A stretch of 64,000 nucleotides of DNA from Bacteroidota bacterium (lineage in GTDB: Bacteria > Bacteroidota > Bacteroidia > Chitinophagales > Saprospiraceae). This document shows positions 1 through 64,000 of this stretch, piece by piece (position 1 is the first letter of the stretch; every line of letters begins with the position of its first letter). The stretch is from NCBI GenBank assembly GCA_024642705.1, contig JAHEAQ010000011.1, positions 1 to 64,000 on the forward strand, in the 5' to 3' direction. Below the pieces are notes generated by a model. That model was not told the origin of the DNA. It worked only from the letters and a program-made list of their open reading frames with translations, and did not search any database. The translations under genes and the position numbers were made by a program.

Positions 1-63
1 GAAAATTGATCTTATTTAATAATTGATAAATAATTATATTGTAGGCTTAATTAATCCATACGT

Positions 64-3000
64 ATGAAAATATTATTAGATATAAATATAAAAGTGTTTG
101 TTTTTTTGTTCTGTTCATTAATTTATGTTGCAGAAACCAATTGCCAAATACTAACAACTAGGCAAGGTGAAGTGCTTATACAAATAGAACATGGCAAAAA
201 CGCTAACATACTTGAAGCTCCATTAAATAGTAATTTCCGCATGCAAAATGGGTTTTCATTTTCGCAAGTAATTGAAGCGCCAATGAATATTTGGAAAATT
301 TCGTTTGACTTTTCGAAAATAAGTGAAATTGAGGTTTTAAGATTTGTAAAAAGTAATTCGGATGTAATAAATGCTCAATACAACCATCTGACATCTTACA
401 GAAAAACTCCGAATGATTCCAATTTTAATGATCAGTGGCAGTACATCAATTTGGGATTAAATGGTGGTTTATTAGGTGCAGATTTAGACGCAGATCTTGC
501 ATGGGATGTAACTACAGGCGGCATAACAGCTGCTGGAGATACCATTGTAGTCTGCATAATTGATGGAGGACTAGATATGAACCATCAAGATTTTGGGAGT
601 AACCGTTGGGTTAATCGTGGCGAAATTCCAAATAATGGTATTGATGACGATGGGAACGGATATATAGATGATTATAAAGGTTGGAATCTTTTTTCTGAAA
701 CCGATGACATCCATCCATCAAATGGTGATGGTCATGGAACGAGCGTTGCAGGAATTGTTGGTGCCAAAGGGAATAATAATCTTGGAGTTACTGGTGTTAA
801 TTGGGATGTCAAATTAATGATTTTACAGGGAGTTGGTGATGAGTCAATAGCATTAGCAGGTTTTGCTTATCCATATATTATGCGCAAATTATACAATGAA
901 ACCAACGGCGCAAAAGGCGCTTTTGTTGTTGCTACAAATTCTTCTTGGGGGGTCGATTTGGGACAACCTGATGATGCTCCAATTTGGTGCAATTTTTATG
1001 ATTCTTTAGGACAAGTCGGAATTATTAATTGCGCAGCTACTTCTAATAATGATAGTAATATTGATGAAGTGGGTGATCTTCCAACGGCATGTTCTAGTGA
1101 TTATATATTATCAGTGAGCAATATTAACAGAAATGGTCAAAAAGAGCAAGGAGCTGGGTATGGAATAAATACTATAGATATAGGCGCTTTCGGTGAAGAT
1201 GTTTATACCACTTCTATTGGAAATAATTACAATGAATTTGGTGGCACTTCTGCAGCCTCACCTCATGCTGCAGGCGCAGTAGCCCTTGCATATGCTGTTT
1301 CATGTTCGAATTTTGTGGATTTTTACAGACAGGATCCTTCTGCTGCAGCACTGTATATAAAATCAATAATATTAAAATCCTCTAAAAAATCTCCAGAATT
1401 TACTGATTTGTTTAGCTCAGGGGGCATTTTGAATTTAAATAATATGGTTACTTCTGTTGCAAACAATTGTAGCGAATGTCCATTACCTTTAAATGTATCC
1501 ATTGACGACTTATATATTGATTCTGCAATAGTGAATTGGGTAAATCCTGATGGGGTTGATAGCTTCAAACTGCAATATAAATCAACTGGATCAGAAGAAT
1601 GGATAAGCTTTTCAAACGCAGAATCTCCTGCAATATTAAATGGGTTGCTACCATGCACCGAATATGAAGTTCAAGTCCAAAGTTTTTGCGATGTCGATTC
1701 ATTTAGTGAGTTCACCTTTGTTCAAGTATTTGAAACTTTGGGTTGCTGTAATGATCCAAATCCCCCTTCCTTTTCAAATGATCCTGATATGGTTCCTGAA
1801 GGCGCAATTTTATTAACTTGGGAAAATAGTGCAGATTATGAAAGCTACATCATTGAATATAAATTTCAAGATTCTGAAGAATGGATAAGTGAAGAAACCA
1901 ATGAAAATTCATTGTTATTGGAAGGAGTTGGTTTTTGCAACTTGGTAGAAACTAGATTGTCTGCAATATGTATTACAGGTGCTACAACCAGCACTTCTGA
2001 AATAACAACTGCATATTCAGGCTGTGGCACTTGCACTTCCTTAGATTATTGTATTGTTCCAGATGTTTTTACTGATGATGAATGGATTGAAAGTATTACA
2101 ATTGACGAAAATAAAATTGTTACAGGTGATAATGATGGATATATTAACAATGCAGGCTTTTTTGATGTCAATATACCAATTAAAAGAACTTTTGATTTTA
2201 AATTAGACAAAGGATTTGACCAAGCTGCATTTCAAGAATGGGTGAAGGTTTGGATTGACTTTAATGCTGATGGTGTGTTTGATGAGGATGAAGTGATTTT
2301 TAATGAAGGTGAAGGCACTTTGGATGATATTGACACCACTTTGTATCTAGATAGAATATTTGTTCCTGGACTCACAAAAATGAGGATAGGAATGACATTT
2401 GCCGTAGAGCCATCTGCATGTGAAGAAACATCAATTGCTTCTTTTGGTGAATATGAGGATTATTGTGTTAATTTATATTATGAAGAACCATGTGATGTAG
2501 GTTTAGAATTTATAGAGATTGTTGCAACAAACACTTCTGCAATGGTCACTTATTCCATGGTTGACACTTCTATTGCTTATAATTTAAGATATAAATTAGT
2601 GGATGAAGGAGACGATGAATGGAATACAATAAGCGTAATTGATACTAGTGCATCCATCTCACCACTAGAGGAATGTTCTCAATATGTGGTTCAAGTCCGC
2701 GCAGTTTGTCCTGTCGATACTTCTGGGTTTGCAGCGGTATCAGATACTTTCAATACATCAGGAACAGGATGCATGGTAGCTACAATTGACTTAAATGATC
2801 TGCCATTAATTGAAATTGTTCCTTATCCAAATCCATTCGTTGATATCGTAAATTTAAAAATCAAAAGTGAAATTTCAGCAACTGCAAATTTAGAGATTTA
2901 TAATATTGAGGGACGTAGAATATTCTCAACGACATATAAGTTGCAAATTGGTGAAAGAGAATTAAGTATTCCAGAATCTACAAGTTGGAATGGAGGTATT

Positions 3001-3066
3001 TACTTCATTAGAATTCAATCAGATCATTACGAATACAGTAAAAAAGTGATAAAACTTAGAAATTAA
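64..3066 (+). CDS. Secreted subtilisin-like serine protease (S8) with FN3, GEVED and T9SS sorting domain
   Basis: A 1000-residue secreted peptidase. A hydrophobic signal segment spans about residues 9-24. The S8 triad is visible: Asp167 in IIDGG, His224 in DGHGTS and Ser396 in GGTSAASP, with Asn292 (TNSSWG) as the likely oxyanion residue. A propeptide-like region (30-115) precedes the catalytic domain (about 125-460). Then come fibronectin-III-like segments (about 480-570, 580-660 and 830-910) and a GEVED-type domain (about 690-800) ending in GEYEDYC. The last 75 residues (YPNPF start, GIYFIRI) are a type A T9SS sorting domain, so it is probably delivered through T9SS to the surface or medium. 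It is the only plus-strand gene before 19 kb and has its own terminator, so it is monocistronic. Catalysis is well supported; the substrate is unknown. Confidence 0.93.
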   Translation: MKILLDINIKVFVFLFCSLIYVAETNCQILTTRQGEVLIQIEHGKNANILEAPLNSNFRMQNGFSFSQVIEAPMNIWKISFDFSKISEIEVLRFVKSNSDVINAQYNHLTSYRKTPNDSNFNDQWQYINLGLNGGLLGADLDADLAWDVTTGGITAAGDTIVVCIIDGGLDMNHQDFGSNRWVNRGEIPNNGIDDDGNGYIDDYKGWNLFSETDDIHPSNGDGHGTSVAGIVGAKGNNNLGVTGVNWDVKLMILQGVGDESIALAGFAYPYIMRKLYNETNGAKGAFVVATNSSWGVDLGQPDDAPIWCNFYDSLGQVGIINCAATSNNDSNIDEVGDLPTACSSDYILSVSNINRNGQKEQGAGYGINTIDIGAFGEDVYTTSIGNNYNEFGGTSAASPHAAGAVALAYAVSCSNFVDFYRQDPSAAALYIKSIILKSSKKSPEFTDLFSSGGILNLNNMVTSVANNCSECPLPLNVSIDDLYIDSAIVNWVNPDGVDSFKLQYKSTGSEEWISFSNAESPAILNGLLPCTEYEVQVQSFCDVDSFSEFTFVQVFETLGCCNDPNPPSFSNDPDMVPEGAILLTWENSADYESYIIEYKFQDSEEWISEETNENSLLLEGVGFCNLVETRLSAICITGATTSTSEITTAYSGCGTCTSLDYCIVPDVFTDDEWIESITIDENKIVTGDNDGYINNAGFFDVNIPIKRTFDFKLDKGFDQAAFQEWVKVWIDFNADGVFDEDEVIFNEGEGTLDDIDTTLYLDRIFVPGLTKMRIGMTFAVEPSACEETSIASFGEYEDYCVNLYYEEPCDVGLEFIEIVATNTSAMVTYSMVDTSIAYNLRYKLVDEGDDEWNTISVIDTSASISPLEECSQYVVQVRAVCPVDTSGFAAVSDTFNTSGTGCMVATIDLNDLPLIEIVPYPNPFVDIVNLKIKSEISATANLEIYNIEGRRIFSTTYKLQIGERELSIPESTSWNGGIYFIRIQSDHYEYSKKVIKLRN

Positions 3067-3434
3067 TTCGAAGATCATTCATAAAATAAAAACCCTAGGA
3101 GGTCTATTTTCCTAGGGTTTTTTTTATTGGATTTTGGCGTTACTTGAAAAATCCATCCTATTTAGCAATGAAAATTTTCTAAAAAATAGTTTTCAAAATC
3201 ATTTTATGTAGACTGAATATCAAACTATCGTAATTTGTTTATTGAATGTAAGTTTCCGACTCTTTCGCAGTAAATAAAAGCTCCAGCATAATAAAAATTC
3301 TAAATGGTTCTTTAATATACCTATCGTTGCAAATAGAAAAATGTGGAAAAAAGAGAAACCAACCGTTATAAAAATATATGAATTTATTCCTTTTGAACTA
3401 TTCAATGAAAGAATCCTTGGATCGAATTAATAAT
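3067..3434. other. Intergenic stretch between convergent genes
   Basis: This 368-nt gap separates the 3' ends of the protease gene and the minus-strand PA14 gene. It holds the terminator at 3089-3126. The rest is AT-rich with one short minus-strand open frame (3220-3405) whose hydrophobic, Phe-rich translation looks like chance AT-rich sequence. I see nothing else in it. Confidence 0.6.
3089..3126 (+). terminator. Rho-independent terminator of the S8 protease gene
   Basis: An inverted repeat AACCCTAGGA ... TCCTAGGGTT closes a stem of about 10 bp with a short loop and runs into eight or more T residues. It starts about 23 nt after the stop codon. On the other strand it could also limit read-through from the minus direction. 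Confidence 0.88.
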
Positions 3435-5819
3435 CTATTCAATTAATGTGATTCTTTTGCTAATCACTTTTTCTTCCGATTGAAAACTTACACTAATGCT
3501 TCCTTTTCCTAATTTTTTAGTCCTAAATCTTTTAGAATAAAGACCTTGATTTTCAAACTTAAAATCAACTAATGTTTGAATTTTTTCACCCATTTGGTCC
3601 GTGATGTATATAGAAGCTTGTCCAGGCTTTTCTATAAAATAACTCACCAAAATTTCATCTTTTTCTATAAGAGTAACTGTCAATTCATTTAATTTTTCTA
3701 CTTCTCTTTTCGCAGCAGCCTCCTTCAATTTATCCGCTCTAGATTTAATTGCTGATCTAAAAACTGGAGTATCACAAGGATCGATAGAAGCGAGAAATAA
3801 AGTCTGACCATAAGTTTCAAATCCCGGGTCCAGGATAATTGATTTCCCACCCACAAAAGAAACTTTATTATTTGCTGCAATATGGCTAATAGAACTCACT
3901 TCGTCAATTGCACTAAATTTATTAGTATACAAAGTGCTATCGCCTAATATCACTACGCTTTCTCCGCAATCGTTTTCATCTATTAAGCTACCCGCGCACT
4001 CACAATTTTCATTAAATATATCACCAAATGTATAATCATCCTGATCGTCGCAAGCAGTTCCTGCCAATGGACAAACGACTGCTGAGAAAGCAACTTTTCC
4101 GAGTCCTTTACATGGTGCGTTGACTTCAAGTGAAGTTATCAAAATATATTGGGCATACAATCCATTAAAATTAGGACCAGCAAACCCTCCATATCCTGAA
4201 TCACCAGTAGCAAGTGCCCAATTATAACTTCCATATTCTTGCCATGTTATTCCATCCAATGAATAATCGACTGCTACCGCTGTCATTCCATTTTGCAAGC
4301 TACCTGGAACATTATAATTCCATATTTGGCTTTTATGCAATTCATGCCGCTTACCCAAATCATACATAATCCAATGACCTGAACTTCTCGCATTATTGGG
4401 ATTTGTTGAAATTTCACATGATATCCAATTGTTGTCTGGTCTATCATCCAATTGATCTGTTAAACTGCATTTTTCATATGGAATATAGTTTGCTAAAGCA
4501 CTATCACAATCCGGGCCAGTGCATGGTGTTCCAGTACAATTGCAATTGTCATCGTACCTATCATTATTAGTAAATGGATTTCCATCGTCACACAATGTAC
4601 CTGCCGGAATACAGGCTAGCTCACATTTATAATCATAAAAATATAATGCTGGAATACGTTTCCAAACGCCAGGCTCTGTATAAGGAGTTTGCCAATATGC
4701 AGAAAAATGTTCACTTCCACCGCTGTCTTTTTCATTTATTTCAATGTAGTAATACATCCCTTTTTCTAAATATATATTTGAGGAACTTTGATAAATAAAT
4801 TTGTCATGCTGCGTCATATAAGTGTAACTAGTCACCAACATTTGATGTGATTGTCTATTTTCAATATTGGCATCTGAGCTCAGAAATAGAATGGTATTAT
4901 CATCTCCCGTTACGTTAAATTTGTAATTTCCAGAAACTGGAACTGTCAGATAAGCTTGAGCTGCATAGCCAGTTTGATCTTGATTATTTACAGATTTCTT
5001 GCTAAAAAAATCATAATTTTCGCTATATACAGGCATTCCAGGAAAATTCTCTGCCATGTACAAATCATTCAATCCTCCACCCGGAATGTTATCATACCTA
5101 TAACCAGTTATCATTCCACGCTCACCTATGCAAATGTCCGAAGTAGTTTTTGTCCCAAAACAATTGCAAAATCCATCTTCAATATCATCTGTTGTTGTTG
5201 GATCTCCATCATCACAAGGCGTTTTTGGCTCAGGACATAATGGATCTTTACAGTCAACTCCATATATATAGCCTGCAGTAATTACATTCCATACATTTGG
5301 ATCCACTAGATCAGTCTTCCACCATATTGAAAAACGATCACCACTCCAATTGTCGATATGAAGTATTTCAAAATAATAAAACTGTCCTGCTACCAGATTG
5401 ATTATTGTTGAAGTCTGTTCTGGATAATCTCCATGAGCCTCTTCATCTACATTTTCTGGAACTGATGCGACCAAACTTTTATTTTCAACGGTTTCATTTG
5501 TGCTTAAATAAAATTTTACTTGTCTATCGCCAGTTACATTAAATTGAACTGAGGTATTGGTAGGCACACTAATAAACCCCTCTACCCTACTTCCAAAATA
5601 GTTGTTATAATTGGTTGGACTTTTTAATTTAAATAATGGTTTAACGACTTCAGGACTTTTTGGAAAATTAGGCATTGCAGAAAGATCGGAAAATTCGCCT
5701 TCAAATAAATCGTTCCATGCATGCCATTCCAATTCACCAAATGTACCAACGCAAACTTGTGCGTCAATTGTTTTGAAAAACAAAACTAAAAAACTAACCA
5801 CAATTAAAATCCTTTTCAT
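3435..5819 (-). CDS. Secreted protein with two PA14-like domains, discoidin-like domain and T9SS-like C-terminus
   Basis: The open frame extends to 5942, but the Met at 5819 starts a clean signal peptide (MKRILIVVSF... ending IDAQ) and leaves 19 nt after the DUF1501 stop, so I start there (794 aa). Two related modules (about 75-190 and 280-398) share FNVTGD, a Tyr-rich YYF/YYIEI strand and an SxWW/YW motif, as in PA14 carbohydrate-binding domains. Residues 450-583 resemble an F5/8C (discoidin) domain (WIMYDLG, SLDGITWQEYG). Three Cys-rich linkers (202-221, 410-429, 590-609) separate the modules. Residues 710-794 form a beta-sandwich like a T9SS sorting domain. Likely a surface adhesin or glycan binder. 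It is last in the DUF1800/DUF1501 gene run, which links it to those exported proteins. Confidence 0.82.
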   Translation of the reverse strand: MKRILIVVSFLVLFFKTIDAQVCVGTFGELEWHAWNDLFEGEFSDLSAMPNFPKSPEVVKPLFKLKSPTNYNNYFGSRVEGFISVPTNTSVQFNVTGDRQVKFYLSTNETVENKSLVASVPENVDEEAHGDYPEQTSTIINLVAGQFYYFEILHIDNWSGDRFSIWWKTDLVDPNVWNVITAGYIYGVDCKDPLCPEPKTPCDDGDPTTTDDIEDGFCNCFGTKTTSDICIGERGMITGYRYDNIPGGGLNDLYMAENFPGMPVYSENYDFFSKKSVNNQDQTGYAAQAYLTVPVSGNYKFNVTGDDNTILFLSSDANIENRQSHQMLVTSYTYMTQHDKFIYQSSSNIYLEKGMYYYIEINEKDSGGSEHFSAYWQTPYTEPGVWKRIPALYFYDYKCELACIPAGTLCDDGNPFTNNDRYDDNCNCTGTPCTGPDCDSALANYIPYEKCSLTDQLDDRPDNNWISCEISTNPNNARSSGHWIMYDLGKRHELHKSQIWNYNVPGSLQNGMTAVAVDYSLDGITWQEYGSYNWALATGDSGYGGFAGPNFNGLYAQYILITSLEVNAPCKGLGKVAFSAVVCPLAGTACDDQDDYTFGDIFNENCECAGSLIDENDCGESVVILGDSTLYTNKFSAIDEVSSISHIAANNKVSFVGGKSIILDPGFETYGQTLFLASIDPCDTPVFRSAIKSRADKLKEAAAKREVEKLNELTVTLIEKDEILVSYFIEKPGQASIYITDQMGEKIQTLVDFKFENQGLYSKRFRTKKLGKGSISVSFQSEEKVISKRITLIE

Positions 5820-5838
5820 ACAATTCAAATAAAGGTTA

Positions 5839-7296
5839 TTAAGAAAACATCCCAATAGGCATATAATTACTCGGCACATCCGCTGGGCAGCCAGAAGGAG
5901 AATAAAAATTGCAAATATTAGGAAGTATGTATGCCAAATCATTTGGAGATGCTCCGTACCATAATGCTAGTTCAGCATAAAATTCATCCACGGAAGTCGT
6001 TGGAATCATCCTCCCTCGATCAGAAACATTCAAATCATTATTGGTTAACGCTAAAGAAGGATATGAACCAAAAATCTGACCACCTTGTATTGGATTTCCC
6101 ATTACAATTTGATTTCCTCCCCAAGCATGATCTGACCCATTTCCATTTGAAGTTAGCGTCCTTGCAAAATCGGAAATGGTAAATGTAACCACATCGTCCG
6201 CCATTCCAATTTCATTCAGTGCGTCATTAAATTCAGCTAATGCATTGCTCAAAACAGGTAACATATTATTTTGATTTCCTAATACATTATCGTGGTGATC
6301 CCACCCCCCGAACGTGGTGAAAAATATTTGTCGATTTGCACCTAATTTGGATCGAACACTAATCACCTCCGCCATCTTTTTAAGATCTTTTGACAATGTA
6401 GTATCGGAAAAAGAGGTCGTCAATGGAACAACATTTGCAAATGCATTTCTAAATATTTCAATACTTTCGGCTGTTTGAGAAGTAAGTGTTCCCATTGTCT
6501 GATGAAAAATATTGGAATATTGCTGCTCGACTATATTATTTATAGCACCGTTTTTTAAATCGTTGGAATATCCGGAATTGCTCCACCATGAAGGCAAACC
6601 TTTAAAGCCGATATTACTTTCGTCAGTGGAATTGCTAATAGAATATTCATTGAATTGGTTACCTGTTTGAAATCTGTTTTTGCCATCTAATGAAATGTTC
6701 ATAGAAATATTTGGAATGGTATTCATGTCATGGAGGATATCCGAAATTCTGCCTCCAAAGCCTACAGCAGATCTACTTTGAGGGACCGATGTTTGCCATT
6801 GCATGATCTGATCATTGTGTGAATATAATCCAAGTGGTAATTTTTTAAGACCATTTTCGTATTCCGTTTTGTTGGCGATTGGTTCGATTAATGTACCGAT
6901 ATTTGAAACGAATGAAAGTTTGTTAGCTGAAAACAAATCTTTAACTCTGCTCATTCCAGCATGCACAGCATAGGATTTTCCATTAATATTAACACCAAGA
7001 TCCGTTAAGTGATTTGGATTATTTTTGTCCAAAGCCAAAGCGCCTCTTGTATTTTGATAAGATAGGTATTCACTAGCTTCTGTGGGCACTAAAAAATTAT
7101 GGGTATCTGCGCCCCCTGCTAATAAGATGCAAACCATTGCTTTATAATCGCCTGAACTTCCAATAATATGAGGTCTTGCAGAAATTGCATTAATCATTCC
7201 CAGGTTTAAAACTGAAGATAAAAAAGCTGTTGAACCTAATGCGGCACAACTTGCTTCTCCAAGAAAATTTCTTCTTGATATCATTCGTTTGCTCAT
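5839..7296 (-). CDS. DUF1501 family exported protein (alkaline-phosphatase-like fold), Tat signal
   Basis: A 485-residue protein with a twin-arginine signal: SRRNFLG at residues 7-13 followed by a hydrophobic Ala/Leu segment up to about residue 40. DUF1501 signatures are present: GGADTHNF (61-68), GGWDHHDN (330-337), SDFARTL (375-381) and GSDHAWGG (387-394). The Asp/His residues in these motifs resemble the metal ligands of the alkaline phosphatase/sulfatase superfamily, to which I recall the family being assigned; activity is inferred. Tat export suggests folding, perhaps with metal, in the cytoplasm. It starts 4 nt after the DUF1800 stop, and this pairing recurs in Bacteroidota and Planctomycetes. 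The true substrate is unknown. Confidence 0.9.
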   Translation of the reverse strand: MSKRMISRRNFLGEASCAALGSTAFLSSVLNLGMINAISARPHIIGSSGDYKAMVCILLAGGADTHNFLVPTEASEYLSYQNTRGALALDKNNPNHLTDLGVNINGKSYAVHAGMSRVKDLFSANKLSFVSNIGTLIEPIANKTEYENGLKKLPLGLYSHNDQIMQWQTSVPQSRSAVGFGGRISDILHDMNTIPNISMNISLDGKNRFQTGNQFNEYSISNSTDESNIGFKGLPSWWSNSGYSNDLKNGAINNIVEQQYSNIFHQTMGTLTSQTAESIEIFRNAFANVVPLTTSFSDTTLSKDLKKMAEVISVRSKLGANRQIFFTTFGGWDHHDNVLGNQNNMLPVLSNALAEFNDALNEIGMADDVVTFTISDFARTLTSNGNGSDHAWGGNQIVMGNPIQGGQIFGSYPSLALTNNDLNVSDRGRMIPTTSVDEFYAELALWYGASPNDLAYILPNICNFYSPSGCPADVPSNYMPIGMFS

Positions 7297-7300
7297 AAGT

Positions 7301-9103
7301 TTATCTATTTATTAGGTATTCTGGTGATGACAACACAAGATAAATTGCCAATTTTGCTCTATTCTCTCTGTCTTCTGCTGTATATCCAGAAAACTTCAAT
7401 ACTGTTTCTTTAATAATATTTAAAGTATTATCGCTTAGCCTTCCCTGAGCAAGAAGTAAATTCAACCTATCCAGCAAAATGTGGAGATTATCATTAGTCG
7501 TCAAAACTACTTCATCCGTAAAATCTAATATTGATTTATCCTCTTCATAATCTGCATCTGGTTCCCCACTATACATATCCCATTCATCTGCAATATTTTC
7601 ATCAATTATCCAGTCATAAATACCATTAATCCATCCAGATAAAGTTTGAGAATCAGTGATCTGAAACTCTGGAGCAACCAAGTTTTGTTGCTCAATAGGC
7701 CCTAATGGCTGATAATCGTTTTGGAAAAAATTAAAAACACTGTTTGAATTTAAGGGCTTTTGCCCAACCCTTTCATCAATTTGATACATCACGTTGCGAT
7801 AATTACCACTCACTGTACTTACATTAAAAGCTTTATTTATTTGAAAATATCGGATAAAAGGCTCTCGTAACTTTCCGAAAGTAACATCCTCTCCAGAATC
7901 GCAACTATTAGCAATTGGGTCTAACAATATGGCTTTAACTACTGCTCCCATGTCCCCTCTTATTCCTTGTCCATTGTTATTGAAAACCTTTGCTACTCTG
8001 TCAATATAAGCTGGTGATGGATTGGATGTCACCAAACGTTGAATTAAATTTTTGCTAAGGAACGGCCCTACATTAGGATGATTGAATAAATTATCGAGGG
8101 CATCTGAGATGTCAGCATTCCCATCAATAGGGTCTCTATCGGGAACGACAAAATTATTGAGAAGCGACTTAATACCGGGCTCATGATAATTCTCCCACAT
8201 ATTTAAATCTAGTAAATAACTAGTTCTAGATCTAGGTCCACTAAAAAAATAAGTACCATCACCAAAAGTTAATCCAGTAAATATTTTTGAAAATTCAGCA
8301 ATATCGGTATTGTCGTATGTTGGTATTGCATTGTTTTCATTATCTAATTTTTGGCTACCATCATTGTTTAATTCAAACAAGCCAATGGTAAAAAGTTGCA
8401 TAATTTCTCGCGCATAATTTTCATCAGGATATCTGTTAGAAGCTACATCTGTTTTTGGATTTCCAGCATAAGTTAAATAAATGCCCATCGAAGGATGATA
8501 GGTAACCTTTTGCAATATATTTCTATAATTTCCAAATGCATTTTGCAATAAAATATCATAATATCCAGCCAATGCATAAGGGGTTCCTCCAATCTGCGAT
8601 TTTTCAGAAATCACTAATATTTCACTCAAAGCTAAAGCAACCCTTTGTCTTAAAGCATCACTTGAAGTCATATGATATTGCCACCAAGCATATTCCCACA
8701 ACAAATAATCTGATGCACCCTCAGTTGTTCCCAATTTGCTGGTGACATACTGATAATATTCATTTACTTTGTCCACAAGAGTGTATGGCATTGGTGTATT
8801 CAATTGATTATCAATCCAATCTTCTATTCCAGTTTGAGTAACAGATTGAATATCTGAAAGATTGTATCCTAATGTTGCCTGACTCAAAAATCTCGAAGCT
8901 GCATTTTCATTTGGCAAAAATCCAGTTTGATTTAAAGTTTTTTCTGGATTGCTATTAGGGTCACTATTTAAAACAGAAACACTTTCGAATTCACCAAATC
9001 CAATAACAATGGTGTCTGGTTGTGCTGTTATGTATGAAGCTATGGAAAGCAAAGTAGCTAAGTTAAATATATTTATAGTTTGCCGTATTTTCATTTTATC
9101 CAT
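7301..9103 (-). CDS. DUF1800 family exported protein
   Basis: A 600-residue, mostly alpha-helical protein with a Sec-type signal (hydrophobic residues 12-27, then TAQ). Met4 (9094) is an equally plausible start. DUF1800 hallmarks are RFLSQATLG (71-79), helices rich in Trp/Tyr (WEYAWWQYHM, 136-145) and NYAREIMQLFTIG (229-241). The C-terminal half carries the family's GQKPLNSNSVFNFF-like segment. It is a typical partner of DUF1501, whose start lies 4 nt downstream, so the two are probably co-transcribed and translationally linked. No catalytic residues are established for the family; a role with DUF1501 in processing or carrying an exported substrate is only inference. Confidence 0.9.
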   Translation of the reverse strand: MDKMKIRQTINIFNLATLLSIASYITAQPDTIVIGFGEFESVSVLNSDPNSNPEKTLNQTGFLPNENAASRFLSQATLGYNLSDIQSVTQTGIEDWIDNQLNTPMPYTLVDKVNEYYQYVTSKLGTTEGASDYLLWEYAWWQYHMTSSDALRQRVALALSEILVISEKSQIGGTPYALAGYYDILLQNAFGNYRNILQKVTYHPSMGIYLTYAGNPKTDVASNRYPDENYAREIMQLFTIGLFELNNDGSQKLDNENNAIPTYDNTDIAEFSKIFTGLTFGDGTYFFSGPRSRTSYLLDLNMWENYHEPGIKSLLNNFVVPDRDPIDGNADISDALDNLFNHPNVGPFLSKNLIQRLVTSNPSPAYIDRVAKVFNNNGQGIRGDMGAVVKAILLDPIANSCDSGEDVTFGKLREPFIRYFQINKAFNVSTVSGNYRNVMYQIDERVGQKPLNSNSVFNFFQNDYQPLGPIEQQNLVAPEFQITDSQTLSGWINGIYDWIIDENIADEWDMYSGEPDADYEEDKSILDFTDEVVLTTNDNLHILLDRLNLLLAQGRLSDNTLNIIKETVLKFSGYTAEDRENRAKLAIYLVLSSPEYLINR

Positions 9104-9157
9104 GTTTTTAGAAAAGTAATTTCAGATCAAATGATTTATTTGATTTGACTATAAATT

Positions 9158-9619
9158 TTACTTCTTTTGGATTTCTTCAATCATTTTTTTAAGCTCGGCA
9201 AGCTCAGTTTTCATCGTTTTATTCTCTTCGGATAACTTCAAAGTATATTGCCATAACCATTCTACTTGTTCTAATATTTTAGCATCCATTGCTTGTAACT
9301 CATATCCTTCTTTAACCAATTGGTTTGCTGAAGGCATATTTATCAAATGCGAATTTTCATGGATGCTTTTTTGAACCTGTTCCAATGAGGGAGTAAGTTC
9401 GAAAGCATGATCTGACCAATCTAATGCATTCTTTACGGCTACTTTGACTTTTTCCGTCATCATTCCGTTCTGCACATAAAGATTATATGGGCCCGGCGTC
9501 GTCATTAAAGTCGGATTTCCAATTACAACTTTTCCGCTTGTCTTAAGAACCATAATATCCTGACTTGAAACGATGTTGTACATTAACAGCAAGGATATTG
9601 TTAATACCAAATACTTCAT
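9158..9619 (-). CDS. Short secreted coiled-coil protein (tail-fibre-like C-terminal module)
   Basis: A 153-residue protein with a signal peptide (to about residue 19, SSQ). Residues 50-110 carry the pattern YVQNGMMTEKVKV ... DWSDHAFE ... LEQVQKSIHENSHLINMPSA, followed by a heptad-like helix (120-153, EQVEWLWQYTLKL then charged residues). The same module closes many Bacteroidota secreted proteins that resemble phage tail fibres or intramolecular-chaperone tails. Here it is almost the whole protein, preceded by only a short beta segment. It lies 54 nt upstream of the DUF1800 gene and is probably the first gene of that run. A trimerising or anchoring role is inferred. Confidence 0.75.
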   Translation of the reverse strand: MKYLVLTISLLLMYNIVSSQDIMVLKTSGKVVIGNPTLMTTPGPYNLYVQNGMMTEKVKVAVKNALDWSDHAFELTPSLEQVQKSIHENSHLINMPSANQLVKEGYELQAMDAKILEQVEWLWQYTLKLSEENKTMKTELAELKKMIEEIQKK

Positions 9620-9779
9620 AATTAATTACTTTATTAATGAACATATGATTGAAATCCCAATTAGAGTTTCAATATTTTACAATTCTAAAATTAGATTCTA
9701 AGGTGGCGGGTGATAATTTTATTAATTATAAATTTGCTGGAGTTATAATTAATATTTAACAATTATATATAAAAACAAT

Positions 9780-9814
9780 AATCTTACAAACTTAGAGGTG
9801 CAAAAGCTAAGATT
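9780..9814 (-). terminator. Possible weak terminator after the envelope gene run
   Basis: AATCTTA (9780-9786) pairs with TAAGATT (9808-9814) across a 21-nt loop. On the minus strand it is followed by a T-rich stretch. It lies 34 nt past the DUF368 stop, as expected for the end of the long minus-strand operon, but the loop is long and the stem AT-rich. Confidence 0.3.
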
Positions 9815-9847
9815 TTAATTCAAATAATGTCGTGGAAGTGTTAAATT

Positions 9848-10849
9848 TCAACCTTTTTTTGAAGATCTATCTATATGATCTAGATATAAAACAATTGCTA
9901 GACCAATCAAAAAAGTAAGGATACAAATCCAAAATTGTGATTCGAAAAAGAGATAGTCCTTAGGCATAACTTTCACTTCACGGATAAGTTGGATATTATC
10001 GCCGAGTAAAACTTCTTTGGTTAGAGATGTTACATCATTTTCGATTATACCAGTTTCTTTGTTTAACCAACTTACTGGATTCCTCCACGGCCATATTTTA
10101 TTCAAAGAACCCAACATAAACCCTAATAAAACAGAAAGTGTTTGGTTTTTATAATTCTTAAAAGTAAATGATAGTAGCCTAGAAAACAGCGCAAGACCTA
10201 ATATACAGCCTATTGCAAAAAAACCAATTGATAATAAGCTATCTACTTCAAAAGTTTTCAATGCATTTTCTGCTTCTCCTCGAACTATGGTGTACATTCC
10301 TAACAGTAATAAAATAAAACTACCAGAAATGCCAGGCAGAATCATAGCGCAAATGGCTAGCATTCCTGAAAATAATAAAACGACATAATTATTGGTTCCT
10401 TCAGAAGGACTTAATAACGTGATTCCAAATGCTATTATAAATCCAAATAATGCAAATGCAATACTCCATGAATTCCAATTGGTAATTTGTCGTCCGATAT
10501 AAATTGCAGAAGAAATAATCAACCCAAAGAAAAAAGCCCAAAGCGGAGCTTGATAATATTCTATCAAATATCCTATCAGAAAAATTCCTACTACTATCCC
10601 AATAAACATTCCTCCAAGCAGCATCACCAGGAAATTGCCATTTATTGCTTTCCAAAATGAACCAATACCTTCTTTTCTTAATGTCTTAATCAAAGAAAAA
10701 TTGAAACCTTTGATTGTATTAAGTAATTCTTCATAAATTCCTGTAATAAAGGCAATTGTTCCACCTGAAACGCCAGGAATTATTTCCGCAATGCCCATTG
10801 CTAATCCTTTCAAGAATAAACCCAATCTTAATGTCGATATATTTTTCAT
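9848..10849 (-). CDS. DUF368 membrane protein, PopT-like undecaprenyl-phosphate translocase
   Basis: A polytopic membrane protein of 333 residues. I use the ATG at 10849, directly after the preceding TGA; the longer frame to 10885 would run back into the upstream gene. Two internal repeats are visible, IIPGVSGGTIAFITGIY near the N-terminus and ILPGISGSFILLLLGMY mid-protein, the duplicated PG(V/I)SG motif of DUF368. Members of this family (PopT) were shown to return undecaprenyl phosphate across the membrane for reuse in wall and glycan synthesis. The gene closes a run that also contains uppP, which makes the same lipid product, so a role in C55-P recycling fits the context. Substrate direction here is inferred. 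Confidence 0.87.
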   Translation of the reverse strand: MKNISTLRLGLFLKGLAMGIAEIIPGVSGGTIAFITGIYEELLNTIKGFNFSLIKTLRKEGIGSFWKAINGNFLVMLLGGMFIGIVVGIFLIGYLIEYYQAPLWAFFFGLIISSAIYIGRQITNWNSWSIAFALFGFIIAFGITLLSPSEGTNNYVVLLFSGMLAICAMILPGISGSFILLLLGMYTIVRGEAENALKTFEVDSLLSIGFFAIGCILGLALFSRLLSFTFKNYKNQTLSVLLGFMLGSLNKIWPWRNPVSWLNKETGIIENDVTSLTKEVLLGDNIQLIREVKVMPKDYLFFESQFWICILTFLIGLAIVLYLDHIDRSSKKG

Positions 10850-10850
10850 T

Positions 10851-12035
10851 TCAATGTTTTCTTCCAAAAATTTTACCCAAATCAAATGCCTTATTGACGA
10901 TTTCGTCCTCTTCAGAAATAATTTCTACTTTGTCAAAATCTGGTTGCCCTGCATCTACCCAAGCAGTGTACCAGCAATCTGCAATTGACTTTATACTTCC
11001 TCTCATTCTATCTTCTACCATACCTCCTAATAATTCATGATATTCTTTCGCATATTCAGAACATTCCAACCGGATGGTGGCATCCAATCTTTCTTCATAG
11101 CAATACTGCTTATCTTGATCATATTCATTGCGAATTTTCATTTCTACATCTAAAACTTTTTGAAGATTTCGATTGCTTTCTTCAACAATATTCCAAAAAA
11201 ATGATTTTTTATCTAAAACATAATCCGCTTGTCCTACAAAAAAATCGTATTCTGAATCTGCAAAAAGTTCAGGTAATCTGCTTTCCCAAAAGGCATGAAT
11301 ACCATCTTGGTTTGTCATCTGACCGTTATAATTTTCTGTGGTATGAAGTGGAACATGAGCATCAGCTATGTAATGTCCTATATCTGTTGCAACTCTTATA
11401 ATTTTTTCTGCATCTTTATTCAAAAAAGCATCCGTTAGTTTCCTTTGTTGGGATTCTAATTCATAAGGTAGTATACCAAAAGTAGAAAATACATCTTCGA
11501 ACAAAAACTGAGAACATTGATTGGACTTGAAATCAAAATATTTAATTAAACTATCGCACAAATAAATTGGCATCTCCTCATATCGTTGAGGTAACCAATT
11601 GTTTATTATAAACTTTTTCCTTTCTTGAAACGACTTGCTCTCTAAAGATTGATCAAAATCTAATATTGTACTATCGACCCCATTCACAAGATAACAAATA
11701 CCGTACTTCGTCACAGCTTCCGCATAATTCCTCGGTACATCTTCAAATGGATTATCTCCCCAATGGTCAATGTCAATATAATGTCTGACGGCTTCAAATG
11801 GTGTTGCATATCTTCTTTTATCTGGATCAACAGCATGCTGAGAAATATACTCAATGTTTTTTTTAAAGAGATTTATCATTTCTCCTGGCAAACAATACAC
11901 AGCCATTTCATTAATCTTTCTATGTCCATAAAACCCCCACGCGTAGCCAAAACTACTCAATATCAGGAAACATATTGATGTATATACAATTAATAACCTT
12001 GTTTTTGAAATACTAATTTTCAAAAAATTCATCAT
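10851..12035 (-). CDS. Secreted zinc-dependent phospholipase C / S1-P1 nuclease-like protein
   Basis: An exported enzyme of the zinc phospholipase C/S1-P1 nuclease fold, about 394 residues. The frame opens at 12056, but the ATGATG at 12035/12032 gives a normal signal peptide (LLIVYTSICFLIL ... GYA) and less overlap with the DUF4340 gene. The predicted mature protein begins WGFYGHRKINEMA; in this fold the N-terminal Trp and nearby His ligate zinc. A second zinc segment is IGHYIADAHVPLHTTENYNG followed by HAFWE. Whether it cleaves phospholipid or nucleic acid cannot be told from sequence. It overlaps the DUF4340 3' end by about 23 nt and ends just before the DUF368 start, so translation is probably coupled. 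Confidence 0.82.
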   Translation of the reverse strand: MMNFLKISISKTRLLIVYTSICFLILSSFGYAWGFYGHRKINEMAVYCLPGEMINLFKKNIEYISQHAVDPDKRRYATPFEAVRHYIDIDHWGDNPFEDVPRNYAEAVTKYGICYLVNGVDSTILDFDQSLESKSFQERKKFIINNWLPQRYEEMPIYLCDSLIKYFDFKSNQCSQFLFEDVFSTFGILPYELESQQRKLTDAFLNKDAEKIIRVATDIGHYIADAHVPLHTTENYNGQMTNQDGIHAFWESRLPELFADSEYDFFVGQADYVLDKKSFFWNIVEESNRNLQKVLDVEMKIRNEYDQDKQYCYEERLDATIRLECSEYAKEYHELLGGMVEDRMRGSIKSIADCWYTAWVDAGQPDFDKVEIISEEDEIVNKAFDLGKIFGRKH

Positions 12036-13035
12036 ATTTCCACAAAATTTTTCCAAATAACAATTGTTGGCTCAACATAAAATCTCCCCAGCTACAATCT
12101 ACAAAATATCTTTCAACTCTAGGATCAATATTTACTGACCTTGTATTGATTTCTGGATTAAATACGTCTAATAGAGGAAATAATTTTATTTCTTTTATAA
12201 ATCCGTTCGTGTCTTCTACCGAAATTTCGGCAATTGGAATAAGAGATTTGATGGAATCTTTGAGTACGTGGAAATTTTCAAATGCTTCAGCATCTAAATC
12301 TTGGAATGATCTAAGAAACCTTTCTACAGCTCCTTTTTTTATTGTTTTGGAATCTATGTTCCTGCCTTTGTCGAGAGGAAATATTTGGTAGTTTTTAGGG
12401 TCAATTGAAAGCTTAAAAGAACTTAATTTGTCCTTAGGATAATTAATTGTAACGTTCTTTATGTTGTTCTCAGCATATGCAAAAACTGTTCGATCTCTTA
12501 GCTGGTCAATATTGTCAAATAAAAATCTACCTCTTAAGCTGCCCTCAAAATTAGGAAGTTCCATTACATAAGGTTGATTGAATCCATCCATTAAGAATAC
12601 AGTACCTAATTCCCCTGCAGTTGTTCCACCAACTTGATATGCTTTTAATAAATTGTTCTCTTGATCATACAATTTTACATTGATTCCAATGTTGGCAAAC
12701 GCCTTCATTATATTCTCATTAGCAGATCTAGGAGGAATGTATTTCATTCGCAAACCACCTAAGAGATCAAGCATATTTCCAATAACATTTGGATGGACAA
12801 TATAGGAATCTTGAACCATCCAATTGGATTCTTTTTTCTCTAATAGAATTTTCCTTCCATTCCTTTGGGAAATAAATATTTTATATATGTCTGTTGGATT
12901 TTTAATAGCAAATTGACGATCTCTAATATCTATTTTTGATGAACTATTGCTATAAGATGATACCAGATAATACCCTATTGCACCAAGTATAATTAGTACA
13001 ATGGACAATATTATTGTGCTTTTTGATTTTTTCAA
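12013..13035 (-). CDS. DUF4340 domain protein associated with the Gld ABC transporter
   Basis: A 340-residue protein with one N-terminal membrane anchor (IILSIVLIILGAIGYYL) and an extracytoplasmic beta-rich body. Features matching DUF4340 are IDIRDRQFAI, the KILLEKKESNWMV strand, VGGTTAGELGTVFLM and a following LRGRFLFD segment. DUF4340 proteins are commonly encoded next to GldG-like auxiliary subunits. Here it lies 9 nt downstream of gldG. Its molecular role is unproven; an accessory periplasmic component of the GldAFG transporter is the simplest reading. Confidence 0.85.
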   Translation of the reverse strand: MKKSKSTIILSIVLIILGAIGYYLVSSYSNSSSKIDIRDRQFAIKNPTDIYKIFISQRNGRKILLEKKESNWMVQDSYIVHPNVIGNMLDLLGGLRMKYIPPRSANENIMKAFANIGINVKLYDQENNLLKAYQVGGTTAGELGTVFLMDGFNQPYVMELPNFEGSLRGRFLFDNIDQLRDRTVFAYAENNIKNVTINYPKDKLSSFKLSIDPKNYQIFPLDKGRNIDSKTIKKGAVERFLRSFQDLDAEAFENFHVLKDSIKSLIPIAEISVEDTNGFIKEIKLFPLLDVFNPEINTRSVNIDPRVERYFVDCSWGDFMLSQQLLFGKILWKYDEFFEN

Positions 13036-13044
13036 AAGTAAAAT

Positions 13045-14766
13045 TTAAATCTTAATGTTTCTATTTCCAAATCTTCTGCGCCTAATTATTGTATAAAAAA
13101 TGCCAATTAGTACAAGGAAAATGATTGGGAATATTAAATTAAGAAATTGCCAATAGCTTCTTTCATTTTGAATTTTGACTTTATCCAACAATCTAAGTTT
13201 GACATCTTTACCTCTCGCTTCGACCAAACCTCGATTGTCCAATAAATATTCGACAGCATTGTAAAAAAATTGTTGGTTTCCTTTAAATGTAAATTGTTCC
13301 CATTGATTGAACCCAATTGGAGAAATTCGATTGGTCTTTGGACTATATAAATTTTTTGCAAAATCTGAATCAGAAATTACTATCATCTTAGTCTTTATGC
13401 TAGTTTCTTTGAAAGATTTGCCAATATCCTGTAACATGCCATTCATATTTTCAGAAACCCTATTTTTGAATAGAGATTCGAATTCACCATCAAGTAAAAC
13501 TGCAACATTTTGTTGTCCCTTATCAAATTTGGATTCATCTGCATCAAATCTTAAAATATCGAAACTTAATCTCACTGGCGTTAACTGAAATCTAGAATAA
13601 TTAGAACTAGCTAACAAAATCTCTTTCTTAATTCTTGATTTTGTTCTAACTGTATCGATAGTACTTGGAAAAAACATATTTACCCTATCGATATTTTTCA
13701 CTATTGGGTGTTCCGAATTAGAGGCAATGAGAGGGTGATAATAAAATTGGAACATTTCCTGCTGTGGTTTCCCCCCTGCTGAACCAATTACTTGTGGAAT
13801 TCTCGTGCATTCTAAATCTAAAATTAAATTAGGCTGAATGCGAAAACCATATTTGAAAAACATATCTTCAATACCTAAAGGGTAAACTTCAGGTACATAA
13901 TTTTCATATTTACTTATACTATCTAAAGATGCTGTAAGATAATCTATCATCCAAAGCACTTTTCCGCCGTTCATTACATATTGATCAATTATAAATTGAC
14001 TCCTTTGAGATATCGGTTTAGATGGCCCAGCAACAATCAACAAGTCCAAATCTTCTCCTAAATTATAAATACTATCTAAATCTATTCTCCCTGTATTGAA
14101 ATTCGATTTTAATAAATTTTCTATAGCTGCAGTCTGTTCTGGGCGAAGTTCACCATTTCCAGTGGTAAGAAGTATGTTTGGTTTTCTAGAGGATAATAAT
14201 TTTTGAATGGCATCTGCAAATTTATATTCCAATAGACTAACAGAATTATTGAGTGCCAGTTCGTCAGAAATCCCAATACCTTGAGCTTCGAGCAAGTTTA
14301 CGGCCATTGATCTATCACCAATATTGATTAAGGCATATGGATAAATCAATTTCTCCGTTGTTTCACTTCCTTCAGCAACGCGCAAATTAGTAGGGTAAAT
14401 ACCTATGTTGGACAATTCTTCTTTGCGAGCATTTGCCTTTTCTATTGAACCTGCTGTGGGATCTTCAAAGTCAAACTCAATGGTTTTATTTATTGAATTA
14501 AAATCTTTGAGAATTTCTAAAGTAGATTGACGAAGTCTTTTGAAACCAGCAGGAAGTTTTCCATCTAGAAGCACTTTCACATAAACCACATCCTCAACTT
14601 CGCCAAGCATAGATTTTGTGGCATCTGTGAGGGTGAATCTTTTTTCTTCCGTAAAATCCCAAGTTTTATAAACATAATTTCCAACTATGTTCACTGCAAC
14701 AACAATTGCTATTATCAATCCAAAATTTAGAAAATCTTTGCTCGCTTGATTCTTCATTTCTACCAA
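13045..14766 (-). CDS. gldG: GldG, auxiliary component of the gliding-motility ABC transporter
   Basis: A 573-residue protein with an N-terminal membrane segment (FGLIIAIVVAVNIVGNYVY) and a C-terminal one (FLNLIFPIIFLVLIGIFYTII) before a basic tail (RRRRFGNRN). Between them are the ABC-transporter auxiliary/GIFT-type domains: EEKRFTLTDAT near residue 40, KPNILLTTGNGE mid-protein and GGKVLWMIDYL. GldG works with GldA (ATPase) and GldF (permease) in Bacteroidota gliding. The start overlaps the gldF stop by 7 nt; Met4 at 14757 is an alternative. The order gldA-gldF-gldG-DUF4340 on one strand supports the assignment. Confidence 0.93.
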   Translation of the reverse strand: MVEMKNQASKDFLNFGLIIAIVVAVNIVGNYVYKTWDFTEEKRFTLTDATKSMLGEVEDVVYVKVLLDGKLPAGFKRLRQSTLEILKDFNSINKTIEFDFEDPTAGSIEKANARKEELSNIGIYPTNLRVAEGSETTEKLIYPYALINIGDRSMAVNLLEAQGIGISDELALNNSVSLLEYKFADAIQKLLSSRKPNILLTTGNGELRPEQTAAIENLLKSNFNTGRIDLDSIYNLGEDLDLLIVAGPSKPISQRSQFIIDQYVMNGGKVLWMIDYLTASLDSISKYENYVPEVYPLGIEDMFFKYGFRIQPNLILDLECTRIPQVIGSAGGKPQQEMFQFYYHPLIASNSEHPIVKNIDRVNMFFPSTIDTVRTKSRIKKEILLASSNYSRFQLTPVRLSFDILRFDADESKFDKGQQNVAVLLDGEFESLFKNRVSENMNGMLQDIGKSFKETSIKTKMIVISDSDFAKNLYSPKTNRISPIGFNQWEQFTFKGNQQFFYNAVEYLLDNRGLVEARGKDVKLRLLDKVKIQNERSYWQFLNLIFPIIFLVLIGIFYTIIRRRRFGNRNIKI

Positions 14767-15491
14767 TTTTTTTTGTCTATAGCAACTTTTGTAGCTAGAA
14801 TGAAAATGAAGATAATGGAAAAGAAATACAACACATCCCGTGTATCTATGACTCCTCTGCTAATAGAATTGTAATGTAATTCGATTCCTAATTTTTGAAT
14901 TATATCATCTAATCCTCCATAAAATATGGACAAATTTGACAAATATTGAAAGCCCCAATGAAAAATGAAACATATAAAAGCTCCAATTACAAAAGAAACT
15001 ATTTGATTTTTGCTGATTGATGAAGAGAATATGCCAATAGCTGAAAACACTCCTGAAAGCAATATTAATCCAAGGTAAGACCCAAGTACAGCGCCAGAAT
15101 CTATATTTCCTTTTGGAGAACCTAATTGGTGCACTGAATAATAATATATTAACGTGGGTATAAGCGCAAATAAAACCAATATTAAAACTGAAAAATATTT
15201 CCCTAAAATCAATTGTAAACTTGAAATTGGTTTTGTTAACAGCAATTCTAGAGTTCCATTTTGGTGTTCTTCGGCAAAACTTCTCATTGAAATTGCAGGG
15301 ATAAGAAAAACAAATACCATTGGAGCTATTGTGAATAATTGATCAAGAGTGGCGTAATTAAAGTTAAGTACACTAGTTTCCTGAAACACCCACATAAACA
15401 AGCCTAAAAAAAGGAGAAACACCCCTATAATGATATAGGCTATTAAAGAACTAAAAAAAGAAGCCACTTCTCTTAATATGATATTAATCAT
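14760..15491 (-). CDS. gldF: GldF, gliding-motility ABC transporter permease
   Basis: A 243-residue ABC-2 type permease with about six hydrophobic segments (for example LIAYIIIGVFLLFLGLFMWVF at 17-37, and a final IIFIFILATKVAI). The cytoplasmic loop SFAEEHQNGTLELLLTKPIS (about 70-90) is the conserved ABC-2 permease motif that contacts the ATPase. Its start overlaps the gldA stop by 4 nt (ATGA type) and its end overlaps gldG, so all three subunits are translationally coupled. The transported substrate of the Gld transporter is unknown. Confidence 0.94.
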   Translation of the reverse strand: MINIILREVASFFSSLIAYIIIGVFLLFLGLFMWVFQETSVLNFNYATLDQLFTIAPMVFVFLIPAISMRSFAEEHQNGTLELLLTKPISSLQLILGKYFSVLILVLFALIPTLIYYYSVHQLGSPKGNIDSGAVLGSYLGLILLSGVFSAIGIFSSSISKNQIVSFVIGAFICFIFHWGFQYLSNLSIFYGGLDDIIQKLGIELHYNSISRGVIDTRDVLYFFSIIFIFILATKVAIDKKNW

Positions 15492-16399
15492 TCCTTTTTC
15501 GTTAATTTTTGAAATACATCTTCAATACTATAATCATCCATTCTCATTTCAAGTAAAACCAAGCCTTCTTTCACTGCAAATTTAAAAATAGCTGTTCTTA
15601 CTTCACTTTTTTTATCACAAATTAGCTGAAACTTATTCTTAGATTTTGTTTTTATTCTATTTACCCCTTCAATTTTTAACAACTTTTCATCTTCACATTC
15701 TTGGTCAAACTGAACATGAATCAATGTTTCTAATTGCTGGAAAGTAGTCAACATATCAATGGAATCATCTGCAACAATTTTTCCATTATTGATGATAATT
15801 ACACGATCACAAAGTGCCTGAACTTCTTGCATAATATGGCTAGAGAACAAGACAGTTTTTTCTTTACCTATATTTTTTATTAGATTTCTTATTTCTAATA
15901 GTTGATTAGGGTCTAATCCTGTGGTAGGTTCATCTAGAATTAAAACTTCAGGATCATGTATCATTGCTTGGGCAAGGCCTACTCTTTGCCTATATCCTTT
16001 CGAAAGCGAACCAATTTTCTTATGGGATTCATTCGTTAATCCTGTCAACTCAATTAATTCAGCAACTTTTGATCTAACATCCTTAATTTTATGCAAACCA
16101 GCAATAAAACCCAAATATTCCTTGACATACATGTCTTTATACAATGGATTATGTTCAGGCAAATAACCTATTCTTTGTCTAACTTCAGATGCATGTTCAC
16201 TAACATCATATCCACAAACTATAGCATCCCCTGAGGTAGCAGGAATATAAGAGGTCAAAATTTTCATGGTAGTTGTTTTTCCAGCACCATTGGGGCCTAA
16301 AAAACCAACAATTTCTCCTTTTTGAATAGAAAAACTGATATCATCAACTGCTTTTTGATCCCCAAATTTTTTGCAAATATTTTTAATTTCAATTGACAT
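15488..16399 (-). CDS. gldA: GldA, gliding-motility ABC transporter ATP-binding subunit
   Basis: A 303-residue ATPase with complete motifs: Walker A GPNGAGKT (35-42), signature LSKGYRQ (132-138), Walker B VLILDEP (152-158) and H-loop His188. The C-terminal 80 residues form the regulatory extension usual for GldA-type ATPases and end in DYSIEDVFQKLT. The gene begins just after truB stops. In Flavobacterium johnsoniae gldA is separate from gldFG, as I recall, whereas here all three are contiguous. Confidence 0.93.
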   Translation of the reverse strand: MSIEIKNICKKFGDQKAVDDISFSIQKGEIVGFLGPNGAGKTTTMKILTSYIPATSGDAIVCGYDVSEHASEVRQRIGYLPEHNPLYKDMYVKEYLGFIAGLHKIKDVRSKVAELIELTGLTNESHKKIGSLSKGYRQRVGLAQAMIHDPEVLILDEPTTGLDPNQLLEIRNLIKNIGKEKTVLFSSHIMQEVQALCDRVIIINNGKIVADDSIDMLTTFQQLETLIHVQFDQECEDEKLLKIEGVNRIKTKSKNKFQLICDKKSEVRTAIFKFAVKEGLVLLEMRMDDYSIEDVFQKLTKKE

Positions 16400-16400
16400 G

Positions 16401-17132
16401 TTATGGATTCAATTTTTCTTTTTGTTGAATAGCTTCAATTAAGGTAGATAACGGCCAGGCATTTTCAATGTTGTACCCAGCGGTCATTGTTCTTCGCAAT
16501 CTAGTAAGATATGCTCCACTATTTAATTTTTTCCCAAAATCATCTGCCAAAGTACGAATATAGGTTCCTTTTGAACATTCGACTTCAAAATCAACAAAAG
16601 GCATTTCAATTTTTAATATTTTAAAACTTAAAATTTGCACTTTTCTAGATTTCATCACCACATCCTCACCACTCCTAGCTCTTTTGTAGCTAGCAACTCC
16701 ATTGATTTTTACGGCAGAATAAATAGGCGGAAATTGTTCAATGGTGCCTATAAAATCAGTAGCACAATTCATAATACCTTCATCAGTAATGGAGCTAATA
16801 TCGTAAAACTCATCTTCTTCCATCTCGGCATCAAAAGACTTTGTGGTAGCACCTAACTTAAAAGTTCCAGTATATACTTTATTCAATTCAGTAAGCTCAT
16901 TTATTTTTTTTGTGAACTTACCTGTGCATATTAACAGCAGACCTGAAGCTAAAGGATCCAACGTGCCTGCATGGCCGACTTTAATTTTTTTTACTTGCAA
17001 ATGATGCTTAATCGCATATCTAACTTTATTCACCACGTCAAAAGAAGTCCATTCTAGCGGTTTATCTACGAGTAATAAAGCTCCCTCCTGAAAATTTGCT
17101 TCCTCAATATGGCGTAAAAATGGAACCATCAA
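16401..17132 (-). CDS. truB: tRNA pseudouridine(55) synthase TruB
   Basis: A 243-residue cytoplasmic enzyme that isomerises U55 in the T-loop of tRNAs. The catalytic motif GHAGTLDPLASG (53-64) is intact with nucleophile Asp59. LVDKPLEWTS near the N-terminus, YSAVKINGVASYKRAR and ECSKGTYIRTLADD are the other family motifs. The length suits a bacterial TruB with a short C-terminal extension. Its start overlaps the uppP stop by 4 nt. The order ftsX, DUF3098, uppP, truB is a familiar Bacteroidota arrangement. Confidence 0.96.
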   Translation of the reverse strand: MMVPFLRHIEEANFQEGALLLVDKPLEWTSFDVVNKVRYAIKHHLQVKKIKVGHAGTLDPLASGLLLICTGKFTKKINELTELNKVYTGTFKLGATTKSFDAEMEEDEFYDISSITDEGIMNCATDFIGTIEQFPPIYSAVKINGVASYKRARSGEDVVMKSRKVQILSFKILKIEMPFVDFEVECSKGTYIRTLADDFGKKLNSGAYLTRLRRTMTAGYNIENAWPLSTLIEAIQQKEKLNP

Positions 17133-17920
17133 CTATAATAATAAATGATGCTCACAATAGAAATTGCAAAACAATAAAAAGCGAAGTATTTCAATTTGCT
17201 GTTTTTAACAATTTTTATCATTAAAGTACATGCAAATAAACCAGTGACAAAAGCAGCTAAAAAGCCAATCCCTAAAGCCCCAAAATTAAGATGCGTGTGT
17301 GTAAAACTTCCATCCAAAAGGTCTTTTGCAATTTTTCCGAAAATCAATGGCAAAACCATGATAAATGAAAATTTTGCGGCTTCTTCCCGGTCGATACCTA
17401 ATAAAACTGATGTGGAAATCGTCGCCCCAGATCTTGATATTCCAGGTAATATGGCTATTGCTTGAGCTATTCCTACAATAAATGAATTGCTAAAATTAAC
17501 CTCTTTGTTAGTTTCTTTTGCTTTATCTGCAATAAAAAGTAATAAGCCCGTCAATAAAAGCATGATTGAAACTAGAGGAATATTTTTATTAAAAAGAAGT
17601 TCCATTTGATTTTCCAAAAAAACCCCGACAAGAGCTGCGGGAATCATAGAAACGATAACATAAACTATAAATTTAGTTTCTTTATTCCATTCAAACTTGA
17701 ACAAACCTTTGAGTAAATTTAATATTGTTTCTCTAAAAACAATTACTGTACTAAGTGCCGTGGCAAAATGTAAAAAAACAGTCATCATGAGGCTATCCTC
17801 TCCTATTGCAGCGTCATTCATGAAATACTTGAATATTTCAAGATGTCCACTACTACTGACAGGTAAAAATTCAGTAAGTCCTTGAATTATTCCAAGAATC
17901 GCAGCTTTTAACAATTCCAT
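17129..17920 (-). CDS. uppP: Undecaprenyl-diphosphate phosphatase UppP (BacA)
   Basis: A 263-residue integral membrane phosphatase that removes a phosphate from undecaprenyl diphosphate to regenerate the carrier lipid for peptidoglycan and O-glycan synthesis. Both active-site motifs are present: QGLTEFLPVSSSGH (13-26, with Glu17) and PGISRSGATIS (159-169). About eight hydrophobic segments follow the usual topology. It lies 9 nt downstream of the DUF3098 gene and overlaps truB. A DUF368/PopT-like carrier-lipid translocase ends the same gene run. Confidence 0.96.
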   Translation of the reverse strand: MELLKAAILGIIQGLTEFLPVSSSGHLEIFKYFMNDAAIGEDSLMMTVFLHFATALSTVIVFRETILNLLKGLFKFEWNKETKFIVYVIVSMIPAALVGVFLENQMELLFNKNIPLVSIMLLLTGLLLFIADKAKETNKEVNFSNSFIVGIAQAIAILPGISRSGATISTSVLLGIDREEAAKFSFIMVLPLIFGKIAKDLLDGSFTHTHLNFGALGIGFLAAFVTGLFACTLMIKIVKNSKLKYFAFYCFAISIVSIIYYYS

Positions 17921-17929
17921 TAATAAAGA

Positions 17930-18241
17930 CTATTTGAAAATGGCAAAAATTTCGACAATCAAACCTGCCAAAATTACAATTGGAGCAATTAGAGTTCTCC
18001 TAGTACTGTAAATTATATTTTCGTCCCAAACATCAGGAGAAGGCATATGTCCTCCCGCCATTAGCAAAAATCCCAATGCAATCAATCCAACTCCAATTAG
18101 CATTAATGTATAATTTTTTCTGCCAAAACTTAAAGTTGAAACAAATGAAGAATTATCATCTTTTCCTATACTTGACTGAGTAGGGTTTATTGTTTTTGAA
18201 GTGGTAACTACGACCTTCTTCTTAGCATTAGCTTTCGACAT
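17930..18241 (-). CDS. DUF3098 small membrane protein
   Basis: A 103-residue protein with a Lys/Ser/Thr-rich cytoplasmic start and two hydrophobic segments (YTLMLIGVGLIALGFLLMAG and TLIAPIVILAGLIVEIFAIF) separated by PSPDVWDENIIYSTRR. This is the DUF3098 pattern, found between ftsX and uppP in many Bacteroidota. Function is unknown; conserved position suggests a role in envelope or division processes. Confidence 0.9.
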   Translation of the reverse strand: MSKANAKKKVVVTTSKTINPTQSSIGKDDNSSFVSTLSFGRKNYTLMLIGVGLIALGFLLMAGGHMPSPDVWDENIIYSTRRTLIAPIVILAGLIVEIFAIFK

Positions 18242-18359
18242 TTATATTAAATTTATGCAAATGTATAAATTAAACAGTGTATATCTAAATTTTAGTATTT
18301 AAAAACACAATGAAAACCGAGATCCTATTCATTCATTTAGAAATTCGAAAAGAAAAATC

Positions 18360-19223
18360 CTAATTGTACAAATCTTCTTCTTGCATTGCCAAGTATTTAT
18401 TCAATATTATGTTTGTACTTATCAAATTCACGAAAAAACCAACCAGAAGCATAAATAGTGCAACAAGAACAAAAGTCCCAATTCCAATTATAGATCTGAA
18501 AATATTGTTACTCAAAATCACGAATGTTATGGTAATTACAAATAATAAGATGGAAATTCCACCAGATAAAAGTCCAGAATAAAATGCTCTTTGAAGAAAT
18601 GGTCTTTTTATAAAATTCCAATCCGATCCTAACATTTTCAATGTATAGAAAGAACTCTTAGATTCTACCAAACTCAATTTAATGGCATTGAATATTAAGG
18701 TAATTGCAAGAATTGAAAAGAAAATACCTACAATTAAGGCTAGGCGTGAAAACTTTCTAACATTCACAGCAATTTCTTCCACATACGAATTCTGTGCATA
18801 GGCGTTTTGTACAATTGTTTCTTCTTTTATTTTTAGCAATAATTTATCTACCTCGGTTTTTGAGTTATCCACTTTTAATTGAAAAACATCCAAAAAAGGA
18901 TTTTCATCTGCAAGATCAATAAAGCCCGATCCAAGCTCTTTTGCCATTATTTTCTTAGCTTCTTCGCTAGAAATGAATTCTATGCTTGTAATTAATATTC
19001 CTGTTTCCAGAGTTAGCTTAGATTTTAATTCAGCTTTCTGTTCTTTTGTAGATTGGGGCTTCAACTCAATAAGTAAATTCGATTCATTTTTTAATGAATT
19101 AACAAAAGCATTACTTTTAAAGGCAATCAGGAAATATAAGCCTAAAAAAAACAACATCAGACTGGTACAGATTATGATTGGAATGCTCCTACTTGAAAAC
19201 AAATATTTAATAACTTTGATCAT
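18360..19223 (-). CDS. ftsX: Cell-division permease-like protein FtsX
   Basis: A 287-residue protein with the FtsX layout: a first membrane segment (IPIIICTSLMLFFLGLYFLI), an extracytoplasmic domain (about 40-150, with ITSIEFISSEEAKKIM), then three more membrane segments. FtsX normally pairs with the ATPase FtsE to control peptidoglycan hydrolases at the septum. No ftsE lies in this window, which is common in Bacteroidota. It is the first gene of the minus-strand run down to 9848; the gap of 118 nt to DUF3098 could hold a second promoter. Confidence 0.9.
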   Translation of the reverse strand: MIKVIKYLFSSRSIPIIICTSLMLFFLGLYFLIAFKSNAFVNSLKNESNLLIELKPQSTKEQKAELKSKLTLETGILITSIEFISSEEAKKIMAKELGSGFIDLADENPFLDVFQLKVDNSKTEVDKLLLKIKEETIVQNAYAQNSYVEEIAVNVRKFSRLALIVGIFFSILAITLIFNAIKLSLVESKSSFYTLKMLGSDWNFIKRPFLQRAFYSGLLSGGISILLFVITITFVILSNNIFRSIIGIGTFVLVALFMLLVGFFVNLISTNIILNKYLAMQEEDLYN

Positions 19224-19428
19224 TAATTCAAATAAATTTTAGAATGCGAAATTAATCAGAGAAATAAGTTTCTTAAAAATTATCTGTTAAAATATAACGA
19301 AATTCGAATTTTATGACGTTAGTGAATCATAAAGCTTTGTTAAATATGTTTTTCACTTTAATTTTTTGAATATTTTTATAATTATTTGGCTCAAACCCCT
19401 TAAAATCTTCAATTAACAATTAATTTCT

Positions 19429-20010
19429 ATGAAACAACTCTTTTTAATAATAATATTATTTTTTCTTCAACTAAGTTTTAGTTTGAATGCTCAAATCACC
19501 TTGAACAATCCATCATTTGAAGACGAACCTTCTGACGCAACTGTGCCAATGGGTTGGTTTCCATGTGCACCTGAAACCACCCCTGATATCCTACCTGGAT
19601 TTTGGGGTGTTTACACAGAACCTTCAGAAGGAGAAACCTATGTTGGGTTGATCACACGATTCGACGGCTCTTATGAAAGTATAGGTCAACGATTCAGTGA
19701 GGTTCTTGATAAAGAAAATTGTTACAGTTTCAATATTGATTTAGCGCAATCCAAATCTTATGCTGGATACAACGAACCTCTGAAAATTAGAATATGGATA
19801 AGTAATAAAAAATGTAAAAAAGAGCAAATGATATTTGAATCCAAATTTATTACAAGTGCTGAATGGGAAACATTCAAAATTGATTTCACTCCTAAAATAA
19901 GTGCAAAATATATATTGATTGAAGCCTATTATACTGACGGAATTATAAATAGAATGGGCAATATTTTATTGGATAATATCACTGCATTGATTCCATGTTC
20001 AAAGGTCTAA
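19429..20010 (+). CDS. Secreted protein with galactose-binding-like fold
   Basis: A 193-residue protein with a signal peptide (IIILFFLQLSFSLNAQ). The mature part starts NPSFEDEPSDA...MGWFPC and continues GETYVGLITR, CYSFNIDLAQS and EWETFKIDFTP, the strand pattern of carbohydrate-binding-module jelly rolls that describe an object with a GNILLDNI-like end. The same module is found at the N-terminus of larger OmpA-like proteins in Bacteroidota; here it stands alone with no sorting domain. Ligand unknown. Next downstream is a lipoprotein gene in the same direction, 57 nt away. Confidence 0.7.
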   Translation: MKQLFLIIILFFLQLSFSLNAQITLNNPSFEDEPSDATVPMGWFPCAPETTPDILPGFWGVYTEPSEGETYVGLITRFDGSYESIGQRFSEVLDKENCYSFNIDLAQSKSYAGYNEPLKIRIWISNKKCKKEQMIFESKFITSAEWETFKIDFTPKISAKYILIEAYYTDGIINRMGNILLDNITALIPCSKV

Positions 20011-20067
20011 TTTAACTCATGTTCAATTAATTTCATATTTTTTTTCGAACTTATAAAAATCTATACT

Positions 20068-20712
20068 TTGAGAATTCTATTCGGAATATTTTGTTTGTTT
20101 TTGGTTTCCTGCCAAAATAAACCAAATGTCAAATTTATAAAAAATGAAGTTTGGTCTGCACAAGAAATAAATGGAGAAATATCGAAAAAGGAAATGGTCT
20201 TGTTAGAAGCATTTGATTACAATAGAAAAGGAATTGAAATCAGACACTTTATATATGATGGAGATGGTAATCTCGCAGGCAAGGAAATTTCAGAAATTGA
20301 TGGCGCAAACAAATTACCTAATCGTATTCAATATTTATCAGCAGATGATGTATTGATTACTTATTACAATTTAGTGTATAATGATAAGGACCAAAAAACT
20401 AGTAAAACTGCTTATGATGCCAAAACAAATGAAAAATTGAGAACAGAAAATTATTACTATGATGACCACTCAAACATGGTAAAAAAAGAAATTCTTGATG
20501 GCCAAAACAATTTGCAAAGGACTTACGAATATGAATATGATGAATTTGGCAATGAAATAAAGAATATTGCAAAAGATTTTGATGGGAACATAAGAGTTGT
20601 TGAAGAAATTACCATTACAAAATATAACACTGAAAACATGTGGTTAGAAAATTATAGCCTTAGAAATGGCGAGCCATTCAATATTAAAAAAAGAACCGTG
20701 GTTTATAACTAA
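20068..20712 (+). CDS. Lipoprotein with YD-like repeats, TTG start
   Basis: A 214-residue protein beginning at TTG (20068); no in-frame ATG would give a signal peptide, while the TTG start gives RILFGIFCLFLVSC with lipobox Cys15. The mature protein repeats short beta hairpins such as YDGDGNLAGKE, YYYDDHSNMVKKE and YEYDEFGNEIKN, like the toxB/YD-type repeats of bacterial wall proteins. It is too short for an Rhs protein and has no toxin domain. Function unknown; anchored in the inner or outer membrane by lipid. Confidence 0.72.
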   Translation: MRILFGIFCLFLVSCQNKPNVKFIKNEVWSAQEINGEISKKEMVLLEAFDYNRKGIEIRHFIYDGDGNLAGKEISEIDGANKLPNRIQYLSADDVLITYYNLVYNDKDQKTSKTAYDAKTNEKLRTENYYYDDHSNMVKKEILDGQNNLQRTYEYEYDEFGNEIKNIAKDFDGNIRVVEEITITKYNTENMWLENYSLRNGEPFNIKKRTVVYN

Positions 20713-20778
20713 TAAAAATCGCATAATTCGTTCCTGATTTCTATATTAAGTTGCTGTTCAAAAATCAAATAAAAATAT

Positions 20779-20786
20779 TATTTTTG
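20779..20786 (+). promoter_or_regulatory. Bacteroidota -7 box (TATTTTTG)
   Basis: TATTTTTG matches the Bacteroidota TAnnTTTG consensus and lies 24 nt before the ATG at 20811. A clear -33 TTG at the ideal spacing is not seen (TTG at 20751 is about 25 nt away). Its position inside the longer open frame supports 20811 as the real start. Confidence 0.38.
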
Positions 20787-20810
20787 GAAACACAATTTAA
20801 AATACCGAAT

Positions 20811-23800
20811 ATGCGTCGTTTCTTCCTGTTTTCACTCATTTTCTTGTCTTCCATTGCAATTGCTCAAGTTGATGAATCTCTTTATCAATCCTTAAAATAT
20901 AGGAATATTGGACCTTTCAGAGGAGGAAGGTCAACTACAGTAATTGGCATTCCTAATGAAATATTCACTTATTATATGGGCACAACAGGTGGAGGTGTTT
21001 GGAAAACTACCGATGGAGGGACTACTTGGAATAATGTTTCAGATGGATTTTTCAATACCACTGGAATAGGAGATATAGCCGTTGCACCTTCAAATTCAAA
21101 TATTGTTTATGTAGGAACTGGCGAAGGACCAGTGCGGGGAGTCAAAACTTCGCATGGAGATGGGATGTATAAGTCTATTGATGCGGGCAAAACATGGTCT
21201 CATATTGGGCTTGAAGCATCCAGACATATAAGTAAAGTTTTCATTCATCCAGACAATCCTAACAAAGTATATGTCGCTGCACAAGGGAATCCATGGGGCC
21301 CTAATGACGAAAGAGGAATATATTTAACAGAAGATGGTGGAAAGATCTGGACAAAAATACTTTTTGTCAATAATGGGTCTGGGATTGCTGATCTAAGTGT
21401 TGACCCCTCCGACCCAAATTTTATGATGGTTACATCTTGGGAATTTGAAAGAAAGCCTTGGGTGGTGAAAAGTGGAGGACCCGGAAGTCGTGTTTACAAG
21501 ACGACAGATGGCGGCATAACTTGGAAAGAAATCAAACAAGGCCTACCTAATCTTAGAGGTAAAATGGGAGTATCTATTTCTCCTTCAAATCCAAATATTG
21601 TCTATTTAGCTATAGAAGCGATAGGTGAAGAAGGAGGAGTTTATCGGTCTGATGATTCAGGAGAAAGTTTTCATCAAACAACGAATGATCCTACTACTTA
21701 TGCTCGAGCATGGTATTATATGCACATCATTGCAGATCCTTCCGATGAAGACGAATTATGGGTATTGAATAGTTCTGCTATGAAATCCATTGATGGTGGA
21801 AAAACTTTTACAGGTAATAGAGGGAGCCATCCAGACCATCATGCTTTATGGATTAATCCAAAAAATAGTGACATTATGATTAATGGGAATGATGGTGGAG
21901 GTTCTGTTACCTATAATGGAGGAAAAACTTGGTCAACTTTAATGAATCAACCAACAGGTCAATTTTACAGGGCTATTACCGATAATCAATATCCATATCG
22001 AATTTATTCCGGTCAACAAGATAATACAACCATTGCAATTGATAGCAGAACTGCTGATGGAGGCATAGGTAGAATGCATTGGAACGAATTGAGAGCAGGT
22101 GAGTCTTCCACAGTCGCTTTCGATGCAAATAATCCCAGATACATTTATTCGACATTTTTTGCAAGTAATTTCATCGAATGGGACAGTAAAATAGATAATA
22201 CAAGAATGGTCCGCCCATACCCTGAAAGAATAAGTGGTGAGCAACCAAAAAATTTAAAATATAGAGCCAATTGGAATGGTCCAGTTTTGGTTTCTCCGCA
22301 CAATCCAAATGTAATTTATTATGGATCTCAATATATTATGAAATCAATTGACAGAGGTGTAACATGGGAAACAATGAGCAATGATTTGACCCGAAATGAT
22401 AAGGAACATCAGGGTTTAGGAGGTATTCCAATATCCAATGAACAAATTACTGCTGAGAGTTACAACAATATTTTCAATATTGAAGAATCTTTGTTGAGAG
22501 AAGGAGTGATTTGGGTTGGTTCAGATGACGGCCTCGTTCACGTTTCCCAAGATAATGGAAAAACTTGGACAAATGTAACTCCAAGTGGACTAAAAGAAAG
22601 TATAATTAATGTCGTAGAACCTTCACCTCATGATGCCGCCACTGCATATATCGCTGCTGCTGGATATAAAATGAACGATTTCACCCCATATATTTACAAA
22701 ACCAACAATTATGGAAAATCATGGGAGAAAATAGTAAAAGGAATTCCAACAAACACATTTGCTCGAAGTGTTAGAGAAGATCCTGACCGAAAAGGACTTT
22801 TATATGCAGGAACAGAAACAGGAGTTTTTGTTTCATTTGATGATGGAGCATTTTGGCAACCTATGCAAAACAATCTTCCAGAGGTCCCAATTACTGACTT
22901 AAGAGTAAAACGTCAAGACCTAATTGTCACAACTCAAGGAAGGGCAATTTGGATTTTGGATGACCTCACTCCGCTTCACCAAATTACAGATAAGGTTGCG
23001 CAGTCTGATTATTTTCTTTTCAAACCTCGAGATTCATATGCTGCAACGGCAAGTGCATTTAGCTTGAATGGTGATCAAGGAGAGAATCCTCCTAGCGGAA
23101 TGATGTTCAATTATACTTTGAAAAAACAAGTAGCTGAAAATATTCCGATGTCAATAAAAATAATTAACAGTGAAGGGGAGCTTGTTTATTCAGAGGAAAC
23201 CAATCAAACTGGTTCTGATTGTGATCAGTTTATAAGGAAACAAATAAACAGAGGAGCTGGTGCCCATGCAATTCAATGGAATATGAAAGTTGGAATGTTC
23301 GATTGCATTAAAGAATTAACAATGACCAACAGTGATTTGAGCGCCTATGATGCATCTCCTGGCAAATATCAAATTGTCTTAAATATCGGTGATTTTTCGC
23401 AAAGCCAAGATTTTGAAATTAAAATTGATCCAAGAATTGAGAATAGCATTTCAGGTGCCGCTTTGGCATACGTGGAAAGAGAGAAGCTTTCAAAATCTAT
23501 TTATGAAAGTGCAAATGAAATGTCAGAAGGTATTCGAGATATGCGCAATGTAAAAAAACAACTTGATTTTATTCTGCAAGTGGCAACTTCAGAAGATTTA
23601 AAAAAACAGACCACCACATTAATTAACGAAATTGATGATTGGATTGCAAAAATACTCCAAAAAGACTTACGAACTAGTCAAAATAATTATCAATTTGAAG
23701 CTAGATTATTGGTTAAGTTTAAAGACTTCTTAAATGAAATTGGAGATGGCAACATTCCAGTTACACAAGGAACCAGAGATGTGACAAAAGATTATTTAGA

Positions 23801-23924
23801 AATTTGGAATGGTTACTCTAAAGAACTTGATCAACTAAAAAATGTGAATATTGAAGCTTTCAATAAGATTTTATTAAGTCATGAATTACCAATGATTTAC
23901 GTTCCAAAAATTAAACGACCTTAG
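20811..23924 (+). CDS. Exported sortilin-like (VPS10/BNR Asp-box) beta-propeller protein, copy 1
   Basis: The frame opens at a TTG (20751), but the ATG at 20811 begins a proper signal peptide (RRFFLFSLIFLSSIAIAQ), giving 1037 aa. The N-terminal 700 residues hold many Asp-box turns (KTTDGGTTWNNV, KSIDAGKTWSHI, KTTDGGITWKEI, VSQDNGKTWTNV), forming two beta-propellers. It starts YRNIGPFRGGRST, typical of proteins annotated as VPS10/sortilin-like or glycosyl hydrolase. An Ig-like strand pair (AIQWNMKVGM) and a C-terminal helical region (about 890-1030) follow. No T9SS domain or lipobox is visible, so it may be periplasmic. The enzymatic label often used is not supported by catalytic residues; a binding or scaffold role is equally likely. 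Confidence 0.85.
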   Translation: MRRFFLFSLIFLSSIAIAQVDESLYQSLKYRNIGPFRGGRSTTVIGIPNEIFTYYMGTTGGGVWKTTDGGTTWNNVSDGFFNTTGIGDIAVAPSNSNIVYVGTGEGPVRGVKTSHGDGMYKSIDAGKTWSHIGLEASRHISKVFIHPDNPNKVYVAAQGNPWGPNDERGIYLTEDGGKIWTKILFVNNGSGIADLSVDPSDPNFMMVTSWEFERKPWVVKSGGPGSRVYKTTDGGITWKEIKQGLPNLRGKMGVSISPSNPNIVYLAIEAIGEEGGVYRSDDSGESFHQTTNDPTTYARAWYYMHIIADPSDEDELWVLNSSAMKSIDGGKTFTGNRGSHPDHHALWINPKNSDIMINGNDGGGSVTYNGGKTWSTLMNQPTGQFYRAITDNQYPYRIYSGQQDNTTIAIDSRTADGGIGRMHWNELRAGESSTVAFDANNPRYIYSTFFASNFIEWDSKIDNTRMVRPYPERISGEQPKNLKYRANWNGPVLVSPHNPNVIYYGSQYIMKSIDRGVTWETMSNDLTRNDKEHQGLGGIPISNEQITAESYNNIFNIEESLLREGVIWVGSDDGLVHVSQDNGKTWTNVTPSGLKESIINVVEPSPHDAATAYIAAAGYKMNDFTPYIYKTNNYGKSWEKIVKGIPTNTFARSVREDPDRKGLLYAGTETGVFVSFDDGAFWQPMQNNLPEVPITDLRVKRQDLIVTTQGRAIWILDDLTPLHQITDKVAQSDYFLFKPRDSYAATASAFSLNGDQGENPPSGMMFNYTLKKQVAENIPMSIKIINSEGELVYSEETNQTGSDCDQFIRKQINRGAGAHAIQWNMKVGMFDCIKELTMTNSDLSAYDASPGKYQIVLNIGDFSQSQDFEIKIDPRIENSISGAALAYVEREKLSKSIYESANEMSEGIRDMRNVKKQLDFILQVATSEDLKKQTTTLINEIDDWIAKILQKDLRTSQNNYQFEARLLVKFKDFLNEIGDGNIPVTQGTRDVTKDYLEIWNGYSKELDQLKNVNIEAFNKILLSHELPMIYVPKIKRP

Positions 23925-23988
23925 ATTCTTGAAATAGTAAAAATTAAAAACTAATAAGTGATAATGAATTCTAAATTTGCATTTGAGT

Positions 23989-26385
23989 TTAATTGTTGGA
24001 TGGTTTCAAACTTATTTTTTGAGCAGTGACGCTCATAATTTTATTTTTACTATAAAACATAGGAAAGTATTTATCCTGAGCCCAATGTTCGAAAAGATTT
24101 TTGTAAAATGGGGAATCTGGATTTCCAGATTGTCCTGGGCTATTGGTAAATAATGCGTGATCCCAATTCCCAGTGTCAATAACTACTTTGAAAGAAGCAC
24201 CACTGGATTGATTGTAATTGCCGCCTGTACTTCCTACTGTATAAGAATTCCCCCCTCGTGGATAAGGACCAACATTTAATTTTTTTTGTAAATCGGCATT
24301 TACTATATTTCCTAAAGGATGAAACAACTCAATATGTTTGTTTGCAATTTGGCCGTATTGCCACTTAGATTGGTCGACACCTAGTCTGCTTTCAAGATTT
24401 GTTACAGCAATATCCAAACAATCCATTAAAAAATCATCTCTCCCTTTTATTGGATCTACCCCAAAATTACCATCTGGGAAGTTTAATCTTTCAATAACTT
24501 TGTAAATTTGCATGCTTATCAATTTCTGCCCTTCTGTGGGCACTAATTTCTCCACAATTTTCCTTGACAATGTATTTTCCCATTCTACATAAATTGCTGC
24601 TTCAATAGAGCGCACATTTAATTCATAATCTTTCCATTTATTTAGTTTTTCTAGGGCATGATTAGTTGATGAAATATTCGAGCTTAAGTTTTCTAGTAAT
24701 GGAACAAGTGTTCTTGCAGGAATTGATACATAATCTGTTTGCAAGGCAGCCAAATCATTAACTGTAAATTTCTTACCTGAACTTAATACCTCTTCCAAAC
24801 GCAAACCTCGGTAAGGATCTGACCATTCATAGCCAATCGCATTCCATTGATCATACGTTAAAGGCGTTACATTTTGATTAGCAGTTGAAAAATATCCTTT
24901 TTTAGGATTTAAAATATGTGGTTTATTGATGATTGGCAAATACCCATCCCATTCCATAGTTCCATCACCAAGTACAGGAATCAATCCACTAAAATTTGGT
25001 CTAATTGGAGCGATTCCTACCGCTTGCCACCCAATATTACCAGATTTATCAGCCCAAATCATATTCTCTCCAGGGATATTAGAATAATTGCAAGCAACTC
25101 TAAAATCGTCAAAGTTTTTTGCTTGGTCAATTCTTAGACTTGCTAAATATGGAGCCCCTCCAATTTCTAGCCACCCACATTTTACAGCAAATGCAACATT
25201 TTCTTTTTCATTTCGAAATGTTACTGGACCATGAACTGTGTATTCCAATTTGACTTCATGATCTTCTTGTCCTTTGACTTTTATTGTTTCAGAAATGACT
25301 TTAAAGTCCACCCATTTATCATTGTACCAATATTGATTTTTATTTTTTGGATTTATTTTATAGACGTACAAATCTTCGGCATCAGTGCTAAATACAGTAA
25401 GTCCCCATGCACCGTATTCATTATGCCCAATAGAAATGCCAGGTATTTCAGGTTCCCCACCACCAATAACATTCCAGCCTGGCCCCACCAAATGGGCCAT
25501 ATATCTTAATGAAGGAGTGGATTGGGTTCTGTGCGGATCATTAGCCATTATTGGATACCCACTGGCAGAATAATCACCTGAAACAATCCAATTATTTGAA
25601 CCAATACTAAAATCCTTATTATCTATCAATTCATTCGAATTATCTTCTAATGCCCAATCCGAATAATTAGATCTAGAATCAATACCCGCGACTAGATCTT
25701 CTGCTCTAAATCTAACAGGCCTTCTGTATGCATTATAAAGCTCTAGTATGTCATCATCAAACCATTTTGGATTAATCGATGCATCAAAATTTAAATTAGG
25801 ATCTTTGGGGTGAAAATAATTGAATTCTTTGGTTCCTTCAACTCCAATAGCAGCAACTTGTCTGGCAGTTAATAATTCATCACCAATATTACCAAGCAAT
25901 CCTTGGTGTCTTGAAATAACGATTTCAGGCGTCCACTTTTGAGGCAATATTCCTAATAGATTAAATTCTATCGGTAATTCTTCTTTATGTGCCAACACAT
26001 AATCTATATATGTATTTACACCTTCTGTAAAAGCTTTAATAATCGAGGACCCATTGTTATGGTAATGATTTAATTCTGCTTCAATGTCACCTCTAAATTT
26101 AAACAACCTAGTTCCAATATCTCTTTTAAGAGCCGAAGGACCTAGAATCTCGGCAACAGTACCTGAAGATTGTCTTCGCCAAATTTCAAACTGAAACAGC
26201 CTGTCTCTTGCAGCGTTCCACCCTTGAGCATAGAATAAATCCCTTTCAGTTTGCGCATAAATATGTGAAACACCCCAACTGTCCACAAATATCTCGACCT
26301 CTTTTTCTAATCCATTAATTTTGTATTCTTGAGCTGAAAGTAAATTAAAATTAAGAACCAGAAAAAGAAATAGGACAGTCTTCAT
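23989..26385 (-). CDS. Penicillin acylase family Ntn-hydrolase (S45), exported
   Basis: A 798-residue amidase precursor. Signal peptide to about residue 19 (LLSAQ). Family motifs: DSWGVSHIYA (35-44), YAQGWNAARDRLFQ (52-65) and the autoprocessing site GSNNW (262-266), where Ser263 becomes the N-terminal nucleophile of the beta chain. STANQNVTP provides the oxyanion Asn and RGGNSYTVG a late conserved loop. Members cleave acyl groups from beta-lactams or acyl-homoserine lactones, or act on other amides; the substrate here is unknown. It follows the small coiled-coil gene by 6 nt, so they form an operon, and converges with the propeller gene. Confidence 0.92.
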   Translation of the reverse strand: MKTVLFLFLVLNFNLLSAQEYKINGLEKEVEIFVDSWGVSHIYAQTERDLFYAQGWNAARDRLFQFEIWRRQSSGTVAEILGPSALKRDIGTRLFKFRGDIEAELNHYHNNGSSIIKAFTEGVNTYIDYVLAHKEELPIEFNLLGILPQKWTPEIVISRHQGLLGNIGDELLTARQVAAIGVEGTKEFNYFHPKDPNLNFDASINPKWFDDDILELYNAYRRPVRFRAEDLVAGIDSRSNYSDWALEDNSNELIDNKDFSIGSNNWIVSGDYSASGYPIMANDPHRTQSTPSLRYMAHLVGPGWNVIGGGEPEIPGISIGHNEYGAWGLTVFSTDAEDLYVYKINPKNKNQYWYNDKWVDFKVISETIKVKGQEDHEVKLEYTVHGPVTFRNEKENVAFAVKCGWLEIGGAPYLASLRIDQAKNFDDFRVACNYSNIPGENMIWADKSGNIGWQAVGIAPIRPNFSGLIPVLGDGTMEWDGYLPIINKPHILNPKKGYFSTANQNVTPLTYDQWNAIGYEWSDPYRGLRLEEVLSSGKKFTVNDLAALQTDYVSIPARTLVPLLENLSSNISSTNHALEKLNKWKDYELNVRSIEAAIYVEWENTLSRKIVEKLVPTEGQKLISMQIYKVIERLNFPDGNFGVDPIKGRDDFLMDCLDIAVTNLESRLGVDQSKWQYGQIANKHIELFHPLGNIVNADLQKKLNVGPYPRGGNSYTVGSTGGNYNQSSGASFKVVIDTGNWDHALFTNSPGQSGNPDSPFYKNLFEHWAQDKYFPMFYSKNKIMSVTAQKISLKPSNN

Positions 26386-26391
26386 AAATAT

Positions 26392-26805
26392 TTATTTTTT
26401 ATCAATTTTTTCAATCACTTGCTCCAACTCTTTGAATAAACTCTCCATTTCATTTTCTAATTTGGAAGTATCCTCCTGATTCAATTCTTGTCCTTTTTCT
26501 TTCAACTTCTGAATGGATTTTTCTAACTCAGTTTTTTTGGATTCCAAGTTGTCATAATCAATATTAGAAATTTTTTCTTTAACTGAAGCAATCAATTCGG
26601 TAAATTTATTAATTGTGTTGTCATACTTACCCTCATCGAATTTGTTCTTTTCTGATACTACCAATGTTTTAATTTCAGATCCAAGAGCTTTTACTTTATC
26701 GACAATTTTTTCAGCTTGCTCCTTTTCTTGATCATTTCCTAGAAAATAATTGTACCCAAGGATAAGTAAAAGGGCTAAAATTGCAATTTTGATTAAAGAC
26801 TTCAT
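26392..26805 (-). CDS. Membrane-anchored coiled-coil protein
   Basis: A 137-residue protein with one N-terminal hydrophobic segment (IKIAILALLLILGYNYFL) followed by a highly charged helix rich in Lys and Glu with heptad-like spacing (residues 25-137). No lipobox and no known domain. It sits 6 nt upstream of the penicillin-acylase gene and probably shares its transcript. Function unknown. Confidence 0.7.
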   Translation of the reverse strand: MKSLIKIAILALLLILGYNYFLGNDQEKEQAEKIVDKVKALGSEIKTLVVSEKNKFDEGKYDNTINKFTELIASVKEKISNIDYDNLESKKTELEKSIQKLKEKGQELNQEDTSKLENEMESLFKELEQVIEKIDKK

Positions 26806-27221
26806 TTTTGTTTTGTTATAGCTGTGATTAATTTAATAAATTTGTTTTCAATTCAAGCAACAATACGGAATTAAATTTCATTCATTTTAAAATTAGATTT
26901 TCGATAGATGAATGTTTTTTATCTATATAATGTAAAGAATCCATAAGTGCTAACTTTTTGAAATGCTTCGTTTATAAAACTCAAACGAACAATCTTATTC
27001 TATTTTTATTTATTTCCAACCTACTGTTTTTAATTGACCATAAATAATTTTTCACTCCTAAACCTTTGAAATTAGTTAAAGGATCTCTTCATTAATTTTA
27101 TTTAACATATTAAAATAGGATATCTAAATAGTCACCGATCGAATCCGTTTTGATGGTTTAAAACCTAATTTCTAGAAAAAATATTCGTAATTTCGCCCTC
27201 TAATTTAAAAAACAGTTCTTA
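26806..27221. other. 416-nt gap between divergent genes, with an inverted repeat
   Basis: This stretch lies between the divergent 26392-26805 gene and leuS and must carry promoters for both. An inverted repeat TTCGTTT (26967-26973) / AAACGAA (26983-26989) with a 9-nt loop could be an operator or a weak hairpin. TAATTTCG (27188-27195) resembles a -7 box with one mismatch, 26 nt before the leuS ATG. I found no ORF with coding character and no tRNA. Its length exceeds most gaps here. Confidence 0.4.
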
Positions 27222-30089
27222 ATGGATTACAATTCAGCACAGATAGAATCAAAATGGAAAAAATATTGGGAAAAACATCAAGTTTACAAAGTAGACATTG
27301 ATACAACCAAGCCAAAATATTATGTTTTGGATATGTTTCCTTATCCATCTGGATCAGGCTTACATGTTGGCCATCCATTAGGATATATTGCTTCAGATAT
27401 CTATTCAAGATACAAAAGAATGAATGGTTTCAATGTTCTCCATCCTATGGGATATGATGCATTCGGACTTCCAGCAGAGCAATATGCCATTCAATCGGGT
27501 GTACATCCAGCAAAGTCAACAGACGAAAATATAGAAAGATATAGAGCCCAACTAGACAATATAGGTTTCAGTTTTGATTGGGACCGACAAGTAAAAACCT
27601 CAGATCCTCACTATTACAAATGGACGCAATGGATTTTCCTCGAACTTTTTCATCATTATTACGATCTGGATCAAAATAAAGCAGTACCTATTGACCAGCT
27701 GGTAACCTCATTTGAAGAAAATGGAAGCACATCGATTAATGCATTTCATAATCATGAAGAATCATTCACCAGTGCACAATGGAAAGCATATTCGAAAAAA
27801 CAAAAGAATGATATTTTGATGAATTATCGTCTTGCTTATCGAAAGACAGGATATGTTAATTGGTGTGAAGCATTAGGAACAGTTCTGGCTAATGATGAAG
27901 TTAAAGATGGGTATTCCGAAAGAGGTGGTCATCCAGTTGAACAAAGAGCAATGATGCAATGGTCTTTAAGAATCACTGCTTATGCAGAGCGACTATTAAA
28001 TGGGTTGTCAAAAGTGGATTGGTCTTCAGCGCTTGTAGCCATGCAAAACAATTGGATTGGAAAATCCGAAGGTGCCCAAATCTTTTTTGAAATAAAAGAT
28101 AGTGATGAAAAGTTAGAGGTATTTACGACAAGAGCAGATACAATTTTTGGGGCAACCTATATGGTTTTAGCTCCAGAACATGACTTAGTTGATTTGATAA
28201 CAACTACAGATCAAAAAAATGCTGTTGAGACTTACATTGATTATGTTAAGCGAAGGTCTGAAGTAGATCGGATGTCTGAAACAAAAGAAGTTACTGGAGA
28301 ATTTACTGGTGCATTTGCCATTAATCCATTTACAAATGAAGAAATTCCAATTTGGATAGGTGAATATGTGCTAAAAGATTATGGAACAGGTGCAATAATG
28401 GCTGTTCCAAGCGATGATGATAGAGACAAAGCTTTTGCAACAAAATTCGGTTTAAAAATTATAGATGTCGTGGATAAAAGTGAATATCCGGGAGCTAGTC
28501 TGCATGATAAATTGGGAAAAATTATCAATTCAGATTTTTTAAATGGATTGGAGGTACCAATTGCCATAGAGAAAATGTTTCAGAAAATTCAAGAGCGAGG
28601 TATTGGTGCGCGGAAAGTAAATTATAAATTAAGAGACGCAAATTTCAGCAGACAAAGATATTGGGGAGAACCCTTTCCTATAAAGTTTGATGCTGATGAT
28701 ATCGCTATTCCACTAAAAATTTCAGAATTACCACTTGAATTGCCAGAGCTTGAGGATTTCAAACCTACTTCAGATGGAAAATCACCTTTGGCAAGATTGG
28801 ATTCTTGGATGAAAACTGCAGATGGAATGCTGAGAGAAACAGACACTATGCCTGGATATGCAGGTTCTTCATGGTATTTTTTGAGATATATGGATGCCAA
28901 AAATGAAAATTCTTTTGCGAGTAAAGAAGCATTAAATTATTGGCAAGATGTGGATTTGTACATTGGAGGCACGGAGCATGCTGTTGGCCATCTAATGTAT
29001 TCCAGGTTTTGGCACAAATTCCTTTATGATCTTGGTTTCGTTCCAACAGAAGAGCCGTTTAAAAAATTGATTAATCAAGGAATGATTCAGGGTGTTATTG
29101 AATACATTTATTTGAGTAAGGAAAAAGTTAATGGTAATAGCAAATTTGTATGCTCCAAACTTGTCGAGCAAAAATACAATGAAGAAGATTTTGCTAAAAT
29201 TCCAGTATATGTCGATTTTGTTCAAAAATATGGTTCTCCAGATTCTTTCATGAATATTTCATCGATCAAAAAATTTCTAGATTGGCGTCCAGAATATCAA
29301 AATGCAATTTTTGAATGTGGACAAGGAATCTTTCAAAATGGTAAATTCACCTCTATCACAAATGGTTTGGATAGTATTTTGTTTACTAAATCTGAAGTCG
29401 GTAAGATGTCCAAACGATATTTTAATGTAGTGAATCCAGACGATGTAGTTGCCACTTATGGTGCAGACTGTTTTAGAATGTATGAAATGTTCTTAGGTCC
29501 AATAGAACAATCCAAACCATGGGACACTAATGGGATTGATGGAATATCAAAGTTTTTGAGAAAATATTGGAGCTTATTTTTTGATGAAAATGGGAAAAAT
29601 ATAATTTCAGACATTGCCCCAGATGAAAAAGAATTAAAGATTCTGCATACCGCAATCAAAAAAGTAAATGAGGATGTGGTAAGATTTTCATTTAACACTT
29701 CAATTTCAGCTTTTATGGTGGCTGTAAATGAACTCAGAAAGATCGGATGCCACAAAAGAGCTATCCTCAATGAATTAAATAAATTATTGGCACCTTTTGC
29801 TCCATTTATAACGGAAGAGATCAATGAAATTTTAGGATATGACTCTTCGATTCATACCTCTAAGTATCCTGTTCACAATCCAAAATATTTGGTTGAGTCA
29901 AGTATTTTGTATCCGATTTGTTTTAATGGAAAAAAGAGAGGAGAAGCTTCTTTTTCAGCTTCATCCAGCAATAACGAAATCACCGAAGAATTAAAAAAGC
30001 TTGATGTATTCAAAAAATATTCAGAAGGAGTTACCGTTCGAAAAATAATTGTAGTACCAGGTAGAATGATTAATATTGTGGTAGGATAA
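27222..30089 (+). CDS. leuS: Leucyl-tRNA synthetase
   Basis: A class Ia aminoacyl-tRNA synthetase of 955 residues that charges tRNA-Leu. The HIGH-type motif is HVGH (48-51) in GSGLHVGHPLGY. The CP1 editing domain carries TTRADTIFGATY near residue 303. The second signature is KMSKR (728-732) instead of KMSKS. The protein is longer than the roughly 860 residues of E. coli LeuS because of insertions around 150-190 and 630-700, as in many Bacteroidota enzymes. The catalytic core GTEHAVGHLMYSRFW is intact. The gene is monocistronic on the plus strand, convergent with the PorE-like gene. Confidence 0.97.
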   Translation: MDYNSAQIESKWKKYWEKHQVYKVDIDTTKPKYYVLDMFPYPSGSGLHVGHPLGYIASDIYSRYKRMNGFNVLHPMGYDAFGLPAEQYAIQSGVHPAKSTDENIERYRAQLDNIGFSFDWDRQVKTSDPHYYKWTQWIFLELFHHYYDLDQNKAVPIDQLVTSFEENGSTSINAFHNHEESFTSAQWKAYSKKQKNDILMNYRLAYRKTGYVNWCEALGTVLANDEVKDGYSERGGHPVEQRAMMQWSLRITAYAERLLNGLSKVDWSSALVAMQNNWIGKSEGAQIFFEIKDSDEKLEVFTTRADTIFGATYMVLAPEHDLVDLITTTDQKNAVETYIDYVKRRSEVDRMSETKEVTGEFTGAFAINPFTNEEIPIWIGEYVLKDYGTGAIMAVPSDDDRDKAFATKFGLKIIDVVDKSEYPGASLHDKLGKIINSDFLNGLEVPIAIEKMFQKIQERGIGARKVNYKLRDANFSRQRYWGEPFPIKFDADDIAIPLKISELPLELPELEDFKPTSDGKSPLARLDSWMKTADGMLRETDTMPGYAGSSWYFLRYMDAKNENSFASKEALNYWQDVDLYIGGTEHAVGHLMYSRFWHKFLYDLGFVPTEEPFKKLINQGMIQGVIEYIYLSKEKVNGNSKFVCSKLVEQKYNEEDFAKIPVYVDFVQKYGSPDSFMNISSIKKFLDWRPEYQNAIFECGQGIFQNGKFTSITNGLDSILFTKSEVGKMSKRYFNVVNPDDVVATYGADCFRMYEMFLGPIEQSKPWDTNGIDGISKFLRKYWSLFFDENGKNIISDIAPDEKELKILHTAIKKVNEDVVRFSFNTSISAFMVAVNELRKIGCHKRAILNELNKLLAPFAPFITEEINEILGYDSSIHTSKYPVHNPKYLVESSILYPICFNGKKRGEASFSASSSNNEITEELKKLDVFKKYSEGVTVRKIIVVPGRMINIVVG

Positions 30090-30153
30090 AGGAAATTAGA
30101 CAGCAAGGTATCAAGTTTTGAAGTTTCAATACCGTGTGAAATAAGAGCATTAT

Positions 30154-32115
30154 CTAATGCTCCATTATCTTAAAACTCGTTCGTCTATTTTCCTGGTGTT
30201 CATCTTCTGAGCAGGTTTCACAATAACAATTAATTGCTGGTCTGGATTCACCTAATCCAATGGCAATCATTCTATCCTTATTTATACCTATAGATACTAA
30301 GTAGTTAACTGCCGCCTGAGCTCTAGCCTGAGATAGTGTCATGTTAAAATCGTCTTTACCTCTGCAGTCCGTATGAGAAAACAATTGAATCTTTACATTA
30401 GGATTGTTATTGAGCATGCTTCCCAAATTGTTCAAGGAAGGCTTTGCGTCATTCCTGATAAATGATTCATTATAATCATAATAGATATTCTCTAAAATGA
30501 TTTCACGGTCTGTATAAATCTTTTCAAGTAATAAATCGAGATTATAAGTTTTTTCACCATTTAATGGAACATCCTTTGGAACAAAATTTTTAATTTCTGT
30601 CAAATACCCATTTTTGGAAGCCCGCACTGTATAAGTTTGGCCTGCTTCAATATCTATTACGATAAAAGCTTTATTTCCACTTGTTATTTTACTAATCCCT
30701 GACTTTGATTCGACTTCAATTTCAACGGAAGGTAAGTTTTGTTTTCCTACAACACCACTCAATGGATCATCATCAACGAGATATTTGTTTTCATATGATT
30801 TAATAGCCAAATAAAGTTTGAGTTCTCCTTTATCTTTTTCTACTGTAACAACTTCTTCTATTGGAACATCAATTATGCTAGACTTGAAAGCATAAATATC
30901 ATCTTCATCGCTTCCTTTTCGCGAGGATGAAAAATAACCTGCAAATTCGCCAGTAGTTTTTCTTTTATTGATATCCACTATATAACAAAAATCATCCGCT
31001 CCAGAATTAATGGGTGGCTTCAAATTTTCAATATCAGACCAAGAACCATCTTCTGTTAAGTACACTTTGAAAATATCAAGGCCTCCCATTCCAGGCCATC
31101 CATCAGAAGAAAAATAAAGAGTGTCTTCATAAATAAAAGGAAATTTTTCATTTCCAATGCTATTTACTTTATTGCCTAATAATAGTGGTTCATCCCACCC
31201 TTTTTCATTTTTTGTGCTGTAATATAAATCATAACCACCAAAACCACTTTCAAGTTGAGCTGCAAAAAACAAAATACTATCATTTGAATGGAGACTTGGG
31301 TGCCCATAATTCACTCTTTCTTGCACAAAATTCAAGTAATCAGGTTCTGACCATCCATTATTAGTTCTTTTACTGTGCATTAATTTACAATAATCATCAT
31401 CGATTTCACTTTTACACCTCGTAAAAAATATTTCTGAAAAATCAGAATTAAAACAAGCAGTCCCATCATTGTTTGTGCTGTTGATATTTGAATCAAATGG
31501 CACAGCTTCCTTACTATATGGATTAACAATGTATAAATCTGAAAACCAATGGCCAGTCCAATTGTAAATACCTTCATTCTTTGCATTGTTTCTATCTGAA
31601 GTAAAAACCAATTGGTTGCCCTCAAAAATTGTAGGGGCATAATCTGAATAAGGAGAGTTCTGATCAATTTTCTGAACACTAATAGGAGATTTACCGACTT
31701 GTTCATTCCATTCTATAGCAAGAATACACTCAGAAATTTCTCTAGAAACTGCAGCAGTATTTCCGTTTCTTTCTTGGACTGCACGAAAAACTCGAACTGC
31801 TTCATTGTATTGCTCATTTTTTTTCAACGCATATCCCAATTTCTCAAGTGCTTTATCTCCAAAATTTAAATCAAAAGCATTTTTATACCATTCTATAGCA
31901 GAAGGAATATTATTTATTTCATTATAGGATTCTGCAATTAAATATGCTTTTCTAGCTTTTATTTCTGGATAATCGATTCGATCAAATTCATCGCTTAACA
32001 TATTAATTGCTACAGCAAACTGCTTTCTGTCATATGCCATTTCACCATCCTTAATTTTCTGAGTAAATGTGCAAGAAGTGACAGTGAAAATTAGTACAAG
32101 AAATATGGCTCGCAT
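30154..32115 (-). CDS. PorE-like OmpA-family lipoprotein (TPR, PD40 propeller, CRD, OmpA)
   Basis: The frame opens at 32250, but Met at 32115 starts a lipoprotein signal (RAIFLVLIFTVTSC, Cys15), giving 653 aa. Domains in order: TPR-like helices (about 20-130), a PD40/WD40-like propeller (about 150-390, with YAPTIFEGNQLVFTSDRN and LYFSSDGWPGMGGLDI), a carboxypeptidase-regulatory-like Ig domain (about 430-520), and an OmpA domain (540-653: YYDYNESFIR, SHTDCRG, NRRTSF) that can hold peptidoglycan. This order and size match PorE of the type IX secretion system, which anchors the secretion machinery to the wall. Similar lipoproteins occur in several copies per Bacteroidota genome, so PorE itself is not certain. 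It is preceded by the secDF terminator. Confidence 0.82.
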   Translation of the reverse strand: MRAIFLVLIFTVTSCTFTQKIKDGEMAYDRKQFAVAINMLSDEFDRIDYPEIKARKAYLIAESYNEINNIPSAIEWYKNAFDLNFGDKALEKLGYALKKNEQYNEAVRVFRAVQERNGNTAAVSREISECILAIEWNEQVGKSPISVQKIDQNSPYSDYAPTIFEGNQLVFTSDRNNAKNEGIYNWTGHWFSDLYIVNPYSKEAVPFDSNINSTNNDGTACFNSDFSEIFFTRCKSEIDDDYCKLMHSKRTNNGWSEPDYLNFVQERVNYGHPSLHSNDSILFFAAQLESGFGGYDLYYSTKNEKGWDEPLLLGNKVNSIGNEKFPFIYEDTLYFSSDGWPGMGGLDIFKVYLTEDGSWSDIENLKPPINSGADDFCYIVDINKRKTTGEFAGYFSSSRKGSDEDDIYAFKSSIIDVPIEEVVTVEKDKGELKLYLAIKSYENKYLVDDDPLSGVVGKQNLPSVEIEVESKSGISKITSGNKAFIVIDIEAGQTYTVRASKNGYLTEIKNFVPKDVPLNGEKTYNLDLLLEKIYTDREIILENIYYDYNESFIRNDAKPSLNNLGSMLNNNPNVKIQLFSHTDCRGKDDFNMTLSQARAQAAVNYLVSIGINKDRMIAIGLGESRPAINCYCETCSEDEHQENRRTSFKIMEH

Positions 32116-32313
32116 AGACTTAATTTGCTCTTTAATGTAATAACGATAAAAGATACGAATAGTTATGAAAACCTTCAACAAAATAAGAATAGGAATACTA
32201 TTTAACTCGTTTTCATTATTTAATTGGTCAAAAAACGATACAAAAAACATTCCCTTTAAGTTTATTTCTTATTGTTATTTGATATTTAATAAGGATGAAA
32301 TTCTTTTGGAAAA

Positions 32314-32335
32314 GAGTGTGAAAAAAATCACGCTC
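32314..32335 (-). terminator. Second hairpin downstream of secDF
   Basis: GAGTGTGA (32314-32321) pairs with TCACGCTC (32328-32335), allowing one G-T pair, around a short A loop. On the minus strand it is followed by CTTTTCC-type T residues, so it could be a back-up terminator after the one at 32374-32407. Confidence 0.4.
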
Positions 32336-32373
32336 AAAGGTCGATTTGATTTAGGAGAAATAAAAAAAATCTT

Positions 32374-32407
32374 AAAAAAAAAGGCTTCGAAAAATTCGAA
32401 GCCTTTT
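32374..32407 (-). terminator. Rho-independent terminator of secDF
   Basis: GGCTTCGAA (32383-32391) pairs with TTCGAAGCC (32395-32403) around AAA; flanking A and T residues extend the stem to 13 bp. On the minus strand the stem is followed by a run of nine T, 19 nt after the secDF stop. A textbook terminator. Confidence 0.9.
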
Positions 32408-32425
32408 ATGTTAATTTTTGAAATT

Positions 32426-35400
32426 TTATTTTGCTTTTGCAGCAGCTTTAGAAAACCCTTTGTTTTCTGAAGATGTTGCAGAGGCTTTCATTTTTAAATC
32501 TTTTGTTAAGTCACGAACTATTGGAGTTGCAACAAATATGGATGAATATGTTCCAACTAAAATACCTAAGAATATTGCAAACGCAAATCCTTTGATACTA
32601 TCTCCTCCAAACAATAACAAAACTAATACCACAACCATGGTTGTTGCTGAAGTAATTATAGTTCTTGAAAAAGTACTGTTTATTGCCATATTTAATACAT
32701 CATCAGTTGACTTGGAAGTATAAATTCCAAGATATTCTCTGATCCTATCAAATACGATCACTGTATCATTTATAGAATACCCAATTACAGTAAGTAACGC
32801 ACCAATAAATGCCTGATCAACTTCTAATGAGAAAGGTACCACATTCCAAAGAATGGAATACATTCCTAATAAAATGATACTATCGTGGAATAATGCAAGT
32901 ACCGCACCCAATGAAAATTGCCACTTGTTAAATCTTATAAAGATGTAAGCAAAAATCAAAATCAATGCTATTATTCCAGCCAAGAATGAACTCTTTTTAA
33001 TGTCATCTGCAATGGTAGGACCTACTTTAGATGAGCTTATAATATGGGTTTCATTTTCAGTTTCTGAATCTTTGAATTTATCAATATCTATACCACCAAC
33101 AATGCTATTCAATCCTTCTGCAAGTTTTGCAGTAACAAGATCGATTGCATTATCTGCATTGTTATTGATTTCATACTTAGTAACAATATTAAAAGTATTA
33201 TCGGTATCTATTGATTTAACATTTGGCTCAGATTCTAAGTAAGAAGTTAAACCTTGTTTTAAGGATGCTACATTTACATCAACTCCCTTTTCAAAATGGA
33301 TATTGTATGAGTAACCTCCTTGAAAGTCTACACCTAAATCTAAACCTTTAGTAAAGATAGATATGATCCCTGCAGTTAGTAATATTCCAGACACCACATA
33401 CGCAATTTTTCGCTTTCCGATCCAATCAATATTAAGATCTGAAAACATATTTTTTGAAGGCTTAGTCCAAAAAGTCATATTTCCAGTTTTTGAAACCCTC
33501 CAATCGATAATGAGCTTACCTACCAATACCGCTGTGAATACAGATGAAATCACACCAATTATTAAAACAATTGCGAATCCTTTAATTGGTCCAAGACCAA
33601 AATAATTCAAGACTAGTGCAGTAATAATGGTTGTTACGTTAGCATCAATAATTGCTGAATAGGAGTTTTTGAAACCATCTGCAATTGAAGCTAATGTTGT
33701 TTTTCCCGCTCTGATTTCTTCTCTAATTCTTTCAAATATAATTACGTTGGCATCGACGGCCATACCAATGGTCAATACGATACCCGCCATTCCTGGTAAA
33801 GTCAAAACGGTATTAATAGATGCCAGCACACCAAATATGAAGAATAAGTTAAGTATCAAAGCTAATATTGCTACAATACCGCCACCTCCATAATAGAAGA
33901 TCATAAATAACATCACTATTAAAACACCTAATACCAATGATTTCAAACTCTTATTGATGTTGTCTTTTCCTAAAGAAGGTCCAACAGTAGCTTCTTGAAT
34001 AATCCTAGTTTTTGCAGGTAATTTTCCAATCTGAAGGATATTTGCTAAATCGCTCGCTTCTTGTACAGAAAATCCGCCAGAAATCGAAGAACTTCCTTGC
34101 GTGATTGGTCCATTTACACGTGGTGCAGAAACAACAGTAGAGTCTAAGACAATTGCAATTTGACGGTTTCCATTTTGAGCAGCTTTAGTTGTAAGATCAG
34201 CCCAAATTTTTGCACCATTTGAATTCATCTGTAGTGAAACTTGAGGTTCCCCAGTTGTTGGGTCCGGACTTTGGGAAGCTGTTGTAATTACATCGCCTTC
34301 TAAGGGTGCTTTCCCATTACTTTTTACTTTAATTGCATAAAGTTCATACTCTTGAGTTGGAACTCCATCGATATCCTGGTAAGGAGACGCAGACCATCTG
34401 AATTCCATATCTTTTGGAAAAACAGCTTTAACTTCAGGTTTTTCTAACAATCTTGAAATCGCATCCCTCTTATTCTTTTGTGCTGTACCCATTGTCGTAG
34501 GGCTAAAAGAAAATTGTTGACCACCAGATCCATTCAAAGTGAACATGCTGAACAAAGGTCCCGCATTTGCATTTACTGAATTTGCTTTTGGCGTTAATTG
34601 CATGGTAGAATCTGTCGGATTACCTAAATCATCATAATTATCATAGGTATACGTGGTGTCATATTGAACCTGCGCAACAGTCGTATCTCCCATTAAATCT
34701 TTCAACCTATTATTGGCAGCTACAAAACTTTCTGCTACTCCTGGATCAGAAATCCAATAAGTATCCCAAAATTCTAATTTGGCACTAGCTTGTAAGAATT
34801 TTCTTGCTCTTGCAGGATTTTCTAGTCCCGGCATTTCCACAATAATCAAATCCCTAGCTTGGTCCAAAAATACATTTGGTTGGGAAACACCCAATTTATC
34901 AATTCTCTTTTTTAGACGATCAAAAGTTAATTTAACGGTTTGATCTGCTTTCTGACGCAATACACGAACTACTTCTCCATTAGAAGACTCTGTATTGATG
35001 TCATCTCGCATACTTTCATTTCTTAGAAAGATTCTCGCTAATGGTTTTGCGTCAGTTATTTTTTGGTATTCAGATGCAAACAATGAAATAAAATCACTTT
35101 GTGAACTTTTCATCGCTTCATTTGCAGCATCCAAAGCAGTTCTAAAAGCAGGATCATTAGAATCATTCGAAAGCGAAATAATTAATTCATTTAGATCTAC
35201 CTGAAGAACAGAACTCATACCACCCTTAAGATCTAGACCTAAAGCCAATTGTTGCTTTTTTAGATCATCATAAGTATAAGTTTTGACTAATGGTATTTGA
35301 AATACCACTTCACTAGAAACTGAATCCAAATATTGGATCCTTGCAGCTTTGGTAGCTGCGTTTCTTTGAACTTCATCGCTAAATTGTGAACCTATCTGCT

Positions 35401-35518
35401 CTGCATATTCGGTTGCACTTTTTTCTATTCTATTTGTTGGAATTATAAAAAAGTATTGGAATAAACTAACCAATATCATTAAAACCAAAAAAAACTTAAT
35501 TAAGCCTTTCCCTTGCAT
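32426..35518 (-). CDS. secDF: Fused protein-export membrane protein SecDF
   Basis: A 1030-residue SecD-SecF fusion that uses the proton gradient to complete protein translocation through SecYEG. SecD part: a first membrane segment (FFLVLMILVSLFQYFFII), LGLDLKGGM (P1 domain), and the membrane motif GMAVDANVIIFERIREE. SecF part begins near residue 690 (GKRKIAYVVSGILL, then DLGVDFQGG) with the motif SINDTVIVFDRIRE. Both conserved Asp residues of the proton-path motifs are present. Such fusions are normal in Bacteroidota and also some Firmicutes. It is monocistronic, with its own terminator and a -7 box upstream. Confidence 0.96.
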   Translation of the reverse strand: MQGKGLIKFFLVLMILVSLFQYFFIIPTNRIEKSATEYAEQIGSQFSDEVQRNAATKAARIQYLDSVSSEVVFQIPLVKTYTYDDLKKQQLALGLDLKGGMSSVLQVDLNELIISLSNDSNDPAFRTALDAANEAMKSSQSDFISLFASEYQKITDAKPLARIFLRNESMRDDINTESSNGEVVRVLRQKADQTVKLTFDRLKKRIDKLGVSQPNVFLDQARDLIIVEMPGLENPARARKFLQASAKLEFWDTYWISDPGVAESFVAANNRLKDLMGDTTVAQVQYDTTYTYDNYDDLGNPTDSTMQLTPKANSVNANAGPLFSMFTLNGSGGQQFSFSPTTMGTAQKNKRDAISRLLEKPEVKAVFPKDMEFRWSASPYQDIDGVPTQEYELYAIKVKSNGKAPLEGDVITTASQSPDPTTGEPQVSLQMNSNGAKIWADLTTKAAQNGNRQIAIVLDSTVVSAPRVNGPITQGSSSISGGFSVQEASDLANILQIGKLPAKTRIIQEATVGPSLGKDNINKSLKSLVLGVLIVMLFMIFYYGGGGIVAILALILNLFFIFGVLASINTVLTLPGMAGIVLTIGMAVDANVIIFERIREEIRAGKTTLASIADGFKNSYSAIIDANVTTIITALVLNYFGLGPIKGFAIVLIIGVISSVFTAVLVGKLIIDWRVSKTGNMTFWTKPSKNMFSDLNIDWIGKRKIAYVVSGILLTAGIISIFTKGLDLGVDFQGGYSYNIHFEKGVDVNVASLKQGLTSYLESEPNVKSIDTDNTFNIVTKYEINNNADNAIDLVTAKLAEGLNSIVGGIDIDKFKDSETENETHIISSSKVGPTIADDIKKSSFLAGIIALILIFAYIFIRFNKWQFSLGAVLALFHDSIILLGMYSILWNVVPFSLEVDQAFIGALLTVIGYSINDTVIVFDRIREYLGIYTSKSTDDVLNMAINSTFSRTIITSATTMVVVLVLLLFGGDSIKGFAFAIFLGILVGTYSSIFVATPIVRDLTKDLKMKASATSSENKGFSKAAAKAK

Positions 35519-35559
35519 CTATCTATTCTTTATTATTATAATAATTTGAAAAAACTGCG

Positions 35560-35567
35560 CAAATATA
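35560..35567 (-). promoter_or_regulatory. Bacteroidota -7 box for secDF (TATATTTG)
   Basis: On the minus strand TATATTTG exactly matches TAnnTTTG, 42 nt upstream of the secDF ATG. Candidate upstream TTG elements lie 11 and 24 nt further, neither at the ideal spacing of about 19, so only the -7 box is convincing. Confidence 0.5.
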
Positions 35568-35776
35568 AAGGTTTTAGACAACTTATCATCACAAAAATAA
35601 AAATCATGAAATTTATCTTTATTTATTCTTACCAAATAGTTAATCAAAGCATTACCAAATCCTTATATATTAGATATTTATAAAGACATAATTATAAAAA
35701 ACTATTTTCTTTTTTCATATAAAAAAGTAATTATATTAGAGCATTGCAATTTACTAACAAATTAAAAATTTACAAA

Positions 35777-36247
35777 ATGGGTTTATTTTCATTCCTCAAA
35801 AAAGCAGGTTCTGGTGCTTTAAAAGAGAAAGAAGCCGCAGCTAAGGCCGCAGCTGACGAAGCTTCAAAAGCATACAAAAACGATTTATTAGCTGATATCG
35901 TGAAAAGCTTAGGGATTTCTATCAAAGATTTGAGTGTTAACTTGATTGATGATGTGGTGATTGTTTCAGGTGTTGCTCATTCACAATCTGATAAAGAAAA
36001 AATTGTTTTATCATTAGGAAATGTAGAGGGCGTTTCAGCTGTAGATGACAGAATTTCGGTGGAAATAATTGAACCTGCAGCGGTTTTTTATGAAGTAAAA
36101 AGTGGTGATTCTTTGTCAAAAATAGCAAAAGCTCATTATTCTGATGCAAATAAATATATGGAAATATTTGAAGCAAACAAGCCACTTTTAAAAGATCCAA
36201 ATAAAATCTATCCAGGTCAAGTACTTAGAATTCCGCCTTTGGATTAA
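35777..36247 (+). CDS. BON-LysM protein, Kbp/YgaU-like
   Basis: The frame opens at a TTG (35744), but the ATG at 35777 starts a protein of 156 residues, close to the 149 of E. coli Kbp. An amphipathic start (GLFSFLKKAGSG) and an Ala/Lys-rich helix precede a BON domain (about 45-98: DLSVNLIDDVVIVSGVAHSQSDKEKI) and a LysM domain (103-154: YEVKSGDSLSKIAKAHY ... NKIYPGQVLRIP). In E. coli Kbp is a cytoplasmic potassium-binding protein; no signal peptide is seen here either. Followed by its own terminator. Confidence 0.93.
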   Translation: MGLFSFLKKAGSGALKEKEAAAKAAADEASKAYKNDLLADIVKSLGISIKDLSVNLIDDVVIVSGVAHSQSDKEKIVLSLGNVEGVSAVDDRISVEIIEPAAVFYEVKSGDSLSKIAKAHYSDANKYMEIFEANKPLLKDPNKIYPGQVLRIPPLD

Positions 36248-36263
36248 ATTAAAATATTTTTAC

Positions 36264-36288
36264 AAGGTGCTTAAAAAGCACCTTTTTT
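36264..36288 (+). terminator. Rho-independent terminator after the BON-LysM gene
   Basis: AAGGTGCTT (36264-36272) pairs with AAGCACCTT (36276-36284) across AAA and is followed by further T residues. It starts 17 nt after the stop codon and isolates the gene from the next one. Confidence 0.88.
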
Positions 36289-36303
36289 ATTTAAAAAAAA
36301 TTT

Positions 36304-36843
36304 ATGTCTATTATTAATGTTAATCTAAGCTACATCACAATTGCCCAAATATTTGCTCAAGAATTTAACAAGCAAAAAATAGAATTCAGGTCCTATCCTA
36401 TTTCAATTCAAAATTTAACAATAGAAAAAAAAACAGATCAACAATTCTTTATTTTTGGGGATATTATTTCCAAATGGAGTGCTCATTTCACCTTATCTTG
36501 TTTTGTGGAATTTAATAAATCAGCTTATAAAGTCAATATGACCAATATTCAAATAAGTTTTAATTCCAGAAACATTCTATTCAAAGGCCTTTTAAATATA
36601 GGAAAAAGCATAATTGAGAAAAAAATTTCAGAATTTGCAGATAACCCGTTGCACACGCATCTCCAAAAATTAATGCCATTTATTGATGTGGAAATGAATA
36701 AGACTAAATTGCTTTATGAATTAAAATTAACTTCCAAGACTCATGAAATGGAAATTCTTAATTTGGAATTTCTCCCTAAAGAATTATTTTTAAAATTAAA
36801 TGTAGATCAGGAGATTACCATTAACCAGTTAAATCAAAATTGA
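36304..36843 (+). CDS. Uncharacterised protein, possibly DUF4403-like
   Basis: A 179-residue protein without signal peptide or membrane segment. Alternating strands (FFIFGDIISKWSAHFTLSC, YKVNMTNIQISF) are followed by a hydrophobic helix (NILFKGLLNIGKSIIEKKISEF) and ...HLQKLMPFIDVEMN. This strand-helix order resembles the C-terminal part of DUF4403 or other lipid-binding (BPI/SMP-like) folds, but I cannot confirm it from sequence alone. It lies 16 nt after a terminator, so it needs its own promoter, and the ATG at 36304 is very close to the terminator end. Confidence 0.6.
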   Translation: MSIINVNLSYITIAQIFAQEFNKQKIEFRSYPISIQNLTIEKKTDQQFFIFGDIISKWSAHFTLSCFVEFNKSAYKVNMTNIQISFNSRNILFKGLLNIGKSIIEKKISEFADNPLHTHLQKLMPFIDVEMNKTKLLYELKLTSKTHEMEILNLEFLPKELFLKLNVDQEITINQLNQN

Positions 36844-36945
36844 AGTTTTCAATTCAATCACAATGCATACTATTGAATACGTTATAAGGATAATAAAATT
36901 AATTCCTATTTATATAAAGATCCATTCGAAACATCAAAAATTTAT

Positions 36946-39459
36946 ATGCTTAAAGTAAATTTCATTCAACTATTTTTCATCATCCTATTTTTTAATGCAT
37001 GTAAAGAAAGCTACCAAAAACCAAAAATGAATGGTGCTCTGGAAGCATTGCAGCTTTTGTCTTCTCAAAAAACCTATCCAAACGAAGATCTTAAAGGTGC
37101 AAATTATTTTGATGAGATAAAAAAGTGGCAAATAAACCATACAATTGAAAACAGGGAGGAATTACCAGAACCATGGCAATCCATTGGCCCGCATAACATC
37201 GCAGGCAGAACATTATGTTTGGCAATAAATCCCCAAAATAACAAAACAATTTATGCAGGTTCTGCAAGTGGTGGACTTTGGAGAAGTTATAATAAAGGAT
37301 TAGATACATCTTGGCAACAAATTCCTTTAGGATTCCCAGTTCTTGGTGTTTCTAGTATTGCTTTTGCACCAAATGACTCCTTAACAATTTATATTGGAAC
37401 AGGAGAAGTGTACAATATCAATTTATCAGGCCATGGTGCTGCCTATAGAAGTACGAGGGGGACTTATGGAATGGGAATATTAAAATCTTCGGATGGCGGA
37501 TCAACATGGAGAAAATCTCTAGATTGGACCTACGAATTACAAAGAGCTATACATGTAATAAAAGTCGCACCATCTAATCCAAATATAATATATGCTGGAA
37601 CAACTCATGGAACATATGTCAGCAAAAATGCTGGTAATTCCTGGGAATTGATTCATGATACTCCTTTATGTAATGATTTGGTGGTCCACCCAAATAATCC
37701 AAATGATCTTATTATCGCTTGTGGTAATTTTGGATCGCCAGGCAAAGGTATTTACCACACCCAAGATGGTGGCGAAAATTGGGATTTTTTCGAACCTTCA
37801 AATTTTCAAGGCAAAATTCAATTGGCACAATATGACCCCAAACCAGAAATAGTTTATGCAAGTATTGGGAATGGTTTCGGATTCGATGATGGGGCAACAT
37901 GGATTTATAAAACTAGTAATAGAGCATTGAATTGGGATCTTCAAGGCACTACAGATTATTCTCAATGGCAAGGTTGGTTTGCCCATGATATTGCAATACA
38001 TCCATATAATTCACAATTTCTTACAATGGTTGGAATTGAAATATTCCAATCCCAAAATAGTGGCAAAACTGCAACACAAATAACAAATGGCGGAGTTGCT
38101 TTTGGTACACCACCAATTGGACAACCAGATGGCCCATCCAATTTTACGCATTCTGATCACCATGATGTTATTTATGATCCATCCGATGAAAACACCATTT
38201 ATGTTGCCACTGATGGAGGGGTTTATGGCACTTTTGATGGAGGTGAAAAATGGCAAAGTTTGAATGGTGGATATCAAACTACCCAGTTTTACAATGGTTT
38301 CTCTGTTTTCAATAGTGAAAATATTTCACTCGCAATGGGAGGTCTGCAAGATAATAGTACAGTAGAATTTACTGGATCTAAAGCGTGGAAAAGAGTAATT
38401 GGAGGTGACGGATCATGGTCTGCAATTCACCCAACGGACTCTAAAATAAGATATGGATCTTTGCAAAATTTAACAGTTTATAAAACTAATAATGGAATAT
38501 CATACAACAGAATATTTATCCCAGGTGCGGACTTAGCAACTGCTTTCATTGCTCCATTTGTTGTTTCTCAATCTGATCCAGAAACAATTTATGCTGGTAG
38601 AAGTGCTATTTTCAAGTCCCTAAATGGAGGTACTTCATGGAACAAAAGTCCTTTGAATACGGACTTTGCTCTGTCGATGGATGTTTATTCACAAAATCCA
38701 GATATTATGTATGTAGCCACTGCAGCAGGCGATGATAGACCTCGAATTTATGTTACTACAGATGGAGCAAATACATTTTCGGATATCACCTTAGGATTAC
38801 CAAATCAATACATAAATGATATTATTATAAATGAAAATGACCCAAATAAAGTATATGTGACTCTTGGCGGATTTGGCGATGCTCAAGTTTTCAAAACAAC
38901 CGATAGTGGTCAAGAATGGATTGATATTACGGGCGAGTTGCCTAAAATTCCCACCTCAGCTATACTAATTGACCCTTTGGATGACAACCTGCTTTACTTA
39001 GGTAATGATTTTGGAATTTTTTATTCAGAAGATGATGGTGAAAACTGGTTTAATTTTAGTCAAGGAATTACAGATGCTGCTTTAATTATGGACCTTAAGA
39101 TAAATCCAGCAACTAGAAAAATATTTGCGGCAACACATGGCAACGGAGCATTTGAAAGAGATATGATTTCGAGAGAATTACCGTCTAAAACAATCGACTC
39201 CCCTTACGAAAATGTTCGTATAGTTGAAAACCCGACAAACAATTACTTAACCATTGTGGGTTATGAACCAACAATTCAAGAAATGATACTAGAAATTATT
39301 TCTATTGACGGAAAAATATTCAATCATGAAACCGTAAATACAAATGGTGTTGATCGTATGAGAATAGATTTAGACAAACTTATTTCAAGTGGTCAATATT
39401 TTCTTAAAATTAGCTCAAGCGATGGTATAAAAGTATTGCCATTTATATTTATCAAATAG
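36946..39459 (+). CDS. Sortilin-like Asp-box propeller protein, copy 2, with lipobox and T9SS domain
   Basis: An 837-residue propeller protein. The N-terminus FIQLFFIILFFNACKES ends in a lipobox-like Cys19. The mature start (EPWQSIGPHNIAGRT) and Asp-box turns (KSSDGGSTWRKS, VSKNAGNSWELI, HTQDGGENWDFF, KSLNGGTSWNKS, YSEDDGENWFNF) form two propellers over about 70-730. A terminal beta-sandwich (about 750-837, VENPTNNYLTIVG ... GQYFLKISSSDG) is a type A T9SS sorting domain. It differs from the other three copies, which lack a sorting domain and are about 200 residues longer. Having both a lipid anchor and a T9SS domain is unusual, so the Cys may not be lipidated. Confidence 0.85.
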   Translation: MLKVNFIQLFFIILFFNACKESYQKPKMNGALEALQLLSSQKTYPNEDLKGANYFDEIKKWQINHTIENREELPEPWQSIGPHNIAGRTLCLAINPQNNKTIYAGSASGGLWRSYNKGLDTSWQQIPLGFPVLGVSSIAFAPNDSLTIYIGTGEVYNINLSGHGAAYRSTRGTYGMGILKSSDGGSTWRKSLDWTYELQRAIHVIKVAPSNPNIIYAGTTHGTYVSKNAGNSWELIHDTPLCNDLVVHPNNPNDLIIACGNFGSPGKGIYHTQDGGENWDFFEPSNFQGKIQLAQYDPKPEIVYASIGNGFGFDDGATWIYKTSNRALNWDLQGTTDYSQWQGWFAHDIAIHPYNSQFLTMVGIEIFQSQNSGKTATQITNGGVAFGTPPIGQPDGPSNFTHSDHHDVIYDPSDENTIYVATDGGVYGTFDGGEKWQSLNGGYQTTQFYNGFSVFNSENISLAMGGLQDNSTVEFTGSKAWKRVIGGDGSWSAIHPTDSKIRYGSLQNLTVYKTNNGISYNRIFIPGADLATAFIAPFVVSQSDPETIYAGRSAIFKSLNGGTSWNKSPLNTDFALSMDVYSQNPDIMYVATAAGDDRPRIYVTTDGANTFSDITLGLPNQYINDIIINENDPNKVYVTLGGFGDAQVFKTTDSGQEWIDITGELPKIPTSAILIDPLDDNLLYLGNDFGIFYSEDDGENWFNFSQGITDAALIMDLKINPATRKIFAATHGNGAFERDMISRELPSKTIDSPYENVRIVENPTNNYLTIVGYEPTIQEMILEIISIDGKIFNHETVNTNGVDRMRIDLDKLISSGQYFLKISSSDGIKVLPFIFIK

Positions 39460-39504
39460 TGTAACCTTGTAAAATAAGAATACTCAAATTCAATATCAGT
39501 CAGT

Positions 39505-40458
39505 CTAATTGACTTTATTCTGTATATTTCCAGATAAAAAACCCTTTATATTATTTACCAATATATCCATCATCTTTTCTCTGGACTTATCTCCAGTCCA
39601 TGCCATGTGTGGCGTGATATAACAATTCTTTAGATTTAACAATGGGTTGTCCAAAAGTGGTGGTTCTTGAACCATTACATCTAAAGCTGCTGCCCTTATA
39701 GTTCCAGACAAAAGTGCAAGGGCCAAGTCGTTTTCATTTATTAAAGCGCCACGTCCAGTATTAATCAAGATTGATGATTGTTTCATGAATCCAAGTGAAT
39801 TTTTGTTTATAATTTCAAAAGTGGAATCGTTCAATGGCACATGCAATGAAAGAAAATCTGCTTGTTGAAACACTTCTGGTAAAGTTACAAATTCAATATT
39901 CAATCTTTTATCTATGATAGGGTATCTATGGCTAACCAAAACATGCATTCCAAAAGCTAATGCAATTTCAGCTACTTTTTGTCCAATCTTTCCAAAACCA
40001 ATAATTCCCATCTTTCGTCCAGAAAGATTTATAATAGGTTCATTGGTGTAGCTCCAATCATTTAGTTCATTCCACACACCATTTCGACATTCCAATGCAT
40101 AATTTTCCACCCTATTCAATATGGCCAAAAGACATGAAAATACATGCTGTGCTACTGAATCTGTGCTATAATTTGAAACATTGCAAACAGGAATTCCTTT
40201 TTTTTGGGCAGCTATTACGTCAATATTATTATATCCTGTCGCCATTACAAATATACCTTTCAATTTAGGCAATTGTGAAATAATAAATTCATCAATTATT
40301 ACCTTATTACTAAGAAGAATATCAGCATTTAATGACCTTGTAATTATATTTTCTGGTGTTGTTCTGTCATATATTTTGACATTTCCCAATGCTTCTAATC
40401 TATCCCATTTCAGATCTCCAGGATTCAAATGATATCCGTCCAACACAACTATATTCAT
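39505..40458 (-). CDS. D-2-hydroxyacid dehydrogenase (glycerate/hydroxypyruvate type)
   Basis: A 317-residue NAD(P)-dependent oxidoreductase that interconverts a 2-keto acid and a D-2-hydroxy acid. The Rossmann loop is GFGKIG (154-159). The catalytic trio is Arg236 (NTGRGAL), Glu265 (VQEPP) and His284 (TPHMAW), the last followed by Trp as in the family. ATGYNNID (73-80) is the substrate-side loop of hydroxypyruvate reductase-like members. Convergent with the propeller gene upstream. The exact substrate is not determined. Confidence 0.92.
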   Translation of the reverse strand: MNIVVLDGYHLNPGDLKWDRLEALGNVKIYDRTTPENIITRSLNADILLSNKVIIDEFIISQLPKLKGIFVMATGYNNIDVIAAQKKGIPVCNVSNYSTDSVAQHVFSCLLAILNRVENYALECRNGVWNELNDWSYTNEPIINLSGRKMGIIGFGKIGQKVAEIALAFGMHVLVSHRYPIIDKRLNIEFVTLPEVFQQADFLSLHVPLNDSTFEIINKNSLGFMKQSSILINTGRGALINENDLALALLSGTIRAAALDVMVQEPPLLDNPLLNLKNCYITPHMAWTGDKSREKMMDILVNNIKGFLSGNIQNKVN

Positions 40459-40548
40459 AACATTTCTAATTTATAAGAAGTCCAAAAACAGCGTAAACAA
40501 GCAACGAATTTAATTAGAAATATAAAAAAAGCCCATTAAGTGAAATAA

Positions 40549-41601
40549 TTATTTCTGATTCAGACGCCAATCATAATCTAAAAAAAGGATTTTAGGATTT
40601 GAATTTATGGTCACTTTAGAATACTTATTCAGAAACTCAACTAAATTTCCAAAATCTTCCGCATACCATTCAAAAATTTTGGACACTGTAATATTGGATT
40701 TATTAATTTGATTGAATTTTTCATTTTGTACAAATGCCTTGGTTCTATCTTCAAGTAACTGAATCAAATTGCTTTCAGAAAAAGCTTTATTTGCTAGAGG
40801 TGGACAAGATTTTGCAGCACAATTCAAAGCAAAATGAATTCTTGGCTCTTTGAATTGTGGGCGGATAATTTCATTTTCAATTTGATTTAAACTAAAAGTA
40901 TTCGTGCCAACTTTTATCCATTTCTGATCCCATGGTTTCCCATTAGATATATCAAGAATAGAATTTGTCGGATAATTTTTGAGTATTAGCTTAATGGTAT
41001 ATGCATTATAGGTATTGATCCAATAAGCCAATTTTGCTTCTTTTGACCAATTATTCGAAGGTGAATTTTCAGCTAATAGATTGAGATAAATATTCAATTC
41101 TGTTTCGTCTTTTTTAAATGCTTTATAATTCACATTACCTGCAGCATCAACATGTTTCAACAACAAAGCATTAAATTTTTCGTGTGACAATGCTTCATTT
41201 AAAGATTCTTCTTTTGAATTTTCTTGAAATGGTTCTACTAATATTGCTTCTGAACCGGTTTCTTCAACTGGAATCCCTAAAACATTACTTTCTAGATCCT
41301 CTTCTGAATTAGATTCTATTTTCACCTTTTCAATATTTACATTTAATGAAACCTCTCTTTCTGAAGAGGGTGCGCTTGGTTCTGCTGGGATTGAAATTTC
41401 CGATTCTTTGGATTGATGAATATTTTCAATTTTTAAGTGAGTGTTAATAAAATCTGTGTCAAGATTGTTTTGATTTGAATCTAAAATTTCAATATTATTC
41501 CCTCCATTTTGATTGACAGTCAAATTGTCGTTCAGTTCAGATTTACAGGAAGAATTAATTAAACCAAAAAGTATAAAAATCAATATCATTTTTATTTTCA
41601 T
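40549..41601 (-). CDS. DUF547 lipoprotein
   Basis: The frame opens at 41682, but Met at 41601 starts a lipoprotein signal (IKMILIFILFGLINSSC), giving 350 residues. An acidic Ser/Glu-rich linker of roughly 110 residues follows the lipid Cys. The DUF547 domain occupies about 150-350: VDAAGNVNYKAF, KLAYWINTYNAYTIK, HFALNCAAKSCPPL and FEWYAEDFG. The Cys in CAAKSCP and nearby His resemble the cysteine-peptidase-like core proposed for DUF547, so an activity on a peptide or amide is possible but unproven. It lies downstream of a TonB receptor on the same strand, 98 nt apart. Confidence 0.87.
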   Translation of the reverse strand: MKIKMILIFILFGLINSSCKSELNDNLTVNQNGGNNIEILDSNQNNLDTDFINTHLKIENIHQSKESEISIPAEPSAPSSEREVSLNVNIEKVKIESNSEEDLESNVLGIPVEETGSEAILVEPFQENSKEESLNEALSHEKFNALLLKHVDAAGNVNYKAFKKDETELNIYLNLLAENSPSNNWSKEAKLAYWINTYNAYTIKLILKNYPTNSILDISNGKPWDQKWIKVGTNTFSLNQIENEIIRPQFKEPRIHFALNCAAKSCPPLANKAFSESNLIQLLEDRTKAFVQNEKFNQINKSNITVSKIFEWYAEDFGNLVEFLNKYSKVTINSNPKILFLDYDWRLNQK

Positions 41602-41698
41602 TTTAAAGTATTCCATTAATAAATGGCTATTTTCTTCATTTAGTTTATTTCCTTCAATTTTTATAATATAAAAGTTTCGCAAAAGACATTTTGAAACA

Positions 41699-43957
41699 TT
41701 AAAAATTAAAATCTATTCTGAAAGAAAAATTCCTTGGAGCTTCTAATAAAGCGGGTCTGACTGTATAAGCGCTATTTAAAATGTTATTAGCTAATAAACT
41801 TAATTTATATTGTTTGTAAGTGTAACTTAATCTTGAATTCAGTAAAAAATATCCTGAATCATTAGCAGATCTAAAATTTCTGAGACCTGGAATGAACAAA
41901 TTAAATTCTTCATCTATTGCAAGCATATGGCTGGTGTAGCTGCTGTTCAAAGCCAAACTAAAATCTTTAAAAGAAGCTTCAACATCAAGCTTTGCTGTAT
42001 GTAATGATCTATATTTTAAAACATTGTAATCTACTGAAGAAGAACTTTCCACCAATGGAGTAAAATCTTTATATCTTGGATCAAGAAATGTATAACCAGC
42101 AATTATATTTATGGGTAACTTTTTTGAACCCATTTGCCCCATAATATTCATATCCAATCCTCTGATGCGAGTATCTCCGATGTTCGTTGATTGAAAGCCA
42201 AAAATTCCCGATTTTCCTGTTAACAAGAATTCCATCATACTATTGTATTCTGACCAAAATCCAGCTATGTCAATGAAAGCATACAATTGTCCTATTTTAA
42301 CTCCTTGCTTAAATCCCAATTCCGTGGACCATCCTGTTTCTGAATTAAGATTTGCATTTGTAAATATCCTAAAATCTGCTAGTCCAACTGTGGTAAATTT
42401 TTCTGCTATGGTAGGGAACCGATACCCTTGGCCAAAAGATGCTCGTAAAAAAGAAGTCTTTGCCAATTGATAATTTAAACCAAATCTAAAAACTGGTTTT
42501 TGCTCATTGATGTAATTTTCTTCCACAAACTCCGTATATGTCCCATCGATGACTGTAAATTCATCGTTTTTCAAACTATTGTATTCATATCGAATACCAG
42601 CTGATAACGAAAGTTTTCCAAAAAGCTTTTTATCTGCCTGTATATATAACCCCGAATTAACAGACCGATATTTAGCTCCACCATAAAGACCTGCATTTAC
42701 AAAAGTGGTGGATCCAGAAATGCCTGAAGTTAAACTTAAATCATGTTGTTCAAATTGCTTTTGAAATTGATATTCTCCATACAAAAGTTGGCTAAAATTG
42801 TCTAAACCATTCGCAGTTCCATTGTCAATGTAAAAACTTCTTCCTTGAAATCGGTGCTTATTTCCGTACTTATCAAAATGATTAATGTAAGGATCAATCA
42901 CCCATCGATTATTTAATGATTTCACTTCAGTTCCTGGGAAAGCCTGATATGCTCCACGTATTGCATTATTCCAAAAAATAAAACTTCCATTATCTGAAAT
43001 ATTACCTGTTATATTTGCTCCAATCGTTGTTCTATCGCTTAATCTGTAACGATTATTCAGAATAATTCTACCTCTCTTTTGATAAGTATCTGCTCTAAAA
43101 CTTTCTAATTGCAAATATTGAAATCCTGCTACTAAATCATATTTTCTAAATTTCTGTTTATGTAATAAATTTGCACCAAAGCTATATGGTGTTTTATCCC
43201 ACCACTTTTGTCTTAAATCTTTTGGGTCATTATAATAGGTATATTGCAAGGAAGCATTGGTTTCAGGTTCTGAACCTGGTTGTGCATATCTTACATTAAT
43301 CACTCCATTCAAAGCAGAAGAACCGTACAGAGCTGACGCCGCTCCTTTGACAACTTCAACTTGAGCTATATTTTCTAAAGCAATGTCGTTCCAATTTGGG
43401 AATCCAGCATCAGGTTGAAGAGCAGGAATATTATCAATTAAGAGCAAAACCCGAGATCCTGCTCCGTAAGAATAACCAGAACCCCCTCGAATATTTGGTT
43501 GGCCATCAATTATTTCAACACCAGGTAATAAATTTAGACTTTTCTCTAAAGAAGTACTGTTGATACTCTTGATGATATTGGGCTTGAGTACCTCAATAGA
43601 AACTGTGCTTACACCAAGATTCTGTTCAATCATACTAGCTGAAATAACAGCTGTTTCCAAAATATTGTTGGAAGGAAAAAGTTTGATGGTTATTAATTCT
43701 TGAAAATTTACTATATCAACCTTTTGTGTTTCAAAACCAATGTAGCTTGCGTTAATTACTGGATCAAGAATTAAAACATTGATTTTAAAATCTCCAAGTA
43801 CATCGGTAATTACGGTATCGACTGAGGACACAATTGTTGCTCCGATAAGTGGAACAGAGGAACCACTTTCGATAATACGTCCTTGAATAATTGTTTGTTG
43901 GCTATATAGACCACTGAAAACAAATAAAAATAAAATCGTCTTAAATATGATTCGCAT
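41699..43957 (-). CDS. TonB-dependent outer-membrane receptor
   Basis: A 752-residue receptor. Signal peptide to about 20 (FSGLYSQ). A carboxypeptidase-regulatory-like N-terminal domain (about 22-105: GRIIESGSSVPLIGATI, DVLGDFKINV) precedes a plug (about 110-225: NIRGGSGYSYGAGSRVLLLIDNIP, ALYGSSALNGVINVR) and a 22-strand barrel ending in Phe (FSFRIDFNF). It is not SusC-sized, and no SusD is adjacent; an iron-complex or cobalamin-type substrate is more likely than polysaccharide, but this is inference. It is followed by the DUF547 lipoprotein. Confidence 0.94.
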   Translation of the reverse strand: MRIIFKTILFLFVFSGLYSQQTIIQGRIIESGSSVPLIGATIVSSVDTVITDVLGDFKINVLILDPVINASYIGFETQKVDIVNFQELITIKLFPSNNILETAVISASMIEQNLGVSTVSIEVLKPNIIKSINSTSLEKSLNLLPGVEIIDGQPNIRGGSGYSYGAGSRVLLLIDNIPALQPDAGFPNWNDIALENIAQVEVVKGAASALYGSSALNGVINVRYAQPGSEPETNASLQYTYYNDPKDLRQKWWDKTPYSFGANLLHKQKFRKYDLVAGFQYLQLESFRADTYQKRGRIILNNRYRLSDRTTIGANITGNISDNGSFIFWNNAIRGAYQAFPGTEVKSLNNRWVIDPYINHFDKYGNKHRFQGRSFYIDNGTANGLDNFSQLLYGEYQFQKQFEQHDLSLTSGISGSTTFVNAGLYGGAKYRSVNSGLYIQADKKLFGKLSLSAGIRYEYNSLKNDEFTVIDGTYTEFVEENYINEQKPVFRFGLNYQLAKTSFLRASFGQGYRFPTIAEKFTTVGLADFRIFTNANLNSETGWSTELGFKQGVKIGQLYAFIDIAGFWSEYNSMMEFLLTGKSGIFGFQSTNIGDTRIRGLDMNIMGQMGSKKLPINIIAGYTFLDPRYKDFTPLVESSSSVDYNVLKYRSLHTAKLDVEASFKDFSLALNSSYTSHMLAIDEEFNLFIPGLRNFRSANDSGYFLLNSRLSYTYKQYKLSLLANNILNSAYTVRPALLEAPRNFSFRIDFNF

Positions 43958-43997
43958 CTTCCAAATCTATGCAATCCATATTAATTTAGATTATTTT

Positions 43998-44486
43998 TTA
44001 TTCTATTTCTTCATCAATTAATGGAAATTCGATAGGTTTGATCATTGGCAATTTAACCCATCTTGCTTCTTCTTTGCTGATACTCCACATTCTAAGGAAT
44101 CCTCCAGAGGCTTTTGCAACGTGTTCCGCTAAGCTTAAAATACTTGCATAATAGGTAGCTCCAACAGTTTGATTTAATTTAGCAAGCACCTCATTGATTC
44201 TTCCCAATCTTTCTGAAATGATCAAACTCCTAGATTCTGTGTCAGTAGGTAATTGTCCGAGAAGTCTATTCATACTTTCTTCAAAAGTTGCTTCTACTTC
44301 GTGGTAAAAATGATTTAAAATTTCGGGACCTTGATAAGTTCTAATTTTTGACAATTTTGTGACCCATTCTTTTTCTTTGGCATCAATAACACCATCTGCT
44401 CCCGCTATTAAAATAGTAATTAATGGAATAGCTTCCTTCAAATTACCATATTCATTTATCGATATTCCTTCAAAATATTTGGTCAT
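43998..44486 (-). CDS. TerB-like domain protein
   Basis: The frame opens at a TTG (44516); the ATG at 44486 gives 162 residues. An all-helical protein without signal peptide. ITILIAGADGVIDAKEKEW (about 20-40) is the acidic metal-site helix pair of TerB-like domains, followed by long helices and a C-terminal motif MWSISKEEARWVKLPMI. TerB-like domains are linked to membrane or metal-ion processes; a tellurite role cannot be inferred. It lies upstream of the TonB receptor, 40 nt apart, and may be co-transcribed with it. Confidence 0.75.
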   Translation of the reverse strand: MTKYFEGISINEYGNLKEAIPLITILIAGADGVIDAKEKEWVTKLSKIRTYQGPEILNHFYHEVEATFEESMNRLLGQLPTDTESRSLIISERLGRINEVLAKLNQTVGATYYASILSLAEHVAKASGGFLRMWSISKEEARWVKLPMIKPIEFPLIDEEIE

Positions 44487-44695
44487 GTAGAATCGTGTTT
44501 GTTTAATAATGTTCAACGAAACTTATTCGCATAAGTTTTTATAAAATCTAAATTTTTCACAAAAATAATTTTTTTATGAAAATGGTTGCTATAAATCTTA
44601 TCATATTTATTCAATTTCTATAACTGAAAACGTCTAAAAGTTTTGCAAAATTCCATAAACACATCGAAATATTATATATATCATTATTATATATT

Positions 44696-44703
44696 TATTT
44701 TCG
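44696..44703 (+). promoter_or_regulatory. Candidate -7 box for mutS (TATTTTCG)
   Basis: TATTTTCG matches TAnnTTTG except T to C at position 7 and lies 11 nt before the mutS ATG. leuS has the same variant (TAATTTCG at 27188). A short leader would result. No good -33 TTG at proper spacing. Confidence 0.3.
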
Positions 44704-44714
44704 CTGCTTAGATT

Positions 44715-47351
44715 ATGGGAAAAACATTAAAATCAAAAGAGAATAAGCTGACTCCGTTAATGCAACAATACTTCAAAACAAAATCGAAGTATCCGGATGC
44801 TATATTATTATTTAGAGTTGGGGATTTTTATGAAACTTTTGGGGATGATGCCATCAAAGTATCAGAAGTTTTGGGAATTGTCCTTACCAAACGGAATAAT
44901 GGAGGAACCGATGTTCCATTAGCTGGATTTCCATACCATTCGTTGGATTTATATCTTCCGAGACTAATAAAAAATGGCTTTCGTGTAGCCATTTGTGAGC
45001 AATTAGAAAAACCTAGCAAAGAAAAGAAAATTGTAAAAAGAGGTGTGACAGAAGTGATAACACCTGGTTTGACAATAGACGACAAATTGCTCAACCACAA
45101 AAGCAATAATTTTCTTTGTGCATTGCATGTAGTCAATAAAAAATATGGAATTGCCTTTTTAGATCATTCAACTGGAGAATTTTTTATTAGCCAGGGAGAT
45201 CAATTACGAATTGAAAAGTTGATTCAAAGTTTTCAACCATCTGAAATAATTTATTCAAAGTCCAACAAAGAGAAAATTGAAAAATTCATTGGCTCTGAAT
45301 ATTATATATATTATTTGGATGAATGGATATTTGTTGAAGACTTTGCAACTGAAAAACTTCTCGAACATTTCAAAGTTCAAAGTTTAAAGGGCTTTGGAAT
45401 TGAAGAAGTACATGAAGGGCAAATTGCAGCTGGTGCTATTTTACATTATTTAGCTACAACTCAAAACACAAAATTACAACACATCAACACGATTCATCGA
45501 ATTCAGCTAGATGATTATGTGTGGTTAGATAAATTTACCATTCGAAATCTTGAACTCATTCAGAGCAATCATGCCACAGGAATACCGTTAATCGAAATAC
45601 TTGATAAGACAATCTCTCCAATGGGATCAAGAATGATGCGAAATTGGGTATTGTTACCTTTGCTTTCTGTTACAAAAATAAATGAGCGTTTACAAATAGT
45701 TGAATTTATTAAAAGTAGTCCTTCTTTTGGTGAAGAAATAATTGCTTGCCTGAAACAAATTGGAGATTTAGAAAGATTAGTTTCAAAAATAAGTACAGGA
45801 AAAATTGCACCCCGAGAATTAAAGCAACTTGAAAATGCGCTGAACCAAATTCCAAAAATTCAGGAAATAACTGAAAAAACTAATTTAGATTCCTTAAAAT
45901 TTATTAGCTCTGGGCTGAACCCTTGTGAAAAAATAAAAAATAAGATAGCAAAAACAATAAAAGTTGATCCACCATCCATGATTTCTAAAGGAGAAGTAAT
46001 TATGGATGGAATCCATGAGGAACTGGATGATCTAAGATATATTGTAAGCAATAGTAAAAGTCTTTTAATTGAAATCCAACAAACGGAAGCTGAAAAAACA
46101 GGGATAACTAACCTGAAAATAGGTTTTAATAATGTATTTGGATATTATTTAGAAGTAACAAACAAATATAAAAATCAAGGCTTAATTCCCGATCATTGGG
46201 TCAGAAAACAGACATTAACAGGTGCTGAAAGGTATATCACTGATGAGCTTAAAAAATTAGAAACCAAGATTTTAGGTGCTGAAGAAAAGATTCTAAGCAT
46301 CGAGGAAATGATTTATAATGAATTGGTGGAATCAATTATGGATTTTATTCCTATAATTCAACACAATGCTCAAATTATTGCAAGATTAGATTGTCTTCAA
46401 AGTTTAGCAAAAATTGCTGAACTAAACAATTATTGCAAGCCTATTATCAATGAATCTTTAGTCATTGATATAAAAGATTCCCGACATCCAGTTATCGAAA
46501 GACATATGGCTGTTGATGAATCTTATGTTCCAAATGATATTCATTTGAATACTGAGGATTCCCAAATAATGATGATAACTGGGCCGAATATGTCCGGAAA
46601 ATCTGCGATTTTAAGGCAGACAGCATTAATCTGCCTTATGGCTCAAATGGGTTCTTTCGTCCCTGCAAGTCATGCTGAAATTGGTTTTATTGACAAACTG
46701 TTTACAAGGGTTGGTGCTTCGGATAATATAAGTTCAGGTGAATCGACATTCATGGTAGAAATGAATGAAACTGCATCTATTATGAATAATCTTTCTGAAC
46801 GAAGCCTTATATTGTTGGATGAAATAGGCAGAGGAACAAGCACCTATGATGGTATTTCAATAGCATGGTCATTGGCAGAATTTCTACATAATTCAGCTAA
46901 GTTTCAGCCAAAAACACTTTTCGCTACCCATTACCACGAATTGAATAAATTAGCAGATCGTTACGATCGCATAAAAAACTTTAACGTGGCAACTAAAGAA
47001 GTCTCCAATAAAGTCATTTTTCTTAGAAAATTAATTGCTGGGGGAAGCAATCACAGTTTTGGTATCCATGTTGCCCAAATGGCAGGGATGCCGAAATCAA
47101 TTGTAATTCGCGCTCAGGAAATATTGCATGAATTGGAACAAAAATCATTTGAAACAACTAAAGATTCTGGAGATCTTTCTGCCAAATTAGACCAAGTTAG
47201 CAATGCTATGCAGTTGTCCATTTTTGAAACTGTTGATCCGACAGCAGGCAAAATTAAAGCAGCCCTAAATGAAGTTGACATTCATAGAATGACACCTATA
47301 GATTGCATGATGAAGTTGAATGAATTGAAAAAGATGATCGATGCAAATTAG
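44715..47351 (+). CDS. mutS: DNA mismatch repair protein MutS
   Basis: An 878-residue mismatch-recognition ATPase. The Phe-x-Glu mismatch wedge is Phe38-Tyr39-Glu40 in VGDFYETF. The connector, lever and clamp regions follow. The ATPase has Walker A GPNMSGKS (623-630), the dimer motif around TRVGASDNISSGESTFMVEM, Walker B LLDEIGRGTSTYDG and the signature His in ATHYHEL. The length matches MutS1. The C-terminus has the usual helix-turn-helix region and an MKLNELKKM end. It converges on the ArsC-like gene and is not in an operon here. Confidence 0.97.
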   Translation: MGKTLKSKENKLTPLMQQYFKTKSKYPDAILLFRVGDFYETFGDDAIKVSEVLGIVLTKRNNGGTDVPLAGFPYHSLDLYLPRLIKNGFRVAICEQLEKPSKEKKIVKRGVTEVITPGLTIDDKLLNHKSNNFLCALHVVNKKYGIAFLDHSTGEFFISQGDQLRIEKLIQSFQPSEIIYSKSNKEKIEKFIGSEYYIYYLDEWIFVEDFATEKLLEHFKVQSLKGFGIEEVHEGQIAAGAILHYLATTQNTKLQHINTIHRIQLDDYVWLDKFTIRNLELIQSNHATGIPLIEILDKTISPMGSRMMRNWVLLPLLSVTKINERLQIVEFIKSSPSFGEEIIACLKQIGDLERLVSKISTGKIAPRELKQLENALNQIPKIQEITEKTNLDSLKFISSGLNPCEKIKNKIAKTIKVDPPSMISKGEVIMDGIHEELDDLRYIVSNSKSLLIEIQQTEAEKTGITNLKIGFNNVFGYYLEVTNKYKNQGLIPDHWVRKQTLTGAERYITDELKKLETKILGAEEKILSIEEMIYNELVESIMDFIPIIQHNAQIIARLDCLQSLAKIAELNNYCKPIINESLVIDIKDSRHPVIERHMAVDESYVPNDIHLNTEDSQIMMITGPNMSGKSAILRQTALICLMAQMGSFVPASHAEIGFIDKLFTRVGASDNISSGESTFMVEMNETASIMNNLSERSLILLDEIGRGTSTYDGISIAWSLAEFLHNSAKFQPKTLFATHYHELNKLADRYDRIKNFNVATKEVSNKVIFLRKLIAGGSNHSFGIHVAQMAGMPKSIVIRAQEILHELEQKSFETTKDSGDLSAKLDQVSNAMQLSIFETVDPTAGKIKAALNEVDIHRMTPIDCMMKLNELKKMIDAN

Positions 47352-47374
47352 AGTAAATATGTAATAATATTCAT

Positions 47375-47713
47375 TTAGATTAGACTTAATACATTTTCCG
47401 GTGGTCTCCCTATTATTGCTTTTTCATTCTCAATTACAATTGGTCTTTCAATTAATTTTGGATTATTAACCATTATTTCAATCCATTCTGCTTCAGAATA
47501 TTGTTTTGAAGAAAATTGTTCCTTATATATTTTTTCTCCCTTTCTGACTAATTGTTCAGCAGAAATATTTAACTTTTTCAAAATAGATTTTAGTTCATTT
47601 TTACTAGGTATTTGATCTAGATATAATATTATTTCGGGGGTTTTTCCGTGACTTTTTAGTAGCTCAAGTGTTTCTCTACTTTTAGCACATCTAGGATTAT
47701 GATATATTTGCAT
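47375..47713 (-). CDS. ArsC/Spx-family thioredoxin-fold reductase
   Basis: A 112-residue ArsC-family protein (glutaredoxin-dependent arsenate reductase or YffB-like). The active site HNPRCAKSRET has Cys9 with the neighbouring Arg; the IERPIV motif near the end contains the conserved Arg-Pro. No ars operon partners are nearby, so arsenate reduction is not assured. The start codon is only 24 nt from that of the divergent thioesterase gene. Confidence 0.88.
   Translation of the reverse strand: MQIYHNPRCAKSRETLELLKSHGKTPEIILYLDQIPSKNELKSILKKLNISAEQLVRKGEKIYKEQFSSKQYSEAEWIEIMVNNPKLIERPIVIENEKAIIGRPPENVLSLI
47703..47710 (+). promoter_or_regulatory. Bacteroidota -7 box for the thioesterase gene (TATATTTG)
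   Basis: TATATTTG fits TAnnTTTG exactly and sits inside the first codons of the divergent ArsC-like gene, 27 nt before the ATG at 47738. A TTTT stretch about 19 nt upstream could be a poor -33 element. The overlap means the two genes share this short region. Confidence 0.45.
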
Positions 47714-47737
47714 TTTTAATTTTAATTAATCCATAAA

Positions 47738-48166
47738 ATGATTTGGAAACGTAAATTTACAATCAATAATTTAAATAATAGGGAACCAAATTGCTTAAAT
47801 ACCAATTTAGGGATCAAATTTTCTGATTTTGGGGACGACTTCATAAAAGCCACAATGCCTGTGGACCATCGAACCATTCAACCTTATGGTATTTTGCATG
47901 GTGGCGCATCCGCCAGTCTTGCTGAAACAATTGGTTCAGTTGCTTCGTTGTTATGTATACCGGAAAATCTAAACAGGGTTCCCGTAGGAATTGAAATTAA
48001 TGCAAGTCATTTAAAAAGTGTAAGTCAAGGTATGGTAACAGCAACTGCTCGACCTGTTAGAATTGGTAGAAACTTGCATGTTTGGAACATAGAGATTAGA
48101 AATGAGGACGAAGATTTAATTTGTATTTCAAGATTAACAACAATGATTATTGATAAACAATCATAG
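47738..48166 (+). CDS. Hotdog-fold acyl-CoA thioesterase (PaaI/MenI-like)
   Basis: A 142-residue hotdog protein. The active-site segment is GILHGGASASLAETIGSVAS (51-70), with His54-Gly-Gly and Glu63 in the position of the catalytic Glu of DHNA-CoA and PaaI-type thioesterases. VPVGIEINASHLKSV and WNIEIRNEDEDL are family strands. It may act in menaquinone synthesis (DHNA-CoA hydrolase) or phenylacetate clearing, but context gives no proof. Its stop is directly followed by the start of the next gene, an exported protein, so they are co-transcribed. Confidence 0.88.
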   Translation: MIWKRKFTINNLNNREPNCLNTNLGIKFSDFGDDFIKATMPVDHRTIQPYGILHGGASASLAETIGSVASLLCIPENLNRVPVGIEINASHLKSVSQGMVTATARPVRIGRNLHVWNIEIRNEDEDLICISRLTTMIIDKQS

Positions 48167-50512
48167 ATGAAACTTTATACCATAGTTTGCCTTTTGTTTT
48201 TGAGCTTTTATTTAAATAGCCAGTCCAATTTCAATTTAGAATTAATGGCAAATGTAAAATTGGAAAATGATGCAAATGATATCTGGGGTTATGTCGATGA
48301 AAATGGAGTGGAATATGCAATTGTGGGAACGGTTTCAAACACTTTAATTTTTAACCTTGCCAATCCAAGTCAACCGGTTTTAATTGCCACAATTAATGGT
48401 GCTCGTTCTATATGGAGAGATTTAAAAAGTTATAAAAACTATATTTATGTTGTAGCAGATCAAGGGGAAGATGGACTTCTTGTAATTGACATGAAAAATG
48501 CCCCAGAAACTATTACCTCAAAAAAAATGATTTTGCCTACACCCACAGGACAAATTACCAGGTGCCATAATTTATATATTGATCAAAAAAGTGGTATTTT
48601 ATTCTTTGCAGGATGCAATATTTCTGGCGCAGTGCTAGCATTTGACCTTAAAACAGATCCTGAAAACCCAAGTTTTATCAATAAAATAAGTTCAAATTAT
48701 TCGCATGATGTTTTTGTTCAAGATGAAATTGTTTTTTCGTCAGAAATTAACAACGGGCAATTAGCTATTTTTGACATTGCCGATATTCAAAATCCTAAAC
48801 CATTAGGAACAGTTCAGACCACTGGATTTTTCACGCACAATGCATGGGCAAACGAAGACAATACTTTTGTGTATACCACTGATGAAGTTTCCAATGGAAC
48901 TATAGATGCCTATGACATTACTGACCTTAAAAATCCAAGACGTGTGGATGCATTTATTCCAGAAAGTGAAGAAAACAAAGGCACCGTAGTTCATAATACT
49001 CATTTTATCAATGATTTCTTGGTTACTTCTTGGTATTCTTATGGTGTAGTCATTACTGATGTCAGTAACCCAAACAAAATAATTGAAGTTGGACATTACG
49101 ATACAGAACTGGATGGAGGACCTGGTTGTTGGGGTGTATATCCTTATTTACCTTCTGGATTAATCATAGCTTCTGATATAACAAATGGATTATTCGTTTT
49201 AAAACCAACCTATAAAAGGGCATCCTTTTTATCCGGAAAAGTTACAGACAAAGCGACTGGGGCTCCAATTTTTAATGCTCAAATTAGAATTATATCAGAT
49301 AACCCGAATGGTGAAAAAAGTGATCCGCAAGGTAATTATACTATTGGCCAATTGAACACAGGCATATTTGAAATTTCTTTTGATCACCCGCTATATAATC
49401 AAAAAAAAGCTACTGTAGAACTTAAAAATGGAATGGAAACAGTGCTGAACATTCAACTTGAAAAAAGCAAACTTTACACCCAAAACTTTAGAGTTATTGA
49501 TAATATAACAAGGAGGCCGATTTCTGAAGCAGATATTAAAATAGAAAATAGCGAATTAACCTATGATTTCAAATCTGATTCAAATGGCAATATTGTAGGA
49601 TCCGTAATTGAAGGAGAATATGAAATAGTTGCTGGGAGTTGGGGATATAAATATGCTTCTTTTAATAAATATATAACTTCAGACAATACATATACCATTG
49701 TTCTTTTTAAAGGGTATGAAGATGATTTTATTTTTGACTACCAATGGGAAACAATCACCCCAAATGAGAGAAGCAGATGGGTAAGAGAAATACCAATTCC
49801 AACATTTTATGATGGAAATCCTTCGAATGTTTATGCAGATGTTTGGGGGGATTTTGGTCATGAGTGCTACTTAACTGGCAACGGAATGGGCGGAACAGGG
49901 CAATTTGATGTGGATGACGGCACTTCGATCCTGATTTCACCTATGATGGATCTAACGGAATATACCAATGCATGGTTGACTTTTAGACCCTGGTTCTTCA
50001 ACGCTGGGGGCTCAGGAACGATCCCAAATGATAGTTTCAATATTTTAGCATTTAATGGAACCGAAAAAGTTTTGTTAAAAACCATCCATCAAAACACAGA
50101 TGGATGGGGAGAAGAACTAAAGTTTGATCTATCTGAATTTTTGAGCCTTAATAATAGTGTTCAAATATTTTTTGAAGCCAGTGATGATGCTTCTGACCCC
50201 CACCTAGTTGAGGCAGGAATTGACGTTTTCAAGGTATCAAAAACTTTAAATTTTGAAAAACAAGATTTGAAATGGTCATTTTTCCCTAATCCTGTGCAAA
50301 AGGATATGTATATAAGTTATCCAGAAAATCTTAATAATGTTCAATTTGCTATTTTTTCTATTAATGGCAAATTGGTTAGTAAAGAATTTATAGAAAATAC
50401 TTCCGCATTTGAAGTCATTACATTAAGAGCGCCAGAAAATTCGGGAATTTATGTATTAAACATTCTATCTGAAGGAAAATCATTACAAACTTTAAAATTC
50501 ATTAAAATTTAA
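48167..50512 (+). CDS. Choice-of-anchor B family secreted protein with T9SS domain
   Basis: A 781-residue secreted protein with a signal peptide (IVCLLFLSFYLNSQ). Residues 25-350 hold LVIVD-type repeats (ANPSQPVLIATI, IADIQNPKPLGTV, ITDLKNPRRVDAF, VSNPNKIIEVGHY), forming a propeller; this defines the choice-of-anchor B family. Then come two carboxypeptidase-regulatory-like domains (about 355-430 and 440-515), a jelly-roll region (about 545-695) and a T9SS sorting domain (about 705-781, FFPNPVQKDMYISYP ... SGIYVLNILSEGKS). Probably surface displayed; function unknown. The ATG directly follows the thioesterase stop. Confidence 0.88.
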   Translation: MKLYTIVCLLFLSFYLNSQSNFNLELMANVKLENDANDIWGYVDENGVEYAIVGTVSNTLIFNLANPSQPVLIATINGARSIWRDLKSYKNYIYVVADQGEDGLLVIDMKNAPETITSKKMILPTPTGQITRCHNLYIDQKSGILFFAGCNISGAVLAFDLKTDPENPSFINKISSNYSHDVFVQDEIVFSSEINNGQLAIFDIADIQNPKPLGTVQTTGFFTHNAWANEDNTFVYTTDEVSNGTIDAYDITDLKNPRRVDAFIPESEENKGTVVHNTHFINDFLVTSWYSYGVVITDVSNPNKIIEVGHYDTELDGGPGCWGVYPYLPSGLIIASDITNGLFVLKPTYKRASFLSGKVTDKATGAPIFNAQIRIISDNPNGEKSDPQGNYTIGQLNTGIFEISFDHPLYNQKKATVELKNGMETVLNIQLEKSKLYTQNFRVIDNITRRPISEADIKIENSELTYDFKSDSNGNIVGSVIEGEYEIVAGSWGYKYASFNKYITSDNTYTIVLFKGYEDDFIFDYQWETITPNERSRWVREIPIPTFYDGNPSNVYADVWGDFGHECYLTGNGMGGTGQFDVDDGTSILISPMMDLTEYTNAWLTFRPWFFNAGGSGTIPNDSFNILAFNGTEKVLLKTIHQNTDGWGEELKFDLSEFLSLNNSVQIFFEASDDASDPHLVEAGIDVFKVSKTLNFEKQDLKWSFFPNPVQKDMYISYPENLNNVQFAIFSINGKLVSKEFIENTSAFEVITLRAPENSGIYVLNILSEGKSLQTLKFIKI

Positions 50513-50671
50513 CCGTTTTTCCTTAAAAAAATATTGCAAAATATTGATTTTAACATTGTTTTATAAAATCCAGTAAAATCAATTTCCGAGCATATTCTTG
50601 CTTGAACTCCTTAATGTGAAATTTGGATAATTTAAGCGTGGGAATGGTCTGTTTTGTTTATGTTTTTGTGT

Positions 50672-50679
50672 TATATTGG
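50672..50679 (+). promoter_or_regulatory. Candidate -7 box upstream of propeller copy 3 (TATATTGG)
   Basis: TATATTGG differs from TAnnTTTG at one base and lies 23 nt before the ATG at 50703; TTTTG at 50652-50656 is about 15 nt upstream. Its location supports the ATG over the in-frame TTG at 50676. Confidence 0.3.
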
Positions 50680-50702
50680 CAAAGATTAAAAACAAGACAA
50701 AA

Positions 50703-53700
50703 ATGAAAGCTATCATAGCCACAGTTTTATTAATTTCAATTTTTACATTTTCTAACGCCCAAAAGGTTGATCCTTCTACTTTTGAAAATTTAGATTTTAG
50801 GTTTATCGGTCCTGAAGGTAATCGTGCGATTGCGATTGCAGGTGTGCCCGGCGACCCAATGATAAACTATATAGGTGCAGCTTCAGGAGGATTATGGAAA
50901 ACCACGGATGGGGGATTAAATTGGGATCCAATTTTTGACAAACAAAGCGTTTCTTCTGTTGGGTCAATTGCAATTCCAGCATCTGATCCAAATACACTTT
51001 GGGTAGGTACAGGTGAGACATTCGTTATTAGGCCAGCTCATGCAATGGGTGATGGCATATACAAATCAGAGGATGCCGGTAAGACCTGGAACAATATGGG
51101 TCTCGAAAAAACAGGTAGAATAGGAAGGATTGTTGTTCATCCCACCAATAAGGAAATTGTTTATGCTGCTGCTTTAGGACATACTTATGGCAATCAAAAA
51201 GAAAGAGGAGTTTACAGAACAAAAGATGGTGGTACAACTTGGGAACTGGTATTATTCGTTGATGAAGGAACTGGTGCTGCAGATATCTCCATTGATCCTC
51301 AAAATCCAAATATTCTTTATGCAGCAATGTGGTCAATCCATATTAACACCTGGGGCTTAAATAGTGGTGGAGAAGGTGGCGGAATATACAGATCCCTTGA
51401 TGGAGGTGATACTTGGGAAGCAATGGCTAAAAATGGATTACCTGGAGGTAAAAATCGACCGGTTGGAAAAACTGCAGTTGCAATTGCACCTTCGAATCCA
51501 AATATTGTGTATGCATTATTTGAGATCAACAGTCCAGAATTATGGAGGACTGCAGATGGAGGTAAAACTTGGGAATTAAGATCTCAAAATCATACCATGA
51601 ATGAAAGAGCACCTTATTATACTAGAATTGCTGTAGCACCTGATCAACCAGATGAAATATATTTTATGAGCGTTAGATTTAGTAAATCAGAAGATGGTGG
51701 TCTTACATTAATGCGAAGACCTCCACGTGGAGGGGGTGATTGTCATGACATGTGGATTGACCCTCTCATGCCTGATAGAATGATGGTAGCTGACGATGGA
51801 TGCGCAAATATTAGCTTAAATAGGGGGAAATCATTCAACAGAATAGTATTGCCAATTGCTCAAATGTATCATGTATCTGTGGACCAACAAGTTCCTTACA
51901 ATGTATATGGTAATAGACAAGATGGCTGGTCATACAAAGGCCCAAGCAATAGTCGTCAAGGATATATACCTGTTGGTTTGTGGAGTGGTGTTGGCGGCTG
52001 CGAAAGTGGTTTTGCAAGACCTGATCCAAATGATAACAACATAGTTTGGTCTGGTTGTTATGATGGAGGATTAGAAAGATTTGATGCAAGAACTGGGTAT
52101 GCTCGCGAAGTAAGAGTATGGCCTGAAGCCGGCTATGGTTGGTCCCCTGCAGATCTTAAATACCGTTGGCATTGGAATTTTCCGTTGAGCTTTTCACAAC
52201 ATGTCAAACATCGGGTTTATGTAGGCAGTCAATTCGTGCACCAATCTGACGATGGAGGTCAAAGTTGGCAAATAATAAGTCCCGATTTAACGCTGAACAG
52301 AAAAGATCACCAGCAGAATTCTGGTGGAGTCGCCATAGACAACTTAATGACTTTTGATGGTGCCGTTATTTTTGCCATTGAAGAATCAAAAATTGAAAAA
52401 GGCTTAATTTGGGTGGGCAGTAATGATGGCCAAGTAAATATAACTAGAGACGGAGGAATTAATTGGTCAAATGTAACTGCAAATATTCCGGATCTGCCTT
52501 CTTGGGGAACAGTTGCAAATATTGAACCTTCTAGGTATAAAAAAGGAACTGCTTACCTCACTGTCGATCTTCACCAAATGGGAAATTTTGATCCATTTGT
52601 ATATAAAACTTTAGACTATGGCAAATCTTGGACAAGAATTAGTAATTCCGTCCCTAAAAATGTGCACAGTTTTGCTCATGTTGTCAAGGAAGACCCCAAA
52701 AAAGAAGGCCTCTTATATTTAGGTTTAGATAATGGAATAATGGTAAGTTTCGATGATGGAACAAATTGGATGCCACTAAAAGCAAATCTTCCTCCCTCCC
52801 CTATTTATTGGATGGAGATTCAAGAAGAATTTGACGATTTGGTTGTTGCAACTTATGGTCGTGGTTTTTATATTTTAGATGACGTTGGGGTGTTAAGAAA
52901 TTATAAAGATCAAGGTTTTGAAAAAGAGATTGCTTTATTTGATCTTGATGCAGCTTATAGATTCAATGACAAAGAAAGCATTAAAACTGACGGACCTAGT
53001 TTTAATTCCGGTACTAATCCAAGATATGGAGCAAATATTGACTATTACCTAAAAGATACTTTAACTGCTGATGCGACCATTCAAATACTTGATAAGGATA
53101 AAAATCTGATTAGAACATTAAAAGCGAAAAATGAAAAAGGAATTAATCGCATAAATTGGGATTTAAGACATGAACCCACTGACAAACCGAGACTAATGAC
53201 CCAACCTCCTGGAAGACCATGGGTAGAACTCAATGGTGAAGGTTGGAGGCCGCTTGTAACATGGGATTTAGATCTAATGAGGGGGCAATTTGGACCAAGA
53301 GTTGCACCTGGAAACTATACTGTTAGAATGAGAGTTGGTGAAGAAGTATTTGAAAAAAATCTGACTGTATTAAAAGACCCAAATGCGGAAGGAACAGTTG
53401 AGGATATCCAAGAACAAGTAGCTTTGTCATTAGAATTGAGAGATGCAATGAATACTGCTGTTGGTATGATTAATAATGTAGAAATGATACGTGCTCAACT
53501 AGAAAAAATCTTACCAGAATTGAGTTCAAAGTCCTCTGTGGAAGAGGCCAAAAGACTGCAATCGATTGCAGATAATATTGCTTCTGGGCTATATGACATT
53601 CATTTAACTGGCGCTAGAGAAGATGCATTTCGCTCTCCAATGAAATTATATGGACGATTAAGTGCCTTGGCAAGCGACCTAAATGGCAGCGGCATTGATT

Positions 53701-53861
53701 TCAAACCAACCAATCAACAAAATGAAGTTGCAGTCATTTTAGATGACCGATTGGTAAAAATTCAAGATATTTTCAATGAGCTAGTATCTAAAGAAATTAT
53801 TTTATTTAACAACAAATTAGACAATCCAGCACTCAAATTAAAGCTACCGGTAAAACCTTAA
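50703..53861 (+). CDS. Exported sortilin-like Asp-box beta-propeller protein, copy 3
   Basis: The frame opens at a TTG (50676), but the ATG at 50703 starts a good signal peptide (AIIATVLLISIFTFSNAQ), giving 1052 aa. Start of mature part FENLDFRFIGPEGNRA is homologous to copies 1 and 4. Asp-box turns include KTTDGGLNWDPI, KSEDAGKTWNNM, RTKDGGTTWELV, RSLDGGDTWEAM and QSDDGGQSWQII. A linker strand (RINWDLRHEP) and a helical tail (about 900-1050) follow, as in copies 1 and 4. No sorting domain or lipobox. Asp-boxes suggest a large ligand-binding surface; no clear glycosidase catalytic residues, so the common label glycosyl hydrolase is doubtful. Confidence 0.86.
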   Translation: MKAIIATVLLISIFTFSNAQKVDPSTFENLDFRFIGPEGNRAIAIAGVPGDPMINYIGAASGGLWKTTDGGLNWDPIFDKQSVSSVGSIAIPASDPNTLWVGTGETFVIRPAHAMGDGIYKSEDAGKTWNNMGLEKTGRIGRIVVHPTNKEIVYAAALGHTYGNQKERGVYRTKDGGTTWELVLFVDEGTGAADISIDPQNPNILYAAMWSIHINTWGLNSGGEGGGIYRSLDGGDTWEAMAKNGLPGGKNRPVGKTAVAIAPSNPNIVYALFEINSPELWRTADGGKTWELRSQNHTMNERAPYYTRIAVAPDQPDEIYFMSVRFSKSEDGGLTLMRRPPRGGGDCHDMWIDPLMPDRMMVADDGCANISLNRGKSFNRIVLPIAQMYHVSVDQQVPYNVYGNRQDGWSYKGPSNSRQGYIPVGLWSGVGGCESGFARPDPNDNNIVWSGCYDGGLERFDARTGYAREVRVWPEAGYGWSPADLKYRWHWNFPLSFSQHVKHRVYVGSQFVHQSDDGGQSWQIISPDLTLNRKDHQQNSGGVAIDNLMTFDGAVIFAIEESKIEKGLIWVGSNDGQVNITRDGGINWSNVTANIPDLPSWGTVANIEPSRYKKGTAYLTVDLHQMGNFDPFVYKTLDYGKSWTRISNSVPKNVHSFAHVVKEDPKKEGLLYLGLDNGIMVSFDDGTNWMPLKANLPPSPIYWMEIQEEFDDLVVATYGRGFYILDDVGVLRNYKDQGFEKEIALFDLDAAYRFNDKESIKTDGPSFNSGTNPRYGANIDYYLKDTLTADATIQILDKDKNLIRTLKAKNEKGINRINWDLRHEPTDKPRLMTQPPGRPWVELNGEGWRPLVTWDLDLMRGQFGPRVAPGNYTVRMRVGEEVFEKNLTVLKDPNAEGTVEDIQEQVALSLELRDAMNTAVGMINNVEMIRAQLEKILPELSSKSSVEEAKRLQSIADNIASGLYDIHLTGAREDAFRSPMKLYGRLSALASDLNGSGIDFKPTNQQNEVAVILDDRLVKIQDIFNELVSKEIILFNNKLDNPALKLKLPVKP

Positions 53862-53932
53862 TGATAAAAAAGTAATGCATTTATTTTTTTGTTTAAATTC
53901 AATATTTATCCTTAACCAATAATATCCTAACC

Positions 53933-54268
53933 ATGGCTTCTAATAAAGAATTTGTTGATTTTGTATTGGATCAAATTAAAATAGATAAAGAACTAACGGC
54001 AAAAAAAATGTTTGGTGAATATGGCATTTTTGCCAATAAGAAAATTTTTGCTTTGATTTGTGATGATAAGTTATTTATTAAGCCAACTGAAGAAGGACGG
54101 GCATTTATAGGAAATGTTGTGGAAGCACCACCTTATCCTGGATCAAAAAATAGTTTTCTTATAGAAGACAAAATTGATAATGGAGATTGGCTCAGTCAGC
54201 TTTCAAAAATAACAATTGAAGCACTTCCAGAACCAAAACCAAAGAAAAAGAAAATTGCAAAAAAGTAA
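53933..54268 (+). CDS. TfoX/Sxy N-terminal domain protein
   Basis: A 111-residue protein matching the TfoX N-terminal domain: KKMFGEYGIFANKKIFALICDDKLFIKPTEEGR, with a Lys-rich tail (KPKKKKIAKK). In gamma-proteobacteria TfoX/Sxy is a competence regulator; in Bacteroidota the stand-alone domain has no confirmed role. It lies 10 nt upstream of a GNAT gene, forming a small operon after the propeller gene. Confidence 0.9.
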   Translation: MASNKEFVDFVLDQIKIDKELTAKKMFGEYGIFANKKIFALICDDKLFIKPTEEGRAFIGNVVEAPPYPGSKNSFLIEDKIDNGDWLSQLSKITIEALPEPKPKKKKIAKK

Positions 54269-54278
54269 TTCTGATTAA

Positions 54279-54788
54279 ATGATCTATACGAATCGATTGG
54301 TAATAACACCACTTAATTATGATCAATTATTAAAATATATTAAAGGAGATGGTTCTCTTGAAAAAGAATTAAATGTGGCACCTTATTCAAGAACAATATC
54401 TGCAGAGCTTAAAGAAGCATTTGAAAAAACAATTCTCCCAAATGTAAAGACAGCAGACGAAAACTACTTATTTTCTACTCTTTGGACAGCAATATTATTA
54501 GACAAAAAACAGATGGTTGCAGATTTATGTATGATAGATAAATTATACCAAAAAGGTGAAATTGAAATTGGATATGGAACTTATAAAGAATTCCAAAATA
54601 ATGGATATATGACAGAAATAGTAGGCGGTATTATCAAATGGGCAAAAGAACAACCGAAAGTTTTATGCGTATCTGCATCTACAGAAAAATCAAATATTGC
54701 ATCCTACAAAGTCCTTGAAAATAATGGTTTTGTAAATTTTTCTGAATCAGATCAATTGTTACATTGGCAATTAAAGATTCACTCTTGA
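54279..54788 (+). CDS. GNAT-family N-acetyltransferase (RimJ/RimL-like)
   Basis: A 169-residue acetyltransferase. N-terminal pattern MIYTNRLVITPLNYDQLLKYI is typical of the RimJ/RimL subgroup. Acetyl-CoA binding segment IEIGYGTYKEFQNNGYMTEIVGGIIKWA corresponds to motif A, and ASTEKSNIASYKVLENNGF to motif B. Substrate unknown. It is co-directional with the TfoX gene, and its end overlaps the upstream part of the next open frame, but the next real start lies about 100 nt later. Confidence 0.86.
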   Translation: MIYTNRLVITPLNYDQLLKYIKGDGSLEKELNVAPYSRTISAELKEAFEKTILPNVKTADENYLFSTLWTAILLDKKQMVADLCMIDKLYQKGEIEIGYGTYKEFQNNGYMTEIVGGIIKWAKEQPKVLCVSASTEKSNIASYKVLENNGFVNFSESDQLLHWQLKIHS

Positions 54789-54886
54789 TTGTTTTTCATT
54801 TTTTAAAGCGAAACAGATACACAGCATGTTTAATTTCAGCACAAAATCAGAAGTACAAATCAAATCAGAAAAAATATTTTAACAAA

Positions 54887-56563
54887 ATGCAAAAATCAAT
54901 ATATACAGCATTACTTTTTATAGCCGTTTTTTTCATTTCCTCATGTTCGAAAAATATTCAAAAAGCTGACCTCATCATCTTAAATGCCAATATTTGGTCA
55001 GGAAACATCAATCAACCTCATGCCAGTGCTATGGCAATCCTTTCAGATTCAATTGTCGGAATTGGAGGTAATGAAGAAATTCAAAAATTTAAAAGTCAAT
55101 CCACTCAGATTATGGATGCGAATGGTGGATTTATAGTTCCTGGTTTTATAGATTCCCATGTCCATTTAATTAGTGGTGGCAATAGTCTGTTAAGTGTGGA
55201 ATTAAGAGATGCAAATACGAAAGATGAATTCATTAGACGAATCGCTGAATACGCAAAAAAACTTGAACCTCAACAATGGATCACGGAAGGTAATTGGGAC
55301 CATACGCTTTGGGGTGGTGATTTACCGCAAAAAGAGTGGATTGATAGCATAAGCAAGAACAATCCTGTTTTCATATCAAGACTAGATGGTCACATGGCTT
55401 TAGCAAATTCAGCAGCTATAAATTTTGCTGGAATAAATAAAAACACTGCAAATATTTCTGGAGGAGACATAATTCGAGATGCTGATGGCAACCCGACGGG
55501 TGTTTTCAAAGATAATGCCATGAGCTTGATATATGACAAAATCCCAGCTTTGACAAAAAGCCAAAAAAATAAATCATTAAAGGAAGCTCTTAAATATTTT
55601 GCTTCTAATGGAGTTACATCCGTCCATGATGTGGATGGATTGAGCACCAGCATTGGAAGTTTTGAAGAAGCACAAAAGTTATTGGAAGCTGATGAATTAA
55701 CTGTTCGTATTTATGCAGCGAATCCACTGAGCGAATGGAAAAAACTATCAAAAATGCAATTTGATAATAATAAATGGTTAAAAATTGGCTGTCTTAAAGG
55801 ATTTGTCGATGGGTCATTGGGCTCACACACTGCTGCATTCAAAGAACCTTATACGGATAAAAAAGATGATTCTGGATTTTTTGTCAATAGCAAAGAGGAT
55901 TTGTACGAATGGATTTCAGGTGCAGATAAAGCCAATTTACAAATAATGGTTCACGCGATTGGCGATAGCGCTATTCATACATTATTAGACATTTATGATC
56001 AAATAATTTCAGAAAATGGAAAGAAAGATCGAAGATTACGAATAGAACATGCTCAACATATATCACCAAATGATATCAAAAGATTTTCTGAACTTGGTGT
56101 AATCGCTAGTATGCAACCATATCATGCAATAGACGATGGAAGATGGGCAGAAAATCTGATTGGACCTGAAAGAATAAAGACAACTTATGCTTTCAATTCA
56201 TTAATAAATTCTGGCGCTATCTTGTCTTTTGGAAGCGATTGGGCTGTAGCACCTGCATCCCCTATAATGGGAATTTATGCAGCAGTAACAAGACAAACTT
56301 TAGATGGAAAAAATCCGAGCGGTTGGGTTCCAGAGCAAAAAATTTCCGTCGATCAGGCATTAACAACTTATACAAAGAATGCAGCTTATGCTTCATTTGA
56401 AGAAAATATAAAAGGAACTTTAGAAATAGGCAAATTAGCAGATTTTGTATTGCTAAATCAAGATTTAATTAAGATAGAACCTTCTAAAATAAAAGACGCA
56501 AAAGTATTGCAAACTTATGTAGGTGGCAAAAAAGTCTTTGATATCATGGATTCAGGGCACTAA
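54887..56563 (+). CDS. Amidohydrolase lipoprotein (YtcJ-like)
   Basis: The frame opens at 54764, overlapping the GNAT gene, but the ATG at 54887 starts a lipoprotein signal (IYTALLFIAVFFISSC, Cys18 or so), giving 558 aa. Metal-dependent amidohydrolase motifs: PGFIDSHVHL (HxH), VHAIGDSAIH, RIEHAQH and SFGSDWAVAPASP. This is the YtcJ-like subgroup with a metal-binding TIM barrel. It probably hydrolyses an amide or cyclic substrate in the periplasm. Substrate not determinable. Confidence 0.92.
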   Translation: MQKSIYTALLFIAVFFISSCSKNIQKADLIILNANIWSGNINQPHASAMAILSDSIVGIGGNEEIQKFKSQSTQIMDANGGFIVPGFIDSHVHLISGGNSLLSVELRDANTKDEFIRRIAEYAKKLEPQQWITEGNWDHTLWGGDLPQKEWIDSISKNNPVFISRLDGHMALANSAAINFAGINKNTANISGGDIIRDADGNPTGVFKDNAMSLIYDKIPALTKSQKNKSLKEALKYFASNGVTSVHDVDGLSTSIGSFEEAQKLLEADELTVRIYAANPLSEWKKLSKMQFDNNKWLKIGCLKGFVDGSLGSHTAAFKEPYTDKKDDSGFFVNSKEDLYEWISGADKANLQIMVHAIGDSAIHTLLDIYDQIISENGKKDRRLRIEHAQHISPNDIKRFSELGVIASMQPYHAIDDGRWAENLIGPERIKTTYAFNSLINSGAILSFGSDWAVAPASPIMGIYAAVTRQTLDGKNPSGWVPEQKISVDQALTTYTKNAAYASFEENIKGTLEIGKLADFVLLNQDLIKIEPSKIKDAKVLQTYVGGKKVFDIMDSGH

Positions 56564-56837
56564 GATTCCTTATATATTATTTCTGTTTTTAATCGTAAGA
56601 AACCTTTATATTTTAACGTTGAATATTCTGCTCATTTAAAATTAAAAGCATAAAAAATAATATCATTTTTGCAAAATGTATCATATTCAAAGCCATTTTA
56701 GATCAATTTTTAAAATTTATTAATAATAAATGAAAAAAATGGTAACGAAATCCATCTAAAAAACACTAATAGTTGAACATTAGTTTTAATGTTTCCAAAA
56801 TCTTAATTGTTTTTGGTAATATACTAATTTATAAGCT

Positions 56838-57584
56838 ATGAAAGCTGACCATATATGTGGCGGGCACGTGTACTTAATTTCAAATTTTGGAGTAGCAAGA
56901 AATCCAATATTTTGTGATTCTTTAGATGTAGAGTTTTTCCGTTCCAATGTAGAAAAATATTTAGGGAAACTTTGTGTCATTCATGCCTACCATTTCAAAC
57001 ACAATCAATTTCAAATTCTAATTAGGATCAAATGGAGAAATTTAATTGAAGCATTTTTTGAAAGAAAATATGAAAATGGAACAAACTCCAAATTTTCACA
57101 ATTGATATTGGCAAGAAAAAATGGCAATTCAGGAATAGAATACCCAGAAACTTACAGAATATTTTCGCAAGAAATATCAAACATGCTGAACAGTTATGCA
57201 AAATATTTCAATTTTAAATACAAAAGAACAGGTGGGTTATTTGGTTCGAGATATACCAAAATATTGGTAGAATCGGAGCAAGAAATGATAAATTGGGTAG
57301 AAAGGTTAAATTCCGGTGCACAATTGGTTTTATTTAAAAAAGAATGGAGTGTGAAAGAGAGTTTTGTGATGAATAATGCGAGTGGTGAAGAAAATAGTAA
57401 AATATTTTATAAAAGATGTGGTAGAAATAATTTCCATACCATTTTCAGCAATTTCTGGCTGTATTACATAGAAGATCTGCGAGGTTGTTTTAATAGTTTG
57501 CCACCTGCAAACATCCGCAAGCAAAATTTAATCCCTTTTTGGCTTAATTTTCTAAAAATCAACAATTACAACCCTCCTTGGTAA
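56838..57584 (+). CDS. Degenerate REP-associated (IS200-like, Y1) transposase relative without HUH histidines
   Basis: A 248-residue intact frame with the layout of REP-associated tyrosine transposases (RAYTs): HVYLISNFGVAR near the N-terminus, AYHFKHNQFQILI (50-62) where the family has AY-x-PNHFHLLI, and NSYAKYFNFKYKRTGGLFGSRYTK (118-141), which holds the tyrosine of the active site (Tyr120 or Tyr123). The two HUH histidines are replaced: Gln57 and Gln59. So the metal site is lost while the tyrosine and fold remain. No REP-like palindrome pair or target duplication is seen in the flanks (56564-56837, 57585-57880). It could be a domesticated DNA-binding protein or a recent loss-of-function relic. 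Flanked by unrelated genes. Confidence 0.72.
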   Translation: MKADHICGGHVYLISNFGVARNPIFCDSLDVEFFRSNVEKYLGKLCVIHAYHFKHNQFQILIRIKWRNLIEAFFERKYENGTNSKFSQLILARKNGNSGIEYPETYRIFSQEISNMLNSYAKYFNFKYKRTGGLFGSRYTKILVESEQEMINWVERLNSGAQLVLFKKEWSVKESFVMNNASGEENSKIFYKRCGRNNFHTIFSNFWLYYIEDLRGCFNSLPPANIRKQNLIPFWLNFLKINNYNPPW

Positions 57585-57880
57585 TTGAAAATTATCAATT
57601 TTTCATGATATTCCGCTTTGTATTGAATCATTTTTTCACCACTTTACAAAATGAGATTTGTGAACATTAAACTTATTTGTCCGAATTTATTAAAGCAAAG
57701 TAATTTTTGATTTTGAAAACTTTTGTAGACTTACCTAAAAATAATACAAAGTGGAATTTCGCATCAACTAAAAGATGCCAACTAATCCTTAATAAATATA
57801 AAAATCACACTCATTGAATGTTATTATAATCCCTAATGTAAAGACATAATTTTCACTATATCAATTATCTTTTAATCCAT

Positions 57881-60800
57881 TCAATATCTAATTTTTTGCC
57901 TTTCAATTTCCTGTTCCAATCTCATGAGATCATTTTCAATTAAATAGTTTAATGAATTTCGCAATGTTTTAAATTCCAATTCTGCAATTTGAAAACCATC
58001 TTTTTGAGTATTTGTTGGATCTGAGGTTGTAGAATAATAATTACCCATAATACGTCTGACTCTACTGGTAATCGAAGGAGGTATCAATTCCATCTTTTTT
58101 ACCATATATCGGTCTCCATTCAAAGAAATATCAAAATCCATCAATTGCCTTTGAATCAAATGTGCCTTCTTGTACAAATCAATTCCATCCGGAGATTGAT
58201 TCAAAATTCCTTGTTTGATACTTTCTATCAGCGCCAGCTTTTCATTCAGCAACTGATTTGTCTCCATAATATCACCATTGAGATTGTTTACCAGACTGTT
58301 AAATGCGAACAGCGCAATTGGATCCGAAGAAGGTAAAGTAACATTATTTAAAGATTTCACTTCAAAATTTTGAGGATCTCCAATTTCCATCCAACTTCCA
58401 TTTATTAGTTGAGATAGACTTACTTTGTATTTACCAGGATAAACAAACGGACCAGATGCATTTCGGCCTCTATTAGAAGCTCTTTCTGAAGATACTCGTA
58501 GATCCCAAGAAACACGATGCAAACCTTTGCTTGCAGGACCTGTGATCCTTTTAACAAATGCATTGTTTTCATCCATAATGGTAAATAAAATTATTGGATT
58601 TTCCTCTCTAATCTCCTCATGCATTGACTCCCACTTTGGATAATAGACTGGTTCATTCTTGCTTATTTTGCTTTCCTCTGCTTTTAATCTCTGTTTTTTT
58701 AGTGTAGTTAGGGATTCTTTTAAATAATAAGTAAAAACTGCACCTTGTTCTGGATTTGGAGAGGTGAAATAAGTATGACCCAACGCATCACCATCTGGAT
58801 CAGCTTCTTGGAAAATATATGGCGCTTTTACAGGAAAAAGCACAGCGCTTTTAGCTAAAATTTCCGGGGTTAACTTTCTAAGAAAAGAATAATCATCCAA
58901 AACAAAAAAACCACGGCCAAATGAAGCCGCCACTAAATCATTTTCTCTAGTTTGAATTTCCAAATCTCTTATTGCTATAGTTGGCATTCCTTTCTTTAAT
59001 TTAATCCATTGCGCGCCAGCATCTACGCTGAAATATAGACCATATTCCGTTCCAGCAAATAACAAATTAGGATCAACATGATCTTGAAATATGCTCCAAC
59101 AAAAATCTCTTTCTGGCAAATTATTTGAAATGTGTGCCCATGTTTTTCCCTTATCTGTACTTTTTACAATATATGGCTTGAAATCTCCATATTTAAAATT
59201 ATTAAAAACTACAAATACAGTATTAGGATCGTGTCTGGATGTATGGATATCACTGACAAAAGCATATTTTGGTATTCCTGGAATATTATCAATAATTCGC
59301 CAATTTTTTCCACTATCTTCTGTGACTTGGACAAGTCCATCATCAGTACCTACATAAATTAAACCTTCTTTTTTAGGAGATTCGTCTAACGATACGATAG
59401 TCCCAAAAGGCGATGTCCATACATTTTTGAATATTGCATCTATGCCCCAAACTCTTTCCATCACTTCCATTTTATTCCGGTCTAGATTTCGAGAAAGGTC
59501 CCCGCTAATTGCTTTCCAGGTATTACCCCGGTCATCAGATCTGAAAAGTTTCTCAGCAGCAAAATATAACCTCTGCCCTTGAAATGGACTAATGATCAAT
59601 GGTGCATTCCAATGCCATTTTAAAGCAGGTTCCCTAGCTCCTGGCTGTGGTTGAATATTAATACTTTCCCCACTTCTTTTATCAAATCTTACCAATACCC
59701 CATATTGAGACTCGCTATATACAATATTGGGGTCGTTTGGATCAACTCGAGATTGAAAACCATCGCCTCCAGTAGTAACAAACCAATCCCCTTCTCTTAT
59801 TCCATTATTATTGACAGTTCTTGAGGGAACACCTAATGAAGCATTGTCTTGAGTACCTCCATAAATATTATAAAAAGGGAATGAATTATCCGTAGTAACT
59901 TTATAAAATTGTGAAACTGGAAGATTTTCAGTGAAGCGCCAAGTTTTTCCTTTATCCCATGTTTCATAAATTCCTCCGTCACACCCAGCTAAAAGATAAT
60001 TTGGGTCATTTGGATCAAATTCAATTTCATGATTATCTACATGTTTGTTGGGTTCGCCTAATCTTTCAAAACTCTTTCCCCCATTTTCTGTAAACTCAAT
60101 AAAAGTTTGAACGGAATATACTTTATCAAATTGATGGGGATCAGGAAACAATTCCATGTAATATTGTGCGTCATTGACCATATAATCGCTCATTTTTATC
60201 CAATCTTCTCCCAAATTGGACGATCTATAAAATCCTTGAGTGTCATCAGTCCCAGCAATTAGGGCATATACAACATCTGGTTGCTGAGGCGATATGGCTA
60301 ACCCAATTCTTCCAAGATCTCCTTTTGGAAGACCATTACTCAATTTATTCCAGGTTTCGCCGCTATCAAACGATTTCCAAATTCCTCCTTCAGGTCCACC
60401 AGCAACCAACATACCAAAATGTCTCCTTCTTTGATAGGAAGAAACCAAAATAATATCTGGATTCCTTGGATCATAGATGATATCAGAAATTCCCGTATTT
60501 TCGCTAATATGTAATTTTCGCTCCCAGTTTTTTCCTCCATCTGTAGTTTTATAAAATCCCCTTTCTCCTCCTGGTGCCCATAATGGTCCTTGAGCAGCAA
60601 CATAAACTATATCAGAGTTTCTTGGATCAATAACAATTTTTCCGATATGCTCTGATGTTTTTAGCCCCATATTTGTCCATGTTTCTCCACCATTTACGCT
60701 TTTATAAACACCATCACCTAATCCAACAGATCGTTGACTATTATTTTCACCAGTTCCTACCCATACAACATTTGAATTATTGGGATCTATCTCGACTGTT

Positions 60801-61108
60801 CCTATAGAATATGACCCATAATTATCGAAAACTGGTTCCCAAGTTGTCCCAGCATTTATTGTTCTCCAAACATTTCCTGAAGCAACTGCAGCAAATCTCC
60901 TACTTCTATTTCTTGGGTCAATTGCGACATCTACTACCCTTCCTGAAATTTTTGCAGCAGCTATATTTCTCAAACCAATTCCTCCAAAAACACTTTGATC
61001 AATTTTCTCCATTGGCTTTGGTTGATCCAAAACTTGAACTTCCGTTTTTTGAGAATAACTTGTGATTCCTATTAATGAAAAACAAATAAGCAGCATTAAT
61101 TTTTTCAT
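57881..61108 (-). CDS. Exported sortilin-like Asp-box beta-propeller protein, copy 4
   Basis: A 1075-residue protein with a signal peptide (MLLICFSLIGITSYSQ). Mature start IGLRNIAAAKISGRVVDVAI is related to copies 1 and 3. Asp-box turns include RTINAGTTWEPV, KSVNGGETWTNM, KTTDGGKNWERK, KSFDSGETWNKL, RSDDRGNTWKAI and VTEDSGKNWRII. RVSWDLRVSS is the Ig-like strand shared by copies 1 and 3, followed by a helical C-terminal region (about 960-1070). No T9SS domain. Transcribed opposite to the RAYT-like gene; it is the only minus-strand copy. Confidence 0.86.
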   Translation of the reverse strand: MKKLMLLICFSLIGITSYSQKTEVQVLDQPKPMEKIDQSVFGGIGLRNIAAAKISGRVVDVAIDPRNRSRRFAAVASGNVWRTINAGTTWEPVFDNYGSYSIGTVEIDPNNSNVVWVGTGENNSQRSVGLGDGVYKSVNGGETWTNMGLKTSEHIGKIVIDPRNSDIVYVAAQGPLWAPGGERGFYKTTDGGKNWERKLHISENTGISDIIYDPRNPDIILVSSYQRRRHFGMLVAGGPEGGIWKSFDSGETWNKLSNGLPKGDLGRIGLAISPQQPDVVYALIAGTDDTQGFYRSSNLGEDWIKMSDYMVNDAQYYMELFPDPHQFDKVYSVQTFIEFTENGGKSFERLGEPNKHVDNHEIEFDPNDPNYLLAGCDGGIYETWDKGKTWRFTENLPVSQFYKVTTDNSFPFYNIYGGTQDNASLGVPSRTVNNNGIREGDWFVTTGGDGFQSRVDPNDPNIVYSESQYGVLVRFDKRSGESINIQPQPGAREPALKWHWNAPLIISPFQGQRLYFAAEKLFRSDDRGNTWKAISGDLSRNLDRNKMEVMERVWGIDAIFKNVWTSPFGTIVSLDESPKKEGLIYVGTDDGLVQVTEDSGKNWRIIDNIPGIPKYAFVSDIHTSRHDPNTVFVVFNNFKYGDFKPYIVKSTDKGKTWAHISNNLPERDFCWSIFQDHVDPNLLFAGTEYGLYFSVDAGAQWIKLKKGMPTIAIRDLEIQTRENDLVAASFGRGFFVLDDYSFLRKLTPEILAKSAVLFPVKAPYIFQEADPDGDALGHTYFTSPNPEQGAVFTYYLKESLTTLKKQRLKAEESKISKNEPVYYPKWESMHEEIREENPIILFTIMDENNAFVKRITGPASKGLHRVSWDLRVSSERASNRGRNASGPFVYPGKYKVSLSQLINGSWMEIGDPQNFEVKSLNNVTLPSSDPIALFAFNSLVNNLNGDIMETNQLLNEKLALIESIKQGILNQSPDGIDLYKKAHLIQRQLMDFDISLNGDRYMVKKMELIPPSITSRVRRIMGNYYSTTSDPTNTQKDGFQIAELEFKTLRNSLNYLIENDLMRLEQEIERQKIRY

Positions 61109-61336
61109 CCTTTTATCTTTTGTAAGTGTTGATTTTAAAAAATTTGGTTCTTCTAATAAATTAAAAATAACTAAAAAACTATACTTTCAATATATATCGA
61201 ACAATGTTATATGCTACTTGTCGTCAATTAATATTTTAAAAATTGCAAGTCATTCCTCAGTCAATCTATTTCCAAATATATTTTGATTATAAAATCGTCA
61301 GCGTTATTTTCATATTTTCAAGATTCAATCTGACCA

Positions 61337-62902
61337 ATGAAAGTTTATTTTAGAAAAATATGTTTCTGTGTGACTTATCCTGCCTGTATATTGTTTTTTT
61401 TAAGTTGTGGAATTTATAAAAATCAAAACCCAATAAAAGAATATGTTGAATATGAATTGGGAATAAGCTCGTCAAACGAAGATTTAGTTGAGGCATTTAA
61501 TTGGGCAAAAATGAAGGCAAAATCTTATGTTCAAACTGGAAAAAAGGGCCCAATAAACGTTTGGGAAAATGGTAAAGGAAGTGGCCAGCAAAATTATATT
61601 CCTAGCTATTGGGCAGGTTATCCAGGTAGAAGCGCTTTTTATTCTAGAGATTTTTGTCATCAAGCAATTGGTGCAAGCATTTTAGGACTTCACGAAGAAA
61701 ATTTTGCTATGATAAAGGCATTTTCATCTTCAGCTAGTGAAAGTAAAAAATGGTTTCCTCTTTGGGCAATTAATTTCGATGGTTCGCCTTTTGTAATTGA
61801 TTATAAAAATGATAACAACTTTGTGCGAGAAATTCCGGCATCTTTTGAGCTTGTGCAAAAAGCACTAGAAATTTATATGTGGACTGGTGATAAGAGATAT
61901 ATTCAAGATGAAACACTTTGGAATTTTTATACTAAAACAGTAACAGAATTCATAGAGTTACATGACCTTCAAATTCCAAATGGTATAGCAGAAGGAACTG
62001 GTGAAGGCATTTTTCAAGGTACTTCAACTTATAACGAACAAAAAGATTTTCCATTAATAGAATCTGGAGATGGAATTGCATCACAATATCAGGCATTCCT
62101 TGCGTATTCCAAAATCGCTAAAATAAGAGGCGAAAATACGATTGCATCAACATTCGAAAATAAAGCAGAAGCCTTAAAGAACTTTTTCAATCAGAATTGG
62201 GGTGTTACAAATACCTCTTTATATAATCGTGGGTATTTGTTAAATGGTAAAAATGTTGACGGCTGGGGAAAAGAAAATTCTTGGTTTTTACCAATGAAGG
62301 GAATTACAAACGGAGGCTCACAAAGGACCTTATCTTATTTGTCTTTTATTAATGAAAAATTAAAATCAAAAGATGATATTCCAGATAATATTGAAGCCTT
62401 GAGTTATATTCCGGAAACATTTTTCGCTCATCATCAAAATGAAATTGCTTGGAAATGGATGAAGCACATTATTGTCAATCTAAACAATGATCATTCTTAC
62501 CAATCAGCAACTGGAAGCAATGGCGACTATCCGGAAGTTTCTTATGTTTTAATCCAAAATATCATAAAAGATTTGGGAGGCATTTCTCCAAATATAGCTG
62601 AAAATTCAATCTCGACTTGTTCTCACTTACCCCATGAAATTGAAGATCTAAAGGTTCAAAACTTATCCATAGGAAAGACCATTTTGACAATTCAGCATAT
62701 TGGAAATCACACTTCAAAATTGGATTATCAAAAAGGGGATCATCCATTAATTTGGGAAGCTAGATTCGAAGAGGTTACTGAACATCTTTTCGTAAATGGC
62801 GTAAAAACTAAATGTCTCCAAATAACGGATCAAGGTGTTCTATATTCTGTTATTTCAGTCGAATTGCAACCAAAATCTCAAAATATTATATCTATTCATT
62901 AA
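61337..62902 (+). CDS. Six-hairpin glycosidase-like lipoprotein
   Basis: A 521-residue lipoprotein (PACILFFLSC, Cys24). The body is an (alpha/alpha)6 barrel: repeated helices with aromatic-rich turns (SYWAGYPGRSAFYSRDF, FPLWAINFDGSPF, EIYMWTGDKRY, GTGEGIFQGTSTYNEQKDFPLIESGDG, SWFLPMKGITNGG). It resembles six-hairpin glycosidases (GH63/GH116-like). Candidate acids are the Asp/Glu residues in YSRDF and GTGEG, but no family can be named with certainty. Adjacent Gfo/Idh/MocA gene fits glycan handling. Confidence 0.8.
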   Translation: MKVYFRKICFCVTYPACILFFLSCGIYKNQNPIKEYVEYELGISSSNEDLVEAFNWAKMKAKSYVQTGKKGPINVWENGKGSGQQNYIPSYWAGYPGRSAFYSRDFCHQAIGASILGLHEENFAMIKAFSSSASESKKWFPLWAINFDGSPFVIDYKNDNNFVREIPASFELVQKALEIYMWTGDKRYIQDETLWNFYTKTVTEFIELHDLQIPNGIAEGTGEGIFQGTSTYNEQKDFPLIESGDGIASQYQAFLAYSKIAKIRGENTIASTFENKAEALKNFFNQNWGVTNTSLYNRGYLLNGKNVDGWGKENSWFLPMKGITNGGSQRTLSYLSFINEKLKSKDDIPDNIEALSYIPETFFAHHQNEIAWKWMKHIIVNLNNDHSYQSATGSNGDYPEVSYVLIQNIIKDLGGISPNIAENSISTCSHLPHEIEDLKVQNLSIGKTILTIQHIGNHTSKLDYQKGDHPLIWEARFEEVTEHLFVNGVKTKCLQITDQGVLYSVISVELQPKSQNIISIH

Positions 62903-62984
62903 AAAATAGCAATAACTTTTTGTGCATGGTAAATTGAAAAAATTAAAATCCTTCTTTTATGGCGCTGTAATAATATTATAGAAA

Positions 62985-64000
62985 TTAATACTTTCTTCTC
63001 TTACGTTTTTTCATTTTATTGGCTTCTTTATCTCCAACAAATTTTTCTTTAACAGGGTCCCACTTCAGAGGTCGCCCCAACTCATAAGCCATATTTGCAA
63101 TATTGCAAATTGTTGCAGTTCGATGGCCTGTTGTAACTGGACATATCGTTTCCGACCTGTTTCTAATTGCTGAAAGCCAATTTTCGTAATGATTTCCTCT
63201 ATCATTAAATGGTTTTTCTTCGCTAGCACCTGGAATGGATGCAAGAATTGAAATTGGATCAGTTTCAAGAAAACTTCTACTTACATCTAAATTTCCCTCA
63301 GAGCCAATAAATCTGACGGCAAAATCTCTACCAAAATCTTCATGAACCATTTCAACACCATTATCATAATACATTTTTATTCCCCTTACTGCACCTTTTT
63401 CTTTTGGTGGAACATATTCAACAGGTCCAGAATGATCCATCCCTAATGCCCATTGGACTATGTCAAACATATGAGCACCCCAATCTGAAAGAATTCCTCC
63501 TCCAGTTTCTTTGAAAAATCTCCAATCTGGATAGAAATCAACAATTTCTGGAGCTATTCGATTATTGTATGCCAATAAGGGTGCTGGACCGCACCATCGA
63601 TTCCAATCCAATCCATCTGGCATCGGTTCTCCTGGCAAATCGTATTTCCTTGCAGGATCTCCAACATTAACCAAAACTTTTGTTATTTCACCTAGTTTTC
63701 CAGAACTAACGATCTCTTGGGCTATCCTAAATATTTCCCACGACCTTTGCATGCTTCCAGTTTGAAAAACAATGTTATTCTTTTTGACAGATTTAACCAT
63801 AGCAATACCTTCAGAAATTGTATTTGTCATTGGCTTCTCACAAAAAATATCTTTTCCTGCTTCCATAGCATCAATAGCATTAATGGCGTGCCAATGGTCT
63901 GGAGTGGCAACAATTACAGCATCTATATCAGCACGTGCAATTAATTCTTTATAATCCAAATAAGTTTTAACTCCTTTAAATTCATTGACATCCCTTTTTT
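62985..64000 (-). CDS. Gfo/Idh/MocA family oxidoreductase (N-terminus beyond the window)
   Basis: An NAD(P)-dependent sugar oxidoreductase. The frame is open to the window edge: the residues before the apparent start (GVKTYLDYKELIARADIDAV) are coding in the same frame, so the gene continues upstream and lacks its nucleotide-binding N-terminus here. Motifs present: ATPDHWHA, CEKPMTNT (EKP motif) and GAHMFDIVQW, and the C-terminal NHYENWLSAI with a basic tail (MKKRKRRKY). Such proteins act on inositol or sugars and often occur beside glycoside hydrolases. Convergent with the six-hairpin glycosidase-like gene. Confidence 0.92.
   Translation of the reverse strand, partial: KRDVNEFKGVKTYLDYKELIARADIDAVIVATPDHWHAINAIDAMEAGKDIFCEKPMTNTISEGIAMVKSVKKNNIVFQTGSMQRSWEIFRIAQEIVSSGKLGEITKVLVNVGDPARKYDLPGEPMPDGLDWNRWCGPAPLLAYNNRIAPEIVDFYPDWRFFKETGGGILSDWGAHMFDIVQWALGMDHSGPVEYVPPKEKGAVRGIKMYYDNGVEMVHEDFGRDFAVRFIGSEGNLDVSRSFLETDPISILASIPGASEEKPFNDRGNHYENWLSAIRNRSETICPVTTGHRTATICNIANMAYELGRPLKWDPVKEKFVGDKEANKMKKRKRRKY

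Follow-up and report, generated by a model that had tools for sequence, protein, structure and literature searches.

In the parts of the literature drawn on here, DUF1501 and DUF1800 are recorded from many genomes and no tested function is given for either. A DUF1800–DUF1501 pair has been described beside bacterial chitin synthases in Proteobacteria, with a Tat motif on DUF1501, and in the passages available a functional link between the pair and the glycan gene is proposed (PMC5122149). Other DUF1501 genes stand with a different partner, PSCyt2-PSD1. Modules of PSCyt2-PSD1 plus DUF1501 occur in Planctomycetes and Verrucomicrobia, the Verrucomicrobia ones including PA14 and F5_F8_type_C domains (PMC5615132), DUF1501 clusters were reported by Kamneva et al. 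(2012; as cited in PMC4452313), and an excerpt of PMC2754498 proposes that PSCyt2-PSD1 proteins act in redox reactions. On the export side, every T9SS effector carries a Sec-dependent signal according to the section consulted in PMC12618676.

Gene order and borders of the locus

The window, which is the whole 64,000-nucleotide stretch analysed, contains four consecutive minus-strand genes at 3435–9619; this run, reported in the preliminary description, is real and its coordinates match those of the ORFs. Read 5′ to 3′, the genes encode a coiled-coil, tail-fibre-like exported protein of 153 residues (9158–9619; an ORF with a family of nine aligned), a DUF1800 protein of 600 residues with a Sec-type signal peptide (7301–9103), a DUF1501 protein of 485 residues with a Tat-type signal (5839–7296) and a PA14–PA14–discoidin–GCX_COOH protein of 794 residues with a T9SS-like C-terminal end (3435–5819). 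The gaps between successive genes are 54, 4 and 19 bp. The last ORF as listed starts at 5942, within DUF1501, and the methionine at 5819 opens a signal-peptide-like stretch (MKRIL...). Past this gene, between the operon end and a convergent subtilase gene, there is a terminator-like palindrome with a 15-pair stem and a T-run (3088–3122, no strand assigned), identified as a consensus match. Matches to sigma-70-type promoters were at chance level (31, compared with 33.6 in shuffles). A TAnnTTTG box, the Bacteroidota −7 consensus, was spotted by eye at 9788–9795, 5′ of the coiled-coil gene and without a well-placed −33 box. Among the eight proteins encoded at 64–13035 of the window, including the four of this locus, Pfam identified neither a chitin synthase nor a glycan-active enzyme.

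The coiled-coil protein, which we take to resemble tail-fibre or Peptidase_S74-type proteins, matched no Pfam family above cut-off, S74 and fibre domains included; matches to other families were sub-threshold. Using a profile built here, its family was found at 8 of the 80 loci of the type-P clade defined below (L099 and L081 in this count being one place) and in three genomes of the window's genus, with two more members in the host genome (E 3.7e-17 and 8.8e-11). This frequency rules out the coiled-coil gene as a general partner of the DUF pair, the role first suggested for it; it is a clade-specific first gene outside the conserved core, and the genomes in which it was detected are all close relatives.

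The type-P clade and its discoidin partner

The DUF1501 of the window is a member of a DUF1501 clade, ‘type P’, in which the conserved unit is DUF1800 > DUF1501 > discoidin (F5/8 C) gene, with PA14 as an optional addition. This order was seen at 62 of the 80 type-P loci. The remaining 18 divide into six at a contig edge, three with a discoidin gene and no DUF1800 call, seven with DUF1800 and no discoidin gene directly downstream, and two with neither. Elsewhere in the survey, L059, L062 and L091 were rejected as loci without DUF1800, this being a gene-caller overlap artefact: the DUF1800 match adjoins the DUF1501 match. By script, DUF1800 adjoins DUF1501 in 73 of 74 loci, L059 being the one missed. 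The median gaps within the triad are 9 and 10 bp (72 triads, a few places having two locus ids).

At the level of genomes, the set with type-P DUF1501 and the set with the discoidin family are identical, at 22 of the 149 genomes of the window's order. Among the matches listed, the discoidin gene is downstream on the same strand for 33 of 37 type-P DUF1501 genes. Conversely, 7 of 41 discoidin genes have no type-P DUF1501 nearby, and some of these may be contig ends. The genome searches scored at most 10, 18 or 9 candidates per genome; gene numbers are lower bounds, and presence or absence was used. The association of the DUF pair with a surface, carbohydrate-binding-type protein, originally read from this one locus, is thus far beyond chance. 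Of the four genes suggested to co-occur, DUF1800, DUF1501 and the discoidin gene do so, with PA14 optional in the last; the coiled-coil gene does not.

The third protein of the triad was examined domain by domain. PA14 scored 64.6 bits over two stretches (Pfam cut-off 24), the best-scoring being the second (residues 285–379; 4683–4967, minus strand); F5_F8_type_C scored 28.9 bits (Pfam cut-off 28.2) and GCX_COOH 36.9 (NCBIfam cut-off 26). The discoidin domain (residues 457–562; 4134–4451, minus strand) is common to all relatives compared. These were aligned as 12 short partners and 24 long partners plus that of the window, from 70 found in L099–L178. The short partners, of ∼240 residues, show F5/8 C and the tail and match over the discoidin domain alone; PA14 is present in none of the 12, which rules it out as the conserved link to the DUF pair. 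Curated models detect a T9SS tail on 11 of the 12 short partners and on 10 of the 25 long ones (the window's protein being counted among the 25). On the window's own protein no T9SS tail scored above the Pfam or NCBIfam cut-offs, and it was an iterated profile built here that found one (i-Evalue 5.3e-13). The domains agree with the original reading of a double-PA14/discoidin T9SS protein, the tail being a candidate seen by the iterated profile only. For two DUF1501 proteins (L049 and L052), the label ‘PA14’ was attributed to the T9SS tail contained in the profile of that name and was set aside.

Export signals, fold and conserved residues

The DUF1501 of the window has a Tat-type SRRNFLG sequence at its N-terminus, and R8 and R9 are kept in all 62 aligned type-P sequences (the window's and 61 of 81 sequences of 450–540 residues). 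The NCBIfam TAT profile gave 15.9, just below its cut-off of 16.7, and the Tat profile TIGR01409 matches 5/62 type-P and 4/65 other DUF1501 sequences. An RR motif is also found at the N-terminus of 25/136 DUF1800 proteins, and many of these lack a hydrophobic stretch; taken by itself, then, the motif does not prove Tat export. The putative assignment of DUF1501 to Tat, made at the outset, rests on the RR motif, and that of DUF1800 to Sec agrees with its Sec-type signal peptide and with the hydrophobic N-terminus typical of type P (67/76). For DUF1800 the type-P alignment comprised the window's protein and 54 of 73 sequences of 540–680 residues. Outside type P, both an RR motif and a hydrophobic N-terminus are missing from 31 of 57 DUF1800 proteins, although most of the DUF1501 proteins paired with them bear the RR motif; a signal-less DUF1800 may accordingly be exported as a pair with a Tat-type DUF1501. 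Since the type-P DUF1800 has its own signal, such hitchhiking says nothing about the pair in the window.

The T9SS tail is distributed differently. It is present on 47 of the 65 DUF1800-linked DUF1501 proteins sampled outside type P, a set of hand-picked places (13 of them as the short class) rather than a random sample, whose alignment excludes two sequences cut at a contig end. It is on none of the 62 type-P DUF1501 proteins and, by the iterated profile built here, on none of 142 DUF1800 proteins. Within type P the tail is on the partner and not on the enzyme, and the partner follows SprA: 12 of 13 SprA-positive genomes have a discoidin member (11 adjacent and one elsewhere), and all seven genomes without SprA above cut-off lack one at E 1e-12. 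Two SprA-positive loci, L161 and L167, have no adjacent discoidin gene, and the genome of L161 has none at all.

These distributions bear on whether the discoidin protein could be a client, with DUF1501 and DUF1800 modifying it, or a glycan attached to it, either in the periplasm or on the cell surface, and either ahead of T9SS export or following it. Such a relationship would predict exclusive co-occurrence equally well and would accord with the tail-less pair, which nothing forces to the surface. However, the pair persists in the seven genomes that lack both SprA and the discoidin member, and three Vibrio/Agarilytica plasmids have DUF1800–DUF1501 (DUF1501 being 35–39% identical) without an annotated discoidin gene alongside, which points to a target other than the discoidin protein. 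The sister DUF1501 proteins, most of which have their own T9SS tail in our sample, also point to work at the surface, and we consider a client relationship unlikely.

DUF1501 (PF07394) was matched with 92.1 bits (Pfam cut-off 27). A sequence search for solved relatives gave one weak match (E 0.057) and none that was credible. The structural model (pLDDT 74.7, pTM 0.79) aligned with an NPP-type phosphodiesterase at Z 17.2 (rmsd 3.3 over 244 residues) and with a choline sulfatase at Z 16.2 (VIA-align), and the best Foldseek match was a sulfatase (E 3.9e-06). The model thus predicts an alkaline-phosphatase-superfamily fold.

Conserved residues were then located on the minus strand. Asp64, in a GGxDxxN motif (codon 7105–7107), is a candidate metal ligand by analogy; the column is D in 62/62 type-P and 65/65 other DUF1800-linked sequences and S in 7/7 PSD1-linked sequences. 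Ser159–His160 (6817–6822), at the start of helix 160–168 of the model, is a candidate nucleophile position and ligand. This pair is S-H in the same 62/62 and 65/65 sequences, and in the seven PSD1-linked sequences the invariant H is preceded by N in six and by E in one. Asp333-x-His335 (6292–6300) and Asp389–His390 (6127–6132) provide further candidate metal ligands, and all four of these residues are present in 134/134 DUF1501 sequences compared, so that the metal-ligand-like Asp/His motifs noted at the outset are invariant. Because of this set and the predicted fold, a phosphatase or sulfatase assay of DUF1501 is a sensible test.

It could be argued that DUF1501 is a structural pseudo-enzyme, one of three components of an adhesin or matrix complex at the surface. 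The third protein is made up of binding-type domains, and the nucleophile position is insecure, with Ser159 varying in the seven PSD1-linked proteins. A purely structural role would not require the Asp/His set, however, which is kept despite identities as low as 26% within the 65 DUF1800-linked sequences outside type P; we regard this explanation as quite unlikely.

DUF1800 (PF08811) scored 273.5 bits (Pfam cut-off 26.1) and is the sole Pfam match in the window's protein, the PSD1 and PSCyt2 domains being absent. Its model is mostly helical (pLDDT 89.6). No PDB match was found at E 0.001 and the best VIA Z was 5.2 over 54 residues, which is no proof of a new fold; a sequence search for solved relatives gave three weak matches only, to decarboxylases (E 0.05–0.3). 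Profile comparison of DUF1800 with PSD1 gave P 0.0036 (probability 9%) with seven PSD1 sequences and P 0.0011 (probability 20%) with 40 reading frames. When the halves were compared separately, the C-terminal half was convincing (single sequences at P<0.01 in 17/31) and the N-terminal half was weak on single sequences (1/31). The host genome contains seven PSD1–DUF1501 pairs, with PSD1 directly upstream of DUF1501 in all seven, and one of the two PSCyt2-PSD1 copies scanned there has Laminin_G_3 in cis. Across 198 Bacteroidota genomes, all 92 that bear DUF1501 hold DUF1800 or PSD1, making one or the other its constant partner. The earlier view of the DUF pair as widespread but unexplained thus omitted this alternative partner family. 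A CxxCH motif is present in 31/31 PSD1 proteins and 0/136 DUF1800 proteins, and on these alignments DUF1800 looks like a haem-free, remote colinear relative of PSCyt2-PSD1.

If so, the module might be the haem-free relic of a redox system, in which DUF1800 has replaced a cytochrome-type PSCyt2-PSD1 and the substrate is a sugar that the pair would oxidise or otherwise handle, rather than an ester to be hydrolysed. We give this little credence: the remote homology to proteins with a proposed redox role (PMC2754498, in part) speaks for it, but the missing CxxCH motif and the alkaline phosphatase fold predicted for DUF1501 speak against it.

Proposed mechanism and comparison with known systems

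We see the chances as evenly balanced that the unit is a three-part, surface-placed metal-dependent hydrolase with a glycan-binding T9SS anchor supplied in trans, for which we infer the complex, the activity and the substrate. DUF1501 would be the hydrolase, a member of the alkaline phosphatase/NPP/sulfatase superfamily that would bind metal and cleave esters; it would be folded in the cytoplasm and then exported, putatively by Tat. DUF1800 would be its dedicated helical partner, having its own Sec-type signal in the window and, outside type P, often being signal-less and probably leaving alongside DUF1501. Whether or not it includes PA14, the discoidin protein would be exported by Sec and then, putatively, by T9SS, would bind a surface or extracellular glycan, and would hold the DUF1501–DUF1800 pair there. 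The sorting tail is on DUF1501 itself in most other Bacteroidota DUF1501 proteins sampled and on the discoidin partner in this clade. That the genes are instead simply co-regulated, the discoidin product and the DUF1501–DUF1800 pair acting on one resource without contact, is improbable, as the discoidin genes found away from type-P DUF1501 (the 7/41 among the matches listed) are set against identical genome sets and the 33/37 downstream positions.

More tentatively, the tail may have moved from the enzyme to a discoidin adaptor that carries out or holds its passenger, with DUF1800 having its own signal. On the same broader reading, DUF1800 and PSCyt2-PSD1 would be one superfamily, and therefore all DUF1501 systems a single type of two-part machine in which the glycan-binding and anchoring module can be exchanged.

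In the sample, one DUF clade is tied without exception at genome level to a glycan-binding-type, T9SS-tailed protein. This tie lies in the clade whose DUF1501 has no tail, and it opens the location, the partner and the class of substrate to direct testing. Two separate puzzles would merge through the remote link of DUF1800 to PSCyt2-PSD1. If DUF1501 proteins that combine an RR motif with a T9SS tail prove to be genuine cargo, the all-Sec rule for T9SS cargo, as stated in the section consulted in PMC12618676, would need revision.

The locus resembles the chitin-synthase-linked operon, as far as described in those passages of PMC5122149, in having both families in one operon and a Tat motif on DUF1501; the further gene there is a chitin synthase and here a T9SS-type discoidin protein. 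With the PSCyt2-PSD1 and DUF1501 modules it shares a DUF1501 gene directly downstream of its partner (here with a 4 bp gap). Their partner is large, sometimes with PA14, F5/8 C or Laminin_G_3 in cis (PMC5615132, in part), and has CxxCH, whereas DUF1800 has none and a gene of its own encodes the binding part. Compared with the NPP/sulfatase/PafA branch of the alkaline phosphatase superfamily, DUF1501 has a similar predicted fold (Z 15–17) and Asp/His ligand-like set, but its identity is 7–13% in the rows shown and its nucleophile is a candidate only. As in T9SS cargo with the type A C-terminal domain, a tail is found on the discoidin partners and on most DUF1800-linked DUF1501 proteins sampled outside type P; unlike the Sec-dependent cargo of PMC12618676, as excerpted, the DUF1501 proteins have a Tat-type RR motif, and those of type P have no tail.

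The conserved unit and its extent

The 86-kb contig, whose first 64,000 bases form the window, belongs to a 5.7-Mb draft Bacteroidota genome. The four genes at 3435–9619 all lie on the minus strand and encode, in transcription order, a coiled-coil protein (153 aa), a DUF1800 protein (600 aa), a DUF1501 protein (485 aa) and a 794-aa protein. The last of these combines two PA14 stretches with discoidin (F5/8 C) and GCX_COOH domains. Successive genes are 54, 4 and 19 bp apart. The 794-aa gene probably starts at 5819, the listed ORF opening too early. A terminator-like palindrome separates the operon from a convergent subtilase gene (64–3066), the product of which is T9SS-tailed and has GEVED and fibronectin domains. 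A VCA0040-like (undecaprenyl phosphate translocase-like) gene lies just upstream of the operon (9848–10885).

The loci compared comprise 60 retrieved DUF1800 neighbourhoods, including two from further places in the same genome, and that of the window, 61 in all. Our first script found DUF1501 immediately after DUF1800 in 58 of the 61 loci; in the remaining three (L059, L062 and L091) DUF1800 was lost at the gene-calling step, and a genome search puts it beside DUF1501. Tandem DUF1800 genes precede a single DUF1501 at L043, L057 and L095, and one 1078-residue open frame (G141:C7:5812-8943) contains two DUF1800 matches.

Eight loci, including that of the window, form a distinct group whose DUF1501 proteins match the window's at E values of 4e-125 or better, the next match being at ∼1e-19. 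All eight have a third gene, and the part common to the eight third proteins is the discoidin domain of ∼125 residues; for the four of 241–396 aa, alignment to the window's protein is essentially confined to it. In a quick tree of 134 DUF1501 sequences, a branch with support 100 sets off all 62 of this clade (type P), and the seven DUF1501 paired with PSCyt2-PSD1 cytochrome-type proteins (PSD1-linked) are set off in the same way. Because the tree tool flags long branches, the placement of the root inside type P is unsure.

Named genomes were scanned with the type-P alignment, and the best 80 of more than 80 loci were used. These come from Saprospiraceae and other Saprospirales, from Flavobacteriales and Chitinophagales, from further genera including Runella, Emticicia, Arcicella, Lacihabitans and Jiulongibacter, and a few from MAGs labelled Chloroflexi, Deltaproteobacteria, Anaerolineae, Fraserbacteria or Thermoanaerobaculia. 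DUF1800 lies directly upstream and a discoidin gene directly downstream in 62 of the 80. DUF1800 without a directly downstream discoidin gene was seen in seven (one of which, L175, has a discoidin gene upstream of DUF1800), a contig edge ends the locus in six, a discoidin gene without a DUF1800 call occurs in three, and neither partner is beside DUF1501 in two (one of which, L161, has DUF1800 after DUF1501). Median gaps in the complete triads (n = 72) are 9 and 10 bp.

The coiled-coil gene is present in only 8 of the 80 best loci by a profile built in this analysis, always directly upstream of DUF1800. It also occurs in three genomes of the window's genus (L099 and L081 being one place), and the window's own genome encodes two further family members elsewhere. 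Of the four-gene unit put forward in the preliminary description, the triad of DUF1800, DUF1501 and discoidin gene holds while the coiled-coil gene does not, and we treat the latter as a late, clade-specific addition.

We tested co-occurrence across 149 genomes of the order, calling type-P DUF1501 at E values up to 1e-60 and the discoidin family from the 41 listed matches of at least 97.9 bits over the N-terminal domain; the next-best matches to the discoidin profile (at most 59.2 bits) fall mostly on the T9SS tail. Up to 10 candidates per genome were scored in the type-P search and up to 18 in the discoidin search. Type-P DUF1501 is present in 22 genomes and the discoidin family in 22, the two sets being identical, although the genomes are related and do not represent 149 independent trials. 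The discoidin gene is downstream on the same strand for 33 of 37 type-P genes, upstream for two and not nearby for two. Seven of the 41 discoidin matches are without a nearby type-P gene, one of these having an internal stop.

We tested 20 type-P loci for the T9SS marker SprA: nine where no discoidin gene was seen alongside, among them L165 and L169, which stop at a contig edge, and 11 with a discoidin gene. SprA was above the cut-off in 13 of the 20 genomes: all 11 with a discoidin gene, plus those of L161 and L167. It was not found above the cut-off in the seven MAGs labelled as other phyla, where one partial match of 28.6 bits compares with a cut-off of 200 bits. A whole-genome search at E 1e-12 found no discoidin family member in these seven or in the genome of L161, and one, located elsewhere, in that of L167. 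The seven sequences nest within the discoidin-bearing group of the tree, a pattern that, with the root unsure, would fit transfer of the DUF1800-DUF1501 pair and later loss of the partner.

Type-P DUF1501 proteins of MAGs labelled Chloroflexi or Anaerolineae have VYLP-type C-terminal ends (L169:1166-2752, L164:6986-8485 and L168:6989-8458), after which L169 has a membrane-like segment that is basic at its end. Such ends are perhaps a host-specific surface anchor replacing the T9SS partner. On three Vibrio and Agarilytica plasmids, whose gene table is incomplete, the pair has no annotated discoidin gene alongside; the DUF1501 proteins are 35–39% identical. The Vibrio maritimus plasmid carries two pairs (L261:8397-21248); one has tatA at a distance of ∼0.4 kb, and the other has a GH19 gene ∼1.3 kb downstream.

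Sorting tails and N-terminal signals

The T9SS type A tail (TIGR04183) is found on 47 of the 65 DUF1800-linked DUF1501 outside type P, on none of the 62 type-P DUF1501 and, by our own profile, on none of the seven PSD1-linked DUF1501. Among the discoidin partners, the tail is on 11 of 12 short and 10 of 25 long forms, or on 69 of 78 by our own profile.

The tailed DUF1501 of the first set, 47 by our own profile, have an RR motif of the Tat type within the first 45 residues in 41 cases, or in 44 if starts are chosen to favour the motif. The motif is absent from the 23 other tailed proteins of the fetched loci and from 76 discoidin partners. The curated Tat profile matches just 4/65 DUF1501 outside type P and 5/62 of type P. 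PMC12618676 assigns a Sec-dependent signal to all T9SS effectors and PMC9251779 does likewise for all T9SS substrates. Among titles and opening lines, a literature search returned no paper on Tat-exported T9SS cargo.

N-terminal hydrophobicity of DUF1800 was scored with a crude count that considered every possible start. With loci from T9SS genomes and others pooled, 67 of 76 type-P DUF1800 have a strongly hydrophobic N-terminus, as does the window's. Of the 57 main-set proteins outside type P, one is strongly hydrophobic, 48 score below 1.5 and 31 lack both strong hydrophobicity and an RR motif; the short class has strongly hydrophobic N-termini in 3 of 13. DUF1501 N-termini mostly score below 2.0. 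The hydrophobicity of Tat signals is weak, so the count cannot separate a weak Tat signal from none. These patterns, the sole and indirect evidence for contact between the two proteins, suggest that DUF1800 outside type P is often exported as a complex with DUF1501, which itself would travel by Tat.

An early or initial RR-x-[FLMY] motif occurs in 20 main-set DUF1800, in most cases with no hydrophobic stretch following, and in 25 of 136 overall (L044, L045, L050, L051, L053, L056, L076-L078, L163, L168 and others). These motifs could be degenerate Tat signals, or they could be left over from co-export with DUF1501.

DUF1800 and PSCyt2-PSD1 as alternative partners

The window's own genome has 10 DUF1501 genes, three directly after DUF1800 and seven directly after a PSD1 protein; both of the PSD1 proteins scanned also contain PSCyt2. 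The seven PSD1 genes, each directly upstream of its DUF1501, are on contigs C51, C95, C56, C186, C28, C112 and C183 (L179-L185), all within this one Saprospirales genome. The PSD1/DUF1501 module was first described in Planctomycetes. Of 198 genomes of the phylum, 92 have DUF1501, 86 DUF1800 and 23 PSD1, with 16 having both partners. No genome with DUF1501 lacks both partners, as scored by genome presence, with adjacency checked in the fetched loci. The sole partner-bearing genome without DUF1501, G268, has a short DUF1800 match with internal stops, a broken remnant at G268:C49:11328-11771.

A profile of 136 DUF1800 proteins was compared with PSD1 proteins and gave a colinear alignment. The C-terminal half against PSD1 scored 41.1 (probability 77%, P 2e-05; 100 column shuffles, mean 13.7, maximum 22.8), and the N-terminal half against PSCyt2 scored 27.1 over 38 columns (probability 11%, P 0.0028; shuffles, mean 13.2, maximum 20.9). 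Crossed comparisons were at or near background, with 31/100 and 6/100 shuffles scoring as high, and 300 other proteins of the same loci peaked at 23.3 and 22.4, below the scores of both halves. It is the C-terminal half that supports the homology claim, since P was below 0.01 against 17 of 31 single PSD1 sequences compared with 1 of 31 for the N-terminal half. CxxCH is present in 31/31 PSD1 proteins and 0/136 DUF1800. DUF1800 and PSCyt2-PSD1 thus look homologous at the profile level, a link not found in the portions of the literature surveyed.

A candidate surface hydrolase and its possible anchors

A sequence search of solved structures with DUF1501 gave no credible match. The predicted model (pLDDT 74.7, pTM 0.79; residues 1–40 and 231–273 poor) retrieved sulfatases and phosphodiesterases with Foldseek at a best E of 3.9e-06, although the TM-scores were low (0.2–0.35). 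With VIA-align, it matched NPP-type phosphodiesterases (Z 17.2, 244 residues, rmsd 3.3), choline sulfatase (Z 16.2) and alkaline phosphatase PafA (Z 15.8). Residues were compared across 62 type-P, 65 other DUF1800-linked and seven PSD1-linked DUF1501. His160, Asp333, His335, Arg379, Asp389 and His390 are invariant in all, and Asp64 and Ser159 in the 127 DUF1800-linked proteins but not in the seven PSD1-linked ones. By analogy, the invariant residues would be metal ligands and, less surely, a nucleophile would also be among the conserved residues.

The simplest account is that DUF1501 would be a surface-placed, metal-dependent hydrolase with DUF1800 as its constant helper and a swappable anchor. 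The anchor could be a T9SS tail in cis, a discoidin (PA14) T9SS protein in trans or, where T9SS is missing, other ends.

The DUF1800-DUF1501 pair and the PSCyt-DUF1501 module are already known. Within the reach of our searches, the following are new: the exclusive triad with a discoidin gene, the placement of the T9SS tail on the partner and not on the enzyme, the link between DUF1800 and PSCyt2-PSD1, and candidate T9SS cargo of the Tat type. The trans-acting module here parallels the PSCyt proteins, which can have binding modules such as PA14 and F5/8 C in cis (PMC5615132); one of the two PSCyt2-PSD1 copies scanned in the window's own genome has Laminin_G_3. The same DUF1800-DUF1501 pair is included in chitin-synthase operons (PMC5122149), which also points to glycans.
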